NCBI RefSeq assembly: GCF_900182665.1
Contig: NZ_FXTL01000016.1
Location: forward strand, 1 to 64,000
Length of the DNA stretch: 64,000 nt
Direction of reading: 5' to 3'
Origin: Propioniciclava tarda
GTDB lineage: Bacteria; Actinomycetota; Actinomycetes; Propionibacteriales; Propionibacteriaceae
Below the pieces are notes generated by a model that searched no databases, was not told where the DNA came from, and was given only the letters and a program-made list of their open reading frames with translations. Shown piece by piece: positions 1-64,000 of the stretch (position 1 is the stretch's first letter; each line of letters starts with the position of its first letter). A program made the translations under genes and the position numbers.

Positions 1-1
1 G

Positions 2-331
2 AACCTCCATCCTCGGAAGACCTCGACCCCCGTCCCGCCACCGACACGCCGGTCACAACCCGGGCCCCCGACTACACCCTCGTCTGTGAAGAGCCGCAGA
101 AGTGACCCGCGTCTGCAACCGTTGGCCTTCCGCAATTTGATGGCCCATGAAGGCGTTCATTATCGCCAATGGGAAATGTATGGACCCGATTTCATGTCGC
201 TCTACTTGACGGCGCAAGCGAACGAAAGCTATCCAATTCTGCAGGGCTTCGGCAGAGAAGGCTGTTATAACAGGTTCGAAAGGGAGGCGAATTTACGTGG
301 GTACAACGTTTATGGTTGCTCGACCCGATAG
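2..331 (+). CDS. C-terminal HExxH metallopeptidase domain, probable polymorphic-toxin tip (5' truncated by window)
   Basis: The frame is open from the first bases of the window, so the gene starts upstream; the first internal start codon is the GTG at 86. Counting from that GTG, the visible part carries the zinc-protease signature HEGVH (His21, Glu22, His25) and a downstream NRFEREAN segment (Glu65/Glu67) that could supply the third metal ligand. HExxH followed by FEREA is common in secreted metallopeptidase domains at the ends of RHS-like and other polymorphic toxins. The next gene overlaps it by 35 bp and encodes a lipoprotein, as expected of a coupled immunity gene. Base composition is lower in GC than the rest of the window. 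The toxin assignment is inference; the metallopeptidase motif is seen directly. Confidence 0.5.
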   Translation, partial: NLHPRKTSTPVPPPTRRSQPGPPTTPSSVKSRRSDPRLQPLAFRNLMAHEGVHYRQWEMYGPDFMSLYLTAQANESYPILQGFGREGCYNRFEREANLRGYNVYGCSTR

Positions 332-755
332 AGGCCATGGCAAGCTGCGATGGCGCCGCATTCGTGCCCTCACTCTCTGCCTCTTAGCGCCCTGGTTGCT
401 GACGGGATGCACACCTGTTGACGATGTCTATGTGAAATACGAAAATGCTCAATTGACACTCGTTTCAAGATGCCCAGGCGGGTTTCGAGGACCGATAGAA
501 GTCCAGGGCGTAACCGCCTCAGGTGGCACGACGCATTTGGGACGGATCGTGCTGGCCACGCCTGTGGCCGCGGTCAATCTCTCACCCGTGAAGATTGATG
601 CAGGCTACAAGAGCGTCCTCGTAGTGTTTGATCCGAACAAGTTCGGGATTGAGGTTCCGGTTCCACCCATCGAGGGACAAGCTTACTCATATGATAGTGA
701 GTCGTCGCTAACTGAGAGACTAAAGCGTCCGGCGACAGATTTCACCTGCACCTAG
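297..755 (+). CDS. Small lipoprotein, possible immunity protein of the upstream metallopeptidase
   Basis: This 152-aa protein has a basic N-terminus, a hydrophobic segment and a lipobox ending LLTGC around residue 38, so it is probably exported and lipid-anchored. The GTG at 297 is preferred because GGGAGG (282-287) lies 9 nt upstream; an ATG at 312 is the alternative. The start lies inside the end of the metallopeptidase gene (overlap 297-331), which suggests translational coupling. The mature part shows no family I can name. A cell-surface lipoprotein coupled to an exported peptidase fits an immunity protein, but this is inferred only from position. Confidence 0.6.
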   Translation: MGTTFMVARPDRGHGKLRWRRIRALTLCLLAPWLLTGCTPVDDVYVKYENAQLTLVSRCPGGFRGPIEVQGVTASGGTTHLGRIVLATPVAAVNLSPVKIDAGYKSVLVVFDPNKFGIEVPVPPIEGQAYSYDSESSLTERLKRPATDFTCT

Positions 756-1012
756 TGTGGCCAGTATTTGAGGGTATCTGACGACAAGTCCGTTGTTGAG
801 CCCTCGTGATAGCCAAGTACCGGACCAAAGCGAGAGAGCGGGCGGTCAAAATGTGAAGGTGAGCTCGGGTTTGCGCCTATCTGTAGGGTGAGTACGGCTC
901 TGGGGTGCAGCATTCTATTAGGGATCGTGCCGCTTCTATTGCTCGGAGCCTTTTTCCACGGAGTGCCTTAGCTGCCCTATTGGAATGAGCCTCCGTTGAG
1001 TTGGTTTGAGGT
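756..1012. other. Intergenic remnant between lipoprotein and IS end
   Basis: There is no convincing gene here. A 27-codon reading frame with a hydrophobic centre (GTG 888 to TAG 971) could encode a tiny membrane peptide, but it has no good ribosome-binding site. The stretch is AT-richer than the chromosome and contains no GGACGCC/GGCGTCC. Confidence 0.4.
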
Positions 1013-1307
1013 TGACCCCTGATCCCGGACAGCTGGTTGTTTGGTCAGGCGGCCTGGTGGACCGTCTGGGTGGCCTGGTCGGCCAGCTGGTGTTCGTACT
1101 GTAGTGGGCTGAGGTAGCCGATGGCGGAGTGTCGTCGGCGGGCGTTGTACCAGGCGTCGATCCAGGTGTAGGCGCCGCGGCGGGCGGCGTCGATCGTGGG
1201 GAACACGTGCCGGTGGTAGTACTCGTTCTTGAATGTTGACCAGAACGATTCGGCAGCCGCGTTGTCCCAGCACACCCCGGTACGGCCCATTGAGCGAAGC
1301 AGGTCAG
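1013..1307 (-). mobile_element. Truncated IS3-family insertion sequence (end plus transposase C-terminus)
   Basis: The left boundary begins with TGACCCCTGATCCCGGACA (1013-1031), which resembles an IS3-group terminal sequence. It is followed on the minus strand by the C-terminal part of an OrfB transposase. Similarity stops near 1307, where the sequence switches to an unrelated secreted-protein fragment on the other strand. No second inverted repeat or OrfA is present, so this is a dead remnant marking a rearrangement junction. Confidence 0.8.
1045..1307 (-). pseudogene. IS3-family transposase OrfB, C-terminal fragment
   Basis: About 85 residues of the DDE integrase-core C-terminus remain. 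Visible signatures are GRTGVCWDNAAAESFWS, which precedes the catalytic Glu region, and NARRRHSAIGYLSP near the end; both are typical of IS3/IS150-type OrfB. The reading frame runs upstream through DLLRSMGRTG to about 1307 and then loses similarity. The upstream two thirds of the protein, with the two catalytic Asp residues, are missing, so it cannot be an active transposase. Confidence 0.85.
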
Positions 1308-1703
1308 ATGTTGTCTCGGACGGAGGCGTCCGGGGTGAAGGCCAGCCTGGACCCGGCGCCTGGGGTCAAGCTGGGCAAGCCGGTGTTGTCGGGTTCGAAG
1401 GCCACTTACACCGATGTGGCTCCGGGCTTGGATGTGGTGGTGGATGTGGCGGCTGGCGGGTTCCGTTGGTCGTGGGTGGCGAAGACGCCGGCGGCGGCGA
1501 AGAAGCTGCTGGTGGGGTCGGGCAAGTCCCGGGCGGCGACGGCCCGGCTGAAGGTGTCCGGGGGCGGCAAGTGGGCCAAAGACGGCGCTGAGGCGAAGAT
1601 TTCGAACGGTCAGGGTGCGAAGGTGGCCCGGTTGGGGTCGCCGTTGGTGTGGGACGCCCAGGTGAACCCGACCAGGATTAGCCGCTTTGTAGCGGATCGA
1701 TAG
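1308..1703 (+). pseudogene. Fragment of RHS/DNRLRE-type secreted protein
   Basis: The translated segment contains ATYTDVAPGLDVVVDV, GGFRWSWVAKTPAAA and GSPLVWDAQ. Such motifs recur in the N-terminal regions of large actinobacterial secreted DNRLRE/RHS-repeat proteins, some of which carry toxins. The 5' side is cut by the IS3 fragment at about 1307, and the 3' side leaves the family after NPT and stops at 1703. It is the only part of the left-edge island with GGACGCC/GGCGTCC (two copies), so it may come from a resident gene rather than from the incoming DNA. Family assignment is from recalled motif patterns. Confidence 0.5.
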
Positions 1704-1714
1704 ACGGGAAGATA

Positions 1715-2044
1715 GTGAGTGCGCACTCGAAAAGTTCATGGTTTGCAGTCCGGGCATTCATTAAATTCGACGACTTAGATGATTGCCCCGTGTATGAAGA
1801 GAGGATAACGCTGTGGCGGTGCTCATCGATTGAAGACGCTGTGACCCGGGGCGGGGTTGAGGCAGAAGCTTATGCGAGCGTGAACGGAGCAATTAACTTG
1901 GGTGCCTACCAAGCGTATTCCTTGACGGGGGCCCCCAAATCCGGCCACGAGGTGTTTAGTCTCATGAGATCTAGTAGTCTCTCGCTCAACGAATACCTTG
2001 ACCGATTCTTTTTTGATTCAGGAAATCGATCCACTGACCTGTGA
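1715..2044 (+). CDS. Small acidic protein, DUF4288-like, possible immunity protein
   Basis: A 109-aa soluble protein. The order FAVRAFIKF - YEERITLWRCSSIEDAV - EVFSLMRSSSLSLNEYLDRFF resembles a group of small actinobacterial proteins related to DUF4288, often found beside toxin or secretion loci. GTG 1715 is preceded by GGGAAGATA. It sits among toxin-locus debris, so immunity is a reasonable guess without direct support. It has lower GC than the chromosome and no GGACGCC copies. Confidence 0.5.
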   Translation: MSAHSKSSWFAVRAFIKFDDLDDCPVYEERITLWRCSSIEDAVTRGGVEAEAYASVNGAINLGAYQAYSLTGAPKSGHEVFSLMRSSSLSLNEYLDRFFFDSGNRSTDL

Positions 2045-2346
2045 GGGACTGATTCTCCTAATTGGGTGTCAAGCGGTGTTGAGCCAGGCGTGGTAGCGGG
2101 TGACGAGTTCGTCGTTGGGTCGTCGGCCGAGTTCGAGTTCGCTGACTCGGGCGGGCCAGACGCTGAAGGTGGGTGGTGGCTGCCGTGAGGGGTGAAGTTC
2201 TTGGCTCGGCGGGCGGGTCGGAGGTTGCGTTAGTCGGGGACGGCGCAAGGGGCTCGGATTTGGAGCATGTGGAGGCGAAGTGTTGAAATCGTGGGGCTTC
2301 GCCCCAATCGCCTCGCCGCTTCACTATGACTATATGGGTGGTGTAG
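2045..2346. other. Gene-free remnant
   Basis: No intact gene is visible. On the minus strand a frame ending at the TGA at 2069-2071 reads ...VSELELGRRPNDELVTRYHAWLNTA, which looks like the end of a decayed protein (possibly a transposase or regulator) but cannot be assigned. A small hairpin TGGGGC-TTC-GCCCCA lies at 2292-2306 and may be a weak terminator. Confidence 0.35.
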
Positions 2347-2751
2347 ATGGTGGAGTCAAGCGATATGGAAATCGGCCCTATGGCCCTGATGGTTATCGGC
2401 ATACTGTTCGCTGGATCATTCCTCTTCTCCTCTTCTTTCCGCGGCCTGTTTCGTCGTGGAGCGGAGATCATGAGTATCGATGACCTGGAGGGTCGGGCAT
2501 TTGTTCGCCAGCACCTTGCGGTGGGTTATGGTTTCTCTTCCTTGATTCTGGCTGCTGTCGCGATTGCCATCGCGCAAGTAGTCCCGACCATATCCTCGGT
2601 TTGTCTTGCTGTAGGCGGAGTCGGACTGGCTTCGATGCTGGCATTCTTCCTCTTGGTTCAAGTCGTTTATTGGTTTGCGTGGCCGAAATGGCTCATACCA
2701 CGGGATCTCCGTGGTGATCCAGGTCAGTGGCAGGCTCGTCGGAATCGGTAG
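2347..2751 (+). CDS. Small membrane protein of unknown function
   Basis: A 134-aa protein with about three hydrophobic segments: residues ~10-30 (ALMVIGILFAGSFLF), ~60-80 (LILAAVAIAIAQVV) and ~85-110 (VGGVGLASMLAFFLLVQVVYWF). A basic stretch RGLFRRGAE follows the first helix. I recognise no family. It is the last gene of the low-GC left-edge island; the shift to typical chromosomal composition occurs just after its stop. Confidence 0.5.
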   Translation: MVESSDMEIGPMALMVIGILFAGSFLFSSSFRGLFRRGAEIMSIDDLEGRAFVRQHLAVGYGFSSLILAAVAIAIAQVVPTISSVCLAVGGVGLASMLAFFLLVQVVYWFAWPKWLIPRDLRGDPGQWQARRNR

Positions 2752-2787
2752 TTGGTTCCCGCCTGGGCTACTGGTGTTCGTGACTGG

Positions 2788-2823
2788 TTGGGTCAAAGTC
2801 GCTGATGCGCCTATCCTGCATCG
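2788..2823 (+). promoter_or_regulatory. Leaderless promoter for azlC
   Basis: TTGGGT (2788-2793), an 18-bp spacer and TATCCT (2812-2817) are followed after 6 bp by the ATG at 2824. Transcription would therefore start at or next to the start codon, and no Shine-Dalgarno sequence is present. Confidence 0.5.
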
Positions 2824-3489
2824 ATGCCGCCTCTGACCCCCGCCGTGCGCATGGGCGTGTCCATCGCCCTCGCGGTCGGGGTCTACGGCATCTCGTTCGG
2901 GGCGCTGTCGGTGGCCGCTGGGTTGTCGATCGCGCAGACCATCGCGCTCTCGGCGCTGATGTTCACCGGCGGCTCGCAGTTCGCGTTCGTGGGCGTGGTC
3001 GGCGGCGGCGGGTCGTTCCCGGCGGCTCTCGCGGCGTCCTCGCTGCTCGGGCTGCGCAACGGCGTCTACGGCGTCGGGCTCGACGGCATGCTCCACCCGC
3101 GCGGACTCGCCAAGGTCCTGTACGCCCACCTGACCATCGACGAGTCGATGGCGACGGCGTCCGCCCAAGACAGCGTCGACGAGCAGCGTCGCGGGTTCTT
3201 CACCGCGGGCGTCGGGGTCTTCATCACCTGGAACCTCTTCACCGCCCTCGGCGCCTTCGTCGGCGCCGGGGTGGACGCCAAGCAGTTCGGCCTCGACGGC
3301 GCGGCCGTCGCCGCCTTCGCCGGGCTGCTTTGGCCGCGTCTGAAGGACGCCGACGCCTGGGCCACCGCCGCGCTGTGCGGCGTGGTGACGGCGCTGCTGG
3401 TGCCGGCGGTGCCGCCCGGCATCCCGATCGTTGTGGCCGGCGGCGTCGCGTTCGCCCTGGCCAGCTGGCAGCACCGGAGGTCGGCATGA
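2824..3489 (+). CDS. azlC: Branched-chain amino acid exporter, large subunit AzlC
   Basis: A 221-aa membrane protein of the AzlC (LIV-E) family, which exports branched-chain amino acids together with a small AzlD-type partner. The family signature around residues 45-60 (LSALMFTGGSQFAFVGV) and the following LLGLRNGVYG segment are clear. Hydrophobic helices alternate with short charged loops, as in BrnF. The stop overlaps the azlD start (ATGA at 3486-3489), so the two subunits are translationally coupled. It is the first gene with normal chromosomal composition after the left-edge island. Confidence 0.9.
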   Translation: MPPLTPAVRMGVSIALAVGVYGISFGALSVAAGLSIAQTIALSALMFTGGSQFAFVGVVGGGGSFPAALAASSLLGLRNGVYGVGLDGMLHPRGLAKVLYAHLTIDESMATASAQDSVDEQRRGFFTAGVGVFITWNLFTALGAFVGAGVDAKQFGLDGAAVAAFAGLLWPRLKDADAWATAALCGVVTALLVPAVPPGIPIVVAGGVAFALASWQHRRSA

Positions 3490-3797
3490 CCGCCTGGCTG
3501 TGGGTGCTCGGGGCGTGCCTGATCTCCTTCCTGATCAAGCTCGCCGGCTACCTCGCCCCGGACTCGCTCGTCGACTCGCCGATGATGCGGCGGGCCAGCG
3601 CGTCCATCACAGTCGGGCTGCTGACGTCGCTCGTGGTGACGAACGCGTTCGCGTCCGGTCAACGTCTCGAACTGGACGCCCGCGTCGCGGCCCTCGTGGC
3701 CGCCATCATCGCGCTGAAGCTGAAGGCGCCGTACATCGTGGTGGTCCTGGTCGGCGCGCTGGTCGCCGGACTGGCCCGGATGGCCGGGATGCCGTAA
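3486..3797 (+). CDS. azlD: Branched-chain amino acid exporter, small subunit AzlD
   Basis: A 103-aa protein with four hydrophobic segments, typical in size and pattern for AzlD/BrnE. The C-terminal ALVAAIIALKLKAPYIVVVLVGALVAGL is characteristic of the family. ATG 3486 overlaps the azlC stop by 4 bp and is preceded by GGAGGTCGGC, giving a Shine-Dalgarno at suitable distance. It is expected to form the exporter with AzlC in the cytoplasmic membrane. Confidence 0.88.
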   Translation: MTAWLWVLGACLISFLIKLAGYLAPDSLVDSPMMRRASASITVGLLTSLVVTNAFASGQRLELDARVAALVAAIIALKLKAPYIVVVLVGALVAGLARMAGMP

Positions 3798-3885
3798 CGC
3801 CACCGAGGTAGTAGGACCCGATCTCGCCAGGTCGTAAGGCCATTGGCGAATGGCGATGGCGACAGGCCGTCCCTACGCTGACGGT

Positions 3886-4722
3886 ATGGACTCCCTCTTC
3901 GACGTCGTTGCCGGCCTACCCGTACACCCGCTGGTGGTGCACTTTGCGGTGGTCATTCTTCCGCTGGCGGCCCTGCTGCAGATCGCGGTCGTGCTCATCC
4001 GCGGGCTGCGCGCCCGCTGGGCCACCCTCGCCCTGCTCGGACTCGCCGCCGGCACCGTCGCCGCGTTCGCGTCCAAGGAGTCCGGAGAGAAGCTCGCCGA
4101 GCGGATGGGACTCCCGCAGACCCACGCCACCTGGGGCTCGATCCTGCCGTTCATCGCCGCCGTGCTGACCGTGGTCGCCCTGGTCTGGTGGGTCCTGCAG
4201 CGCCGGCTGTCCAGCCGCCGGTCGGTGACCCAGCAGCCCGCTGGGTTGCCGCAGCAGACGGCCGGTGCGCTGTCCGCGGTGCTCGCCGTCGGCGTCGTCG
4301 GGCTGACCATCCTGGTCGGCCACTCCGGTGCCGTGTCCGCCTGGGCCGGACGCATCGACGACTCGGCGACGACCCCTGCCACGACCGCGTCCGCCACCCC
4401 GGCACCCGCGGCGAGCGCCGCGCCTGCGGCGTCCAGCTCGAGCTCGCCCGCGGCGTCCACGACCCCGACGGCGAACTCGACGACGGACGCTCTGACCATG
4501 GCCGCCGTCCAGAAGCACAACACGGCGTCCAGCTGCTGGTCCGCGATCAACGGCAACGTGTACGACCTGACGGCCTGGGTCAGCGCCCACCCGGGCGGCG
4601 CCTCGCCGATCAAGTCGCTCTGTGGCACGGACGGCACCGCCGCCTTCACCGCGCAACACGGCCACGGCGGACGCGCGGTCAACCAGCTCGCCACCTTCAA
4701 CCTGGGTAAGCTCGCCGCCTGA
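3886..4722 (+). CDS. DUF2231 membrane domain fused to cytochrome b5-like heme domain
   Basis: The N-terminal ~110 residues form a DUF2231-type four-helix membrane domain (HPLVVHFAVVILPLAALL near residue 14). A further helix follows, then a low-complexity Ala/Ser/Thr/Pro linker (~residues 155-200). The C-terminal ~75 residues are a cytochrome b5-like fold with the HPGG heme-ligand motif, preceded by SSCWSAINGNVYDLTAWV. ATG 3886 is chosen because the DUF2231 domain begins right there; an upstream ATG at 3850 would add an unrelated 12 residues. A membrane redox role with the heme domain facing the cell exterior is likely. Two cysteines flank the heme domain and may form a disulfide. Confidence 0.8.
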   Translation: MDSLFDVVAGLPVHPLVVHFAVVILPLAALLQIAVVLIRGLRARWATLALLGLAAGTVAAFASKESGEKLAERMGLPQTHATWGSILPFIAAVLTVVALVWWVLQRRLSSRRSVTQQPAGLPQQTAGALSAVLAVGVVGLTILVGHSGAVSAWAGRIDDSATTPATTASATPAPAASAAPAASSSSSPAASTTPTANSTTDALTMAAVQKHNTASSCWSAINGNVYDLTAWVSAHPGGASPIKSLCGTDGTAAFTAQHGHGGRAVNQLATFNLGKLAA

Positions 4723-4738
4723 GGAAGCGGGGTGCGCG

Positions 4739-5059
4739 GTGTCGATGCAGCGGCGAGAGATCGATCTCGTCGAGCTGTGGTGCCGCGAACGCACCCCGGA
4801 AAACGGGTGGAAGCATCACCCAGTCGTCCCGCAGATCACCGGACGCCACATCGACCTGATCGCGGACGCCGACGGCATCAAGACTCCCATCGCGCGCCTG
4901 CGGTACTTCGGCTCGCCGCGCGGCGAGGGCTCGTGGGTGCTGCACTGGCGGGACGCCGAGGGCACGTTCCAGATCTACCGCAACCTTCCCGCGGTGGACG
5001 CCGTGAGCGAGATCCTCGACTTCCTGGCCAGCGATCCGGACCCGCTCTTTTGGGCCTAG
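4739..5059 (+). CDS. DUF3024-like protein
   Basis: A 106-aa soluble protein. RLRYFGSP - GSWVLHWRDAEGTFQIYRNLP - ILDFLASDPDPLFWA matches the ordered conserved blocks of DUF3024 (aromatic-rich, ending in DPxxxFW). GTG 4739 is preferred because GAGGAAG (4721-4727) lies about 11 nt upstream; ATG 4745 is the alternative. Molecular function of the family is unknown. It follows the heme-protein gene by 16 bp on the same strand and may be co-transcribed with it. Confidence 0.65.
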   Translation: MSMQRREIDLVELWCRERTPENGWKHHPVVPQITGRHIDLIADADGIKTPIARLRYFGSPRGEGSWVLHWRDAEGTFQIYRNLPAVDAVSEILDFLASDPDPLFWA

Positions 5060-5091
5060 TTCGCGCCGACGCCAAGGCTTAGGGTTTCGCC

Positions 5092-5481
5092 ATGGCTGAG
5101 AAGAATGTGCTGGGCGGTGACCTGCAGCTGTGCGGCGGCGACCCGGTGACGGGTTTCTTCCGCGACGGCACCTGCCGGACCTGCGCCGAGGACCTGGGCA
5201 GCCACACCGTGTGCGCGGTGATGACCGCCGAGTTCCTCGCCCACCAGCGCGCCCTGGGCAACGACCTGATCAGCCCGGCGCCGCAGTGGGGCTTTCCCGG
5301 CCTGGTGCCCGGCGACCGCTGGTGCGTCGTCGCGGCGCGGTGGCTGCAGTCGTACCGGGCGGGCGTCCCGGCCCCCGTCGTGCTGGCGGCAACCAGCGTC
5401 GCCGCGCTCGAGATCGTGCCGCTGCGCTACCTGATGGCGGCGTCCGTGGACGTGCCGGACGACCCGTCCTCGCTGACCTGA
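5092..5481 (+). CDS. DUF2237 family protein
   Basis: A 129-aa protein matching DUF2237 along its whole length: NVLGGDLQLCGGDPVTGFFRDG at the start, then EDLGSHTVCAVMTAEFL, GNDLISPAPQWGFPGL, GDRWCVVAARW and the C-terminal AALEIVPLRYL. The conserved cysteines (in the LCGG, CRTCAED, TVCAV and RWCVV blocks) suggest metal binding or redox chemistry, but the family role is not established. Its 3' end overlaps the convergent amidotransferase gene by 55 bp. Confidence 0.9.
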   Translation: MAEKNVLGGDLQLCGGDPVTGFFRDGTCRTCAEDLGSHTVCAVMTAEFLAHQRALGNDLISPAPQWGFPGLVPGDRWCVVAARWLQSYRAGVPAPVVLAATSVAALEIVPLRYLMAASVDVPDDPSSLT

Positions 5482-6227
5482 CGTCCTGAGACCGGACGCC
5501 GGGACGCGAGTCCCACGAACCACCGGAAGATCGCCTGGGCGTCCGCTGACGTTCGGCTCATCATCTCGGGGTGCCACTGGACGCCGAGCAGCGGCCGTCC
5601 GGGGAACTCGACGGCCTCGACGATGCCGTCCGGGGCGGTGGCGACGACGCGCAGGCCGTCCGCGACCCGGTCGATGGCCTGGTGGTGGAACGAGTTGACG
5701 GTCGCCTCGGTGCGTCCGAGGACGCCGGCCAGCGTCGAGTCGGCCGCGATCGCGACCCGGTGCGCCCCGGCCTCGGGCTCGTCCGTCCCGACGTGGCGCA
5801 GGTTGGTGCCGGCCCGCTCCAGGTCCTGGTGCAGAGTGCCGCCCAGGAAGACGTTCAGGAGCTGGACGCCGCGGCAGATCGCCAGGATCGGCAGGTTCCG
5901 CTCGAACGCCAACCGCAGGGCCTCGTACTCGTAGGCGTCCCGGACGGGGCTGGGCATCTGCGTCCCGACCAGGGGCGATTGGTCGTACAGCAGGGGGTCC
6001 ACGTCCTGGCCGCCGGCGAGCAGGAGCGCGCCCGCGGCGTCCAACTGACGACTGAGCAAGGAGACGTCCCGCATGGGCGGCAGCAGGATCGGGACGCCGC
6101 CGGCGGCCGCGACGGAGCGGGGGTAGTCCTCGTTCAGCATGGCGCGCGGGTAGCCGGGGAAGGGGTAATTGAGGTCGCGTTCGAGGTTCGTGACGATGGC
6201 CACCACGGGACGGGAGTCGCTGCTCAC
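5427..6227 (-). CDS. Peptidase C26 / gamma-glutamyl-GABA hydrolase-like protein
   Basis: A class-I glutamine amidotransferase-like hydrolase of 266 aa. The nucleophile elbow LAICRGVQLLNVFLGG carries the catalytic Cys. The GVQWHPE motif supplies the catalytic His/Glu pair, and LLLAGGQDVDPLLY forms the oxyanion region; all are typical of the PuuD family, which splits gamma-glutamyl amides such as gamma-glutamyl-GABA. The GTG at 6227 (VSSDSRPVVAIV) is chosen because the beta-strand of the fold begins just after it; upstream starts would run into the divergent hydrolase gene. No polyamine genes are nearby, so the substrate is open. Confidence 0.85.
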   Translation of the reverse strand: MSSDSRPVVAIVTNLERDLNYPFPGYPRAMLNEDYPRSVAAAGGVPILLPPMRDVSLLSRQLDAAGALLLAGGQDVDPLLYDQSPLVGTQMPSPVRDAYEYEALRLAFERNLPILAICRGVQLLNVFLGGTLHQDLERAGTNLRHVGTDEPEAGAHRVAIAADSTLAGVLGRTEATVNSFHHQAIDRVADGLRVVATAPDGIVEAVEFPGRPLLGVQWHPEMMSRTSADAQAIFRWFVGLASRRPVSGRQVSEDGSSGTSTDAAIR

Positions 6228-6285
6228 GCACCCCAATCTAGGGCGGGGCGCTTGGGCTTCGGGGGCTCTGATGCGAGGCTGAGGC

Positions 6286-7053
6286 ATGGCTTCCGTCACT
6301 CTTCACACCCAGGCTGACCCGTCCGCGCTGCCGCTCGTGCTGCTGGCGCCCTTCCCCTGCAACGGACGCGTCTGGGCGAGCGTCGCCGCGGCCCTCGGCG
6401 GGGACGTCATCACCGTCGACCCGCCCGGTTTCGGTGGCGAGCCGGACGCCGCGCCGAGCCTGGAGGGGTACGTCCGGGCGCTGCTCAAAGCGTTGGACGC
6501 CCGCGGCGTCGGCCGCTTCGTGGTCGCCGGCAACTCGATGGGCGGGTACGCGGCGATGTGCCTGGCCGAGCTGGCGCCGTCGCGCGTCGCCGGGATCGGG
6601 CTGTTCGGGACGAAGTCCACCGCGGACGCCCCCGAGGCCATCGCAGGGCGCCTGTCGATGGCCGCGGCGGTCGAGTCCGGCAAGCCGCTGGACGAGGTCC
6701 TGGCGCCGTTGAAGGAGAAGCTGCTCGGGGCGTCCACGCGGGCGGGGCGTCCGGGCGTGGACGCCGAACTCGACGCCCTCATCGCCGCGACGCCCGAAGG
6801 TGTCGCGTGGGCGCAGCGGGCCATGGCCGCGCGTCCGGACCGCACCGACGTCCTCGCCGGGCTCGGCGTCCCGGCGGTCGTGGTGCACGGGTCCGAGGAT
6901 GCGCTGATGGGTCCCGACACGCAGCCGATGATGGCGTCCGCTTTGGGGGTCTCGGTGATCGAACTGGACGCCGTCGGTCACCTGATCCCGTTCGAGGCCC
7001 CGGACGCCGCCCTCGCGGCGCTCGCGGACCTGTGGGCGGCCTGCCGGGATTGA
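6286..7053 (+). CDS. Alpha/beta hydrolase
   Basis: A 255-aa single-domain alpha/beta hydrolase. The nucleophile elbow GNSMGG places the catalytic Ser at 84. VVVHGSEDAL carries the probable catalytic Asp, and DAVGHLIPFEAP the catalytic His near the C-terminus. DPPGFGGEP forms the loop after strand beta-4 and LLAPFPCNGRVW the oxyanion region. No signal peptide. It is divergent from the peptidase gene with about 58 bp between starts. Substrate is not predictable from sequence. Confidence 0.85.
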   Translation: MASVTLHTQADPSALPLVLLAPFPCNGRVWASVAAALGGDVITVDPPGFGGEPDAAPSLEGYVRALLKALDARGVGRFVVAGNSMGGYAAMCLAELAPSRVAGIGLFGTKSTADAPEAIAGRLSMAAAVESGKPLDEVLAPLKEKLLGASTRAGRPGVDAELDALIAATPEGVAWAQRAMAARPDRTDVLAGLGVPAVVVHGSEDALMGPDTQPMMASALGVSVIELDAVGHLIPFEAPDAALAALADLWAACRD

Positions 7054-7136
7054 GGTCTGCAGCGGGGGCGTCGCCAGACCGGCCAGTGCGTGCTGCTGAG
7101 TGGACAACCGGTCAGGTCGGGAGACGTCCACGGCGC

Positions 7137-8102
7137 CTACACCAGACGGGCGGCGTCCACGACGGGGACCAGGGCGCTCCTGGGGTTCGACGCGCCGCAG
7201 GTGAGCCGGGCCGGCTCGGTGAGTCGATCGTGCCCGCGGACCTCGACGCGACGCTCGCCCATCCGGACCACCACCCGCCACGCCGGACCAGGCGCGACCC
7301 GAGCGGTGGTGAGGCGTCGGTCCCAGGGCTTCTCGTCCAGCAGGGGAGCCGCCGCGAGCAGAGCCGCTTGTTCGTCGGGGTCGCGCCCGACGATCCCGCG
7401 GACGTGGGCCGCGTCGGGGCGTCCGGCCTGGTGGTCGCGAACGAGCTTCACCGCCGACTCGGCCGACACGTAGCCGTACAAGACCCCGTCCGGCAGCACC
7501 GCGAGGTTGGCCGCGAACCGGTCCCCTCCGAGATGCGAGGTCTCCCAGGTCTCGGCGGGCCACTGCGTCGCCAGGACGCCCGCGACCGGACGCCCCCGCA
7601 GCGCGCAGCACGCGTCGTGGCGGCCATGGCAGCAGACCAACAAGACTCCCGCGGCCCGCACCGCCCCCGCAGCGAGCGGGTCGGCCAGCGCCTCGAGCGC
7701 TCCGCCCCAGCCGCCGTCGGCGTCCCGGACGCCCCACACCTCGACGCCGAGCCGGGCGTCGATGACGCACCAGCGGCGCTGGCGGTCGTCGCGATCCTCG
7801 GTGGGCGCGCCCGCGGCCAGCGCGTGCTCGAAGGACGCCCCGCGCCCCAGGTGCCCGGACGGCGCCTCCTCGGCGTCGGCGTCCCGCCCCGGACGCCGGA
7901 TCAACTGCAGCCGGGCCTTCGCCTGCGCCAGGGCCGCGTCCAGCAGCGCCAGCGCGGCCTCGGGTGCCTGAACGGACGACCGCGTGTCGGGCAGCCAGCC
8001 GCCGTCCTGCTCGACGAGCAGCCAGCGCATCGCCGGCGGCGCCGTGCCGAGCGCCACGTCGCAGCGGGCGCGGGCGGCGTCCGAGCAGCGGACCTCGGTC
8101 AC
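7137..8102 (-). CDS. Sucrase/ferredoxin-like family protein (thioredoxin-like Fe-S fold)
   Basis: A 321-aa member of the Suc_Fer-like family. The N-terminus RCSDAARARCDVALGTAPPAMRWLLVE and the central LLVCCHGRHDACCALRGRPV (Cys157, 158, 165, 166), followed by WETSHLGGDRFAANLAVLPDGVLYG, are hallmark blocks. The fold is thioredoxin-like and the cysteines are thought to hold a [2Fe-2S] cluster. The GTG at 8102 overlaps the JmjC gene stop (GTGA), so it is the last gene of a three-gene unit with the ADHG peptide and JmjC oxygenase. It could serve as the electron donor of that unit; this is inference. Confidence 0.85.
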   Translation of the reverse strand: MTEVRCSDAARARCDVALGTAPPAMRWLLVEQDGGWLPDTRSSVQAPEAALALLDAALAQAKARLQLIRRPGRDADAEEAPSGHLGRGASFEHALAAGAPTEDRDDRQRRWCVIDARLGVEVWGVRDADGGWGGALEALADPLAAGAVRAAGVLLVCCHGRHDACCALRGRPVAGVLATQWPAETWETSHLGGDRFAANLAVLPDGVLYGYVSAESAVKLVRDHQAGRPDAAHVRGIVGRDPDEQAALLAAAPLLDEKPWDRRLTTARVAPGPAWRVVVRMGERRVEVRGHDRLTEPARLTCGASNPRSALVPVVDAARLV

Positions 8103-9304
8103 GCGACCACCGCCACGCCCTCGACGAGCAGCGCCCGGGCGGCGTCACCCAGCTCGGACGCCGGCACCTGCTCGCCGGCCAGCAGCCGATCGACCGCGGC
8201 CCGGACGCCCGCCGGCAGCGCGCAGCGGCCCGCCCGCGAGCGGACGACGAACCCCTCGGAGGCCTCCTCGATCGTCGCCAGGAGGTGCGGGCGCAGGCGT
8301 AAGACCGCGTTCGGGGCCAGGGCGTCCGCCCTTGCCAGCTGGGCGATGGGCGGCACGGACGCCGGGCGCTGGCTGCCGCGCGCCTGCTGCAGCAGATGAT
8401 CGGTGAGCGTCTCGACAGGCACCGCGGAGATCACCGCGAGCACCGCAGCCCGGACCGCCTCGGCGTCCGAGTCGAGGTCGGCGGTGGACGCCACGTCCAC
8501 GCCCAGCGGGAGCGACGACCGCGCGTCGGAGTCGGCTGCGAGCGCGTCGCGGGCGGCGTCCAGCAGGGCCTCGGCGAGGTGGTGGCGCGTCCAGGTGTGG
8601 ACGCCGATCGTCAGGTGGATCGTCAGCCCGCCCAGCGCCCGCGCCGCGTGGACGAACCCGCGCGGCAGGTAGAGCACGTCGCCGGGGGTCAGGTCAGTCT
8701 CGACCAACGGCGGCCCGGACGCCGCGGCCGCGACGGCGTCCGCGTGCTGTTCCCACGGCTGGCTGCGCAGCGGCGACGGCCAGACGGGATCGTGGACGAC
8801 CCAATGCTTGGTGCCGGTGATCTGGACGACGAACACGTCGTGGACGTCATAGTGCGCCGAGAAGCCCTGGTTGCCGGCCGGCGTGACGTAGGCGTTGACC
8901 TGCACCGGATGCCCCAGCTCGGCGGCGAGCGCCTGGCTGAAGGTCTTGATGGGCGTCCAGGTGCGGTGCAGGCCCTGCAGGACGATCGTCGCGCCGTCCG
9001 CGAACTGGCGCCGGACGAGGTCGTCGCTCACCTGATCCCGGACGCCGGCGCCGACCCCCCCGCCGCCCGTGAACGCCGACTCGGGCAGCGTCGAGCCGCC
9101 CTTGGCCAGGCGCACGAACGGCGCCCTGAGGCCCCGGTCAGCGATCAGCTCGTCGACGGCGTCCGGTGAAAGGAGGTCGGCGAAGACGTCACCGGCGTCC
9201 CGATCGTCGCGGGACGCCAGCAACGCGTCTCGTCCCCAGGCCGGGGGGAGGGCCGGCAGCGCCGTGCCCAGGAGCCGTCCCAGCGCGGGGGTGGTTCGCC
9301 CCAC
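8099..9304 (-). CDS. JmjC-domain 2-oxoglutarate/Fe(II) oxygenase (ROX/cupin-4 type)
   Basis: A 401-aa JmjC hydroxylase of the ribosomal-oxygenase/cupin-4 class. The iron facial triad reads HYD (His151, Asp153) and His219 in LYLPRGFVHAA, and Lys166 in ITGTKHW is placed to bind 2-oxoglutarate. TDLTPGDVLYLPRG and the winged-helix-like C-terminal half fit the family. Bacterial relatives hydroxylate residues in ribosomal proteins. The start GTG 9304 has no strong Shine-Dalgarno and lies 10 bp after the stop of the ADHG-repeat peptide, suggesting coupling. Its stop overlaps the Suc_Fer-like gene. The neighbouring His/Asp-rich peptide is a candidate substrate (inference). Confidence 0.88.
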   Translation of the reverse strand: MGRTTPALGRLLGTALPALPPAWGRDALLASRDDRDAGDVFADLLSPDAVDELIADRGLRAPFVRLAKGGSTLPESAFTGGGGVGAGVRDQVSDDLVRRQFADGATIVLQGLHRTWTPIKTFSQALAAELGHPVQVNAYVTPAGNQGFSAHYDVHDVFVVQITGTKHWVVHDPVWPSPLRSQPWEQHADAVAAAASGPPLVETDLTPGDVLYLPRGFVHAARALGGLTIHLTIGVHTWTRHHLAEALLDAARDALAADSDARSSLPLGVDVASTADLDSDAEAVRAAVLAVISAVPVETLTDHLLQQARGSQRPASVPPIAQLARADALAPNAVLRLRPHLLATIEEASEGFVVRSRAGRCALPAGVRAAVDRLLAGEQVPASELGDAARALLVEGVAVVA

Positions 9305-9314
9305 GGGGTTGGGG

Positions 9315-9524
9315 CTAGTGGGAGCCGAAGTTCAGCTCGCCCGCCACGCCGTCCGCGCCGCGGTCGGCTCCGGAGTCGTGAACCTCGATGACCTCGTCGG
9401 CGCCGTGATCCGCACCGTGATCCGAGCCGTGATCGGCGGACTTCTCGGCGCCGTGATCGGCGCCGTGGTCAGCACCTTCGTCTGCGCCGTGATCCGCGCC
9501 CGCGTCCAGCTTCTCGTCCGTCAT
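9315..9524 (-). CDS. 69-aa His/Asp-rich ADHG-repeat peptide
   Basis: From residue 10 the peptide is built of four-residue units ADHG/ADEG/SDHG/AEKS (about eight in a row), then a short VIEVHDSG stretch, then ADRG and the tail GELNFGSH. ATG 9524 is strongly supported by AGGAGAG 5 nt upstream; the longer frame from 9578 lacks such a site. There is no signal peptide, hydrophobic helix or cysteine. Regular His/Asp spacing suggests metal binding, or a repeated substrate for modification. It lies 10 bp before the JmjC oxygenase gene. The opposite strand is also open here (hydrophobic AVIGAV repeats), so the strand choice rests on the ribosome-binding site and operon context. Confidence 0.6.
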   Translation of the reverse strand: MTDEKLDAGADHGADEGADHGADHGAEKSADHGSDHGADHGADEVIEVHDSGADRGADGVAGELNFGSH

Positions 9525-9630
9525 GGGTCTCTCCTGTTCGCCGTAGTGGATGGTTCCTTGAGCCTGACCCACCCCCACCGTGGAAGGAAGGCCACCCGGG
9601 TCACGGATTCGTACCGAGTGCCGGCTGGTG

Positions 9631-10323
9631 TCAGTACGTGATCGTCCGGACGCCGTCGGCCGTCCCTAGCAAACACACATCAGCCTTCTGATGAGCGAAG
9701 ACGCCGACGGTTACCACGCCGGGGATGTCGTTGACGGCCGACTCGAACGCGACCGGGTCGGCGATCCGCAGACCGTGGACGTCCAGGATGTGCTGGCCGT
9801 TGTCGGTGACGTACGGCGTCCCATCGGACGCGAGCCGCAGGACGGCGTCCCCCGATGTGCCCAGCACGCCGCCGGCGAAGCGCCGCCGCACGGACGCCTC
9901 CGCCATCGGCACGACCTCGACCGGCAGCGGGAACGCGCCCAGCACCGGCACGGCCTTCGAGGCGTCCACGATGCACACGAAGCGCTGGGCGAGCGCGGCG
10001 ACGATCTTCTCGCGCGTCAAGGCGCCGCCGCCGCCCTTGATCAGGTAGCCGGACGGGTCGACCTCATCGGCGCCGTCGACGTAGACGTCGAGGTGCTCGA
10101 CGTCGTTGGCATCCAGCACGTCGATGCCCAGCGCGCGCAAGGCGGCCGTCGACCGCTCCGAACTCGACACGGCTGCGGCGATCCGCTCCGGCATCGCGCC
10201 GAGGGCCGCGATGAAGTGGGCGACCGTCGACCCGGTCCCGACGCCGATGACCGTGCCCGGACGCACATAGTCGATCGCCGCGCGCCCGACCCGGGCCTTC
10301 AGTTCGTCCTGGCTGAGCGGCAT
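9631..10323 (-). CDS. rpiA: Ribose-5-phosphate isomerase A
   Basis: A 230-aa RpiA, interconverting ribose 5-phosphate and ribulose 5-phosphate in the pentose phosphate pathway. Conserved blocks are [12 protein letters not shown] (phosphate loop), [12 protein letters not shown] (active-site Asp residues) and [14 protein letters not shown] (catalytic Glu/Lys). ATG 10323 is chosen because AAGGGA precedes it at the right distance and MPLSQDELK is a normal RpiA start; the frame extends upstream to 10377 without support. Length is typical. Confidence 0.95.
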
Positions 10324-10439
10324 CGGCGTCCCTTCATCGGTGCGTTCGTGGTGGCGATGGTGGTGGTGCACACCCAAGTTTGGCCCATCGGACCCCGCGC
10401 GGTCTGGCGGGGCGGCGTCCGGGTGGGCACAGTGGTCGC

Positions 10440-11840
10440 ATGCCGGTCTTCGAACACGTCAGCCACTACCCCCACCCGCGCGAGGAGGTCTTCGCGTGGC
10501 ACACGCGTCCGGGCGGGTTCGTCCGGCTGACGCCGCCTGGCATGGCCACCCTGCTGGCCGGCCCCACCGACGGCATCGAGGTGGGCTCGGAGCTGCGACT
10601 CAAGATCTCCGACCCCGTGCTCAACGGCCTGCTGGGCGTCGGTCTGCCGTGGCTGGTCCGGCACGTCGAGCTGGTGCCGGGGGAGCGGTTCGTCGACGAG
10701 CAGGTCCGCGGCCCGCTCAAGTCGTGGCGCCACGAGCATCTGTTTTCGGACGCCCCCGGCGGCGGCACGACCATCACCGACCGCGTCACCTGGGAGCCGC
10801 CCATCCCGCTGCCCGGCTTCGCGATCGACATCATCACCGGACGCCTCGCCGGCATGTTCACCTTCCGTGAGGCCCAGCTGCGCGACGACCTGGCGCTGCA
10901 CTCCCGGCTCGGCGCCGCACCCGCGCACGTGGTCGTGACGGGGGCGTCCGGGCTGATCGGGACGCAGGTCTGCGCACTGCTCACCACCGGCGGGCACCGG
11001 GTAACGCGCCTGGTCAGGTCGAAGAAGCCGGGTCCGGGGGAGGCGTCCTGGGATCCGGCGTCCGGACACATCGACCGCGCCGCGCTGGAGGGCGCGGACG
11101 CCGTCGTGCACCTGGCCGGGGCGTCCATCGCCGGACGGTTCACCCCGGCCCACAAAGAAGCCATCCTTCGCTCCCGCGTCGACGGCACCACCACGCTGGC
11201 GAGGGCGCTGGCGTCCGGTGGCATGCCCCGGACGCTCGTCCAGGCGTCCGGCATCGGGGTCTACGGGGCGAGGCGTCCGGGGGACCTGCTCACCGAGGCG
11301 TCCGCGCCGGGCACGGGCTTCCTCGCCGAGGTCGTCGAGGCCTGGGAGGCGTCCGCGCAGCCGGCCGTCGACGCCGGCGTCCGGGCGGCCTTTCTGCGGA
11401 CGGGCATCGTCCTGAGCGGAGGGGGCGGCGCCCTGCTGCCGCAGCTGCCGCTGTTCCTGATCGGCGCCGGCGGACGCCTCACCGCCGCTGACGCTTGGCT
11501 CAGCTGGATCGGCCTCGACGACATGGCCCGCGCCTACGCGCACGCCCTCTTCACGCCTGGCCTCGACGGGCCGGTCAACGCGGTCGCCCCCCAGCCGGTC
11601 ACGGCCGGCGAGTTCGCACGCGAACTCGGACGAACGCTGCGGCGTCCGGCCTTGCTCCCGACCCCGGACTTCGGCCCGAAGCTCGTCCTCGGCAGCGAGG
11701 GCGCCGACCAGCTCATCGACACCGATCAGCGGGTGTCGAGCGCAAAGCTGGAGGCGTCCGGGTTCGTGTTCGGCCAGCCGACGCTGACGGCGGCGCTGCG
11801 GCACGCCCTGGCTCGGCCGGGGGCTCGCACGGAGGCGTAG
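10440..11840 (+). CDS. SRPBCC domain fused to TIGR01777-type NAD(P)-dependent epimerase
   Basis: A 466-aa two-domain protein. Residues 1-~150 form a SRPBCC/polyketide-cyclase-like ligand-binding domain ([18 protein letters not shown], then [18 protein letters not shown]). From ~155 a Rossmann-fold epimerase follows, with [12 protein letters not shown] (NAD(P) binding), [25 protein letters not shown] and the C-terminal DUF1731-like segment. This fusion is common in Actinobacteria; the substrate is unknown. ATG 10440 starts the SRPBCC domain. The gene holds 14 copies of the GGCGTCC/GGACGCC heptamer within 900 bp. Confidence 0.88.
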
Positions 11841-11951
11841 AAAAGGCCACCCGCCCCCGGGGATCCCCCCGCCCCGGAGCCGTGTGGCCTCGGCCCTCGA
11901 AAGTGGGAGTGGGTAGACCTTCGAGTGACCGAGGAAGACTCTGGCCCTCCT

Positions 11952-11979
11952 GCGCAAAGGCGGCGCAAAGCGCTAACGT
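11952..11979 (+). promoter_or_regulatory. Direct repeat and -10 element upstream of the SARP gene
   Basis: GCGCAAAG occurs at 11952-11959 and 11963-11970, an 11-bp period, immediately followed by a -10-like TAACGT (11974-11979). SARP regulators bind heptameric direct repeats on an 11-bp helical period close to the -10 box, so this could be an autoregulatory site. Family knowledge plus inference. Confidence 0.4.
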
Positions 11980-12011
11980 GCCCTCGGGCGCAACGGAGCG
12001 CCACGCGGGTG

Positions 12012-14681
12012 ATGGGGGATCAGCGCGTGATTCGAGTGCAACTGTTGGGGCCCGTGTCGGCCACGATCGAGGGCCGATCGACGGCGCTGCGCGGACGCCT
12101 GCCGGCCGTGCTGTTGTCGCTGCTGGCGGTTCAGCCCGGACGCACCCTCAGCGCCGACCAACTCATCGAACGGGCCTGGACGGGCTCGCCGCCGCCCACC
12201 GCCGGATCGGCCCTGCGCGTCCACATCACCAAGATCAGGCAAGCGTTCGCGCCGCTGCCGACGGGCCTTGCGACCACGGCCCGCGGCTACCGGCTCGACC
12301 CGGCCGTGGTGTCGACCGACGTTGCCGAGCTGGCGACGCTGACCGCCGGGCTGGAGGCCGTCCCGGATCCGGCCGAGGCGCTCGCCCGGGTCGACCGCGC
12401 CCTGGCGCTGTTCCAGGGCCGGGCCTTCGCGGGCTTCGTGGACGACGACGAACTGCGAGCCGAGGCCGGACGCCTCGACGAGCTGCGCCTGGACCTCGAG
12501 GAGTCCCGGGCCGAGTTGCTGCTCGCCCTCGGACGCCACGGCGAGGCGTCCACGGAGCTCGTGAAGCTGGTCCGGGCGCAGCCGCTACGCGAACGGCGCA
12601 GTCGGTTGCTGATGCTGGCCCAATACCGGTCCGGACGCCAGGCCGAGGCCCTGGCGACCTACGGCGACTTGCGCAACCGACTCAGCGAGGAGCTCGGACT
12701 CGACCCCAGCAGCGAGGCGCGCGAGCTGGAGGTGCAGATCCTGCGCCAGGACGCCTCGCTCACGCTGCGCGGCCCCCAGCCCGGGCCCGCCAAGCTCACC
12801 GACGCCGGACGCCCGCGGGCGCTGCGTCCGGCGGCGGCGTCCACGGACGTGCTGCTCATGGTCGTGGCCGGACGCCTCGCCGCCCTCGACGAGGCGACCG
12901 CACGGCTGGTGAAACTGGCCGCGATCATGGACGACGCGGCGCGACCGGCGGTGCTGGCGTCCGCGATGGGGCGCGAGGAATCGGACCTGGCCGCCCTCGG
13001 TTCCCGGGCGGCAGCCTCCGGCCTGCTCGAGCTGGCGGGCGAGGGGCGGGCCTGGCGGGTCCCGCGGCGCGAACGTCGCAACGCGGTCCTGCAGAGCCTG
13101 AGCGACGGCGAGCGGGCGGCGCTGCACGCCCTGGCGGGGCAGGCGCTGCTCAAACGCGGGACCGTCCCGGCGCTGGTCCGCGGCGCGTGGCACCTGATCG
13201 AGTCCGGACGCGACGCGCTCGGCGCCGGTCGGGCGGCCGTCCGAGCCGTGGACGCCTGCCTCGAACAGGGGGCGTCCAGGACGGCGGACGACCTGTGCCT
13301 GGCGGCGCTCGACGTGCTGCCCGCGTCCAGCCCGGTCGCCGTCGACCTGCTCACGCGACGCGTCCGGACGCTGACCCTCCTCGGCCGCACCGCCGAGGTC
13401 GAGGCCGTGTGGCGGGCGGCGATCGAGGCGGCGCGCGCGTCCGGGGACGCCAGCAGGTTCGCGCTCGCAGTGCTGGCCCAGGAGTGGGCGATGCGGTCCT
13501 TCCACGTGGTCAACCGCGACCTGCGGACGCTGCTGACCGAGGCGCTGGCCCGGGTCGGACCGGGACCGACCGCGCTGCGGACTCGGCTCGTCTGCGCCCT
13601 GATGATGGACGGGATGCTCGGCACGGCCCAGCTCGCCGAGACCGAGAGGCTGGCCGACGAGATTCGGTCTGACGCCGAGGCGACCGGTGATCCGGTGGCG
13701 CTGGCGTCGGCCTGCCGGGCGCGGCACACGGTGCTGCGCGGACATCCTGACTTCGCCGCCCGCGCCCAGGCCCTGGACGCCTTCCTCGCTGCGGCCCAGC
13801 AGACCGGGGACGAGTGGTGGGCAGCGATCTCACTGCTCGGACGCCTCTACGACCTGTTCGTGGTGGGCCGGCACGCCGAGGTGCCCGAGCTGCTCATGCG
13901 CCTCGATCTGCCGGGTGGCAACTCCGCGGCCACGCGGGTGTCGTGGCACCATGCGCTGACGCAGGCGTCGTTGGCCCGCGACCGCGGGGATCTCGCGTCC
14001 GCGATCCGCTGGGGAGAGCGCGGTCTGCTGCGGGGCGCCGAGGCGGGCATCCCGGACGCGCCGGCGGCGTCCGCCTTGAACCAGTTTCTGGTGGTCTTCC
14101 TGCGGGGATCGACGGCCGCCCTGCTGCCGCACCTGCACGCGTCCGCGCAGCAGGGCGCGGAGCACGCGATGGCCCTCGCGATCGTGGCAATCGCGGAGGC
14201 CCAGGCCGGCAACCGCGCCGCGGCGGGCGCGCTGATCGGGCGGGCGCTCGACCGCCTCCCTCAGGACTCCCTCGAGGCCAAGCCGGTCGCGCTGGCCTGC
14301 GCCGCCCAGGCCGCCGCGGCGTCCGGACTCGCTGACCTCGCCCCCCGCCTGGACGCCGAACTGCGGCCCTACTCGGGCCAGTTCGCCACGTTCGGCCAGG
14401 TCACCGCGACCTTCGGCCCCGTCGACCGATGCCTCGGGCTGCTCTCCGCTCTTCAGGGGGACGCCGACCGTTCCGTCGCTCTGCTGGCGGCGGCGCAGCG
14501 GCAGGCGGCCACGGCTGCGCTGGTGCCCTGGGAGGTGCTGTCCGCGGCGGACGCGGTCGGCGTCCTGCGGTCGAGTGGACGCCTCGCGGAGGCCGAGGCG
14601 CTGGCGTCCGAGCATCGGACAACGGCTGCCCGGCTGGGGCTGCAGGGGTGCCTGGCGCGGTTCAGCGCGGCGGCGTCTTGA
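12012..14681 (+). CDS. SARP/AfsR-family transcriptional regulator with large C-terminal helical domain
   Basis: An 889-aa regulator. Residues ~5-90 form an OmpR-type winged helix (IRVQLLGPVSATIEG, then SALRVHITKIRQAF). Residues ~95-240 form the bacterial transcriptional activator domain, ending in RSGRQAEALATYGDLRNRLSEELGLDPS. The remaining ~600 residues are Ala/Leu/Arg-rich alpha-helical and TPR-like; I see no Walker A, so it lacks the STAND ATPase of AfsR. ATG 12012 begins just before the winged helix; an in-frame GTG at 11925 would add a poorly structured extension. SARPs often activate secondary-metabolism genes, but no such cluster is adjacent. Confidence 0.85.
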   Translation: MGDQRVIRVQLLGPVSATIEGRSTALRGRLPAVLLSLLAVQPGRTLSADQLIERAWTGSPPPTAGSALRVHITKIRQAFAPLPTGLATTARGYRLDPAVVSTDVAELATLTAGLEAVPDPAEALARVDRALALFQGRAFAGFVDDDELRAEAGRLDELRLDLEESRAELLLALGRHGEASTELVKLVRAQPLRERRSRLLMLAQYRSGRQAEALATYGDLRNRLSEELGLDPSSEARELEVQILRQDASLTLRGPQPGPAKLTDAGRPRALRPAAASTDVLLMVVAGRLAALDEATARLVKLAAIMDDAARPAVLASAMGREESDLAALGSRAAASGLLELAGEGRAWRVPRRERRNAVLQSLSDGERAALHALAGQALLKRGTVPALVRGAWHLIESGRDALGAGRAAVRAVDACLEQGASRTADDLCLAALDVLPASSPVAVDLLTRRVRTLTLLGRTAEVEAVWRAAIEAARASGDASRFALAVLAQEWAMRSFHVVNRDLRTLLTEALARVGPGPTALRTRLVCALMMDGMLGTAQLAETERLADEIRSDAEATGDPVALASACRARHTVLRGHPDFAARAQALDAFLAAAQQTGDEWWAAISLLGRLYDLFVVGRHAEVPELLMRLDLPGGNSAATRVSWHHALTQASLARDRGDLASAIRWGERGLLRGAEAGIPDAPAASALNQFLVVFLRGSTAALLPHLHASAQQGAEHAMALAIVAIAEAQAGNRAAAGALIGRALDRLPQDSLEAKPVALACAAQAAAASGLADLAPRLDAELRPYSGQFATFGQVTATFGPVDRCLGLLSALQGDADRSVALLAAAQRQAATAALVPWEVLSAADAVGVLRSSGRLAEAEALASEHRTTAARLGLQGCLARFSAAAS

Positions 14682-15453
14682 CCACGTATCCGACCGGGTC
14701 GAGCGTCGGGGAGCGCCACAGATCGCCCGGGGTGACGGTCTCGGGCTGGACGCCGAAGTCCTCCTCGGGTGGAGTCCCGGCCCGGTCGTTGTGCCGTCGG
14801 ACGCGGCGCCAGTACTTCTCGTCCGAGCGGGTGATGTCCTCATCCCAGGGGTGGTCCGCCGGCAGACCGGCCAGCGGCTCGACAATCTCCAGCTTGATGC
14901 CCGCTCGGCAGAAGGAGCGATAGACGAACTCGGAGCACGTCAAGGTGCGGGCGTCGTTTCTGACGTTCTTCAGGCCGGCGAGCGCCGCCCGCTGCAATGC
15001 CCTGACCATCCGCTTCAGGAGAACGGACGTGTGATCGTCGGGTGCATCCAGCTCGGCGTAGGCGCGGATGACGGACGTCGGCGCCAGCGCGAACATGTGG
15101 CCGACTGAAAAGTCGGTCTTCTCGGCTTCGAAGCCGGCGATGGCCTCGAGCAATCGCTCCAGTCGGGCCGGCGTGAGCCGACGGGGACGCAGGATTTGGG
15201 CTGCACGGATCTTCTCGGCGTCCAAGAGGGTCTTCAGGGGCGGGGTCGTGATCGCGGACGTCCTCGGCGTCCCCTTGGTGGGCTTGTTCGCCATCGCGCA
15301 GTGCTGATCGTCGATCATCACCGCGACGTGGTTGACGGGGGCGTTGTCGGCCCATTGGACCAGCCCCGACAACGACTTCAAGGTGTCGAAGGCGATGACA
15401 TCGCCCGGCCGGACCCAGCGGTGGAAGACGTCCACCTTGTTGGTCACGCGCAT
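14662..15453 (-). CDS. YiiX/permuted NlpC/P60-like cysteine hydrolase
   Basis: A 263-aa protein resembling permuted NlpC/P60 (YiiX/LRAT-like) enzymes. WVRPGDVIAFDT and APVNHVAVMID give the conserved HxxV segment with the catalytic His, and RTLTCSEFVYRSFCRAG carries the catalytic Cys. ATG 15453 is used because a GGGGGGATC tract precedes it and homologous sequence begins with VDVFHRWVRPGD; the upstream open frame is antisense to the next gene. No signal peptide is evident, so action inside the cell on lipids or peptides is possible. It overlaps the SARP 3' end by 20 bp in convergent orientation. Confidence 0.65.
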   Translation of the reverse strand: MRVTNKVDVFHRWVRPGDVIAFDTLKSLSGLVQWADNAPVNHVAVMIDDQHCAMANKPTKGTPRTSAITTPPLKTLLDAEKIRAAQILRPRRLTPARLERLLEAIAGFEAEKTDFSVGHMFALAPTSVIRAYAELDAPDDHTSVLLKRMVRALQRAALAGLKNVRNDARTLTCSEFVYRSFCRAGIKLEIVEPLAGLPADHPWDEDITRSDEKYWRRVRRHNDRAGTPPEEDFGVQPETVTPGDLWRSPTLDPVGYVVKTPPR

Positions 15454-15479
15454 GACCGGATCCCCCCGGATTGTGGTCC

Positions 15480-16226
15480 CTACAACGGATTGCCGCCGAT
15501 CCGCCACACGGACTTCGTCAGCGGACTCGGCGCTTGCACGGCGCAGCGATACTGGCCCGACCCGGTCGGGAGGATGAGCTTCAGCGGTTGGGACGGTTCG
15601 TCGAAGGTGCGTCCGGTGTAGCGCCGCGCTGCGTCGTCGCACAGGGTCTTGGCGGGCGAGTGCCCGTCCCACGCGGTCCAGCGGCCGATGAACTCGATGA
15701 CGTGCGGCTGCGAGCAGGCCACCTCCGGCCCGGCTGTCGTGGCGTAACAGGAAGCGAGGGACGCGATGGCCTCACCAGCTGCCGCGCGCCGAATGTCCTC
15801 GGCCGTCGCGCCGGCCGCTGTTGCGAGGGCGGATGGTCTAAGGGCGCACATCGTCTTGATGGTGATGGCCTCGACGTTGAGCGGACGCAGGTGCGTGTCA
15901 ATCGTGAGCGCGGCCTGAGCGGCGTCCGATGTGCACGGATTGGCGCTCGTGACGAGGAGGCTCCCAGGCTCTGCGCAGGACGCAGAGGCGCCCGTGCTGG
16001 ACACGCAGTCCCCGGCGACCGCCGGACGGGCTGGACTAGCGGACGCCGCCGGTGCGGGCTGACCGCTGGACGCCGCTGGCGCGGCCGGGCTCGTGGACAC
16101 CGCCGGCTGGGCCTGGTTCGGCGTGTTGAGCATGGGGACGAGCACCGTCGGAATCAGTGCCGCTGCGGCAGCGAGGCCGCCGATCAGGCTGCCGATGGCG
16201 CCGATCTTGCCCCAGTCAGTGGCCAT
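15480..16226 (-). CDS. Membrane-anchored protein with septum-formation-like extracellular domain
   Basis: A 248-aa protein: an N-terminal membrane helix (residues ~8-32), an Ala/Pro/Ser-rich linker (~35-70), then a Cys-rich exported domain. The end, SCYATTAGPEVACSQPHVIEFIGRW - LCDDAARRYTG - GQYRCAV, resembles the Septum_form domain, in which a Cys-flanked QPH(x)xE motif and a late Cys recur. Function is unknown. It sits 3 bp after the lipoprotein gene upstream on the same strand, and the YiiX-like gene follows, so the three may form a cell-envelope operon. Confidence 0.6.
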   Translation of the reverse strand: MATDWGKIGAIGSLIGGLAAAAALIPTVLVPMLNTPNQAQPAVSTSPAAPAASSGQPAPAASASPARPAVAGDCVSSTGASASCAEPGSLLVTSANPCTSDAAQAALTIDTHLRPLNVEAITIKTMCALRPSALATAAGATAEDIRRAAAGEAIASLASCYATTAGPEVACSQPHVIEFIGRWTAWDGHSPAKTLCDDAARRYTGRTFDEPSQPLKLILPTGSGQYRCAVQAPSPLTKSVWRIGGNPL

Positions 16227-16229
16227 CGG

Positions 16230-16874
16230 TCAGCCGACGATGACGGCTTTGGTGATGAGTGCGGTGGCCCCGTCCCGGCACGGATTGGGGGTGACGACGA
16301 GTTGCACCGCCGCGACGCCTGCCAGGGGCGTGCTTAGATGTTCGACGTCCTTGAAGGCCACCATCTTGCTCTCCACTTGGCGACCGTCGACGATCAGGGC
16401 GAACTCCAGTCGCTCTGACGAGGAGCGCGACGAGAGGGCCTGCCCGACCGTGAACGTCAAGGTTCCCGTGCTCTGGCCGAATCTGAACTCGACTGGATAA
16501 CGGCTCGACCTGCAGCGGGCGTCGAAGGCCATGGCTTGCTGCGCGGGCTGACCAACCGGCTGGTAGCTGCCCTCGTCCCAGTACTCCGACGAGAAGGCGT
16601 CCGCCTTGGTGAGGACGCGTTCGCCGCCCGGCGCGATGCTGATCACCTTGGGCCCGGAGGGGTCGGCGGCGGGCGCCGGCAGGCTCGTGGAGCTGGTCGC
16701 GACGGCGGGCGTGGTGGTGGTCGACGAACTGGCCGGCGCCACCACGGTCACCGTGGCCGGCGCGGGGGCTGCGGCCGAGGTCGTCTTGACCGTGCCGCCG
16801 GGGACGCTGCAGCCCACGGCCAGCAGGGCGATGCCTGTCAGGGCTACAGCCTGGGTCAGCGCTGTCCGGGCCAT
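16230..16874 (-). CDS. Lipoprotein with NPCBM-like beta-sandwich domain
   Basis: A 214-aa lipoprotein: signal sequence with lipobox LLAVGC (~residues 17-22), a Ser/Thr/Ala/Pro linker to ~residue 70, then a globular domain ending RLEFALIVDGRQVESKMVAFKDVEHLS - AAVQLVVTPNPC - ALITKAVIVG. This pattern of strands resembles NPCBM/NEW2 carbohydrate-binding modules. Two Cys in the domain may form a disulfide. It is exported and anchored on the outer face of the membrane. Ligand is unknown; the NPCBM call is from the strand pattern only. Confidence 0.6.
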   Translation of the reverse strand: MARTALTQAVALTGIALLAVGCSVPGGTVKTTSAAAPAPATVTVVAPASSSTTTTPAVATSSTSLPAPAADPSGPKVISIAPGGERVLTKADAFSSEYWDEGSYQPVGQPAQQAMAFDARCRSSRYPVEFRFGQSTGTLTFTVGQALSSRSSSERLEFALIVDGRQVESKMVAFKDVEHLSTPLAGVAAVQLVVTPNPCRDGATALITKAVIVG

Positions 16875-16940
16875 CTACTTCTCCCCCTCGTGGTCTGGTG
16901 GCAGAAAAGTACTCCATTCGGAGGCGCGGCGAGGGTGGTC

Positions 16941-16987
16941 TTGTCGACTGAGGAACCCATCGATTAGTCTTCTAGTGTGAGACTAGA
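16941..16987 (+). promoter_or_regulatory. Leaderless promoter and overlapping palindromic operator for the Rrf2 gene
   Basis: TTGTCG (16941-16946), an 18-bp spacer and TAGTCT (16965-16970) place the transcription start at the GTG at 16977, so the gene is probably leaderless. A perfect palindrome TCTAGT-GTGAG-ACTAGA (16971-16987) covers the start codon and is the likely binding site of the encoded repressor. Confidence 0.6.
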
Positions 16988-17363
16988 GATTACGCGCAGC
17001 GCGGACCTTGCCGTTCGAGCGCTCGGCGCCCTGCAGCCGGTCGGGACGCGACGGAAGGCGTCCGATCTCGCCGGCGAACTCGGCACGACGCGCGGGTTCT
17101 TGGCGCAGGTGCTGACCCCGCTGGTCCGGCTCGGCTGGGTCGCGTCCGTGCCCGGACCCAACGGCGGCTACGCCGCCACCACGGCCGACCTGAGCGCCCT
17201 CGACGTGATCGAGGCCGTCGACGGACCCACCGACGACGGACGCTGCGTCGTGGCCTCCACGCCCTGCGACCCGGACCAGCCCTGCACCCTGCACGGCGCC
17301 TGGGCGAGCGCCCGCGCCGCCCTCATCGAGACCCTCAAGGCCACGCCCGTGGCCGCCGCCTGA
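16977..17363 (+). CDS. Rrf2-family Fe-S transcriptional regulator (NsrR-like)
   Basis: A 128-aa Rrf2 regulator with the winged helix (EITRSADLAVRALGAL, KASDLAGELGTTRGFLAQVLTPL, GPNGGYAAT wing). Cys90, Cys97 and Cys103 sit in the region where NsrR/IscR relatives bind an Fe-S cluster. NsrR senses nitric oxide. The next gene, 16 bp downstream, is the iron-centre repair protein Ric, a classic NsrR target, which supports NO sensing. The start GTG coincides with the predicted transcription start and with a palindromic operator, consistent with autorepression. Confidence 0.85.
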   Translation: MRLEITRSADLAVRALGALQPVGTRRKASDLAGELGTTRGFLAQVLTPLVRLGWVASVPGPNGGYAATTADLSALDVIEAVDGPTDDGRCVVASTPCDPDQPCTLHGAWASARAALIETLKATPVAAA

Positions 17364-17379
17364 GAACAAGGAGCACGCC

Positions 17380-18075
17380 ATGATCGACCTCACGACCACC
17401 CTCGGCGACCTCGTCACCGAAGATCCGCGCCGCGCGCGCATCCTCGAACAGCTCGGCCTCGACTACTGCTGCAACGGCCACCGGACGATCGCCGAGGCGT
17501 CCGAGCTGAAGGGCCTGGACGCCGATCGCGTCGCCGCCGCGGTGGACCTGCCCGATCCCGAGCCGGCGCCCGAGTGGCAGTCGCTCGGGCTGACCGGGCT
17601 GGCCGACCACATCCTCGACACCCACCACGCCTACCTCTGGGAGGAGCTCGGCCCGCTCGGCTCGCTCGTCGAGAAGGTGCTGGCGGCGCACGGCGAGAAC
17701 CATCCCGAACTGGCCGCCCTGCGCGCCGACTACGCCGCGCTGGCCAACGACCTCGCCCAGCACCTGATGAAGGAGGAGCGGATCCTGTTCCCGGCGATCA
17801 AGGTGACCGACGGGACGGCGTCCGATGGGCCGGGCTGCGGCGTCGACGGGCCCATCAAGCAGATGATGGTCGAGCATGACCTGGCCGGTGGGCTGCTCGA
17901 GCACATGCGCACGATCACCGACGGCTACGCCGTGCCGGACGACGGCTGCGCATCCTACCGGCAGCTGATGTACCGCCTGCACATGCTGGAACTCGACCTC
18001 TTCACCCATATCCACAAGGAGAACAACGTCCTGTTCCCGCGCGCTCTGGCCGCGTCCGGGCTGGCCGTGGGCTGA
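17380..18075 (+). CDS. ric: Iron-sulfur cluster repair di-iron protein (Ric/ScdA/YtfE)
   Basis: A 231-aa Ric-family protein. The N-terminal ScdA_N domain has the LGLDYCCNGHRTIAEA motif (Cys30-Cys31). The C-terminal hemerythrin-like domain has HHAYLWEEL, HLMKEERILFPAI, MVEHDLAGG and HIHKENNVLFPRAL, which provide His and Glu ligands for the di-iron site. The protein restores NO- or peroxide-damaged iron centres in the cytoplasm. AAGGAG lies just before the ATG. It is co-transcribed with the Rrf2 regulator and ends in a strong hairpin terminator. Confidence 0.93.
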   Translation: MIDLTTTLGDLVTEDPRRARILEQLGLDYCCNGHRTIAEASELKGLDADRVAAAVDLPDPEPAPEWQSLGLTGLADHILDTHHAYLWEELGPLGSLVEKVLAAHGENHPELAALRADYAALANDLAQHLMKEERILFPAIKVTDGTASDGPGCGVDGPIKQMMVEHDLAGGLLEHMRTITDGYAVPDDGCASYRQLMYRLHMLELDLFTHIHKENNVLFPRALAASGLAVG

Positions 18076-18089
18076 GCCACAACGAACGA

Positions 18090-18119
18090 AAGCGCTCCCG
18101 GAGTGGTCCGGGAGCGCTT
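18090..18119. terminator. Perfect 13-bp hairpin, bidirectional terminator
   Basis: AAGCGCTCCCGGA (18090-18102), loop GTGG, then the exact complement (18107-18119). It lies between the stops of the convergent ric and DUF6458-like genes. There is no U-tract, as is usual in actinobacteria. Confidence 0.85.
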
Positions 18120-18132
18120 CGACGGTGGGGGG

Positions 18133-18333
18133 TTACTGCTGCTCGATGACTTCCTTGTGCGAGGTGTTCGTGGCCTGGGTCTGGCTGATGAAGCCCAGGA
18201 TCAGCGCCAGCACACCGACGCCCATGCAGATGTACCCGATGAGGTGCGTGTCGACACCCTTGACCATGTCCGAGACGGCGAAGGCGAGGATCGCCCCGAC
18301 GAGGATGAGAAGAACTCCGGCTCCGTAACGCAT
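18133..18333 (-). CDS. DUF6458-like small membrane protein
   Basis: A 66-aa protein with two hydrophobic helices (residues ~5-20 and ~32-50). The pattern GAGVLLILVGAILAFAVSD...IGYICMGVGVLALILGFI is typical of a short actinobacterial membrane family (DUF6458). GGAAACGCC precedes the ATG. Role is unknown. Confidence 0.8.
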   Translation of the reverse strand: MRYGAGVLLILVGAILAFAVSDMVKGVDTHLIGYICMGVGVLALILGFISQTQATNTSHKEVIEQQ

Positions 18334-18474
18334 GGCGTTTCCTTTCGCTTCCTAGGTGCGGCCGTGCTGCCGCTATCCAGAAACGTACGGACGCCGTCGG
18401 CGCCTGTCGCGCTCGGGGCGGGTTCCTACCGCCGGGCGTCCGGTGAATTGAGTGTCAGCCCCCAGCAGGACGCC

Positions 18475-19794
18475 TCAGGCGCGGCGGCGTCCGTTGAGCT
18501 TGCCCAGCGCGATCGCGGACGCCCCCGCGATCACGATGCTGCCCAGGGTCGCGCCCAGCCAGGACGGGGCGACGAAGCCGAGTCCACCGGCGATGCCGGC
18601 CCACAGGTCCGACCAGCCGGGGACCGTCCCCGGGTAGATCAGCTGGTAGGCGACGAAGCCGATGAACCAGGCGACGGCGGGCGTCCAGCGGAAGGGGGCG
18701 GCGTCCGAGGTGTCCCAGGCTCCCCGGCGGACGACGAAGAAGTCGGCGACCGCCACCGCGAACAGGGGCACGAAGACCGACCCGATCATTAACAGGAAGC
18801 TCTCGTACGCCCCGAAGCCGACGAAGCCGGCCAGCAGGGTCGCGACGACGCCGACGACCACCGAGACGATGCGCCGGTCGACGCGCGGGGCCAGGTTGTG
18901 GACCGAGACGGTGGTCGAGTAGACGTTGGCGAAGGCGTCGTCCAGCTCGTCGAAGAGCAGCAGGCTGATCGCGATGACGCCGGCCGGCAGGGCCATGAGG
19001 GCGGCGATCAAGTTGGTGCCGGTCAGGTCGCCGCCGAGGTGACCGACCGCGAAGACGCCGAGGGCGTAGTACGAGAAGATCGCGACGCCGTAGCCCACGG
19101 ACGCCCCCGAGAAGGCCGCCTTGGTCGTCTTCGAGTGCCGCGAGTAGTCGGCCGCCAGCGGGCAGAACGAGATCACCTGAGCGGCGGCCAGGTCGACGGC
19201 GGGCCAGAACCCGATGACGCCCGACTGGTCCAGGGGCCGCGCCGGCGACTGCAACACCATGTAGAACAGCACCGCCGAGCCGATGATGACGAGCCACAGC
19301 ATGACCAGACGCAGGATCCGCACCGAGTTGAGCGGGAAGATCGCCATCAGCGTCGTCAGCGCGCCGGCCAGGATCACGAACGGCCAGCGCCACTGCTCGC
19401 CGGCGATCACGGCCGCCGCCGATGAGATGACGATGATCTCCATCATCGCCCAGCCGACGTTCTGGACGATGTTGAGGACGGTCGGGGCGAGTGATCCGCG
19501 GTAGCCGAGCAGGCCGCGCAGGCCGACCATGGACGGCGTCCCGAGTCGGGCGCCGATCGCGGCGGACGCCCCGAGCAGGAGGGCGCCGATCACCGCTCCG
19601 ACGAACGCGGCGAGGAGGCCCAGCTCGACGGAGCCGGCCGACAGGGCGACCAGCGCGCCGGTCAGCGGGCCGAACAGGGTCACGCCGAAGGACGCCCACA
19701 TGGCGGTCTGGGCCCAGAAGCCGAGGGTGCGCGGGGGCGCGTCCGTCAGGGTCAGTGGGGCTTCGACGAAGGTCTTGGTAGCGGCTGTGGTCAT
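18475..19794 (-). CDS. cytX: NCS1-family transporter, probable hydroxymethylpyrimidine permease CytX
   Basis: A 439-aa protein with about 12 hydrophobic segments, of the purine/cytosine permease (NCS1) family. Blocks such as FWAQTAMWASFGVTLFGP, GLRGLLGYRGS, ISFCPLAADYSRH and LFDELDDAFANVYSTT are characteristic. It is the last gene of the thiM-thiE-thiD operon and starts 1 bp after the thiD stop, so HMP or a thiamine precursor is the likely substrate (the CytX type) rather than cytosine. The substrate is inferred from context and TPP-riboswitch control upstream. Confidence 0.82.
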   Translation of the reverse strand: MTTAATKTFVEAPLTLTDAPPRTLGFWAQTAMWASFGVTLFGPLTGALVALSAGSVELGLLAAFVGAVIGALLLGASAAIGARLGTPSMVGLRGLLGYRGSLAPTVLNIVQNVGWAMMEIIVISSAAAVIAGEQWRWPFVILAGALTTLMAIFPLNSVRILRLVMLWLVIIGSAVLFYMVLQSPARPLDQSGVIGFWPAVDLAAAQVISFCPLAADYSRHSKTTKAAFSGASVGYGVAIFSYYALGVFAVGHLGGDLTGTNLIAALMALPAGVIAISLLLFDELDDAFANVYSTTVSVHNLAPRVDRRIVSVVVGVVATLLAGFVGFGAYESFLLMIGSVFVPLFAVAVADFFVVRRGAWDTSDAAPFRWTPAVAWFIGFVAYQLIYPGTVPGWSDLWAGIAGGLGFVAPSWLGATLGSIVIAGASAIALGKLNGRRRA

Positions 19795-19795
19795 G

Positions 19796-20614
19796 TCACC
19801 AGGTTCTGTAGAAGTGGTGGACGGGTCCGGGGCCGCGTCCGATGTCGAGGGAGTCGGCGTGCTCGAGCGCGCCGGTCAGCCAGTCCTTGGCGTCGCGGAC
19901 GGCGTCCAGCCAGGAGTCGCGCTGCGGAGTCAGGGCCGCGATCGCCGAGCTCAACGAGCAGCCGGTGCCGTGGGTGTTGGCCGTGTCGATGCGGCGGCCG
20001 CGCAGGATGGTGACGGTGCCGTCGGCGTCCACGAAGACGTCGGTGGCCTCAACCGGGTGGCCGTGGCCGCCCTTGACCAGGACGCGCTCGGGTCCGAGGT
20101 CTTTGATCCGGCGGGCCTGGTCGACCATGCCGTCGAGGTCGGACGCCTGCGGCTCGCCGAGCAGGACGGCGGCCTCCGGGAGGTTCGGCGTGGCCAGGGA
20201 GGCCCTGGTCAGCACGCGTTTGACGGCGGCGACGGCGTCCTCGGCCAGCAGCCGGGAGCCGGACGTCGAGACCATGACGGGGTCGACCACGATGGGGAGT
20301 CCGGGGTAGCGGCGGCGCAGGTCGTCCAGGCCGGACGCCACGGCGTCCGCCAGCTCGGCGGTGCCGAGCATGCCGACCTTGACGGCATCGATGCGGACGT
20401 CGTCCGCGACCGTATCGAGCTGCAGTTTGACGAAATCGGCGGGCACGGCGTGGACGCCCGTGACGCCCTGGGTCGACTGCGCGGTGAGCGCGACGATCAC
20501 GCTCATGCCGTACGCGCCGAGCGCTGAGAAGCTCTTGAGGTCGGCCTGGATGCCGGCGCCCCCGGAGGGGTCGCTGCCCGCGATGGTCAGGGCGACGGGT
20601 GGACGGCTCGTCAT
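19796..20614 (-). CDS. thiD: Bifunctional hydroxymethylpyrimidine kinase/phosphomethylpyrimidine kinase
   Basis: A 272-aa ribokinase-fold ThiD, phosphorylating HMP and then HMP-P for thiamine synthesis. Diagnostic blocks are [51 protein letters not shown] and the anion hole/base motif [18 protein letters not shown] 20614 is preferred over the GTG at 20620 because AGGAGG sits about 5 nt upstream of it. It lies between thiE and cytX on the same strand. Length is normal. Confidence 0.95.
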
Positions 20615-20690
20615 GGGCACCTCCTGGAAATGTTGCGGGGCGTGGCTGCGTACTCGACGCCTCGTCCCGCACCGACGGCGACGACCGGCT

Positions 20691-21503
20691 TCATCGGTCC
20701 TCCTGGACGGGTCGCGGAGCGGTGTAGCTCCCTTCCTCGGCCCCCTCTGGCCGGGTTAACAGCACGTTCACATGCCTAGGTGGGGGTGTGACCGTGCTGT
20801 TAACGCCGGGCTGGGCGTTCGCCCATGCCTGAACGAGGGCACGGGTGGCCGCAGTCACGTCGGGCTGGCCGCAGATCGCGCTCACGACGGCCATGCCGTC
20901 GATGCCGACACGGCGCAGGTCAGCCGCGTCGGACGCCTTCACCCCGCCGATCGCCACCACGGGCAACGGGCTCGCGGCGGCGCAGGCGGCGATCACGTTG
21001 AGCCCCACCTCGCCGGCCTCGGGCTTCGTGCCGGTCGCGTGCAGGGACTGGGCGCCCAGGTAGTCCAAAACCCCATGCTCGATGGGCCCAGGAGCGCTTT
21101 CGCACGGCGTGTCGGTCATCGAGGATGGGATTCGGGACGCCGCTGCGACCTGCGCGGGCGAGCTCACGGACAGGCCAAGAAGTTTGTCGGGCCCGAGAAG
21201 GCGCCGCGCCTCCGCGATCGACAGATCGCCTTGCCCCACGTGAGCCCCGTGGGCGCCGATGACGTCGACGAGGTGCACCCGGTCGTTGACGATCAGCGGG
21301 ACGCCGGTCCCGGCCAGTTCGGACGCCAGCGCCCGGCCCAGCGCGATGAAGTCGGCCTCGGAGGCGTCCGGATCACGCAACTGGACCACCGTCACGCCGG
21401 CGGCGACGGCGTCCCGAACCGTCGTGACGACCCCGTCGGGACCGCCGCACAGGGCGGTGTCGGTGACGAGGTAGACGGACAGATCGAGCGGCGGCCTAGG
21501 CAT
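20691..21503 (-). CDS. thiE: Thiamine-phosphate synthase with palindrome-encoded C-terminal tail
   Basis: A 270-aa ThiE that couples HMP-PP and thiazole phosphate. The core shows [66 protein letters not shown] and PVVAIGGV. The family normally ends near ALVQAWA; here about 36 residues follow, encoded by a region with a large inverted repeat (20755-20804). The tail ([20 protein letters not shown]...) has no known counterpart and may be read-through into an inserted palindromic element. The start overlaps the thiM stop by 8 bp. Confidence 0.92.
20755..20804. repeat. 50-bp palindrome inside the 3' end of thiE
   Basis: GTTAACAGCACG (20755-20766) is exactly complementary to CGTGCTGTTAAC (20793-20804). 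Allowing one mismatch the arms extend to 17 bp with a 16-nt loop. It lies in frame within the thiE tail. It could be a transcription attenuator, or a small palindromic element that inserted at the gene end and lengthened the protein. Confidence 0.8.
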
Positions 21504-22293
21504 GGCCGAGGCGTGCGGAAGCCGCCAGCTCGTCGGGCGTCAGCAGGAAAAGGTGATCGATGAGGGCCTCGGCGAACGAGCCTGGTGCGGGGGCGCCGTC
21601 GGCCGCGCGATCGGCGGCGACGCACAGCAGGGCCGTGGCGGCGACGGCGGCGTCCAGGGGCTCGGCGACCGCGGCGAAGGCGGCCATGAGGGCGCCGAGC
21701 GAGCAGCCGACGCCGGTGACCTTGGTCATCCAGTCGTGGCCGTTGGCCACGGTGACGGTGCGGCGTCCATCGGTGATGTGGTCGACCGGGCCGCTGACCG
21801 CGACCACGCAGCCGTGCTTGCCGGCCAGCTCGCGGGCGGCGGCGAGGGCGGCCTCGACCGGATCACCCGCGTCAACGCCGCGTCCGGAGGCCTCGACGCC
21901 GGCGAGACCCATGATCTCGGACGCGTTGCCGCGGATGATTGCCGGACCCCCGAGGGCGAGCACGTCGCGGGCGATCTCGCTGCGGAACGGGAGTCCGAAG
22001 GCGACGGGGTCGAGCACCCACGGCGTCCCGCTCTTGGCGGCGCCGCGGACGGCCTCGCGCATCGCCTCGGCGGTCTCGGCGTAGGGCGTCCCGGTGTTGA
22101 TCAGGACGCCGCCGGCGATGCCGGCGAACATGGACGCCTCGGCGGCGTTGTCGACCATCGCCGGTGCTGCGCCGGCCGCGAGCAGGACGTTGGCCGTCCA
22201 GTTGGCGACGACGATGTTGGTGAGGCACTGCACCAGCGGGGTCTTGGCGCGCAGCTCGGTGAGCGCGCGGGCCAGGTCGACGGTGTCGGACAT
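21496..22293 (-). CDS. thiM: Hydroxyethylthiazole kinase
   Basis: A 265-aa ThiM, phosphorylating hydroxyethylthiazole in thiamine salvage. Conserved features are PLVQCLTNIVVANWTANVLLAAGAAPAM, VLINTGTP, PWVLDPVAFG, RGNASEIMGLAG, VAVSGPVDHITDG and TGVGCSLGALMAAF (active-site Cys/Gly loop). ATG 22293 is used because GGGAGTGGAG directly precedes it; the GTG at 22314 lies inside the riboswitch. It is the first gene behind a TPP riboswitch and overlaps thiE by 8 bp. Confidence 0.95.
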   Translation of the reverse strand: MSDTVDLARALTELRAKTPLVQCLTNIVVANWTANVLLAAGAAPAMVDNAAEASMFAGIAGGVLINTGTPYAETAEAMREAVRGAAKSGTPWVLDPVAFGLPFRSEIARDVLALGGPAIIRGNASEIMGLAGVEASGRGVDAGDPVEAALAAARELAGKHGCVVAVSGPVDHITDGRRTVTVANGHDWMTKVTGVGCSLGALMAAFAAVAEPLDAAVAATALLCVAADRAADGAPAPGSFAEALIDHLFLLTPDELAASARLGHA

Positions 22294-22299
22294 CTCCAC

Positions 22300-22395
22300 T
22301 CCCTTCGCCGGCATTACCCGGCAGGTTCTGCGGTCGACGCCCGCCCGGCGTCCTCTCAGCCCACGGTTCGGTGAGCTCCCACGGTGTTTGGTGCG
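22300..22395 (-). promoter_or_regulatory. TPP riboswitch (THI element)
   Basis: Read on the minus strand, the leader contains GGGAGCTCACC, GGGCTGAGAGG, GACCGCAGAACCTG, CGGGTAATGCCGGCG and AAGGGAG in that order. These are the conserved THI-box strands (CUGAGA, ACCUG, GGGUAAUGCC, AGGGA). It lies directly upstream of thiM and should switch off the thiM-thiE-thiD-cytX operon when thiamine pyrophosphate is plentiful, probably by hiding the ribosome-binding site, which overlaps the 3' end of the aptamer. Confidence 0.93.
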
Positions 22396-22420
22396 ACCAG
22401 TCTAGGCCACCACCGAGGGC

Positions 22421-22510
22421 CCTTCGACAAGCTCAGGGATCATCCTTCGACAAGCTCAGGAACCGTTGGCTGAGCCCGTCGACAAGCTCAGGACAGGCCC
22501 TGTCGAAGCC
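22421..22510. repeat. Cluster of CCTTCGACAAGCTCAGG repeats
   Basis: CCTTCGACAAGCTCAGG occurs at 22421-22437 and 22444-22460, and CCGTCGACAAGCTCAGG at 22476-22492, followed by partial inverted copies (CTGTCGAAG). The same core appears in inverted pairs at 42086-42136 and once at 51162-51180. This is an intergenic REP-like family placed after gene ends. Confidence 0.8.
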
Positions 22511-22512
22511 CT

Positions 22513-23889
22513 TCAGCTCAGCGGCGCCTGCATCGCGGCCGCGACCTTGCCGTGCCAGGTGAGCATCTCGTCGAGCTTCCCTGAGACCAGGCGCCCGTCC
22601 CGGACCACCGCGCGCCCGGCGACGATCGTGTCGCGGGCGAACGTCGGCCCGCAGCGCAGCCAGGCCTCGATCGGATCGGCGATGGCCCCCGCGAACTGGA
22701 CGCCGGTGAGATCCCAGATGGCCAGGTCGGCGACTGCTCCCGGCGCCAGGACGCCCAACTCGCCCTCGCGTCCGAGGCAACCGGCCCCGCCCACGGTCGC
22801 CATCCGCAGCGCCAGGCGGGCGTCCGCCGCGGACGCCCCCGAGCGCAGCTTGGCCAGCAACATCGCCTGCCGGGCCTCCAGCCACAGCGACGCCGAGTCG
22901 GCCGACGACGAACCGTCGACCCCGAGACCCACCCGCGCCCCGGCCCGCGCCAGGTCCACGACGGGAGCGATGCCCGAAGCCAGGATGAGATTCGAGGACG
23001 GGCAGTGCGCCACCCCGACCCCCGCCGCGCCCAGCTTCACGATCTCGTCCGCGTTCGGTTGGACGCAGTGCGCCACCCACGTTCGATCCGACACCCAGCC
23101 GACGTCGCTCAGGTAGTCGAACGGCCGACAGCCGAACATCTGCAGCGAGAACGCGTCGTCCTCTGCGTTCTCGGCGAAGTGCGTGTGCAGCCGGACGTCC
23201 AGCTTCTCTGCCAGCTCGGCCGACCGGACCATCAACTCCCGCGTCACCGAGAACGGCGAACACGGCGCCAGTGCGATCTGAACCATCGACCCATAACTCG
23301 GGTCGTGATGCCGTCGAACGGCCTCCTCGGACGCCGCCAGGATCGAGTCGTCGTCGCTCACCACGTCGTCGGGCGGCAGGCCGCCGTCCTTGACCGACAG
23401 CGACATGGAGCCGCGCGTCGGGTGGAACCGCATCCCCAGCTCGGACGCCGCCGCGATCTCCGCGCTCAACAGATCCCCGCCCTTGTGGGGGTGCAGATAC
23501 AGGTGATCGGTCGACGTCGTGCACCCCGACAGCGCCAGCTCGGCGAGTCCGACCCACGCCGACACGTACGAGCCCTCCTCGTCGAGCCGGCTCCAGAGCG
23601 GGTACAGCGTCTGCAGCCAGCCGAACAGCGGCGCCGTCGTCATGGGCGGGTAGGCGCGCGTCAGGTTTTGGTAGAGGTGGTGATGGGTGTTGATCAGGCC
23701 CGGCGTCACCAGGCAGCCCGAGGCGTCCACCACCTCGGACGCCGCCGGCGCGGCGTCCGCTGACGACCCCGTCCCCACCACCAGCCCGCCGGAGATGGCG
23801 ACCCAGCCGTCGGCCAGCTCGCCGGCGTCCGACATCGTGGCGACCAGCCGCGCGTTGCGGACGAGCAGGTCGACGGGTTCCGACAGCAT
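22513..23889 (-). CDS. 8-oxoguanine deaminase-like amidohydrolase
   Basis: A 458-aa metal-dependent amidohydrolase of the cytosine deaminase/AtzB-like branch. Metal ligands include His69/His71 in TPGLINTHHHLYQNLTRAYP, the HTHFAE motif, and the late Asp in VGLGVDGSSSADSASL. SGCTTSTDHLYLHP and VAHCPSSNLILASG are typical of 8-oxoguanine deaminases, which convert 8-oxoguanine to urate. Xanthine dehydrogenase and a guanine-deaminase-like enzyme occur elsewhere in the window, fitting purine breakdown. ATG 23889 has GGAGGACCC just upstream. Exact substrate is not proven by motifs alone. Confidence 0.85.
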   Translation of the reverse strand: MLSEPVDLLVRNARLVATMSDAGELADGWVAISGGLVVGTGSSADAAPAASEVVDASGCLVTPGLINTHHHLYQNLTRAYPPMTTAPLFGWLQTLYPLWSRLDEEGSYVSAWVGLAELALSGCTTSTDHLYLHPHKGGDLLSAEIAAASELGMRFHPTRGSMSLSVKDGGLPPDDVVSDDDSILAASEEAVRRHHDPSYGSMVQIALAPCSPFSVTRELMVRSAELAEKLDVRLHTHFAENAEDDAFSLQMFGCRPFDYLSDVGWVSDRTWVAHCVQPNADEIVKLGAAGVGVAHCPSSNLILASGIAPVVDLARAGARVGLGVDGSSSADSASLWLEARQAMLLAKLRSGASAADARLALRMATVGGAGCLGREGELGVLAPGAVADLAIWDLTGVQFAGAIADPIEAWLRCGPTFARDTIVAGRAVVRDGRLVSGKLDEMLTWHGKVAAAMQAPLS

Positions 23890-24159
23890 GGGTCCTCCAG
23901 GGCTCGGACGCCGACGCGTCCCTCTCGGACGCCCCCGGCGAGCGTCAAGTCTCGGGCAGGAGGAGTCCCCGGCGGAAGAGCCGCAACTCAGCGGGACGCC
24001 CGCCTCCGTGTCGTCCGAATCGGGACGCCGGGGACTTCACGCGTGAGCCGCACCTAGGTACGTCGCGGACCAATCACGCGCCACTAGCTCCAGGTCCGTC
24101 CGGTTCGGCCACGCGCCCGGCGCCGCTGGCCGCGGGTCCCGTCCCGACGGAAAGGCAGT
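23890..24159. other. Intergenic region without recognisable gene
   Basis: GC-rich spacer with several GGACGCC copies and no supported reading frame or RNA. It separates the deaminase promoter from the ROK gene stop. Confidence 0.5.
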
Positions 24160-24891
24160 TCAGCCGGACGCCCACCGAGCCGGGTCGGTCAGAATCACCT
24201 GGGCGCCCGCGTAGGCAGCTCCGAGGGCGGCGCCGGTCTCGGCGGTGGCGACGGTCTCGACGGTGATGGCGTCGAAGGGCGCCGACAGGACGCGCGCGTT
24301 GAGCTCGTCGACCAGCGTCGGGATCAGCGCGGGCGCGAGGTCGGCCAGGGTGCCGCCCAGCGTGACGTGCGAGACGTCCAGCAGGTTGAGCGTCCCGGCG
24401 AGGGCGATGCCGAGGGCGCGGCCGACGCGTCCGAGCACCTCGCCGAGCGCGGCGTCCGGAGCGGCGGCGTCCGCCACCAGGGCGTCCCAGTCGTCGCGCC
24501 CGGCCGCGGCCAGGATGGCTCCGCGTCCGGCGATGGTCTCCAGGCAGCCCTGCGCCCCGCAGCCGCAGATCGCCCCGGACGGGTCGACGCAGACGTGCCC
24601 GAGCTCGCCCGCCCAGCCGTGGCGGCCGGAGAACACCTCGCCGCTGAAGACGAAGGCCGAGCCGACGCCGAGCCCCCGGCCGGTGGGCTTGACGGGAGCG
24701 TTCTCGACCAGGACGCCGGACTCCAGCAGTTCGTCGACCAGTCTGGACGCCGTCGAGCGGGTCATGCCCGTGGTGGCGGCGATGTCGGCGCGGGTCAGTT
24801 CGCCGGGGCGGGCGAAGGCTGCGCGGGCGACGAGAGCCAGGTTGAGCTCGCGCAAGGTGGACTGCGTTGCGCTCAGGGCGGGCTCGCTCAC
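24160..24891 (-). pseudogene. ROK-family regulator with in-frame internal deletion
   Basis: The 243-aa product starts with a normal ROK winged helix (TRADIAATTGMTRSTASRLVDELLESGVLVE, residues ~33-63) and PVKPTGRG (66-73). It then jumps straight to SAFVFSGEVFSGRHGWAGELGHVCVDP, the second half of the sugar-kinase domain, followed by the zinc motif CGCGAQGCLE and the C-terminal helices. The first ~110-130 residues of the kinase lobe, with the DxGxT phosphate-binding motif, are missing. The frame is intact, so a stable DNA-binding protein could be made, but sugar sensing is doubtful. GTG 24891 follows AAGGG. Confidence 0.7.
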
Positions 24892-25191
24892 AGCCCTTGA
24901 CTCTAGGTCAGAGGCGCCGCGCTGGCGGGTTCCGCTGTGTCGCGCCCGAGGCGTCCGGGCGACTAGGCAGTGGGTACTGGCGGGTGAGCGCCGTTCGGAC
25001 GTCGCAGGGTTAGGTTTCGTTCGGGCGACCTGATAAGTTTGGACGTGTTGTTTGGTTGATATTTCGTGAGCTGTTTGGTTGAACCACCGCCTGAAACGGT
25101 GTGGAAGTCCTTCGGAAGCGTTTGTAGCAGTCAGCATCACTGAGCGTCACGAGGTCCGTGTTCGCTCCGCTTCTCGAAAGGAAGTACCCCC
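24892..25191. other. Intergenic region with cspA promoter and long leader
   Basis: From about 25010 the sequence becomes AT-rich (TGATAAGTTTGG, TTGTTTGGTTGATATTTCG) and then forms a leader of over 100 nt before cspA. It contains a small hairpin (CACCG...CGGTG near 25085-25109). Long structured leaders are usual for cold-shock mRNAs. The exact promoter cannot be fixed by eye. Confidence 0.45.
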
Positions 25192-25398
25192 ATGGCTATC
25201 GGCACCGTCAAGTGGTTCAACGCTGACAAGGGCTTCGGCTTCATCGCTCCCGAGGATGGCTCGGCCGACGTGTTCGCGCACTTCTCCGCCATCAAGAGCA
25301 ACGGCTTCCGCACCCTCAACGAGAACGATCGTGTCTCCTACGACACCGTTCCCGGCCCGAAGGGCATCCAGGCCGCCAACATCACGGTCATCAACTGA
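25192..25398 (+). CDS. cspA: Cold-shock protein CspA
   Basis: A 68-aa single cold-shock domain. The RNA-binding motifs RNP1 (KGFGFIAP) and RNP2 (VFAHFSAI) are intact, preceded by the standard start [14 protein letters not shown]. It binds single-stranded nucleic acid and melts RNA structure. GAAAGGAAG gives a good ribosome-binding site. A long leader precedes it and a perfect hairpin terminator follows, so it is a single-gene unit. Codon choice is strongly biased to the preferred C-ending codons, suggesting high expression. Confidence 0.97.
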
Positions 25399-25420
25399 GC
25401 TTCGCCTCAGACTGAATTCC

Positions 25421-25453
25421 ACGAAGGCACCCGGCTGAGCCGGGTGCCTTCGT
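25421..25453 (+). terminator. 15-bp hairpin terminator of cspA
   Basis: ACGAAGGCACCCGGC (25421-25435), loop TGA, exact complement (25439-25453). It lies 22 bp after the cspA stop codon. Confidence 0.9.
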
Positions 25454-25526
25454 CGTTAAGCCCGGACGCCGTCGGCTTCGGACGCCGCGGCCCGGACGCC
25501 GTTGGCTGAGCGCGTCGGGGCCGAGG

Positions 25527-25570
25527 TTCCACCTTCGTGCCGAGCTTGCATCCTCGGCAGGGAGGTGGAA
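25527..25570. repeat. Nested intergenic inverted repeat
   Basis: TTCCACCT (25527-25534) pairs with AGGTGGAA (25563-25570), enclosing GCCGAG/CTCGGC (25539-25544, 25553-25558). Three CGGACGCC copies lie just before it (25460-25500). It shares GCATCCTCGGCA with the palindrome at 33417-33442. Confidence 0.65.
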
Positions 25571-25604
25571 GGTCGGCGTTGATGCGCGAGGTCGGCGTTC
25601 GACG

Positions 25605-25856
25605 TCAGCGGGGCGCGGCGTCCCCTTCGTAGCGGACGCCGGGCGCGCGGTTGAGCTCCCGGACGTGCACCGAGCTGGGCGGGGTGAACGCGACGACCTC
25701 GACGGACTTGCCGACGCCGATGGTCGTCTCGCCGTCGTACGGGTAGGCGAGGTAGGTGTTCGATCCGCCGCCGAAGGGCAGTTCAACTTCGCCCACGCCA
25801 CCGGGACGAATCGTCCCGGTGACGCGTCCGACCTTGCCAACCAGGTGTCGCGACAT
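25605..25856 (-). CDS. NfeD-like OB-fold protein, partner of flotillin
   Basis: An 83-aa soluble protein. HLVGKVGRVTGTIRPGGVGEVELPFGGGSNTYLAYPYDGETTIGVGKSVEVVAF has the order of the NfeDC OB-fold (GxxGxvxgxirPGGxGxV...V...G...V.VV). NfeD proteins pair with SPFH proteins in membrane microdomains. Here it follows the flotillin gene with a 9-bp gap, and unlike full NfeD it has no membrane helix, so it probably docks to flotillin from the cytoplasm (inference). Confidence 0.7.
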   Translation of the reverse strand: MSRHLVGKVGRVTGTIRPGGVGEVELPFGGGSNTYLAYPYDGETTIGVGKSVEVVAFTPPSSVHVRELNRAPGVRYEGDAAPR

Positions 25857-25865
25857 GCGGCGCCC

Positions 25866-27350
25866 CTAGCTCTTCTCTTTGGACTTCGACGACGCGGCGA
25901 TGTCGGAGGTCATCGACATGATCTGCGGGATCAGGTCGCGGGCCTTCATGATCGCGCCGACGACGACCTGGCCGAGGCCCTCGCCGCCGTTGAGGACGGT
26001 GAGGTCCTTGATGTTGGCGAACGGCTTCACGGCGGCCTCGACGATGGCCGGCATGTTGGTGGCGACCTGCTGGGCGATGAGGCCGTCCTGGCCCTTGGCC
26101 AGCGCGTCGGCACGGGCGCTCATCGCGGCGGCCTCGGCCTCGCCGGCGGCCTGGACGGCCTTGGCGGAGGCGAGCCCCTTGGCCTGGGTGGCGGCGGCCT
26201 CGGCCTCGCCGGTCGCGCGGGTGGCGTTGGCGTTCGCCTCGGCCTGCAGCTTCGTGCGGGCGGCCTCGGCCTCCGCGGCGAGCTTCACGCTCTCGGCGTT
26301 GGCGGCGGCGCTGACCTTGACGCGCTCCGCCTCAGCGGCCGCGCTCAGCTGGACCTGCCGGGCGGCGGCCTCGGACGCCGCGATGTCGGCGTCCCTCTTG
26401 CCCTCGGCCGTGACCTTGGCGGCGTAGGCCTCGGCGTCCGCGGGCTTGCGGACGTCGGTCTCGAGCTGCTTGGCCGTCAGGTCGGCGCGCAGTTCGGCGG
26501 TGCGGGTCTCGGCCTCGACGACCTGCTGCTTGGCGATGGCGTCCGCGAGCGGACCGGCCTGCGCAGCCTTCTTCAGCGCGGTCTCGGCCTCGGCCTGCAG
26601 TTCGGCCTGACGCTTCGTCGCGGCCGTGCGCGCCTCGGCCATGGCGATCGCGGCGGCCTGTTCCTTCTCAGTGGCGGTCTGATCCTGCTGGGCCTTCGCC
26701 ATGCGGGCGACAGCCTCGGCGGCCGCGACGTGCGGCGTCCGAATCAAACCGATGTAACCGGACGGGTCCTCGATCTCGAGCAGCTGCATCGAGTCGATCT
26801 TGAGGCCCAGGTTCGCCATCTCGGTGCTGGACGCCGCGCGGACCTCGTCGCGCAGCTTGTCGCGGTCGCTGAGCAGCTCCTCCATCGTCATGTTGCCGAC
26901 GATGGCGCGGAGGTGGCCCGCGAAAATCGAGTGAACCTGGTTGAGCATGTAGGCCGGGTCCTTGCCCAGGAAGCGGCGGGCGGCGTTGGCGATCTCGCCG
27001 TAGGTGTCGCCGATCTTGAAGATCACGCTGCCCTCGATGTTGACGTCGATGGCCTGGCGGGTGCGGCACTTGATGGTGAGGTTGGTCTCGATGAGGTTCA
27101 GGTCGAGGCGCCGGACGGTCTCGATGCCGGGGATCACCAGGGTGCCCTGGCCGGTGATGATGCGGAACCGCATCGACTCGTCCGCGCCCGTGGTGATCGC
27201 GGCGCCGTCGCCGACGTTGCGTCCGGAGATGATGAGGGCTTCATTCGGCTCCGCGACCCGCCAGGACGCCTTGAACAGGACGAACGCGAGCGCCAAAACG
27301 GCGACGACAGCGATGAGGATGGGCAGGATGCTCAGCAACGCACCGGGCAT
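25866..27350 (-). CDS. Flotillin-family SPFH-domain protein
   Basis: A 494-aa flotillin. One N-terminal membrane helix (residues ~5-28) is followed by an SPFH/band-7 domain (~30-200: EALIISGRNVGDG, GTLVIPGIETVRRLDLNLIETNL, IDVNIEGSVIFKIGD). A long Ala/Glu-rich coiled coil (~215-420) is made of EAE/AEAA repeats. The Gly-rich segment NGGEGLGQVVVG precedes the C-terminus. Flotillins scaffold ordered membrane patches. ATG 27350 is preferred because the helix starts right after it and GAAAGG lies upstream. Operon with the NfeD-like gene. Confidence 0.93.
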   Translation of the reverse strand: MPGALLSILPILIAVVAVLALAFVLFKASWRVAEPNEALIISGRNVGDGAAITTGADESMRFRIITGQGTLVIPGIETVRRLDLNLIETNLTIKCRTRQAIDVNIEGSVIFKIGDTYGEIANAARRFLGKDPAYMLNQVHSIFAGHLRAIVGNMTMEELLSDRDKLRDEVRAASSTEMANLGLKIDSMQLLEIEDPSGYIGLIRTPHVAAAEAVARMAKAQQDQTATEKEQAAAIAMAEARTAATKRQAELQAEAETALKKAAQAGPLADAIAKQQVVEAETRTAELRADLTAKQLETDVRKPADAEAYAAKVTAEGKRDADIAASEAAARQVQLSAAAEAERVKVSAAANAESVKLAAEAEAARTKLQAEANANATRATGEAEAAATQAKGLASAKAVQAAGEAEAAAMSARADALAKGQDGLIAQQVATNMPAIVEAAVKPFANIKDLTVLNGGEGLGQVVVGAIMKARDLIPQIMSMTSDIAASSKSKEKS

Positions 27351-27395
27351 GGGGGTGACCTTTCTAGGTGGGCCTGACTCCAATGTAGCCAGCGG

Positions 27396-30092
27396 TCAAT
27401 CCCGGCGGCGCGCCAGCGCCTTGGACGCCGGCGTCACCACCCACGCGACCGCCGCCCCGACCGCCGGGACGCCCACGATCAGCACCGCCAGGTGCGTCCA
27501 GGGGATCGCGAAGGCGCCAGTGTAGAGGTGTTCGAACCCGAACTGATTCAGCACCTTGACCAGCGCTACGCCGACCGCCGAGCCGACCACGCAGCCCAGG
27601 AAGACCACCACCGCCAGGTGGGCGGCTGTGGTGGCCTTGCGCAGCTTCGGCGGTGCCCCGATCGCGGCGAGCGTCGACTCGTCCCGGACGCCGTCGGCGA
27701 CGGCCAGCGCAGTGGTCAGTCCGGCGACCATCAGCACCAGCAGGGTAGCGACGCCGAGCACGGCCCAGACGATGGGCTCTTCCGGACGGTTCGGGTCGCG
27801 CGGAAGGGCGACGTTCTGGACGCCGAGTGAGGCCAGCCTGGCCTGCAAGCGGTCGTTCTCGTCGGCGGTGACGCGGCGTCCGACGTCGAGCACGAGCGAC
27901 CCGGGATAGGTGACGATGCCCAGCTTCTTCGCCGTCTCGGGGCTCATGAAGGACCAGCCGGCGACCCCGTCAGGGACGCTCATCAGCAGCCCCGCGTGCG
28001 GTATGGGCTTGATCGCGGTTTGCTCGCCCTCGTTCTCGGCGATCGCTTCGCTCCGGTCCGCCGGGATGACCAGCACGAGCACCTGCCCGTCGGCGACCGC
28101 CGCCCGCTGGGTCGTCAGCACGACGCCGGACGCCAGCGCGTCCGTCTCGGCGGTCGTTGGGACGCGACCCAGCAACACCTGCAGCTCGGACGGGCCGCCG
28201 ACCACCGTCTGGTAGTCGGCACCTCCCATCGCGACCGGCCAGACGCAGCGCCAGTCCTCGCGGTTGGGGAACTCCTGGTCGGGGCACCTGTTGGACTCGG
28301 GCACTTCAAGCACGACGGAGCCCTGGACAAGCTTGGTCGAGGTGGCGGTGACGCCCAGCAGGGCGTCGACCGCGTTGGCGGCGGCGGTGAGGTCGCGGGG
28401 CTGGGCGGTGGGACCGTCCTGGGCGCTGAGCAGCACGTGCATCGGGTGCACGAGCCAGACGCGCTCGGCCCGCTGCGCGGCCAGCGCGCCTTGGGTCAGC
28501 GTCATCAGCGCGGACGCCAGCGTCGCGGCCGTGAGCACGGCGCCAACCGCGGGCACGACGCGTCCGCGGTGGCGGTCCAGGTCGCGCAGCACCACCCGCA
28601 TCGCCAGCGGACGCCGCGGCGCGAGCCGCGCCAGGCCCGAGATGGCCGGAGCCAGGCAAAGAACCGTCCCCAGGACGAGCGCCACCACGATGCCCGCCTC
28701 GCAGGCCGTGATCAGGGCGCGACGCACCGAGCCAGGTCGCCGCTCTTGAGCCAGCACCGTGGCCGCGGCGTAGGCCACGCCGCCGAGCGCGAGGACGATC
28801 AGTCCGCCGAACGGGATGCGGGCGGGCGGCGCCTGACCTTCCGGAGAGCGGACCGCCTCGAGGGCGTCCACCTTGCCCACCCAATGGGTGGGGGCGATGG
28901 CCGCCAGCAGTCCGGACGCGATGCCCAAGCACGCGGCGATTGCGACGCCGCCCGGGGTGATGTTGAGCCCCCAGATCGGGTAGGAGCGGTCGGTGGTGGC
29001 GACGGCGGCGACCGCCGAGGCCCCACCGACCAGCCCGACGGCGAGCCCGGCCAGGGTGCCGAGTCCGGCGATCCAGATGGCGTTCCACAGCGTGATGCGC
29101 CGCAGCGTGCGGGTCGGGGCGCCGACGGCGCCGAGCAGCCCGAGCTGGCGGCGCGACGACCGGACGCCGATCGCGAACGCCGAGCCTGCGACGAATGTGA
29201 TCAGGACCATTGCCAGCGAGCCGATCAGAACCGTCGCCGTGAACCACTGACCCCCGAGGTCGTCGTAGAGGCTGCGCGGCGAGGTGAGCAGCAGTTGGCG
29301 TCCATAGGCGAACACCCCGGCCTGGTTGGCCGCTGCCACGTCCATCATCGTGAACGGTCGCTCACCGAACAGCAGCACTTCGTCCTCGGCGGCGCCCACG
29401 GCCAGCGGGTGGTTCGGCGATGCGAAGACCGTCGCGTCCCACAGCGTCGGCGACGACAGTACGCCCGCGATCGTGAAGACGCCCTTCGGCGTTTCGATGG
29501 TGTCGCCGACGCCCTTGGCGAAGTCGCGGCTGAAGGTGCGGCTAACCAGCACGGACGCCCCGGTCGGGTAGCTGCCCGCGGCGAGGTCCCAGCGGCCGGC
29601 GACGTCGGGCGAGGCGGCGTCCACGACCTTCAGCAGCACCTCGGTAGGCAGCTTTTGGCCGTCGGAGAGGCTGCGCTGCACCTTCGCGCGGCCGACCGAG
29701 ATGGTGAGCGTCCGGTAACCGGGCGGAACTGCGGAGCTCGGTGCCGCGGGCGGGCCCGCCAGCTTGACCAGCCTGCGCTCGTCGCTGCACAGGCTCAGAC
29801 CGTTGGCGGTCTGCGGGCATAAGCTCCTGTCCCCGTAGACGTTGCCGGGCGTCAACGACGCCTGGGCCTGGCCCAGCTGCCGCGCCACCCGCTGTTGAGG
29901 CGTCGGGTAGCCGGACGCCGCGAGCGTCACTCCGGCGACCACGCCGGCCACCGGCAGCCCGATCAGGACGGCGACGAGCAGGCTGCGTCCGCGGTGGGCT
30001 AGCACGTCGCGCCAGGCCAGCCGCTGGGCGACGGACGGGAAGCGCCGAGCACGAGGCGAACTGGCGCGTGCGGCGTCCGGCATCTTGAACAT
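27396..30092 (-). CDS. FtsX-like ABC transporter permease
   Basis: An 898-aa permease of the MacB/FtsX type. There is a first helix at residues ~38-60 (SLLVAVLIGLPVAGVVAGVTL), a large external domain, a helix group ~290-400 (FtsX domain 1), a middle helix pair ~430-480, a second external domain, and a final FtsX domain with helices near 775-880. The start ATG overlaps the ATPase stop (ATGA at 30089-30092), giving translational coupling. With the upstream ATPase and PadR regulator it forms a typical drug- or peptide-responsive exporter operon. Substrate unknown. Confidence 0.88.
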   Translation of the reverse strand: MFKMPDAARASSPRARRFPSVAQRLAWRDVLAHRGRSLLVAVLIGLPVAGVVAGVTLAASGYPTPQQRVARQLGQAQASLTPGNVYGDRSLCPQTANGLSLCSDERRLVKLAGPPAAPSSAVPPGYRTLTISVGRAKVQRSLSDGQKLPTEVLLKVVDAASPDVAGRWDLAAGSYPTGASVLVSRTFSRDFAKGVGDTIETPKGVFTIAGVLSSPTLWDATVFASPNHPLAVGAAEDEVLLFGERPFTMMDVAAANQAGVFAYGRQLLLTSPRSLYDDLGGQWFTATVLIGSLAMVLITFVAGSAFAIGVRSSRRQLGLLGAVGAPTRTLRRITLWNAIWIAGLGTLAGLAVGLVGGASAVAAVATTDRSYPIWGLNITPGGVAIAACLGIASGLLAAIAPTHWVGKVDALEAVRSPEGQAPPARIPFGGLIVLALGGVAYAAATVLAQERRPGSVRRALITACEAGIVVALVLGTVLCLAPAISGLARLAPRRPLAMRVVLRDLDRHRGRVVPAVGAVLTAATLASALMTLTQGALAAQRAERVWLVHPMHVLLSAQDGPTAQPRDLTAAANAVDALLGVTATSTKLVQGSVVLEVPESNRCPDQEFPNREDWRCVWPVAMGGADYQTVVGGPSELQVLLGRVPTTAETDALASGVVLTTQRAAVADGQVLVLVIPADRSEAIAENEGEQTAIKPIPHAGLLMSVPDGVAGWSFMSPETAKKLGIVTYPGSLVLDVGRRVTADENDRLQARLASLGVQNVALPRDPNRPEEPIVWAVLGVATLLVLMVAGLTTALAVADGVRDESTLAAIGAPPKLRKATTAAHLAVVVFLGCVVGSAVGVALVKVLNQFGFEHLYTGAFAIPWTHLAVLIVGVPAVGAAVAWVVTPASKALARRRD

Positions 30093-30805
30093 CAGGCGCC
30101 GGCCAACAGGACGGCGGGGTCGTTGGCGACGCGGGTCGAGTCGACGACGCGGCCGTCGCGGAGGAAGACGATCCGGTCGGCCCAGCCGGCGTGGCGGGCC
30201 TCGTGGGTGACGAGGACGACGGCGACGCCGTCGTCGGCGAGCAGGCGCAGGCGCTGCATGACGTCGTCGCCGGTGGCCGAGTCCAGGGCGCCGGTGGGCT
30301 CGTCGGCGAGGACCAGCTTGCGGTCGCCGACGATCGCGCGGGCGATCGCGACGCGTTGGCGCTGGCCGCCGGAGATCTGGTCGAGGCGGCGTCCGGCCAA
30401 GTCGGCGATGCCGAGCCGTTTGAGGGCCGCGCGGGCGGACTGGCGCGCCCAGCTGGGATCGGTGCGGTCGAGCTCGAGCGGCAGGGCGACGTTCTCGATG
30501 ACGTTGAGGGTGGGGACCAGGTTGTAGTCCTGGAAGACGTAGCCGACGTGGCGTCGTCGGAGACGGGCGAGGGCGTCCCGCTTGAGGCCTTGGAGCGGGT
30601 GGCCGGCGACGGTGACGGAGCCGGTCCAGCCCTGGTCCAGGCCCCCGGCGATCGCGAGCAGCGTCGACTTGCCCGAACCCGAGGGGCCCATGATCGCCAC
30701 GAAGTCGCCCTCGTCGACGGTGAGGGTCACGTCGTCCAGGGCGCGCACCTCGGACGCCCCCGCACCGTAGATGCGCGTGACGGCGTCCAACTGCAAGACG
30801 CTCAT
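30092..30805 (-). CDS. ABC transporter ATP-binding protein (MacB/LolD type)
   Basis: A 237-aa ATPase. Walker A GPSGSGKST (~residues 40-48), Q-loop YVFQDYNLVPTLNV, signature ISGGQRQRVAIARAI, Walker B KLVLADEPTGALD and the H-loop VLVTHEA are all intact. It powers the FtsX-like permease encoded next. ATG 30805 overlaps the PadR stop by 4 bp. The longer upstream open frame is antisense/shifted over the PadR gene and has no merit. Confidence 0.95.
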   Translation of the reverse strand: MSVLQLDAVTRIYGAGASEVRALDDVTLTVDEGDFVAIMGPSGSGKSTLLAIAGGLDQGWTGSVTVAGHPLQGLKRDALARLRRRHVGYVFQDYNLVPTLNVIENVALPLELDRTDPSWARQSARAALKRLGIADLAGRRLDQISGGQRQRVAIARAIVGDRKLVLADEPTGALDSATGDDVMQRLRLLADDGVAVVLVTHEARHAGWADRIVFLRDGRVVDSTRVANDPAVLLAGA

Positions 30806-31374
30806 CGGACGGCCTTGTCTTTCGACTGCGCCGGGGCGGTGACCGCGGCTGGGGCGTCCGAGCGGGTGGGGGTGGGACGACTCGCGAGGCCCTCGCAGTG
30901 ATCGAGCCAACGGATCTCGGCCTCGGCGGTGAAGATCATCAACTCGACAACCATGAGCCAAGCCGTGTCGGAGGCGTCCGCCTGGCGCTTGGCCAAGGTG
31001 TAGTGCTGCAGCGTCCGCATCGTTGCGGTGCGCTGGGCCTGGATGATCGCGGTGAGATCCGCATGAGTGGACGCCGCGAGCGCCAGCTTGATCGCCAGGT
31101 CGTTGCGGGGCGGGGTGGTCTGCTCGATCGGGGTGGTGAACCAGGTCTTGAGTTCGGCGCGGCCCGCGGGAGTGATCGCGTAGGTACGGGTGTCGTCGGT
31201 CGGGTCGAGCGGGGTGACGAGGCCGTCGCGCGAAAGACGGTCGAGGGTCGTGTAGACCTGCCCGATGTTCAGCGGCCACGCGGACGCCGTCCGGCGCTCG
31301 AACTCGGTCTTGAGCTGGTAGCCGTAGGCGGGGGACTCGTCAAGGATCGCGAGGAGTCCGTACTTGATCGACAT
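30802..31374 (-). CDS. PadR-family transcriptional regulator
   Basis: A 190-aa PadR protein: winged helix in residues ~1-75 (SIKYGLLAILDESPAYGYQLKTEFE, WPLNIGQVYTTLDRLSRDGLV) and the Vir C-terminal helical dimerisation domain (~90-165). A disordered Thr/Ala/Pro tail follows. It is the first gene of the PadR-ATPase-permease operon and probably represses it. Two perfect palindromes ATACCGGGTAT lie just upstream of its start (31389-31421). Confidence 0.92.
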   Translation of the reverse strand: MSIKYGLLAILDESPAYGYQLKTEFERRTASAWPLNIGQVYTTLDRLSRDGLVTPLDPTDDTRTYAITPAGRAELKTWFTTPIEQTTPPRNDLAIKLALAASTHADLTAIIQAQRTATMRTLQHYTLAKRQADASDTAWLMVVELMIFTAEAEIRWLDHCEGLASRPTPTRSDAPAAVTAPAQSKDKAVR

Positions 31375-31388
31375 GGGGAAGCGCCTTT

Positions 31389-31421
31389 CATACCGGGTAT
31401 GTAAAAGTAGATACCGGGTAT
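31389..31421 (-). promoter_or_regulatory. Double palindromic PadR operator
   Basis: ATACCGGGTAT occurs at 31390-31400 and again at 31411-31421, centres 21 bp apart, that is two helical turns, with an AT-rich spacer. It lies 15-47 bp upstream of the padR start and is the likely autoregulatory site. Confidence 0.75.
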
Positions 31422-31971
31422 GGCTGCGGCGTCAAGACGGTGCAGGCGGAGTTGCTGTTGTAGGAGAACAGCAACTCCGCCGGTAGTGGGCAGTGGGTTG
31501 CCTGGCGATGTCGTTGGGGTTGTGGGTGGTCGAGTGACGTTCCGCTGCGGACGCCGATGCCGTCCTCGCCCGTGAGTCCGGCGACCCCGCTCGTTCCTCG
31601 CGGTCTCCCGGCTTTACGCCCGACCGCACCCAGGCCGGCATCGGCGTCCTCCGCTTCAACGGCACGTTGCGCTGTAGGCCAGCCAACTTCGTTCGGGACG
31701 GCGGCCCCGGCCTTGGACTCAAGGGGCACGGACGGCACCCAGAAGCGGACGGCGGCGGGGTCGTCCCGGGTGCGGTCGGGCGTAAAGGAGACGCCAGGCT
31801 CCAAGGAACGAGGAGGCTTGCGTCTCCACGGGCGAGGGGCGACCCCGCCTTTGTCCGCGGCAACGAAACTGTCGTCGAGGGTCGCCCCCGCCGTTGTCCG
31901 CGGCAGCGAACCTGCCACCGCGGGGCAATCGTCGCCCGACACGGAGTGCGCCGCGGTGGGGTGCCCGGACG
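31422..31971. other. Gene-free region with inverted repeats
   Basis: No supported gene. A 14-bp perfect hairpin lies at 31446-31480 (GCGGAGTTGCTGTT, 7-nt loop). TTTACGCCCGACCGCACCC near 31612 reappears inverted as GGGTGCGGTCGGGCGTAAA near 31768, about 140 bp apart. The motif GTCCGCGGCARCGAA is directly repeated near 31854 and 31895. Long open frames here on both strands are compositional artefacts. The structure suggests a decayed mobile or repetitive element. Confidence 0.5.
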
Positions 31972-32388
31972 CTACTTGGTGCGCACGCAGCGGTGGCCCA
32001 GCAGGTCGGCCAGGGCATCAAGGGCGTCCGGCTGGGCCCAGTAGTAGACGAACGTGCCTCGGCGCTCGCCGTCGATCAGTCCCGCTGCTCGGAGGGTCTT
32101 GAGGTGGTGCGACACGGTCGCAGAGGACAACTCAAACGCGGGCGTGATCTCGCACACGCACAGCTCGTCCGTGGCGGCGATCATCGCCATCATCCGTAGT
32201 CGCACAGGTTCGCCGAGGGCCTTGAACATGGCCGCCAACCGGTCGGCATCGGCCGTCGCCAGCCCCGCCACCGGATGCGTCTCGCGCGAGGCGCCGCAAC
32301 AGCCGCCCATGGTGGGGGAGTTCGTCCCCGGCACCGCCTTCGTGGCAGCCCTGACCAACGCGGTGACCCTGCTCGCATCACCCTTCAT
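31972..32388 (-). CDS. arsR: ArsR-family metalloregulator (arsenic)
   Basis: A 138-aa ArsR/SmtB repressor. The winged helix is FKALGEPVRLRMMAMIAATDELCVCEITPAFELSSATVSHHLKTLRAAGLI; the CVC pair in the recognition-helix region (ELCVCEI) is the As(III) site of type-1 ArsR proteins, and an extra CC pair lies near the N-terminus (GGCCGAS). ATG 32388 is chosen because the next upstream start has no site. It is divergent from arsM, with a shared operator (32432-32455). A second copy of the operator precedes the ACR3 gene at 47.7 kb, so it probably controls both loci. Confidence 0.9.
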   Translation of the reverse strand: MKGDASRVTALVRAATKAVPGTNSPTMGGCCGASRETHPVAGLATADADRLAAMFKALGEPVRLRMMAMIAATDELCVCEITPAFELSSATVSHHLKTLRAAGLIDGERRGTFVYYWAQPDALDALADLLGHRCVRTK

Positions 32389-32397
32389 GGGACGATC

Positions 32398-32455
32398 TTG
32401 ACAGTTTTCGAAACAGAGGTCCACACTGCGATTGATTCGACAAACGTCGATTCAA
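32398..32455 (+). promoter_or_regulatory. arsM promoter with ArsR operator
   Basis: TTGACA (32398-32403) is followed after 18 bp by CACACT. The inverted repeat TTGATTCGAC-AAAC-GTCGATTCAA (32432-32455) covers the expected start site. Its core TCGACAAACGTCGA matches the operator of the ACR3 gene at 47673-47688. Confidence 0.65.
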
Positions 32456-32486
32456 GTGAGTCATAGAGGCTGGGACGGAGAGGGCG

Positions 32487-33377
32487 ATGGCGACGATCGG
32501 CAACGAGGGCGACGTTCACGAGGTGGTCAAGGAACGCTACGGCGCGGCCGCACGCGCCCAACTGCAGGTGCTGGATGCGCCGGCGACGGCGTCCTGCTGT
32601 GGCCCGACGGGCTGCTGCGGGGAAGGCGCCAAGGCGGGCACGATCGGCGCCGTCGACCCCATCTCACGCAACCTCTACGACCCCTCGACGCCCTTCGATG
32701 CCGCGCTCGCGGCTTCCCTCGGCTGTGGAAACCCGACCGCGCTCGCCGAACTGACGCCGGGTGAGGTGGTGCTCGACCTCGGCTCCGGTGGCGGACTCGA
32801 CGTGCTGCTGTCCGCCCGCCGCGTCGCCCCGGACGGCCATGCCTACGGCCTCGACATGACCGACGACATGCTCGCCCTGGCCCGCCGCAACCAGGCCGAG
32901 GCCGGCGTGACGAACGCCACCTTCCTCAAAGGGCAGATCGAGCAGGTGCCGCTGCCCGACGCGTCCGTCGACGTCGTCATCTCCAACTGCGTCATCAACC
33001 TGTCGCCCGACAAGGACGCCGTCCTGGCCGAGTCGTTCCGCGTGCTGCGCCCGGGCGGACGCTTCGCCGTCTCCGACATCGTGCTGCTTCGCGAGATCCC
33101 GGACGCCCTCCGTCGCGTCGTCTCCCTCTGGACCGGCTGCATCTCCGGGTCCCTGCTCGATCGGGACTACGTCGCCAAGCTGACGGCTGCCGGATTCACG
33201 GACGCCGGCGTCCAGGTCACGCGGAGCTACGACCGCGCCGAGCTCGAAGAGCTCGCCGGATCGCTCGATCCGAGTCAGCTGCCGCCGGGCACCTCCATCG
33301 ACGACGCCATCGCCACCCTCGACGGCGCGTTCGCGAGCGCGTTCATCCGGGCGACGAAGCCGCGCGACGGACGCTGA
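32487..33377 (+). CDS. arsM: Arsenite S-adenosylmethionine methyltransferase
   Basis: A 296-aa ArsM, methylating As(III) to volatile forms with SAM. The SAM motif is VLDLGSGGGLDVLLSARRV. Conserved cysteines for As(III) are present in LGCGNP, ISNCVINL and WTGCISG, and an N-terminal SCCGPTGCCG cluster is also present. GAGAGGG lies before the ATG. It is divergent from arsR and under the shared operator. The methylation route complements the export (ACR3) and arsenate reduction (ArsC) genes at 47.7-49.4 kb. Confidence 0.95.
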   Translation: MATIGNEGDVHEVVKERYGAAARAQLQVLDAPATASCCGPTGCCGEGAKAGTIGAVDPISRNLYDPSTPFDAALAASLGCGNPTALAELTPGEVVLDLGSGGGLDVLLSARRVAPDGHAYGLDMTDDMLALARRNQAEAGVTNATFLKGQIEQVPLPDASVDVVISNCVINLSPDKDAVLAESFRVLRPGGRFAVSDIVLLREIPDALRRVVSLWTGCISGSLLDRDYVAKLTAAGFTDAGVQVTRSYDRAELEELAGSLDPSQLPPGTSIDDAIATLDGAFASAFIRATKPRDGR

Positions 33378-33416
33378 GCGGGCCGAGGCTGGTCGAGGAT
33401 GCCGAGGATCGGCAGC

Positions 33417-33442
33417 GATGCCGAGGATGCATCCTCGGCATC
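33417..33442. repeat. 26-bp perfect palindrome in the arsM downstream spacer
   Basis: GATGCCGAGGATG followed at once by its exact complement. Two degenerate copies (GATGCCGAGG, ATGCCGAGG) precede it. The same words recur at 25.5 kb and 60.08-60.16 kb. It may terminate arsM transcription or belong to an intergenic repeat family. Confidence 0.8.
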
Positions 33443-33551
33443 AAAGTGCGAGGTAGGCGTTAGCGCGCAGCCCCGGGTGAACATTCAGGGTGGCTGGCGC
33501 CCGCGGCCCCGTCGTCCGGGGCGCGAGCGTCGCCCATCACCGCTCAGACAA

Positions 33552-33603
33552 CTTTGATCAAAGACCATTGCGCAAGAGGATTTGATCTTTTAGCTTTGGG
33601 CCC
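33552..33603 (+). promoter_or_regulatory. Leaderless promoter and palindrome before the MFS gene
   Basis: The 12-bp palindrome CTTTGATCAAAG (33552-33563) lies just upstream of TTGCGC (33568-33573), a 17-bp spacer and TAGCTT (33591-33596). The GTG start follows 7 bp later. A second half site TTTGATC lies in the spacer. The HTH protein encoded downstream may bind here. Confidence 0.55.
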
Positions 33604-34821
33604 GTGAACCTCTTCAAGAGCCGCGACTACCGCTGGTGGTTCGTCGGCGACACCGCGGGCGCGTCGGCGATCGCGATCAGGCAGTTCGCGGTCCCGCTGG
33701 CGGCCTACGCGCTGTCGGGATCACCGGCCCTCGCCGGCCTCCTCGGCGCCGTCCAGGTCGCGGTCGCCACCGCTGCGTCACTGCCCGGCGGCGTCCTGAT
33801 CGATCGTCACGACCGCCGCCGGATCATCCGCGGCTACGCCCTCGCCGGGGCGTCCATCTGGGCGGCCGTCGGCCTCCTAGCCCTCAGCGGACGCCTCACG
33901 TTTTGGCTCTTCTTCGCCCTCGCCACCATCGGCGCCGCCTTCGCCGGACTCTTCGGCTACGCCACGGACGCCGCGCTCCGGACGATCGTGGATCAGTCCG
34001 ACTACCCCAAGGCCATGGCCACCAACGAGGGCCGGGACGCCGGCGTCCAGCTTGCTGCCGGACCACTCGGCGGCGCTCTGTACGCCGTGAGCCTGGCCGC
34101 GCCGTTCCTGACGGCCCTGCTCGGTTATGCGACGCTCGCGGCGTCCACCTGGGGCATCAAGACCGACCTGACGCCGCCCGCCTTCGACCGGACGTCCATC
34201 GTGCGCGAGATCGCCCACGCTTGGCGGTGGCTGTGGTCGAAGCGCCGCCTCCAGGTCATGCTGCCGATCTTCGCCGCCGTCAACGTGGGCGAGGCCGGTG
34301 TCATGTTCACGCTGCAACTGGCGCTGCTCGAGCGCGGCGCCAGCCCGGTCCAGATCGGCACCCTCTCGGCCGTCCTCTCGGGCTCGTTCCTCCTGGGCGC
34401 GCTCCTGGCCGGACGCCTCGTCCAGCGCGTGCCGACCGGAGGTCTCGCCATCGCCGCCCTCATTTGGGTCACCCTGTGCCAGATCCCCACCGCCCTGACC
34501 GACTCCTACCCTATCTGGCTAGGTGCGATGGGCCTCGGCGGCCTGCTCCTGCCCGCCCTCAACGCCGCGATGGGCGGCTACCTGTTCGCCCAGACGCCCG
34601 TCGAACTGCAGGGCCGCGTCCAGACCCTGCTGGGACTCTTCGTCGGCGGGCTGTCCGCCCTCGCGCCCCTGGCCGCCGGACTCCTCCTGCCGGCCGTCGG
34701 CCTCACCCCGACGATGGGCGCCTTCTTGGCCATCCTCGCCCTGGCCACGGTCGCCGCCGCACTCTCGGACGCCGTACGCTCGATCCCCAGACCGGACCGT
34801 TGGGAGGAGGCCCCGCTGTGA
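33604..34821 (+). CDS. MFS transporter
   Basis: A 405-aa major-facilitator protein with about 12 hydrophobic segments. The N-terminal RDYRWWFVGDTAGASAIAIRQFAVPL and the loop GVLIDRHDRRRIIRG (motif A variant between helices 2 and 3) are typical of the multidrug-efflux-like MFS group. The GTG start lies at the predicted transcription start, so the mRNA is probably leaderless. The stop overlaps the next gene (GTGA at 34818-34821). The linked HTH regulator suggests inducible export. Confidence 0.88.
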   Translation: MNLFKSRDYRWWFVGDTAGASAIAIRQFAVPLAAYALSGSPALAGLLGAVQVAVATAASLPGGVLIDRHDRRRIIRGYALAGASIWAAVGLLALSGRLTFWLFFALATIGAAFAGLFGYATDAALRTIVDQSDYPKAMATNEGRDAGVQLAAGPLGGALYAVSLAAPFLTALLGYATLAASTWGIKTDLTPPAFDRTSIVREIAHAWRWLWSKRRLQVMLPIFAAVNVGEAGVMFTLQLALLERGASPVQIGTLSAVLSGSFLLGALLAGRLVQRVPTGGLAIAALIWVTLCQIPTALTDSYPIWLGAMGLGGLLLPALNAAMGGYLFAQTPVELQGRVQTLLGLFVGGLSALAPLAAGLLLPAVGLTPTMGAFLAILALATVAAALSDAVRSIPRPDRWEEAPL

Positions 34822-35441
34822 CCGAGGCGCCGCGACCCCAGCTGCCCGAGCCGGTCATGCTGGACGCGGCCACGATGCGCGTCCTCGCCCACCCGATCCG
34901 CGTCCGCCTGGTCTGGGAGCTCGGTTCGACCGCGCAGCTGCGCACCGGTGATCTCGCTGCCGCCGTGGGCGAGCCGGTCAACAAGGTCTCGTATCACCTC
35001 AAGCTGCTGGCCGAGGCGGGACTCATCGCCAAGACGGCGTCCAAGCACCACACCGACGGACGCGAGACCTGGTGGACCCTCGCCAACCCGTCCGGACTGA
35101 CGTACGACCCGAACGATCCGGCGAGCCAGCCCGTCGCGGCCGACCTGCACACGCTGACCTCCGACCTGCGCGGCCAGCTCGAACGCCGCTCGTACGCGCT
35201 GAACCACGACCGGGCCTGGCACGGCGTCCAGAACCTCTACACGGTCCACCTCACGCGTGACGAGGCCGACGACTACTGGGCGCGCCTGTGTACCATCCTC
35301 GACGAGATCCAGGCCCTGGACGTTGCGCGTCGCGACACCGACTTCGACGCCGACGTCGAGTACGTCGTCGACCTGAGCTTCCTGCCGATCACGGTTCATC
35401 ACCCCGAGAAGGGCCAGCCGCGCACCAAGGACGCCCCGTGA
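34818..35441 (+). CDS. Winged-helix (ArsR-like) transcriptional regulator
   Basis: A 207-aa protein with an N-terminal winged helix of the HTH_20/ArsR-like type: MRVLAHPIRVRLVWELGSTAQLRTGDLAAAVGEPVNKVSYHLKLLAEAGLI. A wing containing DGRETWW and a C-terminal helical region follow (~residues 95-190). GTG 34818 overlaps the MFS stop and its own stop overlaps the helicase start (GTGA), so all three are co-translated. It probably represses the MFS operon via the palindrome at 33552-33563 (inference). No metal-binding cysteines. Confidence 0.85.
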   Translation: MTEAPRPQLPEPVMLDAATMRVLAHPIRVRLVWELGSTAQLRTGDLAAAVGEPVNKVSYHLKLLAEAGLIAKTASKHHTDGRETWWTLANPSGLTYDPNDPASQPVAADLHTLTSDLRGQLERRSYALNHDRAWHGVQNLYTVHLTRDEADDYWARLCTILDEIQALDVARRDTDFDADVEYVVDLSFLPITVHHPEKGQPRTKDAP

Positions 35442-38400
35442 GCGAAGCACCCTGGGGACGGGACTGGACGGTCGCCGCCCTGCGCCTGCGGTTCGGGCCG
35501 GATACGTTCATGCGCGGCCGGGCCTATGCCGTGCAGGGACGCGTCCGCGACATCCAGATCGAGCAGGCCCCGGGCACCACGATCATCACGGCCAAGGTGG
35601 GCGGCGGGTCGACCTACAAGACGACCGTCATCCAGGGCCAGGGTCCGCGCGGGATCACGGTCCACGTCCGCTGCACCTGCCCGATCGGCCACGACTGCAA
35701 GCACGGCGTCGCGGTCATCATCGCCGCCCAGGCCCAGGCCGCGACCCGGATCGTCCCCGCCTGGGAGCGCACCCTCCGCGAGGTCGCCGCCGCCGCGTCC
35801 GCCGTGCACCAAGGCGCCCCGCTGGCGGTCGAGTTCACGCTCACGGGCGAGTCGCAGCTGCGGCTGCGGCCGCTGGTCTGGGGCAAGTCCGGCAAGTGGA
35901 TCAAGTCCGGCATCACCTGGGACGCCCTCGCCTACGACTACCGCAGCTCCTACCTCGCCGCCCACCGCCGCGCGCTGCTGACTCTGGGCCGCGCCCTCGA
36001 CGGCGACGGGACGCTCGGCCGCTACTACCACGGCGCCTCCGACGTCCGGTCGCTCGCCGACGCCGGCCCGACGGTCTGGTCCGCGCTCGAGCATGCGGCG
36101 TCCGTCGGGGTCGTCTTCGTGAGCGCCAACGGGACGCCGCCGGTGCGGCTCGCCGCGTCCCCGGCGTCGCTGGTGGTCGAGATCATGGAAGCCGACGACG
36201 GCGTCGAGATCGTGCGGCGCTTCGCCGTCGTGGGCGCCCAACGCGGTGCTCGGGTGACCGTCGTCGGACGCCCCGCGCACGGGCTGCACTGCCTCTCACA
36301 AGGGGAGTTGATCCTGGCGGGCCTGCAGCGCCAGGCGTCGGACGCCGAGCAGGCGCTGCTCGACAGCCCGAGTCCGCTCGTGGTTCCGACCGAGGACGTC
36401 GGTGCGTTCGCCACCGGCTACCTGCCCGCACTGAGGCGCCTCGGACGCGTCATCGTCGCCGATGGGCTCGACCTACCCGAGCCGGCGCTGCCGCGCTTCG
36501 AGGTCCGCGTGACGCCGCGGGGGCAGACCGCGGCGCTGATCCGCTGCGCGATCACCTACACCAGCGGAGACGCGACGACGCGCCTGAGCGTGCGACAGCG
36601 CTTCGACGAGCCGCCGGTCCGCGACCCGGACGCCGAAGCCGCGCTGCTGGCGTCCCTGCCGGACGGCTTCTGGGTCGCCGACGAGCAGCAGGTCACCGGA
36701 CGCGAGCTGATCGACTTCGCCACCCGGGTGCTGCCCGCGCTGGAGGCGTCCGATGCCGTCGACGTGATCCTGGACGCCGACCTGCCAGACTTCCGCGAGG
36801 CCGACGAAGCGCCCACGGTCGAGCTGAGGATCGCCGAGCGCCCCGGCCACAACGACTGGTTCGATCTCGGCGTCGAGGTGAAGCTGGGCGACGAGACGGT
36901 CCCCTTCGCGGAGCTCTTCACGGCCCTGAGCCGCGGCGACGATCACCTGATCCTCGACTCCGGCGTCTGGTTCAGCCTGGACGTCCCCGAGCTCGATCGC
37001 CTGCGCCAGCTCATCGCCGAGGCCCGCGACCTGGCGGACGCCGACGAGCCCGGCTCGCTGCGGCTGCGCGTCGAGCACGCCGGACTCTGGGACGAGCTCG
37101 TCGGCCTCGGGATCGTCGCCGAGCAGGCGGCGTCCTGGCGGAAGGCCGTCGACGGGCTGCTCAACCTGGACGCCATCCCCGCGGTCGAGCCGCCCACGGG
37201 CCTCAACGCGACCCTGCGTCCGTACCAGGACGAGGGCTTCCGCTGGCTTCGGTTCTTGTGGGCGTCCCGGCTGGGCGGGATCCTCGCCGACGACATGGGG
37301 CTGGGCAAGACGCTGCAGGTGCTGACGGCCGTGGCGTCCGCGAAGGAAGCCGGCGAGCTGACCGAACCGGTGCTCGTTATCGCGCCCACGAGCGTCCTGG
37401 GCACCTGGGTCGCTGAGGCCGCGACGTTCACCCCCGGCCTCTCGGTGCGCTCGATCACCCAGACCGGGGGCAAGCGCGGGGCGACGCTGGCCGAGGTCAT
37501 CGGGGACGCCGACATCGTCGTCACCTCGTACACGCTGCTACGCCTCGAGGCGTCCGACTACGCCGAACGCGCCTGGAGCGCGGTCGTGCTGGACGAGGCG
37601 CAGTTCGTCAAGAACCGCCAGTCGAAGGCCTACCAGGCCGTCCGAAAGCTGCGCGCCGGCGTCCGGTTCGCCCTGACGGGCACCCCGCTCGAGAACAACC
37701 TCATGGACCTGTGGTCCCTGCTGTCGATCACCTGCCCCGGCCTGTTCCCGCGTCCGGACTCGTTCGAGGAGTTCTATCGGCGTCCGATCGAACGCAGGAC
37801 GGACGCCGACGCGCTGCCTCGTCTGCGGCGGCGGATCCGGCCGGTGCTGCTGCGCCGGACGAAGGAGGCCGTCGCCGCCGACCTGCCCCCGAAGCAGACC
37901 CAAGTGCTGTCGATCGACCTTGCGCCCGCGCACCGCCGCCTCTACGACCGGCAGCTACAGGCCGAGCGCAAGAAGGTCCTGGGCCTGGTCGGTGACGTCA
38001 CCCGCAACCGCATCGCGATCCTGCGCTCGCTGACGACCCTGCGGCAGCTGTCGTTGTCGCCGGCGCTGATCGACCCGACGCACGCCGCGGCGTCCGCGAA
38101 GATCGACACGCTCGTCGACCTGCTCACCGAGGTGGCCGCCGAGGGTCACCGGGCGCTCGTCTTCAGCCAGTTCACGTCGTTTCTGGCGCTGGTCCGCAAG
38201 CGACTGGACGCCGAGGGCGTCCGCTACCAGTACCTGGACGGACGCACACGCGACCGCGCGGCGCGGATCGCGGCGTTCAAGGAGGGCGACGATCCGGCGT
38301 TCCTGATCTCGCTCAAGGCGGGCGGCTTCGGGCTGACGCTGACCGAGGCCGACTACGTGTTCGTGCTCGACCCGTGGTGGAACCCGGCCGCCGAGCTGCA

Positions 38401-38599
38401 GGCCATCGACCGGACGCACCGCATCGGTCAGGACAAGAACGTCATGGTGTACCGCCTGGTCAGCGCGGACACCATCGAGGAGAAGGTCGTGGCCCTGCAG
38501 CAGCGCAAGCGGGACCTGTTCGACGAGGTGCTGGGCGACGACGGCGAGCTGGCCGCACCGCTGAGCGCCGACGACATCAGGGGTCTCCTGGGCCTCTGA
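35438..38599 (+). CDS. SWIM zinc-finger SNF2/DEAD-like helicase
   Basis: A 1053-aa Swi2/Snf2 ATPase. A SWIM zinc finger (CTCPIGHDCKH, ~residue 79-89) is followed by a bacterial SNF2-associated region. The ATPase core has motif I DDMGLGKT (~617), motif II DEAQ (~717), motif III LTGTPLENN, then in the C-terminal RecA lobe LVFSQFT, SLKAGGFGLTLTEADYV and THRIGQDK (~992). Such proteins translocate on double-stranded DNA. GTG 35438 overlaps the regulator stop. Coupling to an MFS pump and its regulator is unusual; a role in DNA repair or defence cannot be told from this sequence. Confidence 0.93.
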   Translation: MSEAPWGRDWTVAALRLRFGPDTFMRGRAYAVQGRVRDIQIEQAPGTTIITAKVGGGSTYKTTVIQGQGPRGITVHVRCTCPIGHDCKHGVAVIIAAQAQAATRIVPAWERTLREVAAAASAVHQGAPLAVEFTLTGESQLRLRPLVWGKSGKWIKSGITWDALAYDYRSSYLAAHRRALLTLGRALDGDGTLGRYYHGASDVRSLADAGPTVWSALEHAASVGVVFVSANGTPPVRLAASPASLVVEIMEADDGVEIVRRFAVVGAQRGARVTVVGRPAHGLHCLSQGELILAGLQRQASDAEQALLDSPSPLVVPTEDVGAFATGYLPALRRLGRVIVADGLDLPEPALPRFEVRVTPRGQTAALIRCAITYTSGDATTRLSVRQRFDEPPVRDPDAEAALLASLPDGFWVADEQQVTGRELIDFATRVLPALEASDAVDVILDADLPDFREADEAPTVELRIAERPGHNDWFDLGVEVKLGDETVPFAELFTALSRGDDHLILDSGVWFSLDVPELDRLRQLIAEARDLADADEPGSLRLRVEHAGLWDELVGLGIVAEQAASWRKAVDGLLNLDAIPAVEPPTGLNATLRPYQDEGFRWLRFLWASRLGGILADDMGLGKTLQVLTAVASAKEAGELTEPVLVIAPTSVLGTWVAEAATFTPGLSVRSITQTGGKRGATLAEVIGDADIVVTSYTLLRLEASDYAERAWSAVVLDEAQFVKNRQSKAYQAVRKLRAGVRFALTGTPLENNLMDLWSLLSITCPGLFPRPDSFEEFYRRPIERRTDADALPRLRRRIRPVLLRRTKEAVAADLPPKQTQVLSIDLAPAHRRLYDRQLQAERKKVLGLVGDVTRNRIAILRSLTTLRQLSLSPALIDPTHAAASAKIDTLVDLLTEVAAEGHRALVFSQFTSFLALVRKRLDAEGVRYQYLDGRTRDRAARIAAFKEGDDPAFLISLKAGGFGLTLTEADYVFVLDPWWNPAAELQAIDRTHRIGQDKNVMVYRLVSADTIEEKVVALQQRKRDLFDEVLGDDGELAAPLSADDIRGLLGL

Positions 38600-38650
38600 A
38601 CGGATTCATCGGTGTGGGATGATCGTCCGGGTTGGAGCGAAGGGGCAGTG

Positions 38651-39646
38651 ATGCGAGCCGGGGTCAAGGACGTCGCCAAGAGGGCCGGAGTGTCGGTCGG
38701 GACCGTCTCGAACGTCCTCAACCGACCGGACGCCGTCGCGGACGCCACCCGCGAGCGCGTCGAGGCGGCGATGCGCGAGCTGGACTTCGTGCGCAACGCG
38801 TCCGCGCGGCAGCTGCGGGCCGGCCAGTCGACCGCGGTCGGCGCGGTGCTGCTCGACCTGTCGAACCCCTTCTACACCGCGCTCGCCCGAGGCATCGAGG
38901 ACCGGCTCGCGCTGGACAACCTCACCCTGATGGTCGCCAGCTCCGACCAGGACCCCGAGCGTGAAGAGCGGGTGCTGCAGCTGTTCGCCGAGCAGGGCAT
39001 CCGCGGGCTGGTCATCACGCCGACCAAGACGACCAAGAAGCGCCTCGAGCGCCTGGACGCCTTCGGCATCCCGTCCGTGCTGCTCGATTCGCAGAGCAAG
39101 AGGCACGCGTCGGTCGGGATGGACAACGTCTCCGGTGGACGCCAGGTCGTCCGGCACCTGATCGAGCGCGGCCATCGCCGGATCGCCTACCTGGGTGGTC
39201 CAGAGCACCTGGAGCAGTCCCGGGACCGGCTCGCCGGCGCTGTCCAGGCCGTGGTCGAGGCGGGGCTCAACTCCGACGAGGTCATCGTGAGCCGCTGGCT
39301 GCCCGGGATGAGCGCCGACGACGGCCAGCGCGCCTTCATCGACGTCTACGACGGCGAGGCTGCCAAGCCGACCGCGTTCTTCTGCATCAACGACATCGTG
39401 GCGCTGGGCGTCCAACGGGAATGCCGGCTGCGCGGCTACGACATGCCGTCCAGGGTGGCCGTCGTCGGCTACGACGACGTGCCGTTCGCGTCCGAGCTGA
39501 TGACGCCGCTGACATCGGTCCGGCAGCCGACCCACGAGATCGGGTACGCCGCCGCGGACCTGCTGCTGTCAGGCGCCGGACGCGACGTTCACCAGGTGTT
39601 CCGGCCCGAGCTGGTGATTCGGGCGTCCTCGGGCGGGCCGGCCTGA
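38651..39646 (+). CDS. LacI-family transcriptional regulator
   Basis: A 331-aa LacI/GalR protein. The headpiece VKDVAKRAGVSVGTVSNVLNRPDAVADATRERV (residues ~5-37) and the hinge RQLRAGQSTAVGAVLLDLSNPFY are standard. The periplasmic-binding-protein-like core ends with FFCINDIVALGVQRECRLRGYDMPSRVAVVGYDDVPFASELMTPLTSVRQP. ATG 38651 follows AAGGGG. The glycosidase gene starts 1 bp after its stop, so it probably senses the sugar released by that enzyme and regulates the pair. Confidence 0.93.
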   Translation: MRAGVKDVAKRAGVSVGTVSNVLNRPDAVADATRERVEAAMRELDFVRNASARQLRAGQSTAVGAVLLDLSNPFYTALARGIEDRLALDNLTLMVASSDQDPEREERVLQLFAEQGIRGLVITPTKTTKKRLERLDAFGIPSVLLDSQSKRHASVGMDNVSGGRQVVRHLIERGHRRIAYLGGPEHLEQSRDRLAGAVQAVVEAGLNSDEVIVSRWLPGMSADDGQRAFIDVYDGEAAKPTAFFCINDIVALGVQRECRLRGYDMPSRVAVVGYDDVPFASELMTPLTSVRQPTHEIGYAAADLLLSGAGRDVHQVFRPELVIRASSGGPA

Positions 39647-39647
39647 C

Positions 39648-42056
39648 ATGCGCATCGAGTTCGACCACGACTGGTTCGTCCGGACGCCGCTGGGCCCGTT
39701 CGCCGTTGTCCAGGGCGTCACGGCCGACCCCAAGCCGGTCACCTTGCCGCATGACGCCCTCCGCGACGCCGAGCGCACCCCGGGCGCCCCGGCGCGCGGG
39801 GCGTCCGCCTACTACCCGAACGGCGCGTACACGTACCTGAAGACGTTCGACGTGCCGGCCGAGTGGGCAAATTGCCTGGTCAGGCTGGAATTCCAGGGGG
39901 CGATGCGGCACGCGATGGTCTACGTGAACGACGAGCTGGCGGGCAACCGGTCCGACGGCTACGCGCGCTTCTGGGTGGACGCCACGCCGTTCCTGCGCGA
40001 GGGCGCCAACGAACTGCGGGTCGAGGTGCGCACCGGCGAGGACTCCCGCTGGTACTCCGGCGCCGGGCTGCATCGCTCGGTCGTGCTGCACGTCGACGAG
40101 CTGGTGCACGTCGCGCCCGACGGGGTCACAGTGACAACCGTCCGGGTGGACGACGGTCAGGCCGTCGTCGAGGTCGCCACGCGGGTCGCCAACGCGTCCG
40201 CGCGGACGGCGACCGCGTCCCTGCTGACGGTTCTGCGTGGCCCGTCCGGGGCGGAGGTCGGCCGCGACGGCGTCCCGGTGACCGTGCCGCCCGGCGAGAC
40301 GGTGGTGGCGCGGCAGCGGTTCTACCTGCCCGACCCCGAGCTGTGGTCCGACGAGTCACCGGCGCTGTACGAGGCGTCCGTGTCGCTGGACGCCGCAGAG
40401 ACGACCGTGACGTTCGGCGTCCGGACCATCGCCGTCGACCCCAAGCGGGGGCTGCTGCTCAACGGACGCCCCGTCAAGCTGCGGGGGGCGTGCCTTCACC
40501 ACGACAACGGGCCGCTGGGCGGCGCCGCCATCGCGCGCGCCGAGGAGCGGCGCGTCGAGCTGCTGCGGGCGGCCGGATTCAACGCCATCCGGTCGGCGCA
40601 CAACCCGCTCTCGCCCGCGATGTTGCACGCCTGCGATCGGCTCGGCATGCTCGTCATGGACGAGGCGTTCGACATGTGGGTCCGCGGCAAATCCCCCTAC
40701 GACTACGCCCTCGACTTCCCGCAGTGGTGGCGCGCCGACCTGGCCGCGCTGGTCGCCAAGGACCGCAACCACCCGTCCGTGATCATGTACTCCCTCGGCA
40801 ACGAGATCGCCGAGGTCGGGACGCCGCACGGCGCCTTCCTCGCTCGGTCGATGGCCGAACACGTCCGCATCCTGGACCCGACTCGGCTCGTGACCAACGG
40901 CGTCAACTCGCTGCTCGCCGTGATGGACGACTTCGCCGCCCAGGTCGCCGCCGCCGGCGGGCTGAACGAGCTGATGGCCGAGGACCCCGGGGCGTCCATG
41001 ACGGGCGCCGCCGCGGGCGAGAACGTCACGCGCCGCACCGCGGAATCGCATTCGGTGCTGGACGTCGTCGGGCTGAACTACGGCGAGACCCGGTACGCGA
41101 TGGACGCCGAGCTGTTCCCGGCGCGCGTGATCGTCGGCTCTGAGACCTTCGGCCCCGAGATCGGACGCCTCTGGCCGCTGGTGGTGGAGCACCCGCACGT
41201 CATCGGCGACTTCTGCTGGACCGGCTGGGACTACCTCGGCGAGGTCGGCATCGGGTCGGTCGCCTACGCATCGGACGCCGCCCCGCCGGGCCTGGAGCGC
41301 GAGTTCCCGTGGCTGACCGCCTGGTGCGGCGACCTGGACATCACCGGCTGGCGGCGTCCGCTGTCGTTCTACCGCGAGATCGCGTTCGGGCTGCGGTCCG
41401 AGCCCTATCTGGCGGTGCTGCGCCCGTCGCGGGCCGGGGATCCGGTGGTCTCGAACTCGCCGTGGGCCTGGTCGGATTCGGTGTCGGCCTGGACGTGGCC
41501 CGGATTCGAGGGGCGTGTCGTCGAAGTCGAGGTCTACGCGGACGCCGACGAGGTGGCTTTGGTCTTGAACGGCGCGGAGGTTGCGCGCGGGCCGGTCGGG
41601 GAGAGGCGTCCGCTGCTGGCGTCGTTCTCGATCGAGTACCAGCCCGGTGAGTTGGTCGCCGTCGCCTATCGAGGCTCCGACGAGGTCGGACGCCACGGCC
41701 TCGCGACCGCCGGGGCGGCGTCCCTGGTGTTGTCGGTCGACCGTCCGGCGATCCGCGCGGAGGCGTCCGACCTGGCCTACGTGACCATCGAGCTGCGGGA
41801 CGCGTCCGGAGTGCTGGTGACCTGCGCGGAGGCCGACGTGACCGTCGAGGTGAGCGGCCCCGGCGTCCTGGCCGGGATGTGCTCGGCGAACCCGAGCACG
41901 ACCGAACGGTTCGAAGGTTCGACATGGCGGACCTTCGACGGGCGGGCGCTGGCGGTGGTCCGGCCGACCGGGCCCGGCGAGATCGTCGTGACGGCCAGGT
42001 CGGAGGCGCTGGGCGAGGCCGTCGTGACCGTGCGGGCACTACCAGTCGGGCGATAA
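39648..42056 (+). CDS. Glycoside hydrolase family 2 (beta-galactosidase-like)
   Basis: An 802-aa GH2 enzyme: sugar-binding jelly roll (~1-150; AYTYLKTFDVP, WYSGAGLHRSVVLHV), immunoglobulin-like domain (~160-270), TIM barrel (~275-590) and C-terminal beta domains with a DUF4982-like segment (~610-800). KLRGACLHHDNGPLG and AIRSAHNPLSPAMLHACDRLGMLVMDEAFDMW lead to the acid/base Glu in YSLGNEIAE (~385). The nucleophile is the Glu in VGSETFGPE (~497). No signal peptide, so it acts on imported oligosaccharides. Specificity (galactosidase, glucuronidase or other) is not certain. Confidence 0.9.
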   Translation: MRIEFDHDWFVRTPLGPFAVVQGVTADPKPVTLPHDALRDAERTPGAPARGASAYYPNGAYTYLKTFDVPAEWANCLVRLEFQGAMRHAMVYVNDELAGNRSDGYARFWVDATPFLREGANELRVEVRTGEDSRWYSGAGLHRSVVLHVDELVHVAPDGVTVTTVRVDDGQAVVEVATRVANASARTATASLLTVLRGPSGAEVGRDGVPVTVPPGETVVARQRFYLPDPELWSDESPALYEASVSLDAAETTVTFGVRTIAVDPKRGLLLNGRPVKLRGACLHHDNGPLGGAAIARAEERRVELLRAAGFNAIRSAHNPLSPAMLHACDRLGMLVMDEAFDMWVRGKSPYDYALDFPQWWRADLAALVAKDRNHPSVIMYSLGNEIAEVGTPHGAFLARSMAEHVRILDPTRLVTNGVNSLLAVMDDFAAQVAAAGGLNELMAEDPGASMTGAAAGENVTRRTAESHSVLDVVGLNYGETRYAMDAELFPARVIVGSETFGPEIGRLWPLVVEHPHVIGDFCWTGWDYLGEVGIGSVAYASDAAPPGLEREFPWLTAWCGDLDITGWRRPLSFYREIAFGLRSEPYLAVLRPSRAGDPVVSNSPWAWSDSVSAWTWPGFEGRVVEVEVYADADEVALVLNGAEVARGPVGERRPLLASFSIEYQPGELVAVAYRGSDEVGRHGLATAGAASLVLSVDRPAIRAEASDLAYVTIELRDASGVLVTCAEADVTVEVSGPGVLAGMCSANPSTTERFEGSTWRTFDGRALAVVRPTGPGEIVVTARSEALGEAVVTVRALPVGR

Positions 42057-42085
42057 CGAGACCCAGGTAAGCACTGATCGATCGC

Positions 42086-42136
42086 TGGCTGAGCTTGTCG
42101 AAGCCGCCTGTGCGAGGGCTTCGACAAGCTCAGCCA
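42086..42136. terminator. 20-bp perfect hairpin between convergent genes
   Basis: TGGCTGAGCTTGTCGAAGCC (42086-42105), 11-nt loop, exact complement (42117-42136). It is built from two inverted copies of the GACAAGCTCAG repeat and lies between the GH2 gene and the xdhB stop, where it can terminate transcription from both sides. Confidence 0.8.
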
Positions 42137-42229
42137 ACGAATGACCCCGTTGCTCAGCGAACGAGTGACCCCGTTGATCAGCCAACGAGTGACCCCGTTG
42201 ATCAGCCAACGAGTGACCCCGTTGATCTG
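42134..42229. repeat. Four tandem 24-bp repeats
   Basis: The unit CCAACGAGTGACCCCGTTGA plus TCAG is repeated four times (42134-42157, 42158-42181, 42182-42205, 42206-42229) with one or two changes. Each unit junction is itself palindromic (CGTTGATCAGCCAACG). The array directly adjoins the hairpin and ends 8 bp before the xdhB stop. Confidence 0.9.
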
Positions 42230-42236
42230 TGTTTCC

Positions 42237-44611
<2,375 letters not shown>

Positions 44612-44615
<4 letters not shown>

Positions 44616-46027
44616 CGGGCCACCTCCTCACGGGTCGAGGCGAAGAATTTCAGCAGCGACTGTTCCAGCATGGCGCTGCGGTAGGCCGCGCTCGCCCGGG
44701 CGTCGCTGATCGGCGTCCCTTCGGTCTTCATCACGGACGCCGCCGCCGCGGCCGTCTCGGGGGTCCAGGCGCAACCGAGCAGGGCGTCCTCGGTAGCCAG
44801 CGCGCGAATCGGGGTGGCGGCGACGCCACCCAGGCCGATCCGGACGCGACTCACGACGCCATCGCTCAGCTCGACCGCGTAGCCGACGGCGACGCTCGAG
44901 ATGTCGTCCATGCGGCGCTTGGCGATCTTGTGGAACGCCGTCAGCGGGGCCAGCGGCAGCGGAACCCGCACGCTCTTGATGAGTTCTCCCGGTTCGCGAA
45001 GTGTCTGGCGATAGCCGGTGAAGTAGTCGGCGAGCGGCACCTCGCGTTCGCCGCGGCGTCCGATCAACACCACGGACGCCTCCAGGGCCAGCAGCGTCGG
45101 CGGGCTGTCGCCGATCGGGGACGCCGTGCCCAGGTTGCCGCCGAGCGTGGCCGCGTTCCGGATGAGCGGCGAGGCGAACTGCGGCCAGAGGGCGTCCAGC
45201 AGCGGGACGCGTCCGGCGAGGCGGCGCTCGATCTCGCTCAACGTGAGCCCGGCGCCGATCTCGATGTGGTCATCAGTGAATTCCAGGCAGCGCAGCTCGG
45301 GCAGCGCCTCGACGGCGACCAGCGTCGCCTTGGTGCGGCCGAGGATGTTGCGCTCCACGTTCAGGTCCGTGCCGCCGGCCAGGGGGGCCGCACCGTCGGC
45401 GTCCAGGGCATCGAAGGCCTCGGCGAGACTGGCCGGACGCACGACCGCACCCGCGGCGTCCGAGACCGAAACGGGGCTGGGCCACGAGCTGGGCTGCGCG
45501 AGGCGCTCGACCCAAGGATCGTCCGCGGGCGGCGACTCGATCGCCAGCGCGGCGTCCTTGATGGGCCGGTAGCCGGTGCACCGGCACAGGTTGCCGGCGA
45601 GGGCTTCTAGGTGGACGCCGTTGCCGCAGCCGTGCTGCCCGGGCGTCCGGTCGGCGCGGTAGTACTCGCCGGCGAGGCTGGAGACGAAGCCCGGCGTGCA
45701 GTAGCCGCACTGGGAGCCGCCGGCGGCGGCGAGGACGGCCTGGGTGGGATGCAGGCGATCCGGCGTCCCGAGCCCCTCGACGGTGACGACCTCGGCGCCG
45801 TGCAGGGAGCCGAGCGTCACCAGGCACGAGTTGACGGAGTCGAGACGGCTGCGGGCGCCGTCCGGGCGGACGATGAGCACCGCGCAGGCGCCGCACTCGC
45901 CCTCGGCGCAGCCTTCCTTCGCGGCGGTCAGGCCGATCGAGCGGAGCCAGGTCAGTAGGTTGGTCTGTGGCGGCGTCCCCGTGGCGTCCCGCACGATCCC
46001 GTTCACGGTGATCTCCAGCCTGCCCAC
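44612..46027 (-). CDS. xdhA: Xanthine dehydrogenase, Fe-S/FAD subunit
   Basis: A 471-aa small subunit combining two [2Fe-2S] domains and the FAD domain. The plant-type cluster is GCAEGECGACAVL, the second is CGYCTPGF ... CRCTGYRPI, and the FAD domain has PLAGGTDLNVERNILG and ATLGGNLGTASPIGDSPPTLLAL. The GTG at 46027 is preferred because GGGAGG lies 4-5 nt upstream; a TTG at 46039 is in frame but lacks a site. Electrons flow from the Mo centre in XdhB through these clusters to FAD and NAD+. Confidence 0.93.
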
Positions 46028-46350
46028 AACGCCTCCCAACCCGTCCCGAACCGACGGTCCGGGTGAGGCGACCCTAATCCGCGCCCGAGGGGGGCGACAA
46101 ACATCATCTGCGCGGTACTTGCCAGCGATGCGCTGCGCCTGGGTCCAGGTGTCGACGACATGCTTCAGCGGCGACTACACGTGCCGGGCTTTCGACCATG
46201 GCAGCGTCTGGACGACGTCGGTCCTCACCGGAGGTGCTACGAATAGACCGCTCTGGGTCTTCGGCCAGGCCGGTCGTCAGGTGTGGGCAGTGTGCAACGG
46301 CGTCACGTCGAACCTGCTGACCTGGTGATCACGGACGTGCGGAGGTAGTC
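46028..46350. other. Intergenic region with a doubtful 66-aa frame
   Basis: The plus strand contains a frame from ATG 46128 to 46328 encoding a Cys/Trp-rich 66-aa peptide (MRCAWVQVSTTCFSGDYTC...). It has no ribosome-binding site and no family resemblance, but its composition is lower in GC than shadow frames elsewhere. It may be a remnant of a secreted protein. The xdh promoter should lie in the right part of 46028-46090. Confidence 0.3.
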
Positions 46351-46617
46351 ATGCAGTGGACGGTGGGTGTCATCTCGACCCTGGCGGTGGCCGGCCTGCT
46401 GCTCGGCACCGCGGTGCTGCCCCGGCCGACCGTCGAGCGCGCGCTGCTGGCGGTAGCCGCTGCAGCCTTGATCGCCTATGCCGTCTGGGGCCTCGTCCGT
46501 GACGCGGGCACTTTCTACTACAGCTGGGCGTCGTTCCTCGCCCCGGCGGCGGCCGTGGCGCTCTGGGTGTGGCGACGCCGCACGGCGGCGCCGAAGCCGA
46601 GGCGGGCGATCAGTTAG
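46351..46617 (+). CDS. DUF2568/YrdB-like small membrane protein
   Basis: An 88-aa protein with three hydrophobic segments (residues ~4-24, ~32-50, ~55-75) and a basic C-terminus (WRRRTAAPKPRR). Size and helix pattern match small YrdB/DUF2568 membrane proteins; the family call is moderate. CGGAGG precedes the ATG. It overlaps the convergent DUF2177 gene by 8 bp. Confidence 0.65.
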   Translation: MQWTVGVISTLAVAGLLLGTAVLPRPTVERALLAVAAAALIAYAVWGLVRDAGTFYYSWASFLAPAAAVALWVWRRRTAAPKPRRAIS

Positions 46618-47044
46618 CGCCGGACCCGAGCGCCTTGAGGCGTCCGAGGATCGTCGCCGTGACCGCGGTCACGACGCCGCTCGCGACGGCGCCCCACGCC
46701 ATGTCGAGCAGGGCCAGGCCCCACGGGAAGCCCTTCAGCACGGCCACCCCGGTCAGCCCCCAGGTCGCGTAGGCGAGCAGTCCGAAGAGCGCGCCGGACG
46801 CCGCCCGCGACGCCAGCGAGGCGTCCGGGTCGTGGGGCCGGACGCCGAACGCGACGATGCCGCAGACGAAAAGGGCGTAGAACAAGCCCGCGGCGGCTCC
46901 GTTGGGGCTGTCGGCCATCAGTTGCGGGATCTGGCTCCGGTACTGCTGGCCAGCGACGAGGCTGATCCAGACGACGTCGAGGGCCGCGAAGGTCGCGGCG
47001 GCCAGCAGGTAGGCGACTCCCCAGCGCCGGACGCTGTCGCTCAC
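46610..47044 (-). CDS. DUF2177 family membrane protein
   Basis: A 144-aa protein with four helices. AYLLAAATFAALDVVWISLVAGQQYRSQI, GLFYALFVCGIVAFGV, GALFGLLAYATWGLTGVAVLKGFPW and LLDMAWGAVASGVVTA are the ordered signatures of DUF2177. GTG 47044 overlaps the stop of the upstream flavoprotein-like gene (GTGA), so the two are coupled. Function of the family is unknown. Confidence 0.85.
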   Translation of the reverse strand: MSDSVRRWGVAYLLAAATFAALDVVWISLVAGQQYRSQIPQLMADSPNGAAAGLFYALFVCGIVAFGVRPHDPDASLASRAASGALFGLLAYATWGLTGVAVLKGFPWGLALLDMAWGAVASGVVTAVTATILGRLKALGSGAN

Positions 47045-47514
47045 GCGTCGAAGGTCCCGTGATCGCCGGCCGTAGGCATGGTGCCCGTGACCTTGGCCTT
47101 GATCATGTCGAGCAGTTGGACGGCCGCGTTGGGGCTGTCCCAGTACGACACGGTGCCCGGGTCGACCTCGAGCACGATGTTGTCCGGGTTCTCCGGGCCG
47201 CCCGTGGTGTACGCGTCGTTGAAGACGTTCCAGAGGCGCTGCTTGAGTTCGACCGAGGTGTTGATCGCGCCGGTGCCCGAGACCGACACCCACGTGGTCG
47301 AGTCGACCAGTGTCAGGTTGACCTGCTTGCCGTCCGAGTCGCGCGCGACGTCGTTGGCGGCCTGGGTGATGAAGCGGAACACCCCGTCGGCGTACTCCTG
47401 CACGGCCATCGGGCGGCTCACGAGCCGGCCCTCGGCGTCCGTGGTGGTGAACATGGCGAACCGGGAGGTGCCGGCCAGGTCCTCGAGGCTGGGGGTCTGC
47501 TTGTCGTCGCTCAT
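47041..47514 (-). CDS. Pyridoxamine 5'-phosphate oxidase-like (general stress) protein
   Basis: A 157-aa split-barrel flavin-binding protein of the general stress protein 26 type. SRFAMFTTTDAEGRLVSRPMAVQEYADGVFRFIT forms the FMN-barrel start, followed by VNLTLVDSTTWVSVSGTG. The C-terminal VEVDPGT-like strand and YWD segment are typical. ATG 47514 has GGAAAGG upstream. Probably binds FMN, F420 or a related cofactor; the reaction is unknown. Confidence 0.85.
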   Translation of the reverse strand: MSDDKQTPSLEDLAGTSRFAMFTTTDAEGRLVSRPMAVQEYADGVFRFITQAANDVARDSDGKQVNLTLVDSTTWVSVSGTGAINTSVELKQRLWNVFNDAYTTGGPENPDNIVLEVDPGTVSYWDSPNAAVQLLDMIKAKVTGTMPTAGDHGTFDA

Positions 47515-47639
47515 GCTGCGGCCTTTCCGAGGCGGACGCCTCACGTCGGCAAGCCTAGGGACGCCTGCGCCGGTCGACCATGGGTGTGCGACCCCAATTG
47601 CGGACGCCTCGCCCCCTGACGTGGACGGCCTGGGTCACA

Positions 47640-47688
47640 TTGACAGGAATCGATACGCGCTGGTTGGATCGGATCGACAACCGTCGAT
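47640..47688 (+). promoter_or_regulatory. Promoter of the ACR3 gene with ArsR operator
   Basis: TTGACA (47640-47645), an 18-bp spacer and TTGGAT (47664-47669) are followed by the palindrome ATCGAC-AACC-GTCGAT (47673-47688) over the expected start site. The core TCGACAACCGTCGA differs by one base from the arsM operator at 32.4 kb, and the promoter geometry is the same. Confidence 0.7.
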
Positions 47689-47704
47689 ATCACCAAGGAG
47701 CGTC

Positions 47705-48811
47705 GTGACCTCACCTGCCCCGACCGTCGCGAAGCAGCTGTCTTTTCTCGATCGCTACCTGCCGGTGTGGATCCTCGCGGCCATGGCCCTGGGGCTGGCC
47801 CTCGGACGCCTCGTCCCCGGGCTGAACTCCGCCCTGGACGCCGTCAAGATCGGCTCCGTCTCGCTGCCGATCGCGCTGGGACTACTGGTGATGATGTACC
47901 CGGTGCTGGCGAAGGTCCGCTACGACGAGACCCGCCGGATCACCGCCGATCGCCGCCTGATGGGCCTGTCGCTGGTGCTCAACTGGGTGCTCGGGCCGGC
48001 GTTGATGTTCGCCCTGGCCTGGGTCTTCCTGCCCGACCTGCCCGCCTACCGCACCGGGTTGATCATCGTGGGGCTCGCGCGGTGCATCGCGATGGTGCTG
48101 ATCTGGAACGACCTCGCCTGCGGCGACCGGGAGGCCGCCGCGGTGTTGGTGGCCATCAACTCGGTGTTCCAAGTGCTGGCGTTCTCGGCGCTCGGCTGGT
48201 TCTACCTGGTCGTGCTGCCGGGCTGGCTGGGCCTGCCCACGGCGTCCGCGGACTTCTCGTTCTGGGCGATCTTCGTCTCGGTGCTGGTGTTCCTGGGGAT
48301 TCCTTTGGCGGCCGGCTTCCTGACCCGCTACGTCGGTGAGAAGACCAAGGGACGCCGTTGGTACGAGTCCGTCCTGCTGCCGAAGCTCGGGCCTTGGGCG
48401 CTGGTCGGACTGCTCTTCACCATCGTGCTGCTGTTCGCCCTGCAAGGGGAAACGATCACATCGCGGCCCTTCGACGTGGCCCGCATCGCGGTGCCGCTCG
48501 TCGCCTACTTCGCGGTGATGTGGACGGGCTCGCTGTTCGCCTCCCGGGCCGCCGGGCTCGACTACGCGCACGCCACGACGGTCGCGTTCACGGCGGCCGG
48601 CAACAACTTCGAGCTCGCCATCGCGGTCGCCATCGGCACCTTCGGGGTCACGTCCGGGCAGGCGCTGGCCGGGGTGGTCGGTCCGCTCATCGAGGTGCCC
48701 GTGTTGGTCGCCCTCGTCTACGTCTCGCTGTGGCTGCGTCCGCGGCTGTTCCCGGCTCCCGCCGCGACCCAGGTCGCTGACCCCACTGCTTCCGGCCCCT
48801 ATCGGGGCTGA
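47705..48811 (+). CDS. arsB: Arsenite efflux transporter of the ACR3 family
   Basis: A 368-aa ACR3-type As(III)/H+ antiporter with ten hydrophobic segments. GLARCIAMVLIWNDLACGD contains the conserved functional Cys of helix 4, and AGNNFELAIAVAIGTFGVTSGQALAGVVGPLIEVPVL in helix 9 holds the conserved Glu. GTG 47705 has AAGGAG 4 nt upstream. It is followed by arsC and preceded by an ArsR operator, although arsR itself is 15 kb away. A weak GCCCC-TATC-GGGGC hairpin overlaps its stop. Confidence 0.94.
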   Translation: MTSPAPTVAKQLSFLDRYLPVWILAAMALGLALGRLVPGLNSALDAVKIGSVSLPIALGLLVMMYPVLAKVRYDETRRITADRRLMGLSLVLNWVLGPALMFALAWVFLPDLPAYRTGLIIVGLARCIAMVLIWNDLACGDREAAAVLVAINSVFQVLAFSALGWFYLVVLPGWLGLPTASADFSFWAIFVSVLVFLGIPLAAGFLTRYVGEKTKGRRWYESVLLPKLGPWALVGLLFTIVLLFALQGETITSRPFDVARIAVPLVAYFAVMWTGSLFASRAAGLDYAHATTVAFTAAGNNFELAIAVAIGTFGVTSGQALAGVVGPLIEVPVLVALVYVSLWLRPRLFPAPAATQVADPTASGPYRG

Positions 48812-48855
48812 CTGAGTGCCCGAGGTTTCGGATATCCGACACAGTGAGCACTCAG
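48812..48855. repeat. Inverted repeat between arsB and arsC
   Basis: CTGAGTGC (48812-48819) and GCACTCAG (48848-48855) enclose the 12-bp palindrome TCGGATATCCGA (48828-48839). It could be a regulatory site or processing hairpin that sets arsC expression apart from arsB. Confidence 0.55.
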
Positions 48856-48923
48856 ACACCACCCGAATCCCGATCCACCGCCCGACTAACCAACCCCAGT
48901 AGCCAGCCCTCGAAGGAGCCGCC

Positions 48924-49385
48924 ATGACCCACGCCAAGCCGTCCGTGATGTTCGTCTGCGTCCACAACGCCGGACGGTCCCAGATGGGCGCGGCCTACGC
49001 CCACCACCTGTCCGGGGGCGCCGTCGAGGTGCGCTCGGCGGGATCGGCGCCCGCGGCGTCCATCAACCCCGCCGTCCGTGAGGCGATGCTCGAGGAGGGG
49101 ATCGACATCTCGGCCGAGGTCCCGAAGGTCCTGACCGCCGAAGCCGTCGAGGCGTCCGATGTCGTCATCACGATGGGCTGCGGCGACACGTGCCCGTACT
49201 TCCCGGGCAAGCGCTACCTCGACTGGACGCTCGCCGACCCCGCGGGGCAGGGCGTGGACGCCGTCCGGCCGATCCGCGACGACATCAAGGCCCGCGTGGC
49301 CGAGCTGCTGGGCGAGTTGGGCGTCGAGGTCGTTGACATCGTGCCGTGCTGCTCGCCCGACGAGCGCGCGTCCGGCTGCTGCTGA
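48924..49385 (+). CDS. arsC: Arsenate reductase, low-molecular-weight phosphatase fold
   Basis: A 153-aa ArsC. The P-loop CVHNAGR holds the nucleophile Cys12 and Arg18; Cys86 and Cys90 (MGCGDTCPYFPGKRYLDW) are the resolving cysteines of thioredoxin-type relatives. The tail has extra pairs (PCCSPDERASGCC). It reduces As(V) to As(III), which ACR3 then exports or ArsM methylates. GAAGGAG lies before the ATG. In mycothiol-containing actinobacteria electrons come from thioredoxin or mycoredoxin; which one is not decided here. Confidence 0.94.
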   Translation: MTHAKPSVMFVCVHNAGRSQMGAAYAHHLSGGAVEVRSAGSAPAASINPAVREAMLEEGIDISAEVPKVLTAEAVEASDVVITMGCGDTCPYFPGKRYLDWTLADPAGQGVDAVRPIRDDIKARVAELLGELGVEVVDIVPCCSPDERASGCC

Positions 49386-49462
49386 GTCCAGCCTCAGCCC
49401 TCCCGGGGCGAGCGAGCCCGGACGCGTCCGGACAGGCGGCGGGCTCGGGTGAGAATGGGCTC

Positions 49463-50083
49463 ATGACTCGCGACCGGTTGGACCACGTCGACGTCGGCGT
49501 CCTGGACGCCGTCCTGTTCGATATGGACGGCACCCTCCTGGACTCCTATCCCGTCGTCGAGCGCTGCTGGACCGAGGTCGCCGTCCGGCACGGCCTCGAC
49601 CCGGCATCCGTGCTGGCGATGATCCACGGCGTCCCGGCGGACTATTCGCTGCGCCGACTCTTCCCCGAGGCGTCCGCCGAGTTCATCGCCGCCGAGTTCG
49701 ATCGCCTGCTCGACCGGGAGTGCGAAGTGACCGACGGCGTCCGGGCGCTACCTGGAGCGCACGAGCTGATCGCCTGGCTGGACGAGCGCAGGACGCCCTG
49801 GGCGGTCGTCACCAGCGCGGTGCCGCGGCTGGCGTGGGTCCGGCTGCGGGCCGCCGGCTTCGAGCCGACAGTGTTGGTCACCCCGCTCGACACCGCGCGC
49901 GGCAAGCCGGCCCCGGATCCGTTCCTCGAGGGGGCTCGGCGCCTCGGCGTCCCGATCGAGCGCTGCCTCGCCGTCGAGGACTCGCCCGGCGGACTGGAGT
50001 CTGCGCGGGCGTCCGGTGCGGTGGTGGTCGAGGTGGGTCCCGACGGGGTGTCGCTCGTCGACCTGCTCGGACGCCTCCGCTGA
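49463..50083 (+). CDS. HAD-family hydrolase (phosphatase, beta-phosphoglucomutase-like)
   Basis: A 206-aa HAD-IA phosphatase. Motif I is VLFDMDGTLLDSYP (nucleophile Asp and general acid Asp), motif II WAVVTSA, and motif III/IV GKPAPDPFLEGARRLGVPIERCLAVEDSPGGLESARASGA. The cap domain is helical, as in small sugar-phosphate or glycerol-phosphate phosphatases. ATG 49463 follows GGGTGAGAATGGG. Substrate unknown. Confidence 0.9.
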   Translation: MTRDRLDHVDVGVLDAVLFDMDGTLLDSYPVVERCWTEVAVRHGLDPASVLAMIHGVPADYSLRRLFPEASAEFIAAEFDRLLDRECEVTDGVRALPGAHELIAWLDERRTPWAVVTSAVPRLAWVRLRAAGFEPTVLVTPLDTARGKPAPDPFLEGARRLGVPIERCLAVEDSPGGLESARASGAVVVEVGPDGVSLVDLLGRLR

Positions 50084-50275
50084 GTTCACCTGCTCGGACG
50101 CCTGCGTCGACGAGCTTGGACGCCTCTGCTCGCCTCCTCACTCACGGACACCTCTCGGACACCTCTCGCGCACCGTTGCTCGTGGCCGATGATCTGGCGG
50201 GACGCGGAATAACCCACTATGTTCACGGATTGAATAGTTCATGACTTTCAAACGTGTGCCATCCGAGGAGCTGCC

Positions 50276-51145
50276 ATGAAACTCGACCGCGCCGGACTCG
50301 TCCGGACCCTCATCGTCGTCGTCCTGGGCGCCCTCGTCGCCCTCGCCGGCAGCCAAGGTGGCGCGCGCGTCGCCGGCTGGCCGGTGTTCGCACTCGCGGT
50401 CGCCGCGGCGTTCGTCATCCAGTGGATCGTGTTCGTGCCCTCGTACCGGGCGCAGACCGAGCACTTCTTCGACCTCACCGGCAGCCTCACCTACATCTCG
50501 CTGACGGTCCTCATCGCGCTGCTCACGCCCGGCCAGGACGCCCGCGGCTGGCTGCTCGGGGCACTGGTCGTCATCTGGGCGGCCCGGCTGGGCTCGTTCC
50601 TGTTCACACGCGTCCGGCGTAGTGGCGCCGACGATCGGTTCGACGAGATCAAGCCCAACCTGACCCGCTTCCTGTCCGTCTGGACCATCCAGGGCCTCTG
50701 GGTCACCATGACCGCCGCGGCCGCCTGGATCGCCATGACGTCGGCGTCCAAGGTGCCGTTGGACGCCTTCGCTGCGGTCGGCCTCGTGGTCTGGCTGATC
50801 GGATTCGGTTTCGAGGTCGTCGCCGACCTGCAGAAGTCGCGCTTCAAGGCCGATCCCGCCAACGCCGGACGCTTCATCAGTACTGGCCTGTGGTCCGTCT
50901 CGCGCCACCCGAACTACTTCGGCGAGATCCTGCTCTGGATCGGCGTCGCCATCATCGCCTTGCCCGCCCTGAGCGGCTGGCAGTACATCGCGCTGCTGTC
51001 GCCGGTGTTCGTGGCGCTGCTGCTCATCAAGCTGTCCGGCATCCCGCTCTTGGAGGCGAAGGCCGACAAGAAGTGGGGCGGCCAGGCCGACTACGAGGAG
51101 TACAAGCGTCGGACGCCGGTGCTGCTGCCCTTCGGACGCCGGTAG
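50276..51145 (+). CDS. DUF1295 family membrane protein (steroid reductase-like)
   Basis: A 289-aa integral membrane protein with about seven helices. The C-terminal part is diagnostic: VVADLQKSRFKADPANAGRFISTGLWSVSRHPNYFGEILLWIGV, followed by IPLLEAKADKKWGGQADYEEYKRRTPVLLPF. DUF1295 proteins resemble ergosterol/steroid 5-alpha reductases and isoprenylcysteine methyltransferases, using NADPH or SAM near this HPNYxGE motif. GAGGAG precedes the ATG. The spacer before it is unusually AT-rich (50205-50255), likely the promoter. Confidence 0.88.
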   Translation: MKLDRAGLVRTLIVVVLGALVALAGSQGGARVAGWPVFALAVAAAFVIQWIVFVPSYRAQTEHFFDLTGSLTYISLTVLIALLTPGQDARGWLLGALVVIWAARLGSFLFTRVRRSGADDRFDEIKPNLTRFLSVWTIQGLWVTMTAAAAWIAMTSASKVPLDAFAAVGLVVWLIGFGFEVVADLQKSRFKADPANAGRFISTGLWSVSRHPNYFGEILLWIGVAIIALPALSGWQYIALLSPVFVALLLIKLSGIPLLEAKADKKWGGQADYEEYKRRTPVLLPFGRR

Positions 51146-51244
51146 CCCCACATCGTGCCGATGGCTGAGCTTGCCGAAGCCCCAGGTGCCGTGAACCCGA
51201 CGCCCTCGGCCAACCGATGATCGTTGACCAAGGCCCCTGCGCCG

Positions 51245-51724
51245 TCAGCGCTGCCGGGAGCGCCGGTGGAGCTCGCGGAGGCGTCCGGTGAGTTCTGGAG
51301 CGGGCCCATCGGTCGGCACCCCGGGCGCGATCTCGGAGATCGGCAGGCAGTTCACCGGCCCCTCAGGGACGCCCCACTCGGCCAGCCACTCGCCCAACTG
51401 CGCGGACGAAGCGGCGTACACGATCCGCCCGAGGCCCACCCAGGCGTGGGCGGCCGCGCACATCGGGCAGTGCTCGCCGGAGGTGTAGACCGTCGCCCGG
51501 CCCCGCTCCTCGTGGCCGAGTTCGGACGCCGCCCACACGGCAAGCGCCAGCTCCGGATGCCTCGTGTGGTCGCCGCCGCCGACGTGATTGCGCTCTTCCC
51601 GCAGCACCGCACCGGAGGCGTCCACCAGCAACGAGCCGAACGGCTCGTCCCCGGCGTCCAGTGCCTGCTCGGCGAGGTCCACGGAGCGGACCAGGAAGGC
51701 GTAGTCGGTCTCTGAGATCCCCAT
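51245..51724 (-). CDS. Nucleoside/guanine deaminase-like zinc enzyme
   Basis: A 159-aa cytidine-deaminase-fold protein. HPELALAVWAA supplies the first zinc ligand and catalytic Glu, and SGEHCPMCAAAHAWVGLGRIVY the PCxxC-type pair. NHVGGGDHTRHPE is typical of bacterial guanine deaminases rather than TadA, which has a HAE motif. It would convert guanine to xanthine, the substrate of the xanthine dehydrogenase at 42-46 kb. ATG 51724 is the only start near the domain; the frame runs on upstream as an antisense shadow. Confidence 0.82.
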   Translation of the reverse strand: MGISETDYAFLVRSVDLAEQALDAGDEPFGSLLVDASGAVLREERNHVGGGDHTRHPELALAVWAASELGHEERGRATVYTSGEHCPMCAAAHAWVGLGRIVYAASSAQLGEWLAEWGVPEGPVNCLPISEIAPGVPTDGPAPELTGRLRELHRRSRQR

Positions 51725-51769
51725 GAGAGCCGATCCTGCCAGTGTTTGTCCGCGTGAAAGACTCGACCC

Positions 51770-53158
51770 ATGCCGCACTTCGACCTCTGCGTGATCGGCT
51801 CGGGATCGGGCAACAGCCTGATCGACGAGCGGTTCGCTGACCTGTCCGTCGCGCTTGTGGACGACGGGGTGCCGTTCGGGGGCACGTGTCTGAACAAGGG
51901 CTGCATCCCGACGAAGATGTTCGTCTACCCGGCCGACCTGCTCCGGACGCCCGGGGAGGCCGCCCGCGTCAACGTCTCCATGGACGCCCCGAGCGTCGAC
52001 TTCGCGGGCGTCCGCGACCGCGTCTTCGGACGCATCGATCCCATCGCGGAGGGCGGCGAGCGGTGGCGCGCGTCGGCGTCCAACCTGACGCTGTACCGGC
52101 AGACCGCACGCTTCGTCGCCCCCAAGACGCTGCAGATCGGCGACGAGACGATCACCGCGGACCGGTTCGTGATCGCCGCCGGCTCCCGCGCGGTGCGGCC
52201 CGACATCGAGGGCCTGGACGCCGTCGCGGACCGCGTGCACACCTCCGACACGATCATGCGCCTGGACGCCCTGCCGACGTCGCTGGCGATCATCGGCGGC
52301 GGGTTCATCGCGGCCGAGTTCGCACACGTGTTCTCGGCGTACGGCGTCCACGTGACCGTGATCCACCGCGGCCAACGGATGCTCGCCCGCGAGGACGCCG
52401 AGATCGCGCGCCGCTACACGCGCGCCGCGGCGTCCTACGTCGACCTCCGGCTGAACACTCGCGTGACCAGGGCGGACGCCGCCGCCGACGGCGTCCGGCT
52501 GTCGCTGGACGGCCCCGACGGGCCGTCCGAGGTGACCGCCGAACTCGTTCTGATCGCCACCGGACGCCACCCCAACGGCGACCGGCTCGGCGTCCAGGCC
52601 GCGGGCATCGAGCTGGACGCCGACGGTTACGTCGTCGTGGACGCCCAACAGCGGACCACCGCCGAGGGCGTCTGGGCGCTGGGGGATGTCTGCTCCCATG
52701 GGCAGCTCAAGCACGTCGCCAACCACGAGGCGCGGATCGTCCAGCACAACCTGCTCCACCCGGACGCGCCCCGCAGCAACGACGACCGCCCGGTGCCGCA
52801 CGCGGTGTTCACGCACCCGCAGATTGCCTCCGTGGGGCTCACCGAGGACGCCGCCCGCGCGGCCGGTCTCGACGTCGCGGTCGCCGTCCAGGAGTTCGGC
52901 TCGGTCGCCTACGGTTGGGCCACCGCGGACGACACGAGCTGCTGCAAGCTCGTCGCCGACCGCGCGACGGGACGCCTCGTCGGCGCCCACCTCATCGGCA
53001 TGCAGGCGTCGCTGCTGATCCAGCCGCTGATCCAGGCGATGACGCTGGGCACCGACGTGGTGACGATGGCGCGCGGTCAGTACTGGATCCATCCGGCGCT
53101 GACCGAGGTCGTCGAGAACGCGTTGCTGGCCTTGAACCTGACGGAGGAGTCCGCATGA
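51770..53158 (+). CDS. mtr: Mycothione reductase
   Basis: A 462-aa flavoprotein disulfide reductase that regenerates mycothiol from its disulfide with NADPH. FAD binding CVIGSGSGNSLID, the redox pair GGTCLNKGCIPTKM, NADPH site IIGGGFIAAEFAHVF, the second FAD motif VWALGDVCS, and the C-terminal QYWIHPALTEVVENALL with the catalytic His are all present. The early segment lacks the GG of common reductases (GSGSGNS), which is typical of Mtr. It marks the host as mycothiol-producing; mshD is at 61.7 kb. Confidence 0.95.
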   Translation: MPHFDLCVIGSGSGNSLIDERFADLSVALVDDGVPFGGTCLNKGCIPTKMFVYPADLLRTPGEAARVNVSMDAPSVDFAGVRDRVFGRIDPIAEGGERWRASASNLTLYRQTARFVAPKTLQIGDETITADRFVIAAGSRAVRPDIEGLDAVADRVHTSDTIMRLDALPTSLAIIGGGFIAAEFAHVFSAYGVHVTVIHRGQRMLAREDAEIARRYTRAAASYVDLRLNTRVTRADAAADGVRLSLDGPDGPSEVTAELVLIATGRHPNGDRLGVQAAGIELDADGYVVVDAQQRTTAEGVWALGDVCSHGQLKHVANHEARIVQHNLLHPDAPRSNDDRPVPHAVFTHPQIASVGLTEDAARAAGLDVAVAVQEFGSVAYGWATADDTSCCKLVADRATGRLVGAHLIGMQASLLIQPLIQAMTLGTDVVTMARGQYWIHPALTEVVENALLALNLTEESA

Positions 53159-54309
53159 GCGCACGTCGCTGGGCCGCCGCCCTTACGGTCGGCTCGCTGG
53201 CCCTCACGGGCTGCGCGCAGACGCGTCCGACGCAGCCGGAGCCGTCGCTGACCACGGCGTCTCCGGGGCCGTCCGACGGCCCCACGCTCGACCTCTCCGA
53301 CCAGGACTGCGCCGCGGCCGCGACCAAGCTCACCGTCCAGCAGCAGGCCGGCGAGGTCGTGCTCATCGGGCTCGCCCACGCCCCGGACGCCGCCACGACC
53401 GCCCTGCTCACCAAGACGCATGCCGGGGGAGTCGTCCTCACGGGCACCTTCCGCACCGGCGTCGGCGCCATCAGCGCGGTCACGAAGCCGCTGACGGACG
53501 CCGGGCTGCTCGTCGCCGTCGCCCAGGAGGGCGGCGCGCATCAGTCCTTGTCCGGACCCGGTTTCGACGCCATCCCGGCGCCCGCCGACCAGGGCGTGCT
53601 GCCGCCCGACAAGGCCCAGACGTCCTGGCAGACCTGGTACGGCCAGCTGGCGGACGCCGGCGTCAACCTCAACCTCGCGCCGTCCGGCGACCTGGCGCTG
53701 GGCGCCACCAAGAACCCGCGCTTGCTCGGCAAGGACGTCAACACAGTCGCCGACCTGCTCGACGGCATCCTCGCCGGCGCTGACAACACTGGCGTCGCGG
53801 TCGCGGTCACCCACTATCCCGGCATGGGCGCCCTGCCCGCCGGCCCGGACGCGACCGACGCCGGACCGGCCACGGACACGACCGTTGCTCCCGCCGACGA
53901 GTCCCAAGCGACCTACCGGATGGCGTCCGGCTCGGGCGCTGACGCCATCGGTGTCTCGACGGCGACGTTCGCGAAGATCGATCCGGCCTCGCCCGCGGTG
54001 TACTCGGCCGCCGTCATGGCGATGGCCCGCGAGGACCTTCGCTTCGACGGCGTCCTGCTCAGCGACGACCTGGCGGCGAAGTCGCTGGCCGCCGTGCCGG
54101 CGTCAGAGCGGGTCTGGCGCTTCATCAAGGTCGGCGGAGAACTCGCCGTGGTGTCCGATCCGAGCGTGGCCGAGGCCGCCATCGGCGGGCTGGCCGCAGC
54201 GGCGGCGTCCGACCCGGACCTGGCCAAGCGGCTGGCGACGGCGACGGCGAACGTGCTGGCGCTGAAGTCGAAGGTCGGGCTGTCGGACTGCATCGCCGTC
54301 CGAGGCTAG
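53155..54309 (+). CDS. GH3/NagZ-like lipoprotein with altered catalytic motif
   Basis: A 384-aa lipoprotein (lipobox LALTGC, ~residues 15-20) with a linker and a glycoside hydrolase family 3 N-terminal barrel. QQAGEVVLIGL, THAGGVVLTG, LLVAVAQEGG and LADAGVNLNLAPSGDL follow the family order. VLLSDDLAAKSL carries the usual nucleophile Asp. The KHFPGHG motif is replaced by VTHYPGMG, so the conserved Lys and second His are lost and activity is doubtful. Its ATG overlaps the mtr stop (ATGA). It may be a degenerate peptidoglycan-binding relative. Confidence 0.8.
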   Translation: MSARRWAAALTVGSLALTGCAQTRPTQPEPSLTTASPGPSDGPTLDLSDQDCAAAATKLTVQQQAGEVVLIGLAHAPDAATTALLTKTHAGGVVLTGTFRTGVGAISAVTKPLTDAGLLVAVAQEGGAHQSLSGPGFDAIPAPADQGVLPPDKAQTSWQTWYGQLADAGVNLNLAPSGDLALGATKNPRLLGKDVNTVADLLDGILAGADNTGVAVAVTHYPGMGALPAGPDATDAGPATDTTVAPADESQATYRMASGSGADAIGVSTATFAKIDPASPAVYSAAVMAMAREDLRFDGVLLSDDLAAKSLAAVPASERVWRFIKVGGELAVVSDPSVAEAAIGGLAAAAASDPDLAKRLATATANVLALKSKVGLSDCIAVRG

Positions 54310-54316
54310 GCCCCCG

Positions 54317-55225
54317 CTAGGGGTCGACCTGGAGCTGGGCCATCACGTCGCGGGCCACGCTCAGGTACTGCGGCGTCGTGTCTGGGATCGAGGCGTAGTA
54401 GATGCTGGACGACGTCGCCGACGTCGGCATCACCAGGAAGATCGCCGTCTCGCCCTTCGTCTGCAGACCCTTGATGTCGAAGGTCAGGTGGGTCTCGATG
54501 ACCCAGCCCTCCTTGCCCGAGATGGTGATCGCCTTGCTGACCTGGTCGTTGCGCTGCACGAGCGCGTCGCTGTAGAACCGCGCCATCGCGCACTTGGCGA
54601 TCAGGTCGGCGCCCTCCTTGGGGCTGAAGAAGCCGTCACCGGCGATCAGCTCGCCCACCAGCACGGACGCCACCCACGAGCTGCCCTTGCCGTCGAAGTT
54701 CTGCTCGACCATGACGTCCTGGACGGAGACGTCCCGTCCGAACGGCAGCCGCTGGTCGTCCTTCGGCGCGCCCCAGGGGGAGCCGAGCATCGGATAGGAC
54801 AGCTTGCCGCCGTGGACGCGTCCGTCGTTGGCCGGCGGCGGAATGGTCGGCGGCGTCAGCTTCTCGGGCGGGCAGGGGTTGGTACTCGGGTTGCTGGGGG
54901 TGTTCGGCTCGAACGGGCTGAGCCCGATGCTGCGCAGCAGCTGCAGCCCGCCGAACACCAGCGCGCCTACGACGGCCAGGACGAGCACGCCCCAGGCGAG
55001 CTGCTTCAGCCCCGAGGTGGGCTTTCCGGGCTGCTGATAGGACGCCGACGCGTACGTCGGCTGCGGACGCGACGTCAGCGGCTGGCCGCCACCGGCGTCC
55101 GGCTGAGGAGGGCCGAAGGGCTGCGAACTGACGGTGGACGCCCAAGAGGTGCCGTCCCAGTACCGGAACATGCCCGGGGCGCCACCCGGATCCGGGTACC
55201 AGCCAGCTCTGCTCATGTCGGCCAT
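54317..55225 (-). CDS. DUF2510-domain membrane protein
   Basis: A 302-aa protein. The N-terminal DUF2510 motif AGWYPDPGGAPGMFRYWDGTSW (residues ~7-28) faces the cytoplasm, a Pro/Gln-rich linker follows, then a single helix (~75-97, LAWGVLVLAVVGALVFGGLQLL) and an extracellular domain of ~190 residues. MADMSR and MSRAGW are both possible starts (55225 or 55216); neither has a clear Shine-Dalgarno. Proteins of this design are common in Actinobacteria and mostly unstudied. Confidence 0.75.
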   Translation of the reverse strand: MADMSRAGWYPDPGGAPGMFRYWDGTSWASTVSSQPFGPPQPDAGGGQPLTSRPQPTYASASYQQPGKPTSGLKQLAWGVLVLAVVGALVFGGLQLLRSIGLSPFEPNTPSNPSTNPCPPEKLTPPTIPPPANDGRVHGGKLSYPMLGSPWGAPKDDQRLPFGRDVSVQDVMVEQNFDGKGSSWVASVLVGELIAGDGFFSPKEGADLIAKCAMARFYSDALVQRNDQVSKAITISGKEGWVIETHLTFDIKGLQTKGETAIFLVMPTSATSSSIYYASIPDTTPQYLSVARDVMAQLQVDP

Positions 55226-55282
55226 CGTAGGTGCTCACCGAATCCCCTTCGCGAGCCGATGCCGTGGCCCATAATGCTGACC

Positions 55283-55648
55283 ATGACTGACATGGCTCCC
55301 GCTGCCCTGGACGACGACCAGCTCGAGGTCATCGAGCGGGCCCGCCTGATGCTCCGTGACGACGTGCGCCACGACGCCGCGCAGTGGCAGCGGTACGTCC
55401 ACCCCGACTTCTTCCAGTTCGGCTTCGGCGGCAGCGAGGTGCACTTCGCCGACCTGCACGACCACCTGGCGCCGCTCAAGGGCAGCATCACGATGGAGGT
55501 CGTTTCGGTCGACCGGCTCGGCGAGGGCGTGATCCTGCTGCTGTGGAAGGGCCACTCCAAGCACGGCGTGGTGAACCGCGCGGCGGTGTGGCTGAAGACC
55601 GATGACGGGTGGCAGCTGCGCTACCAGCAGGGCACGCAGGCCCGCTGA
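55283..55648 (+). CDS. DUF4440/NTF2-like protein
   Basis: A 121-aa cone-shaped alpha+beta (NTF2-like) protein. IERARLMLRDDVRHDAAQWQRYVHPDFFQFGFGGSEVHFADL gives the helix bundle and first strands, and VVNRAAVWLKTDDGWQLRYQQGT the final two strands, as in DUF4440. Probably binds a small ligand or dimerises. ATG 55283 is chosen over 55274 because the domain begins there; both are in frame. Convergent with pstB, with a hairpin repeat between. Confidence 0.75.
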   Translation: MTDMAPAALDDDQLEVIERARLMLRDDVRHDAAQWQRYVHPDFFQFGFGGSEVHFADLHDHLAPLKGSITMEVVSVDRLGEGVILLLWKGHSKHGVVNRAAVWLKTDDGWQLRYQQGTQAR

Positions 55649-55661
55649 GCTGTCAAGGCGA

Positions 55662-55729
55662 CAAACGCTCACCCCGGGTGGATGCGCTGACGTCCAGGGG
55701 TGAGCGTTTGCGGCGAAGGTGAGCGTTTG
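55662..55729. repeat. Inverted and direct repeat between convergent genes
   Basis: CAAACGCTCACCCC (55662-55675) and GGGGTGAGCGTTTG (55697-55710) form a perfect 14-bp stem. A further direct copy GGTGAGCGTTTG follows at 55718-55729. It lies between the DUF4440 and pstB stops and probably terminates transcription in both directions. Confidence 0.75.
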
Positions 55730-55751
55730 CGGCCGACCGCGTCGCCCGCGA

Positions 55752-56531
55752 CTATCCGAAGCGTCCGGTGATGTAGTCCTCGGTCGCGCGGACGTCCGGG
55801 GTGGAGAAGATCTTCTCGGTCGGACCCATCTCGATGAGCTTGCCCGGCTTACCGGTGCCCTCGATGTTGAAGAACGCGGTCACGTCGGAGACGCGGGCGG
55901 CCTGCTGCATGTTGTGGGTCACGATGACGATCGTGTAATCCTCTTTGAGCTCGCGGATCAGGTCCTCGATGGCGAGCGTCGAGATGGGGTCCAGGGCCGA
56001 GCAGGGCTCGTCCATCAGGATCACCTTGGGGTTCACGGCCACCGTCCGGGCGATACAGAGGCGCTGCTGCTGGCCACCCGACAGCCCCGAGCCCGGACGG
56101 TCCAGGCGGTCCTTGACCTCTTCCCAGAGGTTCGCGCCGCGGAGCGAGCGCTCGACCAGGTCGTCGGCGTCCGACTTCGCCAGGCGGCGTCCGTTGATCT
56201 TGTAGCCGGCCAGCACGTTGTCGCGGATGCTCATCGTCGGGAACGGGTTCGGCCGCTGGAACACCATGCCGACCAGCCCGCGCACCGTGACCGGGTCGAC
56301 GCCCGGGTCGTAGATGTTGTCGCCGTCGAGGGTGATCTTGCCGTCGACGTAGGCGCCGGGGATGACCTCGTGCATGCGGTTGATCGAGCGGAGGAACGTG
56401 GTCTTACCGCACCCGGACGGCCCGATGAAGGCGGTCACGCTGCGGGGCTCGATCGTCATCGTGACGCCCTCGACGGCCTTGAACTTGCCGTAGTAGATGT
56501 CGACGTCGTCGGCTTCGATGCGCTTGGACAT
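55752..56531 (-). CDS. pstB: Phosphate ABC transporter ATP-binding protein
   Basis: A 259-aa PstB. Walker [21 protein letters not shown]-loop [14 protein letters not shown], signature [36 protein letters not shown] and the H-loop [15 protein letters not shown] are canonical. It energises PstCA. It is the last gene of pstS-pstC-pstA-pstB on the minus strand. No phoU is adjacent within the window. Confidence 0.97.
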
Positions 56532-56556
56532 GGCTCTCTTCTCTCGGTCGGACGCC

Positions 56557-57696
56557 TCAGCGTCCGGAGGTCTTGGGTGCGAAGGCGGCGGCGATGGCCC
56601 GGGCGATGAGGTTCAGCCCCATCACGATCAGGATGAGCACCAGGGCGGCGCCCCAGGCGCGCTGCGTGGACGGGTCCGGCGCCGACGGGGCCGTCGGACG
56701 CATCAGCTGCTGGTAGATGTAGACCGGCAGGGTCATCATCCAGCCCTTGAAGACGTTCCAGTTGGTCGAGGTCGCCATGCCCGCGGTGAGCAGGATCGGC
56801 GCCGTCTCGCCGGCCACGCGGGCGATCGCCAGCGTCACGCCGGACGCGATACCCGAGATCGCGGTCGGGATCACGACCCGCAGGATCGTCCGCCACTTCC
56901 GGACGCCGAGGGCATAGGACGCCTCGCGCAGCTCGTTGGGGACGACCCGCAGCATCTCCTCGGTGGAGCGGACGACCACGGGGATCATCAGCACCGACAG
57001 CGCGATGGCTGCCGTGAAGCCCATGACCTGCTTGCCCCCCGAGTAACCGCCGCCGATGAGGTTGAAGTACGTCATCAGGACGCCGGCCGCGAACAGGCCC
57101 GCCACGATCGACGGGATGCCCGTCATGACGTCCACCAGGAAGGTGATCAGCCGCGCCAGCCAGCTGCCGCGGCTGTACTCGACCAGCCAGATCGACGTCA
57201 GCAGCCCGATCGGCACCGAGATCAGCGTCGCCACGAGGGTGATCAGCAGCGACCCGACGAGCGCGTGCTGGATGCCACCGAGGACGCCGGCCTGGCCGGC
57301 CGCGGCCGCCTGGTCCTGGACGCCGGTGATGCCCGTCATGTCCGAGCCGAGAAAGCCGAAAGTCGTCAACCCCCGGACGCCGTTGCTCACGACCGTCCAG
57401 ATGATCGACACGAGCGGCACGAGGGCGAGGAAGAACGCGACCCACACCAGCGTCGCCCAGAAGGCGTTCGAGCCGTGGCGTCCGCCCCGGACGGCCGCGT
57501 TCAGGATCGTCCAGGCGGCCAGGTACAGCAGCGCCGCCAGGATCGCGAACAGGGGGGTGTTCCAGCCGGCGAGGGCGAAGATCAGTCCGGACGCCGCCGC
57601 GCTGCCCGCGATGCACGCGGCCGACGCCCAGCGGGGGAGGGTGTTGCTGCTCAGGACGTTGGCGCGGGCGCCGTTCTCGATGACGTTGGTGGCCAT
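56557..57696 (-). CDS. pstA: Phosphate ABC transporter permease PstA
   Basis: A 379-aa permease. The usual PstA core has six helices and the EAA loop ([29 protein letters not shown]). About 70 additional N-terminal residues carry two extra hydrophobic segments ([32 protein letters not shown]), a form seen in Actinobacteria. The start ATG lies 1 bp after the pstC stop, and AGGAG is upstream inside pstC. Confidence 0.95.
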
Positions 57697-57697
57697 G

Positions 57698-58657
57698 TCA
57701 GTTGGCTCCTGAGAACTCGGCGTACCGGCTGACGATCCAGCGGGCGATCATGTTCACGCCCAGGGTGATGACGAACAGGATGAGGCCGGCCGCGATCAGC
57801 TCGCTCTGCCGCATCCCGAACGCCTCGGGGTAGTTGAGCGCGATCTCGGCGGGGATCGTCATGTTGCCGACGCCGATGAGGTTCGCGGTGAGGATTCCCG
57901 GGGCCAGCACGAGCGTGACGGCCATGGTCTCGCCGAGGGCGCGTCCGAGGCCGAGCATGACGGCCGACACGATGCCGTTGCGGGCGAACGGGAAGACGGT
58001 GGCCTTGATCATGTCCCACTTGGTGCTGCCGAGGGCCAGGGCGGCCTCCTCGTGCAGGCGCGGCGTCTGGATGAAGATCTCGCGGCACTGGGAGGTGATG
58101 ATCGGCAGGATCATGATGGCCAAGACGATGGACGCCGTCAGGAGCGTCCGTCCGGTGGTGGACGCCGTCCCGAAGACCTGGTTGAGGCCGGGGATCGGGG
58201 CGCAGACCTGGGACAGCCAGGTGTAGAAGGGCACCAGGCCCGGGCCGAAGGTGGTCATGCCCCAGGCGCCGAAGACGACCGAGGGGATCGCGGCGAGGAT
58301 GTCGATGACGTACCCGACGGGCTTGGAGACCCGGGCCGGCGCGTAGTGCGAGATGAACAGGGCGACGGCGATCGAGACCGGGGTGGAGAGGACGATCGCG
58401 ATGGTCGCGCACATCAGGGTGCCGAGCGCGATCGGGGCGACGTACGCCCAGAACGGCTGGCCGGAGCTCAGCTTGTCGGGGCTGGCCGTGATGGCCGCCA
58501 GCGACTCGATGATGAGGTAGAGCGAGACGAGGGCCAGGATCCCGAAGATGAGGATGCCGGCGGCCAGGGTGAGGGTGCGGAAGAAGGAGTCGCCGAAGCG
58601 ACCACGAGAGTCGTCCGCGGCCACGAGCGGCGGTGCGACGACCTCTGGTGCTGCCAT
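57698..58657 (-). CDS. pstC: Phosphate ABC transporter permease PstC
   Basis: A 319-aa permease with six to seven helices. The EAA loop is HEEAALALGSTKWDMIKATVFPFARNGIVSAVMLGLGRALGETMAV. ATG 58657 is preferred over 58666, because AGGAGG directly abuts the latter but sits 9 nt from the former. The order pstS-pstC-pstA-pstB is standard. Confidence 0.95.
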   Translation of the reverse strand: MAAPEVVAPPLVAADDSRGRFGDSFFRTLTLAAGILIFGILALVSLYLIIESLAAITASPDKLSSGQPFWAYVAPIALGTLMCATIAIVLSTPVSIAVALFISHYAPARVSKPVGYVIDILAAIPSVVFGAWGMTTFGPGLVPFYTWLSQVCAPIPGLNQVFGTASTTGRTLLTASIVLAIMILPIITSQCREIFIQTPRLHEEAALALGSTKWDMIKATVFPFARNGIVSAVMLGLGRALGETMAVTLVLAPGILTANLIGVGNMTIPAEIALNYPEAFGMRQSELIAAGLILFVITLGVNMIARWIVSRYAEFSGAN

Positions 58658-58761
58658 GGGGGTCATCCTCCTGGAGGGGGCTGCGCAGGGCCAACCCGTC
58701 GGGTCGTCGAAGGACCGAGCTTCGACGACCCGCGGGCGGGCTTCCTGCAGGGTGGGATCGC

Positions 58762-59865
58762 TTAGGACGCGGCCGTGATCTTGTCGATCGCGGCTGCGGC
58801 GTCAGCACTCAGCTTGGCCGACAGGGGGGCGTTCTTCGCGGCGGCGGCGGCGGCCTTCTGGCCGGCGTCCGACACCACGTACTTGCCGAACGCCTTCACC
58901 ATGTTGGCGGTCGCGGCGTCCTTGTAGGTGTTGCAGAAGATGTGGTAGCTGACCAGGACGATCGGGTAGGCCGAGGAGTCCGTGGGCTTGCGGTCCAGCT
59001 TCACGGCCAGGTCGTTGGCGGCCTGGCCACCCACCGGCTTGCTCAGCTCGACAGCCTTGGCGGCGCCGGCGGCGGACGGGCCGACGTAGGCGTCCCCGAC
59101 CTTGACCTGCGCGGTGCCGAGTGCGCCGACCGCGGACTCGTCCGCGTAGCCGACGGCCCCGTCCGTGGCGGTGATCAGCTTGACGACGCCGCTGGTGCCC
59201 TGAGCGGACTCCTGGCCGGCGATCGGCCACTTCTGCGCCTTGGCGTCCGTCCAGACGGTGGAGGCGGCCTGGGCGAGGTAGTCGGTGAAGTTCTCGGTGG
59301 TGCCCGAGTCGTCCGAGCGGTGCACGACGGTGATCTTCGTGGCCGGCAGCGTGACGCCCGCGTTGAGGGCGGCGATCGCCGGATCGTTCCAGGTGGTGAT
59401 GGTGCCCTTGAAGATCTTGGCCGCGGTGTCGGCGTCCAGCTTGAGGCCCTTGACGTCCTTGAGGTTGTAGGCGATCGCGATCGGCGACACGTAGGCCGGG
59501 ATGCTGAACGCACCCTGCGGGCCGCACAGCGCCTTGCTGGCCTCGTACTCGTCGGTCTTCAGGGCGGCGTCCGAGCCGGCGAAGGCGACCTGGCCGGCGA
59601 GGAAGTTCTTGCGGCCCGAGCCGGAGCCGACGGAGTTGTACTGGACGGTGACGCCGGACTGGACGGCCTTGAAGCCCGTCGACCAGGCGGTCATGGCCTG
59701 CTCCTGGGAGGACGCACCGGCGCCCGAGATCGAGCCGGAGAGGGCGCCGGCGGCGCCCGAGGCGGCGGGAGCGCCGGAGGTCGGGTTGTTGCTCGCGCAG
59801 CCGGTCAGGGCCAGCGCGGAAGCGGTGAACAGCGCGAGAGGCGTAGCCAGCTTCTTCATGCTCAC
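58762..59865 (-). CDS. pstS: Phosphate-binding lipoprotein PstS
   Basis: A 367-aa high-affinity phosphate-binding lipoprotein. The signal MKKLATPLALFTASALALTGC ends in a lipobox. The mature part shows GAGASSQEQAMTAW, NSVGSGSGRKNFLAG, FAGSDAALK, ITVVHRSDDSGTTENFTDYL and GTSGVVKLI, which are the phosphate-binding loops. GTG 59865 has AAGGA 9 nt upstream; ATG 59859, two codons later, is the alternative. A PHO box lies about 105 bp upstream. Confidence 0.95.
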   Translation of the reverse strand: MSMKKLATPLALFTASALALTGCASNNPTSGAPAASGAAGALSGSISGAGASSQEQAMTAWSTGFKAVQSGVTVQYNSVGSGSGRKNFLAGQVAFAGSDAALKTDEYEASKALCGPQGAFSIPAYVSPIAIAYNLKDVKGLKLDADTAAKIFKGTITTWNDPAIAALNAGVTLPATKITVVHRSDDSGTTENFTDYLAQAASTVWTDAKAQKWPIAGQESAQGTSGVVKLITATDGAVGYADESAVGALGTAQVKVGDAYVGPSAAGAAKAVELSKPVGGQAANDLAVKLDRKPTDSSAYPIVLVSYHIFCNTYKDAATANMVKAFGKYVVSDAGQKAAAAAAKNAPLSAKLSADAAAAIDKITAAS

Positions 59866-59969
59866 GGACGTTTTTCCTTCGAGATGGGAATCCAGGACGG
59901 TCCATCCTGGGGAGCCGTGCGGCTCCGTCATCAAGGTAGGCAGCGGTCGTGACGGGTCCCTGCCCGGCG

Positions 59970-59987
59970 GGTGAACGCACGGTGAAC
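59970..59987 (-). promoter_or_regulatory. PHO box of pstS
   Basis: On the minus strand it reads GTTCACC-GTGC-GTTCACC, two perfect 7-bp direct repeats with an 11-bp period. This equals the consensus PhoP-binding direct repeat known from Streptomyces. It supports induction of pstSCAB by PhoP under phosphate limitation. Confidence 0.85.
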
Positions 59988-60080
59988 GGGTCGCCACGCG
60001 TAGGCCGCGAGGACGGGACGCCGACTCTCAGCGCCTCTACGAGAACCGGTTGGACGTCGAGGCCAAGGCTGGACTGCGAG

Positions 60081-60118
60081 GTTGAGCAGGGATGCCGAGG
60101 TTGAACAGGGATGCCGAG
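60081..60118. repeat. Two tandem 19-bp repeats
   Basis: GTTGAGCAGGGATGCCGAG (60081-60099) and GTTGAACAGGGATGCCGAG (60100-60118), one base different. Further GCCGAGGATG-type words follow to about 60200. Confidence 0.85.
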
Positions 60119-60240
60119 GCCAAGAGCGGTCGCCGAGGATGAGTGCGGATGCCGAAGATGCAGCGTCGGCGTCCAGGGGTTACGTCGGCGTCCGTGCCGA
60201 ACCTCGGCACCCTCGCGGCTCGGAATCCCTAGCCCACACG

Positions 60241-61119
60241 TCACACCAGCGGCTTGTGGAACTCCGACGCGACGACCGCACCGGCGGCGTCCAGATGGGT
60301 GACCAGGACGGCCGACGTCTGGAACGGATGCGGCTCGACGCCCAGCGCGACGAGCATGGTCGGCAGGACGGGACGATGCCCGCAGACGGCGGTCGGCATC
60401 CGCGCGCCCGACGCCTCGGCGACCAGCCGGCGCATCAGCTTGGTGACCGCCTTGTCGTTGCCCTTGGCGAGTTCCTCCGAGAGCGTCGACCAGCCGCGGA
60501 CCTCCAGCCCGGACGCCTTCGCGTACGGCTTGAAGGTCTGGACGCACCGGGTCGACGTGGACGAGTCCAGGCGGCCGACGGCGTAGGCGTCCAGGAGCGG
60601 GACGAGGGCGGCGCTCTGCTTGCGCCCGCGTGCATCCACCGGACGCGCCTGGTCGCGGCCGGTCCAGTTCTTGCGGAGCATCGCCTTGCCGTGCCGCACG
60701 ATGAGAAACGCGGTGGACGCCGGCAGCGCCAGCGCCTTGTCGACCATCGCCCGCTCGTCGCCGTAGGACATGCGGGCGAGGGCCGTCCGCACGGGCACCC
60801 AGGCGATCTTGTCGACCTCGGCGTCCGGCGGACGGGGGCTGGACTCGATCGCCGACGCCCGCCAGTAGTGGACCGTCTTGAGGCCGCTGCCGATCGGGTA
60901 CGTGATGTCGCCGACGGGAGCCTCGAGCCGCACCCGGACGCCCGTCTCCTCGAGCGCCTCACGCACCGCGCAGGCCGGCAGGGCCTCGCCCGCGTGCAGC
61001 TTGCCCTTCGGCAGCGACCAGTCGTCGTACGCGGGGCGATGAACGAGCAGGACGCGGGGCTCCGGCTCGGAGGCGTCCAGGGCGACGACCCCCGCGGCGC
61101 TGATGGGACGTCCTGCCAT
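60241..61119 (-). CDS. Nudix hydrolase fused to SixA-like histidine phosphatase (MutT1-like)
   Basis: A 292-aa two-domain protein. Residues 1-~135 form a Nudix domain with the box GKLHAGEALPACAVREALEETGV. Residues ~138-292 form a histidine phosphatase domain with FLIVRHGKA (catalytic RHG) and TAVCGHRPVL (second His). This matches mycobacterial MutT1, which cleaves 8-oxo-dGTP or diadenosine polyphosphates and then dephosphorylates. ATG 61119 is preferred over the adjacent GTG. It lies between pstS and mshD. Confidence 0.9.
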   Translation of the reverse strand: MAGRPISAAGVVALDASEPEPRVLLVHRPAYDDWSLPKGKLHAGEALPACAVREALEETGVRVRLEAPVGDITYPIGSGLKTVHYWRASAIESSPRPPDAEVDKIAWVPVRTALARMSYGDERAMVDKALALPASTAFLIVRHGKAMLRKNWTGRDQARPVDARGRKQSAALVPLLDAYAVGRLDSSTSTRCVQTFKPYAKASGLEVRGWSTLSEELAKGNDKAVTKLMRRLVAEASGARMPTAVCGHRPVLPTMLVALGVEPHPFQTSAVLVTHLDAAGAVVASEFHKPLV

Positions 61120-61220
61120 CACCGGAGCTTCTCCGCGCGACGTGCGGCGGGCGAGTGGGTCCGCATGGCGTCCACCTTGTCAGTCCCGCGGCGTGCAAGC
61201 CAACCCGAACCGACGGCGTC

Positions 61221-61659
61221 CTAGCGGCGCGGGAACATCGACGCGATGGCAGTCACCGCGCCCAGGGCGGCCCCGATGGCCCAGTACTGAAGCGGAATGT
61301 CGAAGAGGTGTGGGCGTTACTCCGAGCCTTGGCGACGGACGCGACTTCGGCCCAAGCAACTGGTCGGCCTGCTGATGAGCCTCCGCCAAGGACGTCGGCG
61401 GCGCGTAGCCGGGGCCGAGGTGAAAGGTGCCGGCGTCGGCGAGCGTGTGCAGTTCGGCGCCCCGCTGCTGGGCGTACTGGGCCACCAGCGCCTTGGGCCG
61501 CTCGACGTTCAACTGCTAGCCCACGAACCAGCAGGCCACCGCGCCCAGAATGATCCCGACGCCCATGCCGAGGCCGCCCTTGGCCACCGCGGTGCCGAGC
61601 GCGCCGCCGCCGATCAGCAACAAGACCCCGAGAACGCCCCATCCACGCCAAATCATCAT
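61221..61659 (-). pseudogene. Small membrane-protein gene broken by an in-frame TAG and a frameshift
   Basis: From ATG 61659 the frame encodes MMIWRGWGVLGVLLLIGGG...ACWFVG and meets TAG (61516-61518). The same frame continues as QLNVERPKALVAQYAQQRGAEL...AEAHQQADQLLG, so the stop probably replaced a Trp codon (TGG to TAG). After about 61340 the family-like ending HLFDIPLQYWAIGAALGAVTAIASMFPRR appears in another frame and stops at 61221. Relatives of this type have two helices around a variable loop and an IPxQYWA motif. Either a true pseudogene or sequence errors. Confidence 0.7.
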
Positions 61660-61725
61660 GCGTGGAAGCGTAGGTGCCGCGTCTGCGGACGTGACGTCGT
61701 CCACGTCGGACGCCGGCGGCCCCGG

Positions 61726-62562
61726 TCAGGCGAACAGGACGTCGCGCAGCACCTCGTCGAAGCCCGAGCGGCGGTATAACTCGACGGCGCGCGTGTTGTC
61801 GCCGTCCACGTAGAGGAACACCGACGGGCAGCCGAGGGCGGCGAGGCGGTCGAGCCCGGCCTGTAGGAGCCCGCGGCCGAGACCGCCGCCCGCGGCGTCC
61901 GGATCGACGCCGATCACGTAGACCTCGCCGCGTCCGTCCGGGTGGACCTTGACCCAGTGGAAGCCCACCAGGCGCTCACCGCGCCGCGCGAGCAGCAGGC
62001 CGTCGGCGTCCCACCAGGCCTCGGCCCGGCGCGCCGCCAGGTCGGACGCCGAGAAGCGACCCTGCTCCGGGTGGCCCGCGAAGGCGCGGGCGTTGAGCGC
62101 GATGAAGGCGTCGGCGTCCGCGTCGGTAAAGCCGGTGACCTTGACGTCGGCGGGGAGGCGTCCGCCCAAGTCAGCAGGCAGATCGCGGCCGAGAACCAGC
62201 AGCTCACGCACCGGCTGCAGCCCGGACGCGTCCGCGAAACCGGACGCCGCAGCGTCCGCCCCGAAGGCCCAGACGCGGCGCTCGGGCAGGACCGCGAGCA
62301 GGGCGGTCCCGAGGCCGCGGCGGCGGTGGTCGGGGTGGACGACGATCTGTCCGGTGCCCGCGTCCGGCTGCCACTGGGCATAGCCCGCCAGGTCGGCACC
62401 GTCGCGGACCAGCCAGTGGGTCGCTCCCGGGCGTCGCAGCAGCAGGCGGGCCTCCTCGTTGAGCGGCTCCTGCCCGTCGGGACGCGTGTCCGCGTCGAAC
62501 AGCGCCAGCACCTCGTCGGCCTCGGCGGGTGTTAGGGCATCGGTGAAACGGGGGGCGTCCAT
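61726..62562 (-). CDS. mshD: Mycothiol synthase
   Basis: A 278-aa protein of two tandem GNAT domains. The N-terminal one has GQIVVHPDHRRRGLGTALLAVL, the C-terminal one VYVIGVDPDAAGGGLGRGLLQAGLDRLAALGCPSVFLYVDGDNTRAVELYRRSGF with the intact acetyl-CoA loop. MshD acetylates Cys-GlcN-Ins in the last step of mycothiol synthesis. ATG 62562 starts the first domain. It lies next to a GlnR-like regulator, as in Mycobacterium, and shares the pathway with mtr at 51.8 kb. Confidence 0.93.
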   Translation of the reverse strand: MDAPRFTDALTPAEADEVLALFDADTRPDGQEPLNEEARLLLRRPGATHWLVRDGADLAGYAQWQPDAGTGQIVVHPDHRRRGLGTALLAVLPERRVWAFGADAAASGFADASGLQPVRELLVLGRDLPADLGGRLPADVKVTGFTDADADAFIALNARAFAGHPEQGRFSASDLAARRAEAWWDADGLLLARRGERLVGFHWVKVHPDGRGEVYVIGVDPDAAGGGLGRGLLQAGLDRLAALGCPSVFLYVDGDNTRAVELYRRSGFDEVLRDVLFA

Positions 62563-62620
62563 GGGCCAAGACTCTGCCCTAGTCACCCGTTTCGACAACT
62601 GGCGGCCCCGATGCTGAGCT

Positions 62621-62706
62621 CGAACGGGTACAGCGTGGTTCTCGATAGCGGAATCGCCCCCATGTAGGCCGAATTCGGCATCGACAACCACGCTGTACCG
62701 AGTTCG
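62621..62706. repeat. Long imperfect inverted repeat between glnR-like gene and mshD
   Basis: GGGTACAGCGTGGTT on the left (62626-62640) pairs with AACCACGCTGTACC (62686-62699); with the flanks (CGAAC/GTTCG, TCGAT/ATCGA) the arms reach ~27 bp around a ~33-nt loop. It resembles a small MITE or attenuator hairpin. Confidence 0.75.
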
Positions 62707-62723
62707 TCTGCGCGACGATGACC

Positions 62724-63404
62724 TCACTCGTCCGCGCGCGGGATCCCTTCGGGGGAGAACCGATAGCCCACGTTGCGGACCGTCCCGATCAGCGACTCGA
62801 ACTCGACGCCCAGCTTGGCGCGCAAGCGCCGCACGTGGACGTCGACCGTGCGGGTGCCGCCGTAGTAGTCGTAGCCCCAGACGTCGCTGAGCAACTGTTC
62901 GCGGCTGAAGACGCGTCCGGGATGCTGCGCCAGGTATTTCAGCAGTTCGAACTCGGTGTACGTCAAGTCCAGCGGACGCCCGTTGACGGCCGCGTGGTAG
63001 CCGTTCTCGTCGATCGTGAGCGGACCGGTGGCCAGCACGCTCGACTCCTCGGTGCGTTCCAGCAAGAGCCGCAGTCGCGCCTCGAACTCGGCCGGTCCGG
63101 CGGTGTCGCAGACGATGTCGTCGACGCCCCAGTCCGGACGGATCGCCACGAAGCCACCCTCCGACAGCACCAGCAGTAGCGGCACCGAATTCCCCGCGGC
63201 GACGAAGAGCCGGCACACGGTCCGCGCCGCGGCGAGGTCGGTGCGCGCGTCGATGACCACGGCGTCCACCCGGGACGCGGCCGTCAGCGCGTCGGCGTCC
63301 GGCAGGCAGATGCGCATCGTGTGCGCCAACAGCGCCAGCCCCGGCAACGACACGGGTGCGGCGGGGTCGGAGGCGTCCGGCGTCACCACGAGTAGCTGCG
63401 CCAT
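62724..63404 (-). CDS. GlnR-like winged-helix response regulator
   Basis: A 226-aa OmpR-family protein. The receiver-like domain (residues ~1-110) is atypical: VVIDARTDL stands where the phospho-acceptor Asp normally is, without the acidic pair at the start, as in the orphan regulator GlnR. The C-terminal winged helix is clear (DLTYTEFELLKYLAQHPGRVFSREQLLSDVWGYDYYGGTRTVDVHVRRLRAKLG, GTVRNVGYRF). Adjacent mshD and nearby pst genes mirror the Mycobacterium Rv0818-Rv0820 order, supporting a GlnR-type nitrogen regulator. Confidence 0.85.
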   Translation of the reverse strand: MAQLLVVTPDASDPAAPVSLPGLALLAHTMRICLPDADALTAASRVDAVVIDARTDLAAARTVCRLFVAAGNSVPLLLVLSEGGFVAIRPDWGVDDIVCDTAGPAEFEARLRLLLERTEESSVLATGPLTIDENGYHAAVNGRPLDLTYTEFELLKYLAQHPGRVFSREQLLSDVWGYDYYGGTRTVDVHVRRLRAKLGVEFESLIGTVRNVGYRFSPEGIPRADE

Positions 63405-63471
63405 TTCACCCCGCTTCTGTGTCGCAGGTCATCCTATGGGCAGCCGCGTCCGCCGCCCAGGGGACGGTCGT

Positions 63472-63534
63472 CTGCGGGACTGCGGGACTGCGGGACTGCG
63501 GGACTGCGCGACTGCGGGGACTGCGGGACTGCGG
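63472..63534. repeat. 8-bp tandem repeat (TGCGGGAC)
   Basis: About eight copies of TGCGGGAC in a row with one substituted copy (TGCGCGAC) and one with an extra G. Upstream of the glnR-like gene. Prone to length change by slippage. Confidence 0.9.
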
Positions 63535-63592
63535 GTGGCCGGGCGGTGACTCGCTGCTGGATCTTTGTGCGGTTCGGCACCCTCGTGGCGTC

Positions 63593-63642
63593 GATCTTTG
63601 TGCGCAACCGGGTGTTGTAGGCCCGGGTTGCGCACAGTGATC
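63593..63642. repeat. 50-bp palindromic repeat, copy 1
   Basis: Starts GATCTTTGTGCGCAACCGGG and ends CCCGGGTTGCGCACAGTGATC around the loop TGTTGTAGG. The arms pair over ~14 bp with one bulged G. A degenerate partial copy (GGATCTTTGTGCGGTTCGGC) lies at 63559-63578. Confidence 0.9.
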
Positions 63643-63755
63643 GCTGTCCTTCGGCCCCTCGCAGAGGTTCTGCCCCTCTCCCTGGCTCTGCTGCCGCTCC
63701 CTGGTTGTGCTCCGCTCCCTGGTTCTGCTCCCGCCCCGGTTCTGCTCTACGCGTC

Positions 63756-63805
63756 GATCTTTGTGCGCAACGGGGTGTTGTAGGCCCGGGTTGCGCACAG
63801 TGATC
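63756..63805. repeat. 50-bp palindromic repeat, copy 2
   Basis: Identical to copy 1 except AACGGGG for AACCGGG. The 113-bp spacer before it contains ~18-bp degenerate tandem units of CTCCCTGGTTCTGCTCC type. Confidence 0.9.
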
Positions 63806-63865
63806 CTCGGGGCGTGGGGGGTTGGGGTGTTCCCGGTGGGTGGGGATTCCCCGTAGAGGGGTTAA

Positions 63866-63915
63866 GATCTTTGTGCGCAACCGGGTGCTGTAGGCCCGGG
63901 TTGCGCACAGTGATC
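63866..63915. repeat. 50-bp palindromic repeat, copy 3
   Basis: Same length and orientation as copies 1 and 2; the loop reads TGCTGTAGG. It lies 25 bp after the dtd stop codon on the minus strand, so it may also terminate dtd. Confidence 0.9.
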
Positions 63916-63939
63916 GCCCCTGCGGGCGTCGGGACCGCC

Positions 63940-64000
63940 TCAGGCCCAGGTCGCACTGTCGAGGATCAGCGTCACCGGACCGTCGTTCACCAAAGACACC
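63940..64000 (-). CDS. dtd: D-aminoacyl-tRNA deacylase, C-terminal end (cut by window)
   Basis: Only the last 19 codons are visible: VSLVNDGPVTLILDSATWA and a TGA stop (63940-63942). The LVNDGPVTLILDS ending is characteristic of Dtd, which removes D-amino acids from mischarged tRNAs; NDGPVT contains the conserved Gly-Pro-related active-site segment. The rest lies beyond the right edge. Confidence 0.85.
   Translation of the reverse strand, partial: VSLVNDGPVTLILDSATWA

Follow-up and report, generated by a model that had tools for sequence, protein, structure and literature searches.

An Asp/Gly-rich repeat peptide encoded beside a ROX-like JmjC oxygenase, commonly with a Suc_Fer-like protein, in actinobacteria

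To our knowledge, the characterised PF08007-type enzymes are ribosomal oxygenases. The ROX enzymes hydroxylate C-3 (the β-carbon) of His or Arg in ribosomal proteins, and FIH accepts Asp too (PMC4543633, cited from excerpts). According to the same excerpts, NO66, MINA53 and YcfD act on ribosomal proteins, with no mention in those excerpts of a repeat-peptide partner, while FIH and AspH hydroxylate Asp at C-3 within ankyrin or EGF-like domains. That is to say, FIH and AspH perform the reaction proposed below, but on domains of larger proteins and not on the product of a linked peptide gene. Oxygenases that act on a ribosomal peptide are found in the biphenomycin-type clusters: BpmG and PbsQ, both JmjC/cupin-like, are of this kind, and PbsQ hydroxylates Orn; these clusters, whose core is short and of the FRF type, include genes for MNIO, B12-radical SAM and peptidase proteins (excerpts of PMC12257519), whereas the locus analysed here consists of little more than an enzyme and a long repeat peptide, so far as the two can be set apart by description. 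In addition, Bregman et al. (2025) reported RRE-like domains fused to PF08007 JmjC domains in fish and algae, with bacterial homologues of about 30% identity in RiPP-like contexts (excerpts of PMC12710340). As for ferredoxin-like proteins, Apd1 and Aim32 bind a [2Fe-2S] cluster through C-X8-C and H-X-G-G-H (excerpts of PMC11138216). No paper describing a trio of repeat peptide, JmjC enzyme and Suc_Fer-like protein was found in the open-access literature, among the matches listed; the sequence-only reading of this DNA had likewise known of none, and the peptide–JmjC(–Suc_Fer) system is apparently undescribed so far.

The locus belongs to Propioniciclava tarda and lies in the window, i.e., the whole stretch of 64,000 nucleotides that was analysed (contig NZ_FXTL01000016.1); its features are collected in Table 1. 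On the minus strand the peptide gene is followed by the JmjC gene and this by the Suc_Fer gene: 10 nt separate the TAG of the peptide gene from the GTG of the JmjC gene at 9304, and in the GTGA at 8102 the GTG start of the Suc_Fer gene overlaps the TGA stop of the JmjC gene. With a Shine–Dalgarno sequence before the peptide as well, the tight operon of three genes that had been read from the letters is confirmed. No evident Shine–Dalgarno sequence precedes the GTG start of the JmjC gene in the window, which fits translational coupling with the peptide gene. The P. tarda genome (G000, 2.97 Mb) holds one such JmjC and one PF06999 protein. The neighbours are ordinary: rpiA lies upstream in the same orientation, and the opposite strand carries a gene for an alpha/beta hydrolase.

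Table 1. Features of the P. tarda locus, in positions of the window.
Feature	Positions	Strand	Remarks
Asp/Gly/Ala-rich repetitive peptide, 69 aa, putative substrate (precursor)	9315..9524	-	ATG with Shine–Dalgarno sequence; kind and position conserved; pN/pS 0.11
A/S-D-x-G repeat region, peptide residues 10-43	9396..9497	-	read off the sequence
C-terminal part of the peptide, residues 48-68, VHDSGAD(R/K)GADGVAGELxxGS, common to the same-genus relative L002	9321..9383	-	
Shine–Dalgarno sequence of the peptide, AGGAG	9531..9535	-	6 nt before the ATG
JmjC (PF08007) oxygenase, ROX-like, 401 aa	8099..9304	-	
JmjC H150-Y-D152, Fe(II) triad (numbering without the start codon)	8846..8854	-	invariant in alignments A1 and A2
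JmjC H218, third Fe(II) ligand	8648..8650	-	invariant in alignments A1 and A2
JmjC C-terminal winged-helix-like domain, about residues 310-400, weakly PqqD/RRE-like	8102..8374	-	AlphaFold model; PqqD profile comparison
Suc_Fer-like (PF06999) thioredoxin-like ferredoxin, 321 aa, HxGGD subfamily	7137..8102	-	
Suc_Fer C157-X8-C166 ... H190-X-G-G-D194, putative cluster-binding motif	7521..7634	-	known motif from PMC11138216 (excerpts)

The JmjC protein matches JmjC_2 (PF08007) with an E-value of 4.2e-27 and 94.6 bits against a cut-off of 22. Its HxD...H triad (H150, D152 and H218), already noticed as intact, is invariant in 28 aligned sequences (A1, 28 of the first 30 loci) and in an overlapping set of 60 (A2, 60 rows from the window and 78 loci), the window being in both; a further alignment, A3, comprises 48 rows from the window and 61 loci. 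The AlphaFold model is confident (pLDDT 95.3), and in end-to-end structural alignment it superposes on NO66 with Z 30.4 and an rmsd of 5.0 over 376 of 400 residues, followed by MINA53 (Z 27.8), YcfD (19.1), B. subtilis YxbC (19.0), and FIH and JMJD5 (13.3). NO66, MINA53 and YcfD, which are also the best PDB sequence matches, resemble the window enzyme in the Fe triad and in the full-length domain order but share only about 20% identity with it. By family score, triad and NO66-like domain order, the enzyme is of the PF08007 ribosomal-oxygenase type.

The C-terminal part of the JmjC model is built of four strands, three helices and a final strand. When it was compared with the profile of PqqD, which we take to be the archetypal peptide-recognition domain, this segment gave a P-value of 8.6e-4 over 65 columns, the other 11 segments of both proteins giving 0.03–0.5; the match is weak (hhalign probability 21–24%), and Pfam returned no match for the isolated domain in 6 of 6. 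Moreover, NO66 itself aligns across this winged-helix-like domain. Its possible RRE-like nature is a weak lead, which would agree with the RRE–JmjC fusions of Bregman et al.; these are fish and algal proteins for which the excerpts name no repeat peptide.

JmjC relatives occur in 35 of the 197 genomes of the family (E ≤ 1e-20) and in 58 of the 396 genomes of a phylum-wide sample (E ≤ 1e-15), and at least 570 were confirmed among named genomes. The best 80 of these at least 570 were retained; they include a Propionibacterium MAG, Enemella, Microlunatus, Serinicoccus, Ornithinimicrobium, Nocardioides, Terrabacter, Knoellia, Arthrobacter, Streptomyces, Actinomycetospora, Rhodococcus and others. 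A peptide partner was seen in Streptomyces, Arthrobacter, Nocardioides, Terrabacter and others, and the Rhodococcus locus begins too near the JmjC gene for its presence to be judged. Forty further matches of the two genome surveys, initially without a locus, were added, so weak JmjC relatives are counted too.

A repetitive peptide stands upstream of the JmjC gene in all of the first 30 loci, as a remnant at the contig end in L012 and L024. For counting, a strict detector was used, which takes an ORF of 40–260 aa with a start preceded by a Shine–Dalgarno sequence, Asp of at least 12%, Asp plus Gly of at least 28%, and a stop between -300 and +70 of the JmjC gene; since the thresholds and the 119-bit line were set after the first loci had been viewed, the counts are descriptive. 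Of the 167 loci with a JmjC score of 119 bits or more, among them a few duplicates, 152 were positive. At nine of the remaining 15 a contig edge intervenes and at one an assembly gap; L041 and L163 account for two more, and at L017, L093 and L110 the peptide escapes the strict detector but is visible by eye. Among weaker relatives (below 119 bits), one of 12 was positive (L160). The 179 loci reduce to 175 distinct ones, and after a relaxed rule had been applied to the strict misses, 152 of them have an Asp/Gly-rich ORF, preceded by a Shine–Dalgarno sequence, just upstream of the JmjC gene, 10 are undecidable (contig edge or gap) and 13 have none. At random positions in long loci, which were not matched to gene starts, the strict detector was positive at 23 of 2521 and the relaxed rule at 32 of 2539, i.e., at 0.9–1.3%. 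The co-occurrence of such peptides with JmjC genes, which the sequence-only reading had proposed to search for, is therefore that of a conserved pair.

The 13 peptide-negative loci are 11 distant relatives (below 119 bits) from six genomes, none with a Suc_Fer gene, together with L163, which sits on a long branch of the JmjC tree, and L041, a real exception, without a readable peptide yet close to a peptide-bearing JmjC relative. JmjC–Suc_Fer pairs lacking any peptide, which had been named beforehand as what would speak against the substrate idea, were also looked for, and among the 126 pairs with a readable upstream side there is none. The JmjC tree was built rapidly with FastTree and its outgroup branches are long; the smallest clade with all peptide rows has a support of 47 and includes the peptide-less L041, L163 and L170, so no claim is made that the peptide-bearing clade arose once. 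The two- to three-gene system is real and widespread in actinobacteria.

Seven independent pairs of homologues of equal length, in which synonymous changes predominate, give the peptide frame a pN/pS of 0.11, the lowest of all six frames; for the two remaining forward frames the values are 4.3 and 4.9. Protein-level selection acts on the peptide frame; Asp, Gly and Ala are encoded by varying codons, so that conservation lies at the amino-acid level. One antisense frame also has a low pN/pS, 0.17, a value that by itself does not exclude it as the coding one; it is interrupted by a stop in 56 of 151 loci, which speaks against coding, and the low value is interpreted as mirroring the wobble position.

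In composition, the 151 distinct peptides together comprise 29% Gly, 20% Asp and 17% Ala. Every one of them has at least 7 Asp (median 18) and none has Cys, while His is absent from 52; Asp is thus the reactive side chain found throughout, closely spaced, and most often it is followed by Gly (1602 of 2926 Asp). Type A peptides carry A-D-x-G repeats (the ADGG type), in which x is mostly Gly or Ser and more rarely His, Ala, Arg, Lys, Gln, Glu or others, and type B peptides carry DADGTDG-like repeats with one Asp per two to three residues. This split follows a crude rule, by which L034, L121 and L122, ADGG-like by eye, land in a class of others. On the JmjC tree, peptides of one type tend to fall together, with 12 and 8 changes where shuffling gives means of 58 and 44; relatedness contributes to this. 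An acidic, leader-like motif, [DE][DEAN][DE][IMVT], which frequently takes the form LxDEDI or LxDDDM, was sought in the first 30 residues. It is present in 42 of 50 type B peptides, where shuffling gives 13.5%, and in 11 of 95 type A peptides, where shuffling gives 4.9%; the window peptide lacks it. The peptides of L053, L075, L112 and L174 are acidic and hardly repetitive. Pfam has no family for the window peptide or for six relatives, and the NCBIfam matches of the same seven, to FliH and to staphylococcal Sdr/Clf repeats, are of the low-complexity type, lie far below the curated cut-offs and were set aside.

Around the loci of at least 119 bits, the clusters of ORFs of at least 110 aa were compared. 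JmjC and Suc_Fer recur (131 loci), the other large clusters overlap the peptide, JmjC or Suc_Fer gene in other frames by position, and each of the remaining clusters among the 25 largest covers nine loci or fewer. No conserved exporter, protease or regulator was found among these 25 clusters in flanks of 1.5–5 kb, a span at which distant partners could be missed.

On this basis, it is proposed that the operon yields a ribosomal peptide together with the enzyme that would modify it. A ROX-type JmjC enzyme, with Fe(II), 2-oxoglutarate and O2, would bind the short acidic peptide, perhaps via its C-terminal winged-helix-like domain, and hydroxylate many closely spaced Asp residues at Cβ to give a poly-(β-hydroxyaspartyl) peptide, the Suc_Fer protein being an optional redox partner that may, for example, keep the enzyme iron ferrous. 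As no secretion signal is visible in the peptide by eye and no conserved exporter or protease lies nearby, the product is probably cytosolic, and its dense β-hydroxy-Asp carboxylates would be suited to hard metal ions, e.g., iron or calcium. That the peptide is the substrate of the JmjC enzyme, as the sequence-only reading had supposed, is strongly supported by the conserved pairing, and we hold it with good confidence. Asp is a likelier target than His, since His is missing from a third of the peptides and Asp from none; hydroxylation at Asp Cβ is the simplest prediction and seems reasonably probable. A cytosolic metal role of the product, on the other hand, is rather doubtful. The explanation as a whole (peptide, Asp-hydroxylating JmjC enzyme, optional Suc_Fer, cytosolic product) is the best we have and is favoured with moderate confidence. 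Against it stand the nearest solved enzymes, which modify ribosomal proteins at His or Arg, the weakness of the RRE-like match, the scarcity of the leader-like motif among type A peptides, the peptide-less close relative L041, the hardly repetitive peptides of L053, L075, L112 and L174, and the absence of a conserved protease or transporter such as many RiPP clusters have. A linked protease or exporter is usual in RiPP clusters, though not universal. A short encoded peptide adjoins a candidate modifying enzyme, and the system is accordingly called RiPP-like rather than a proven RiPP.

The Suc_Fer protein bears on how far the chemistry may go. It matches PF06999 (E 8.2e-15, 55.8 bits against a cut-off of 34.9), and its residues 151–237 have a thioredoxin-like [2Fe-2S] ferredoxin fold, with Z 11.5 and an rmsd of 2.2 over 87 residues against Aquifex ferredoxin; Foldseek by itself gave E 0.098 and nothing in the PDB at E ≤ 0.001, and a sequence-profile comparison aligned a short segment of the same ferredoxin at E 5.7e-4. 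In the alignment of JmjC-linked Suc_Fer proteins (129 of 136), C6, C157, C165, C166, C302 and H190 are invariant and position 194 is Asp in 128. Compared with Apd1 and Aim32 as described in the excerpts, C-X8-C and H-X-G-G follow in the same order and C-X8-C is retained, but the last position is Asp and not His, so that the motif C-X8-C-X24-75-H-X-G-G-H is not found in the linked proteins. In a PF06999 search set of 30 partly overlapping loci, all 12 JmjC-linked proteins have HxGGD, whereas the 18 loci without JmjC comprise 14 with HxGGH, one with HxGGD (L184), one reading HxGGT (L192, where the anchor may be false), and two that yielded no motif. Judged by these residues, the linked proteins form a subfamily with HxGGD where the known cluster motif has HxGGH.

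Suc_Fer adjoins JmjC in 126 of the 149 peptide-bearing rows with a readable downstream side; a very divergent linked Suc_Fer could escape the tblastn search with the window protein among the other 23. Nine peptide–JmjC genomes of the latter kind were searched whole, and seven gave no match (E 1e-6) and two an HxGGH paralogue only. The 23 loci mark Suc_Fer as an accessory, inessential to the pair; the idea that the ferredoxin-like protein supplies electrons is weakened as regards an obligate donor. The same figures weigh on a reading in which the peptide is again the substrate and JmjC and Suc_Fer oxidise Asp-Gly further, to a cross-link, dehydro-Asp or backbone cleavage. A partner so often linked, with five invariant Cys, would be superfluous for simple hydroxylation, and Asp-Gly is the commonest context of Asp, but the pair also occurs without Suc_Fer and the ROX relatives described in the excerpts of PMC4543633 hydroxylate; such further chemistry is improbable.

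It is equally unlikely that the peptide is an unmodified acidic helper, be it an iron donor, chaperone, inhibitor or translational-coupling leader, with JmjC modifying another protein, for example a ribosomal one. The fold of the enzyme is nearest the ribosomal oxygenases NO66 and MINA53, and the start of its gene, so close behind the peptide stop, resembles translational coupling; the kind of repeat, the protein-level selection and the variable codons nevertheless point to the peptide product itself, and Asp repeats would not have to be preserved in a pure coupling leader. The version of the sequence-only reading, in which a His/Asp peptide is hydroxylated at many His to bind metal and Suc_Fer is the obligate donor, has in its favour that H follows D in six places of the window peptide and that NO66 and MINA53 act on His (excerpts of PMC4543633). 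It is very hard to credit, since the window is atypical, the residue after Asp varies in type A repeats, many peptides are His-less, and Suc_Fer is not always linked.

For Asp hydroxylation by the JmjC enzyme, the reading preferred here, a broader version may be ventured, tentatively and with more doubt than belief: a phylum-wide actinobacterial class in which a ROX-type JmjC enzyme would processively hydroxylate dozens of Asp in a tandem-repeat peptide to form an intracellular poly-β-hydroxyaspartate polymer that binds metal, in logic a bacterial counterpart of collagen prolyl hydroxylation. The HxGGD ferredoxins would be a subfamily dedicated to it, and their cluster would be ligated in an unusual way. 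In any case, a JmjC family of at least 570 relatives gains a concrete and easily tested peptide partner. If Asp is hydroxylated, two genes would make up a compact modification system, which would supply β-hydroxy-Asp polymers and give a clue to the function of Suc_Fer proteins.

As to mobile elements, the phage search gave no match, 13 pattern matches in viral contigs were rejected as none could be confirmed, and 131 plasmid records matched, all below 60% identity. No upstream regulatory motif common to Streptomyces and Arthrobacter was found; the region upstream shows some conservation within Streptomyces and within Arthrobacter.

Two groups of Suc_Fer, the thioredoxin-like ferredoxin (PF06999), can be distinguished among the protein of the window and 30 loci (L180-L209): those with an HxGGD motif are linked to JmjC, and those with HxGGH are mostly unlinked. 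The sole exception to the linkage of HxGGD with JmjC is L184, in which an HxGGD Suc_Fer has no JmjC gene within the 1.5-kb flanks. This division is possibly a change of cluster ligand.

As for the peptide, the number of units varies between three and two among the similar peptides of four compared loci (L118, L120, L121 and L122), which suggests that whole repeat units are gained and lost. In L053 and L075 (both from Arsenicicoccus) and L112, JmjC is preceded by an acidic, hardly repetitive peptide, with a common ending of DDPEL(A/S)GADLxEDQ...EPGA, and no Suc_Fer match was found at these three loci. The peptide of L174, the second JmjC copy of one genome, is also acidic and hardly repetitive, and this locus likewise gave no Suc_Fer match. 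The JmjC of L041 is a close relative, yet the normal peptide is absent; immediately upstream of JmjC, DVDHRDVDHRDVDNRD is encoded in another frame, and it is perhaps a remnant.

Positions in the window of the Suc_Fer compared and of two separate observations
Feature	Position (nt)	Description
Suc_Fer	7137-8102	
Fusion protein	3850-4722	Cytochrome b5-like heme-binding domain fused to DUF2231 membrane domain
Left end	1-3000	GC 0.56-0.62, versus 0.68-0.77 over 3 to 20 kb
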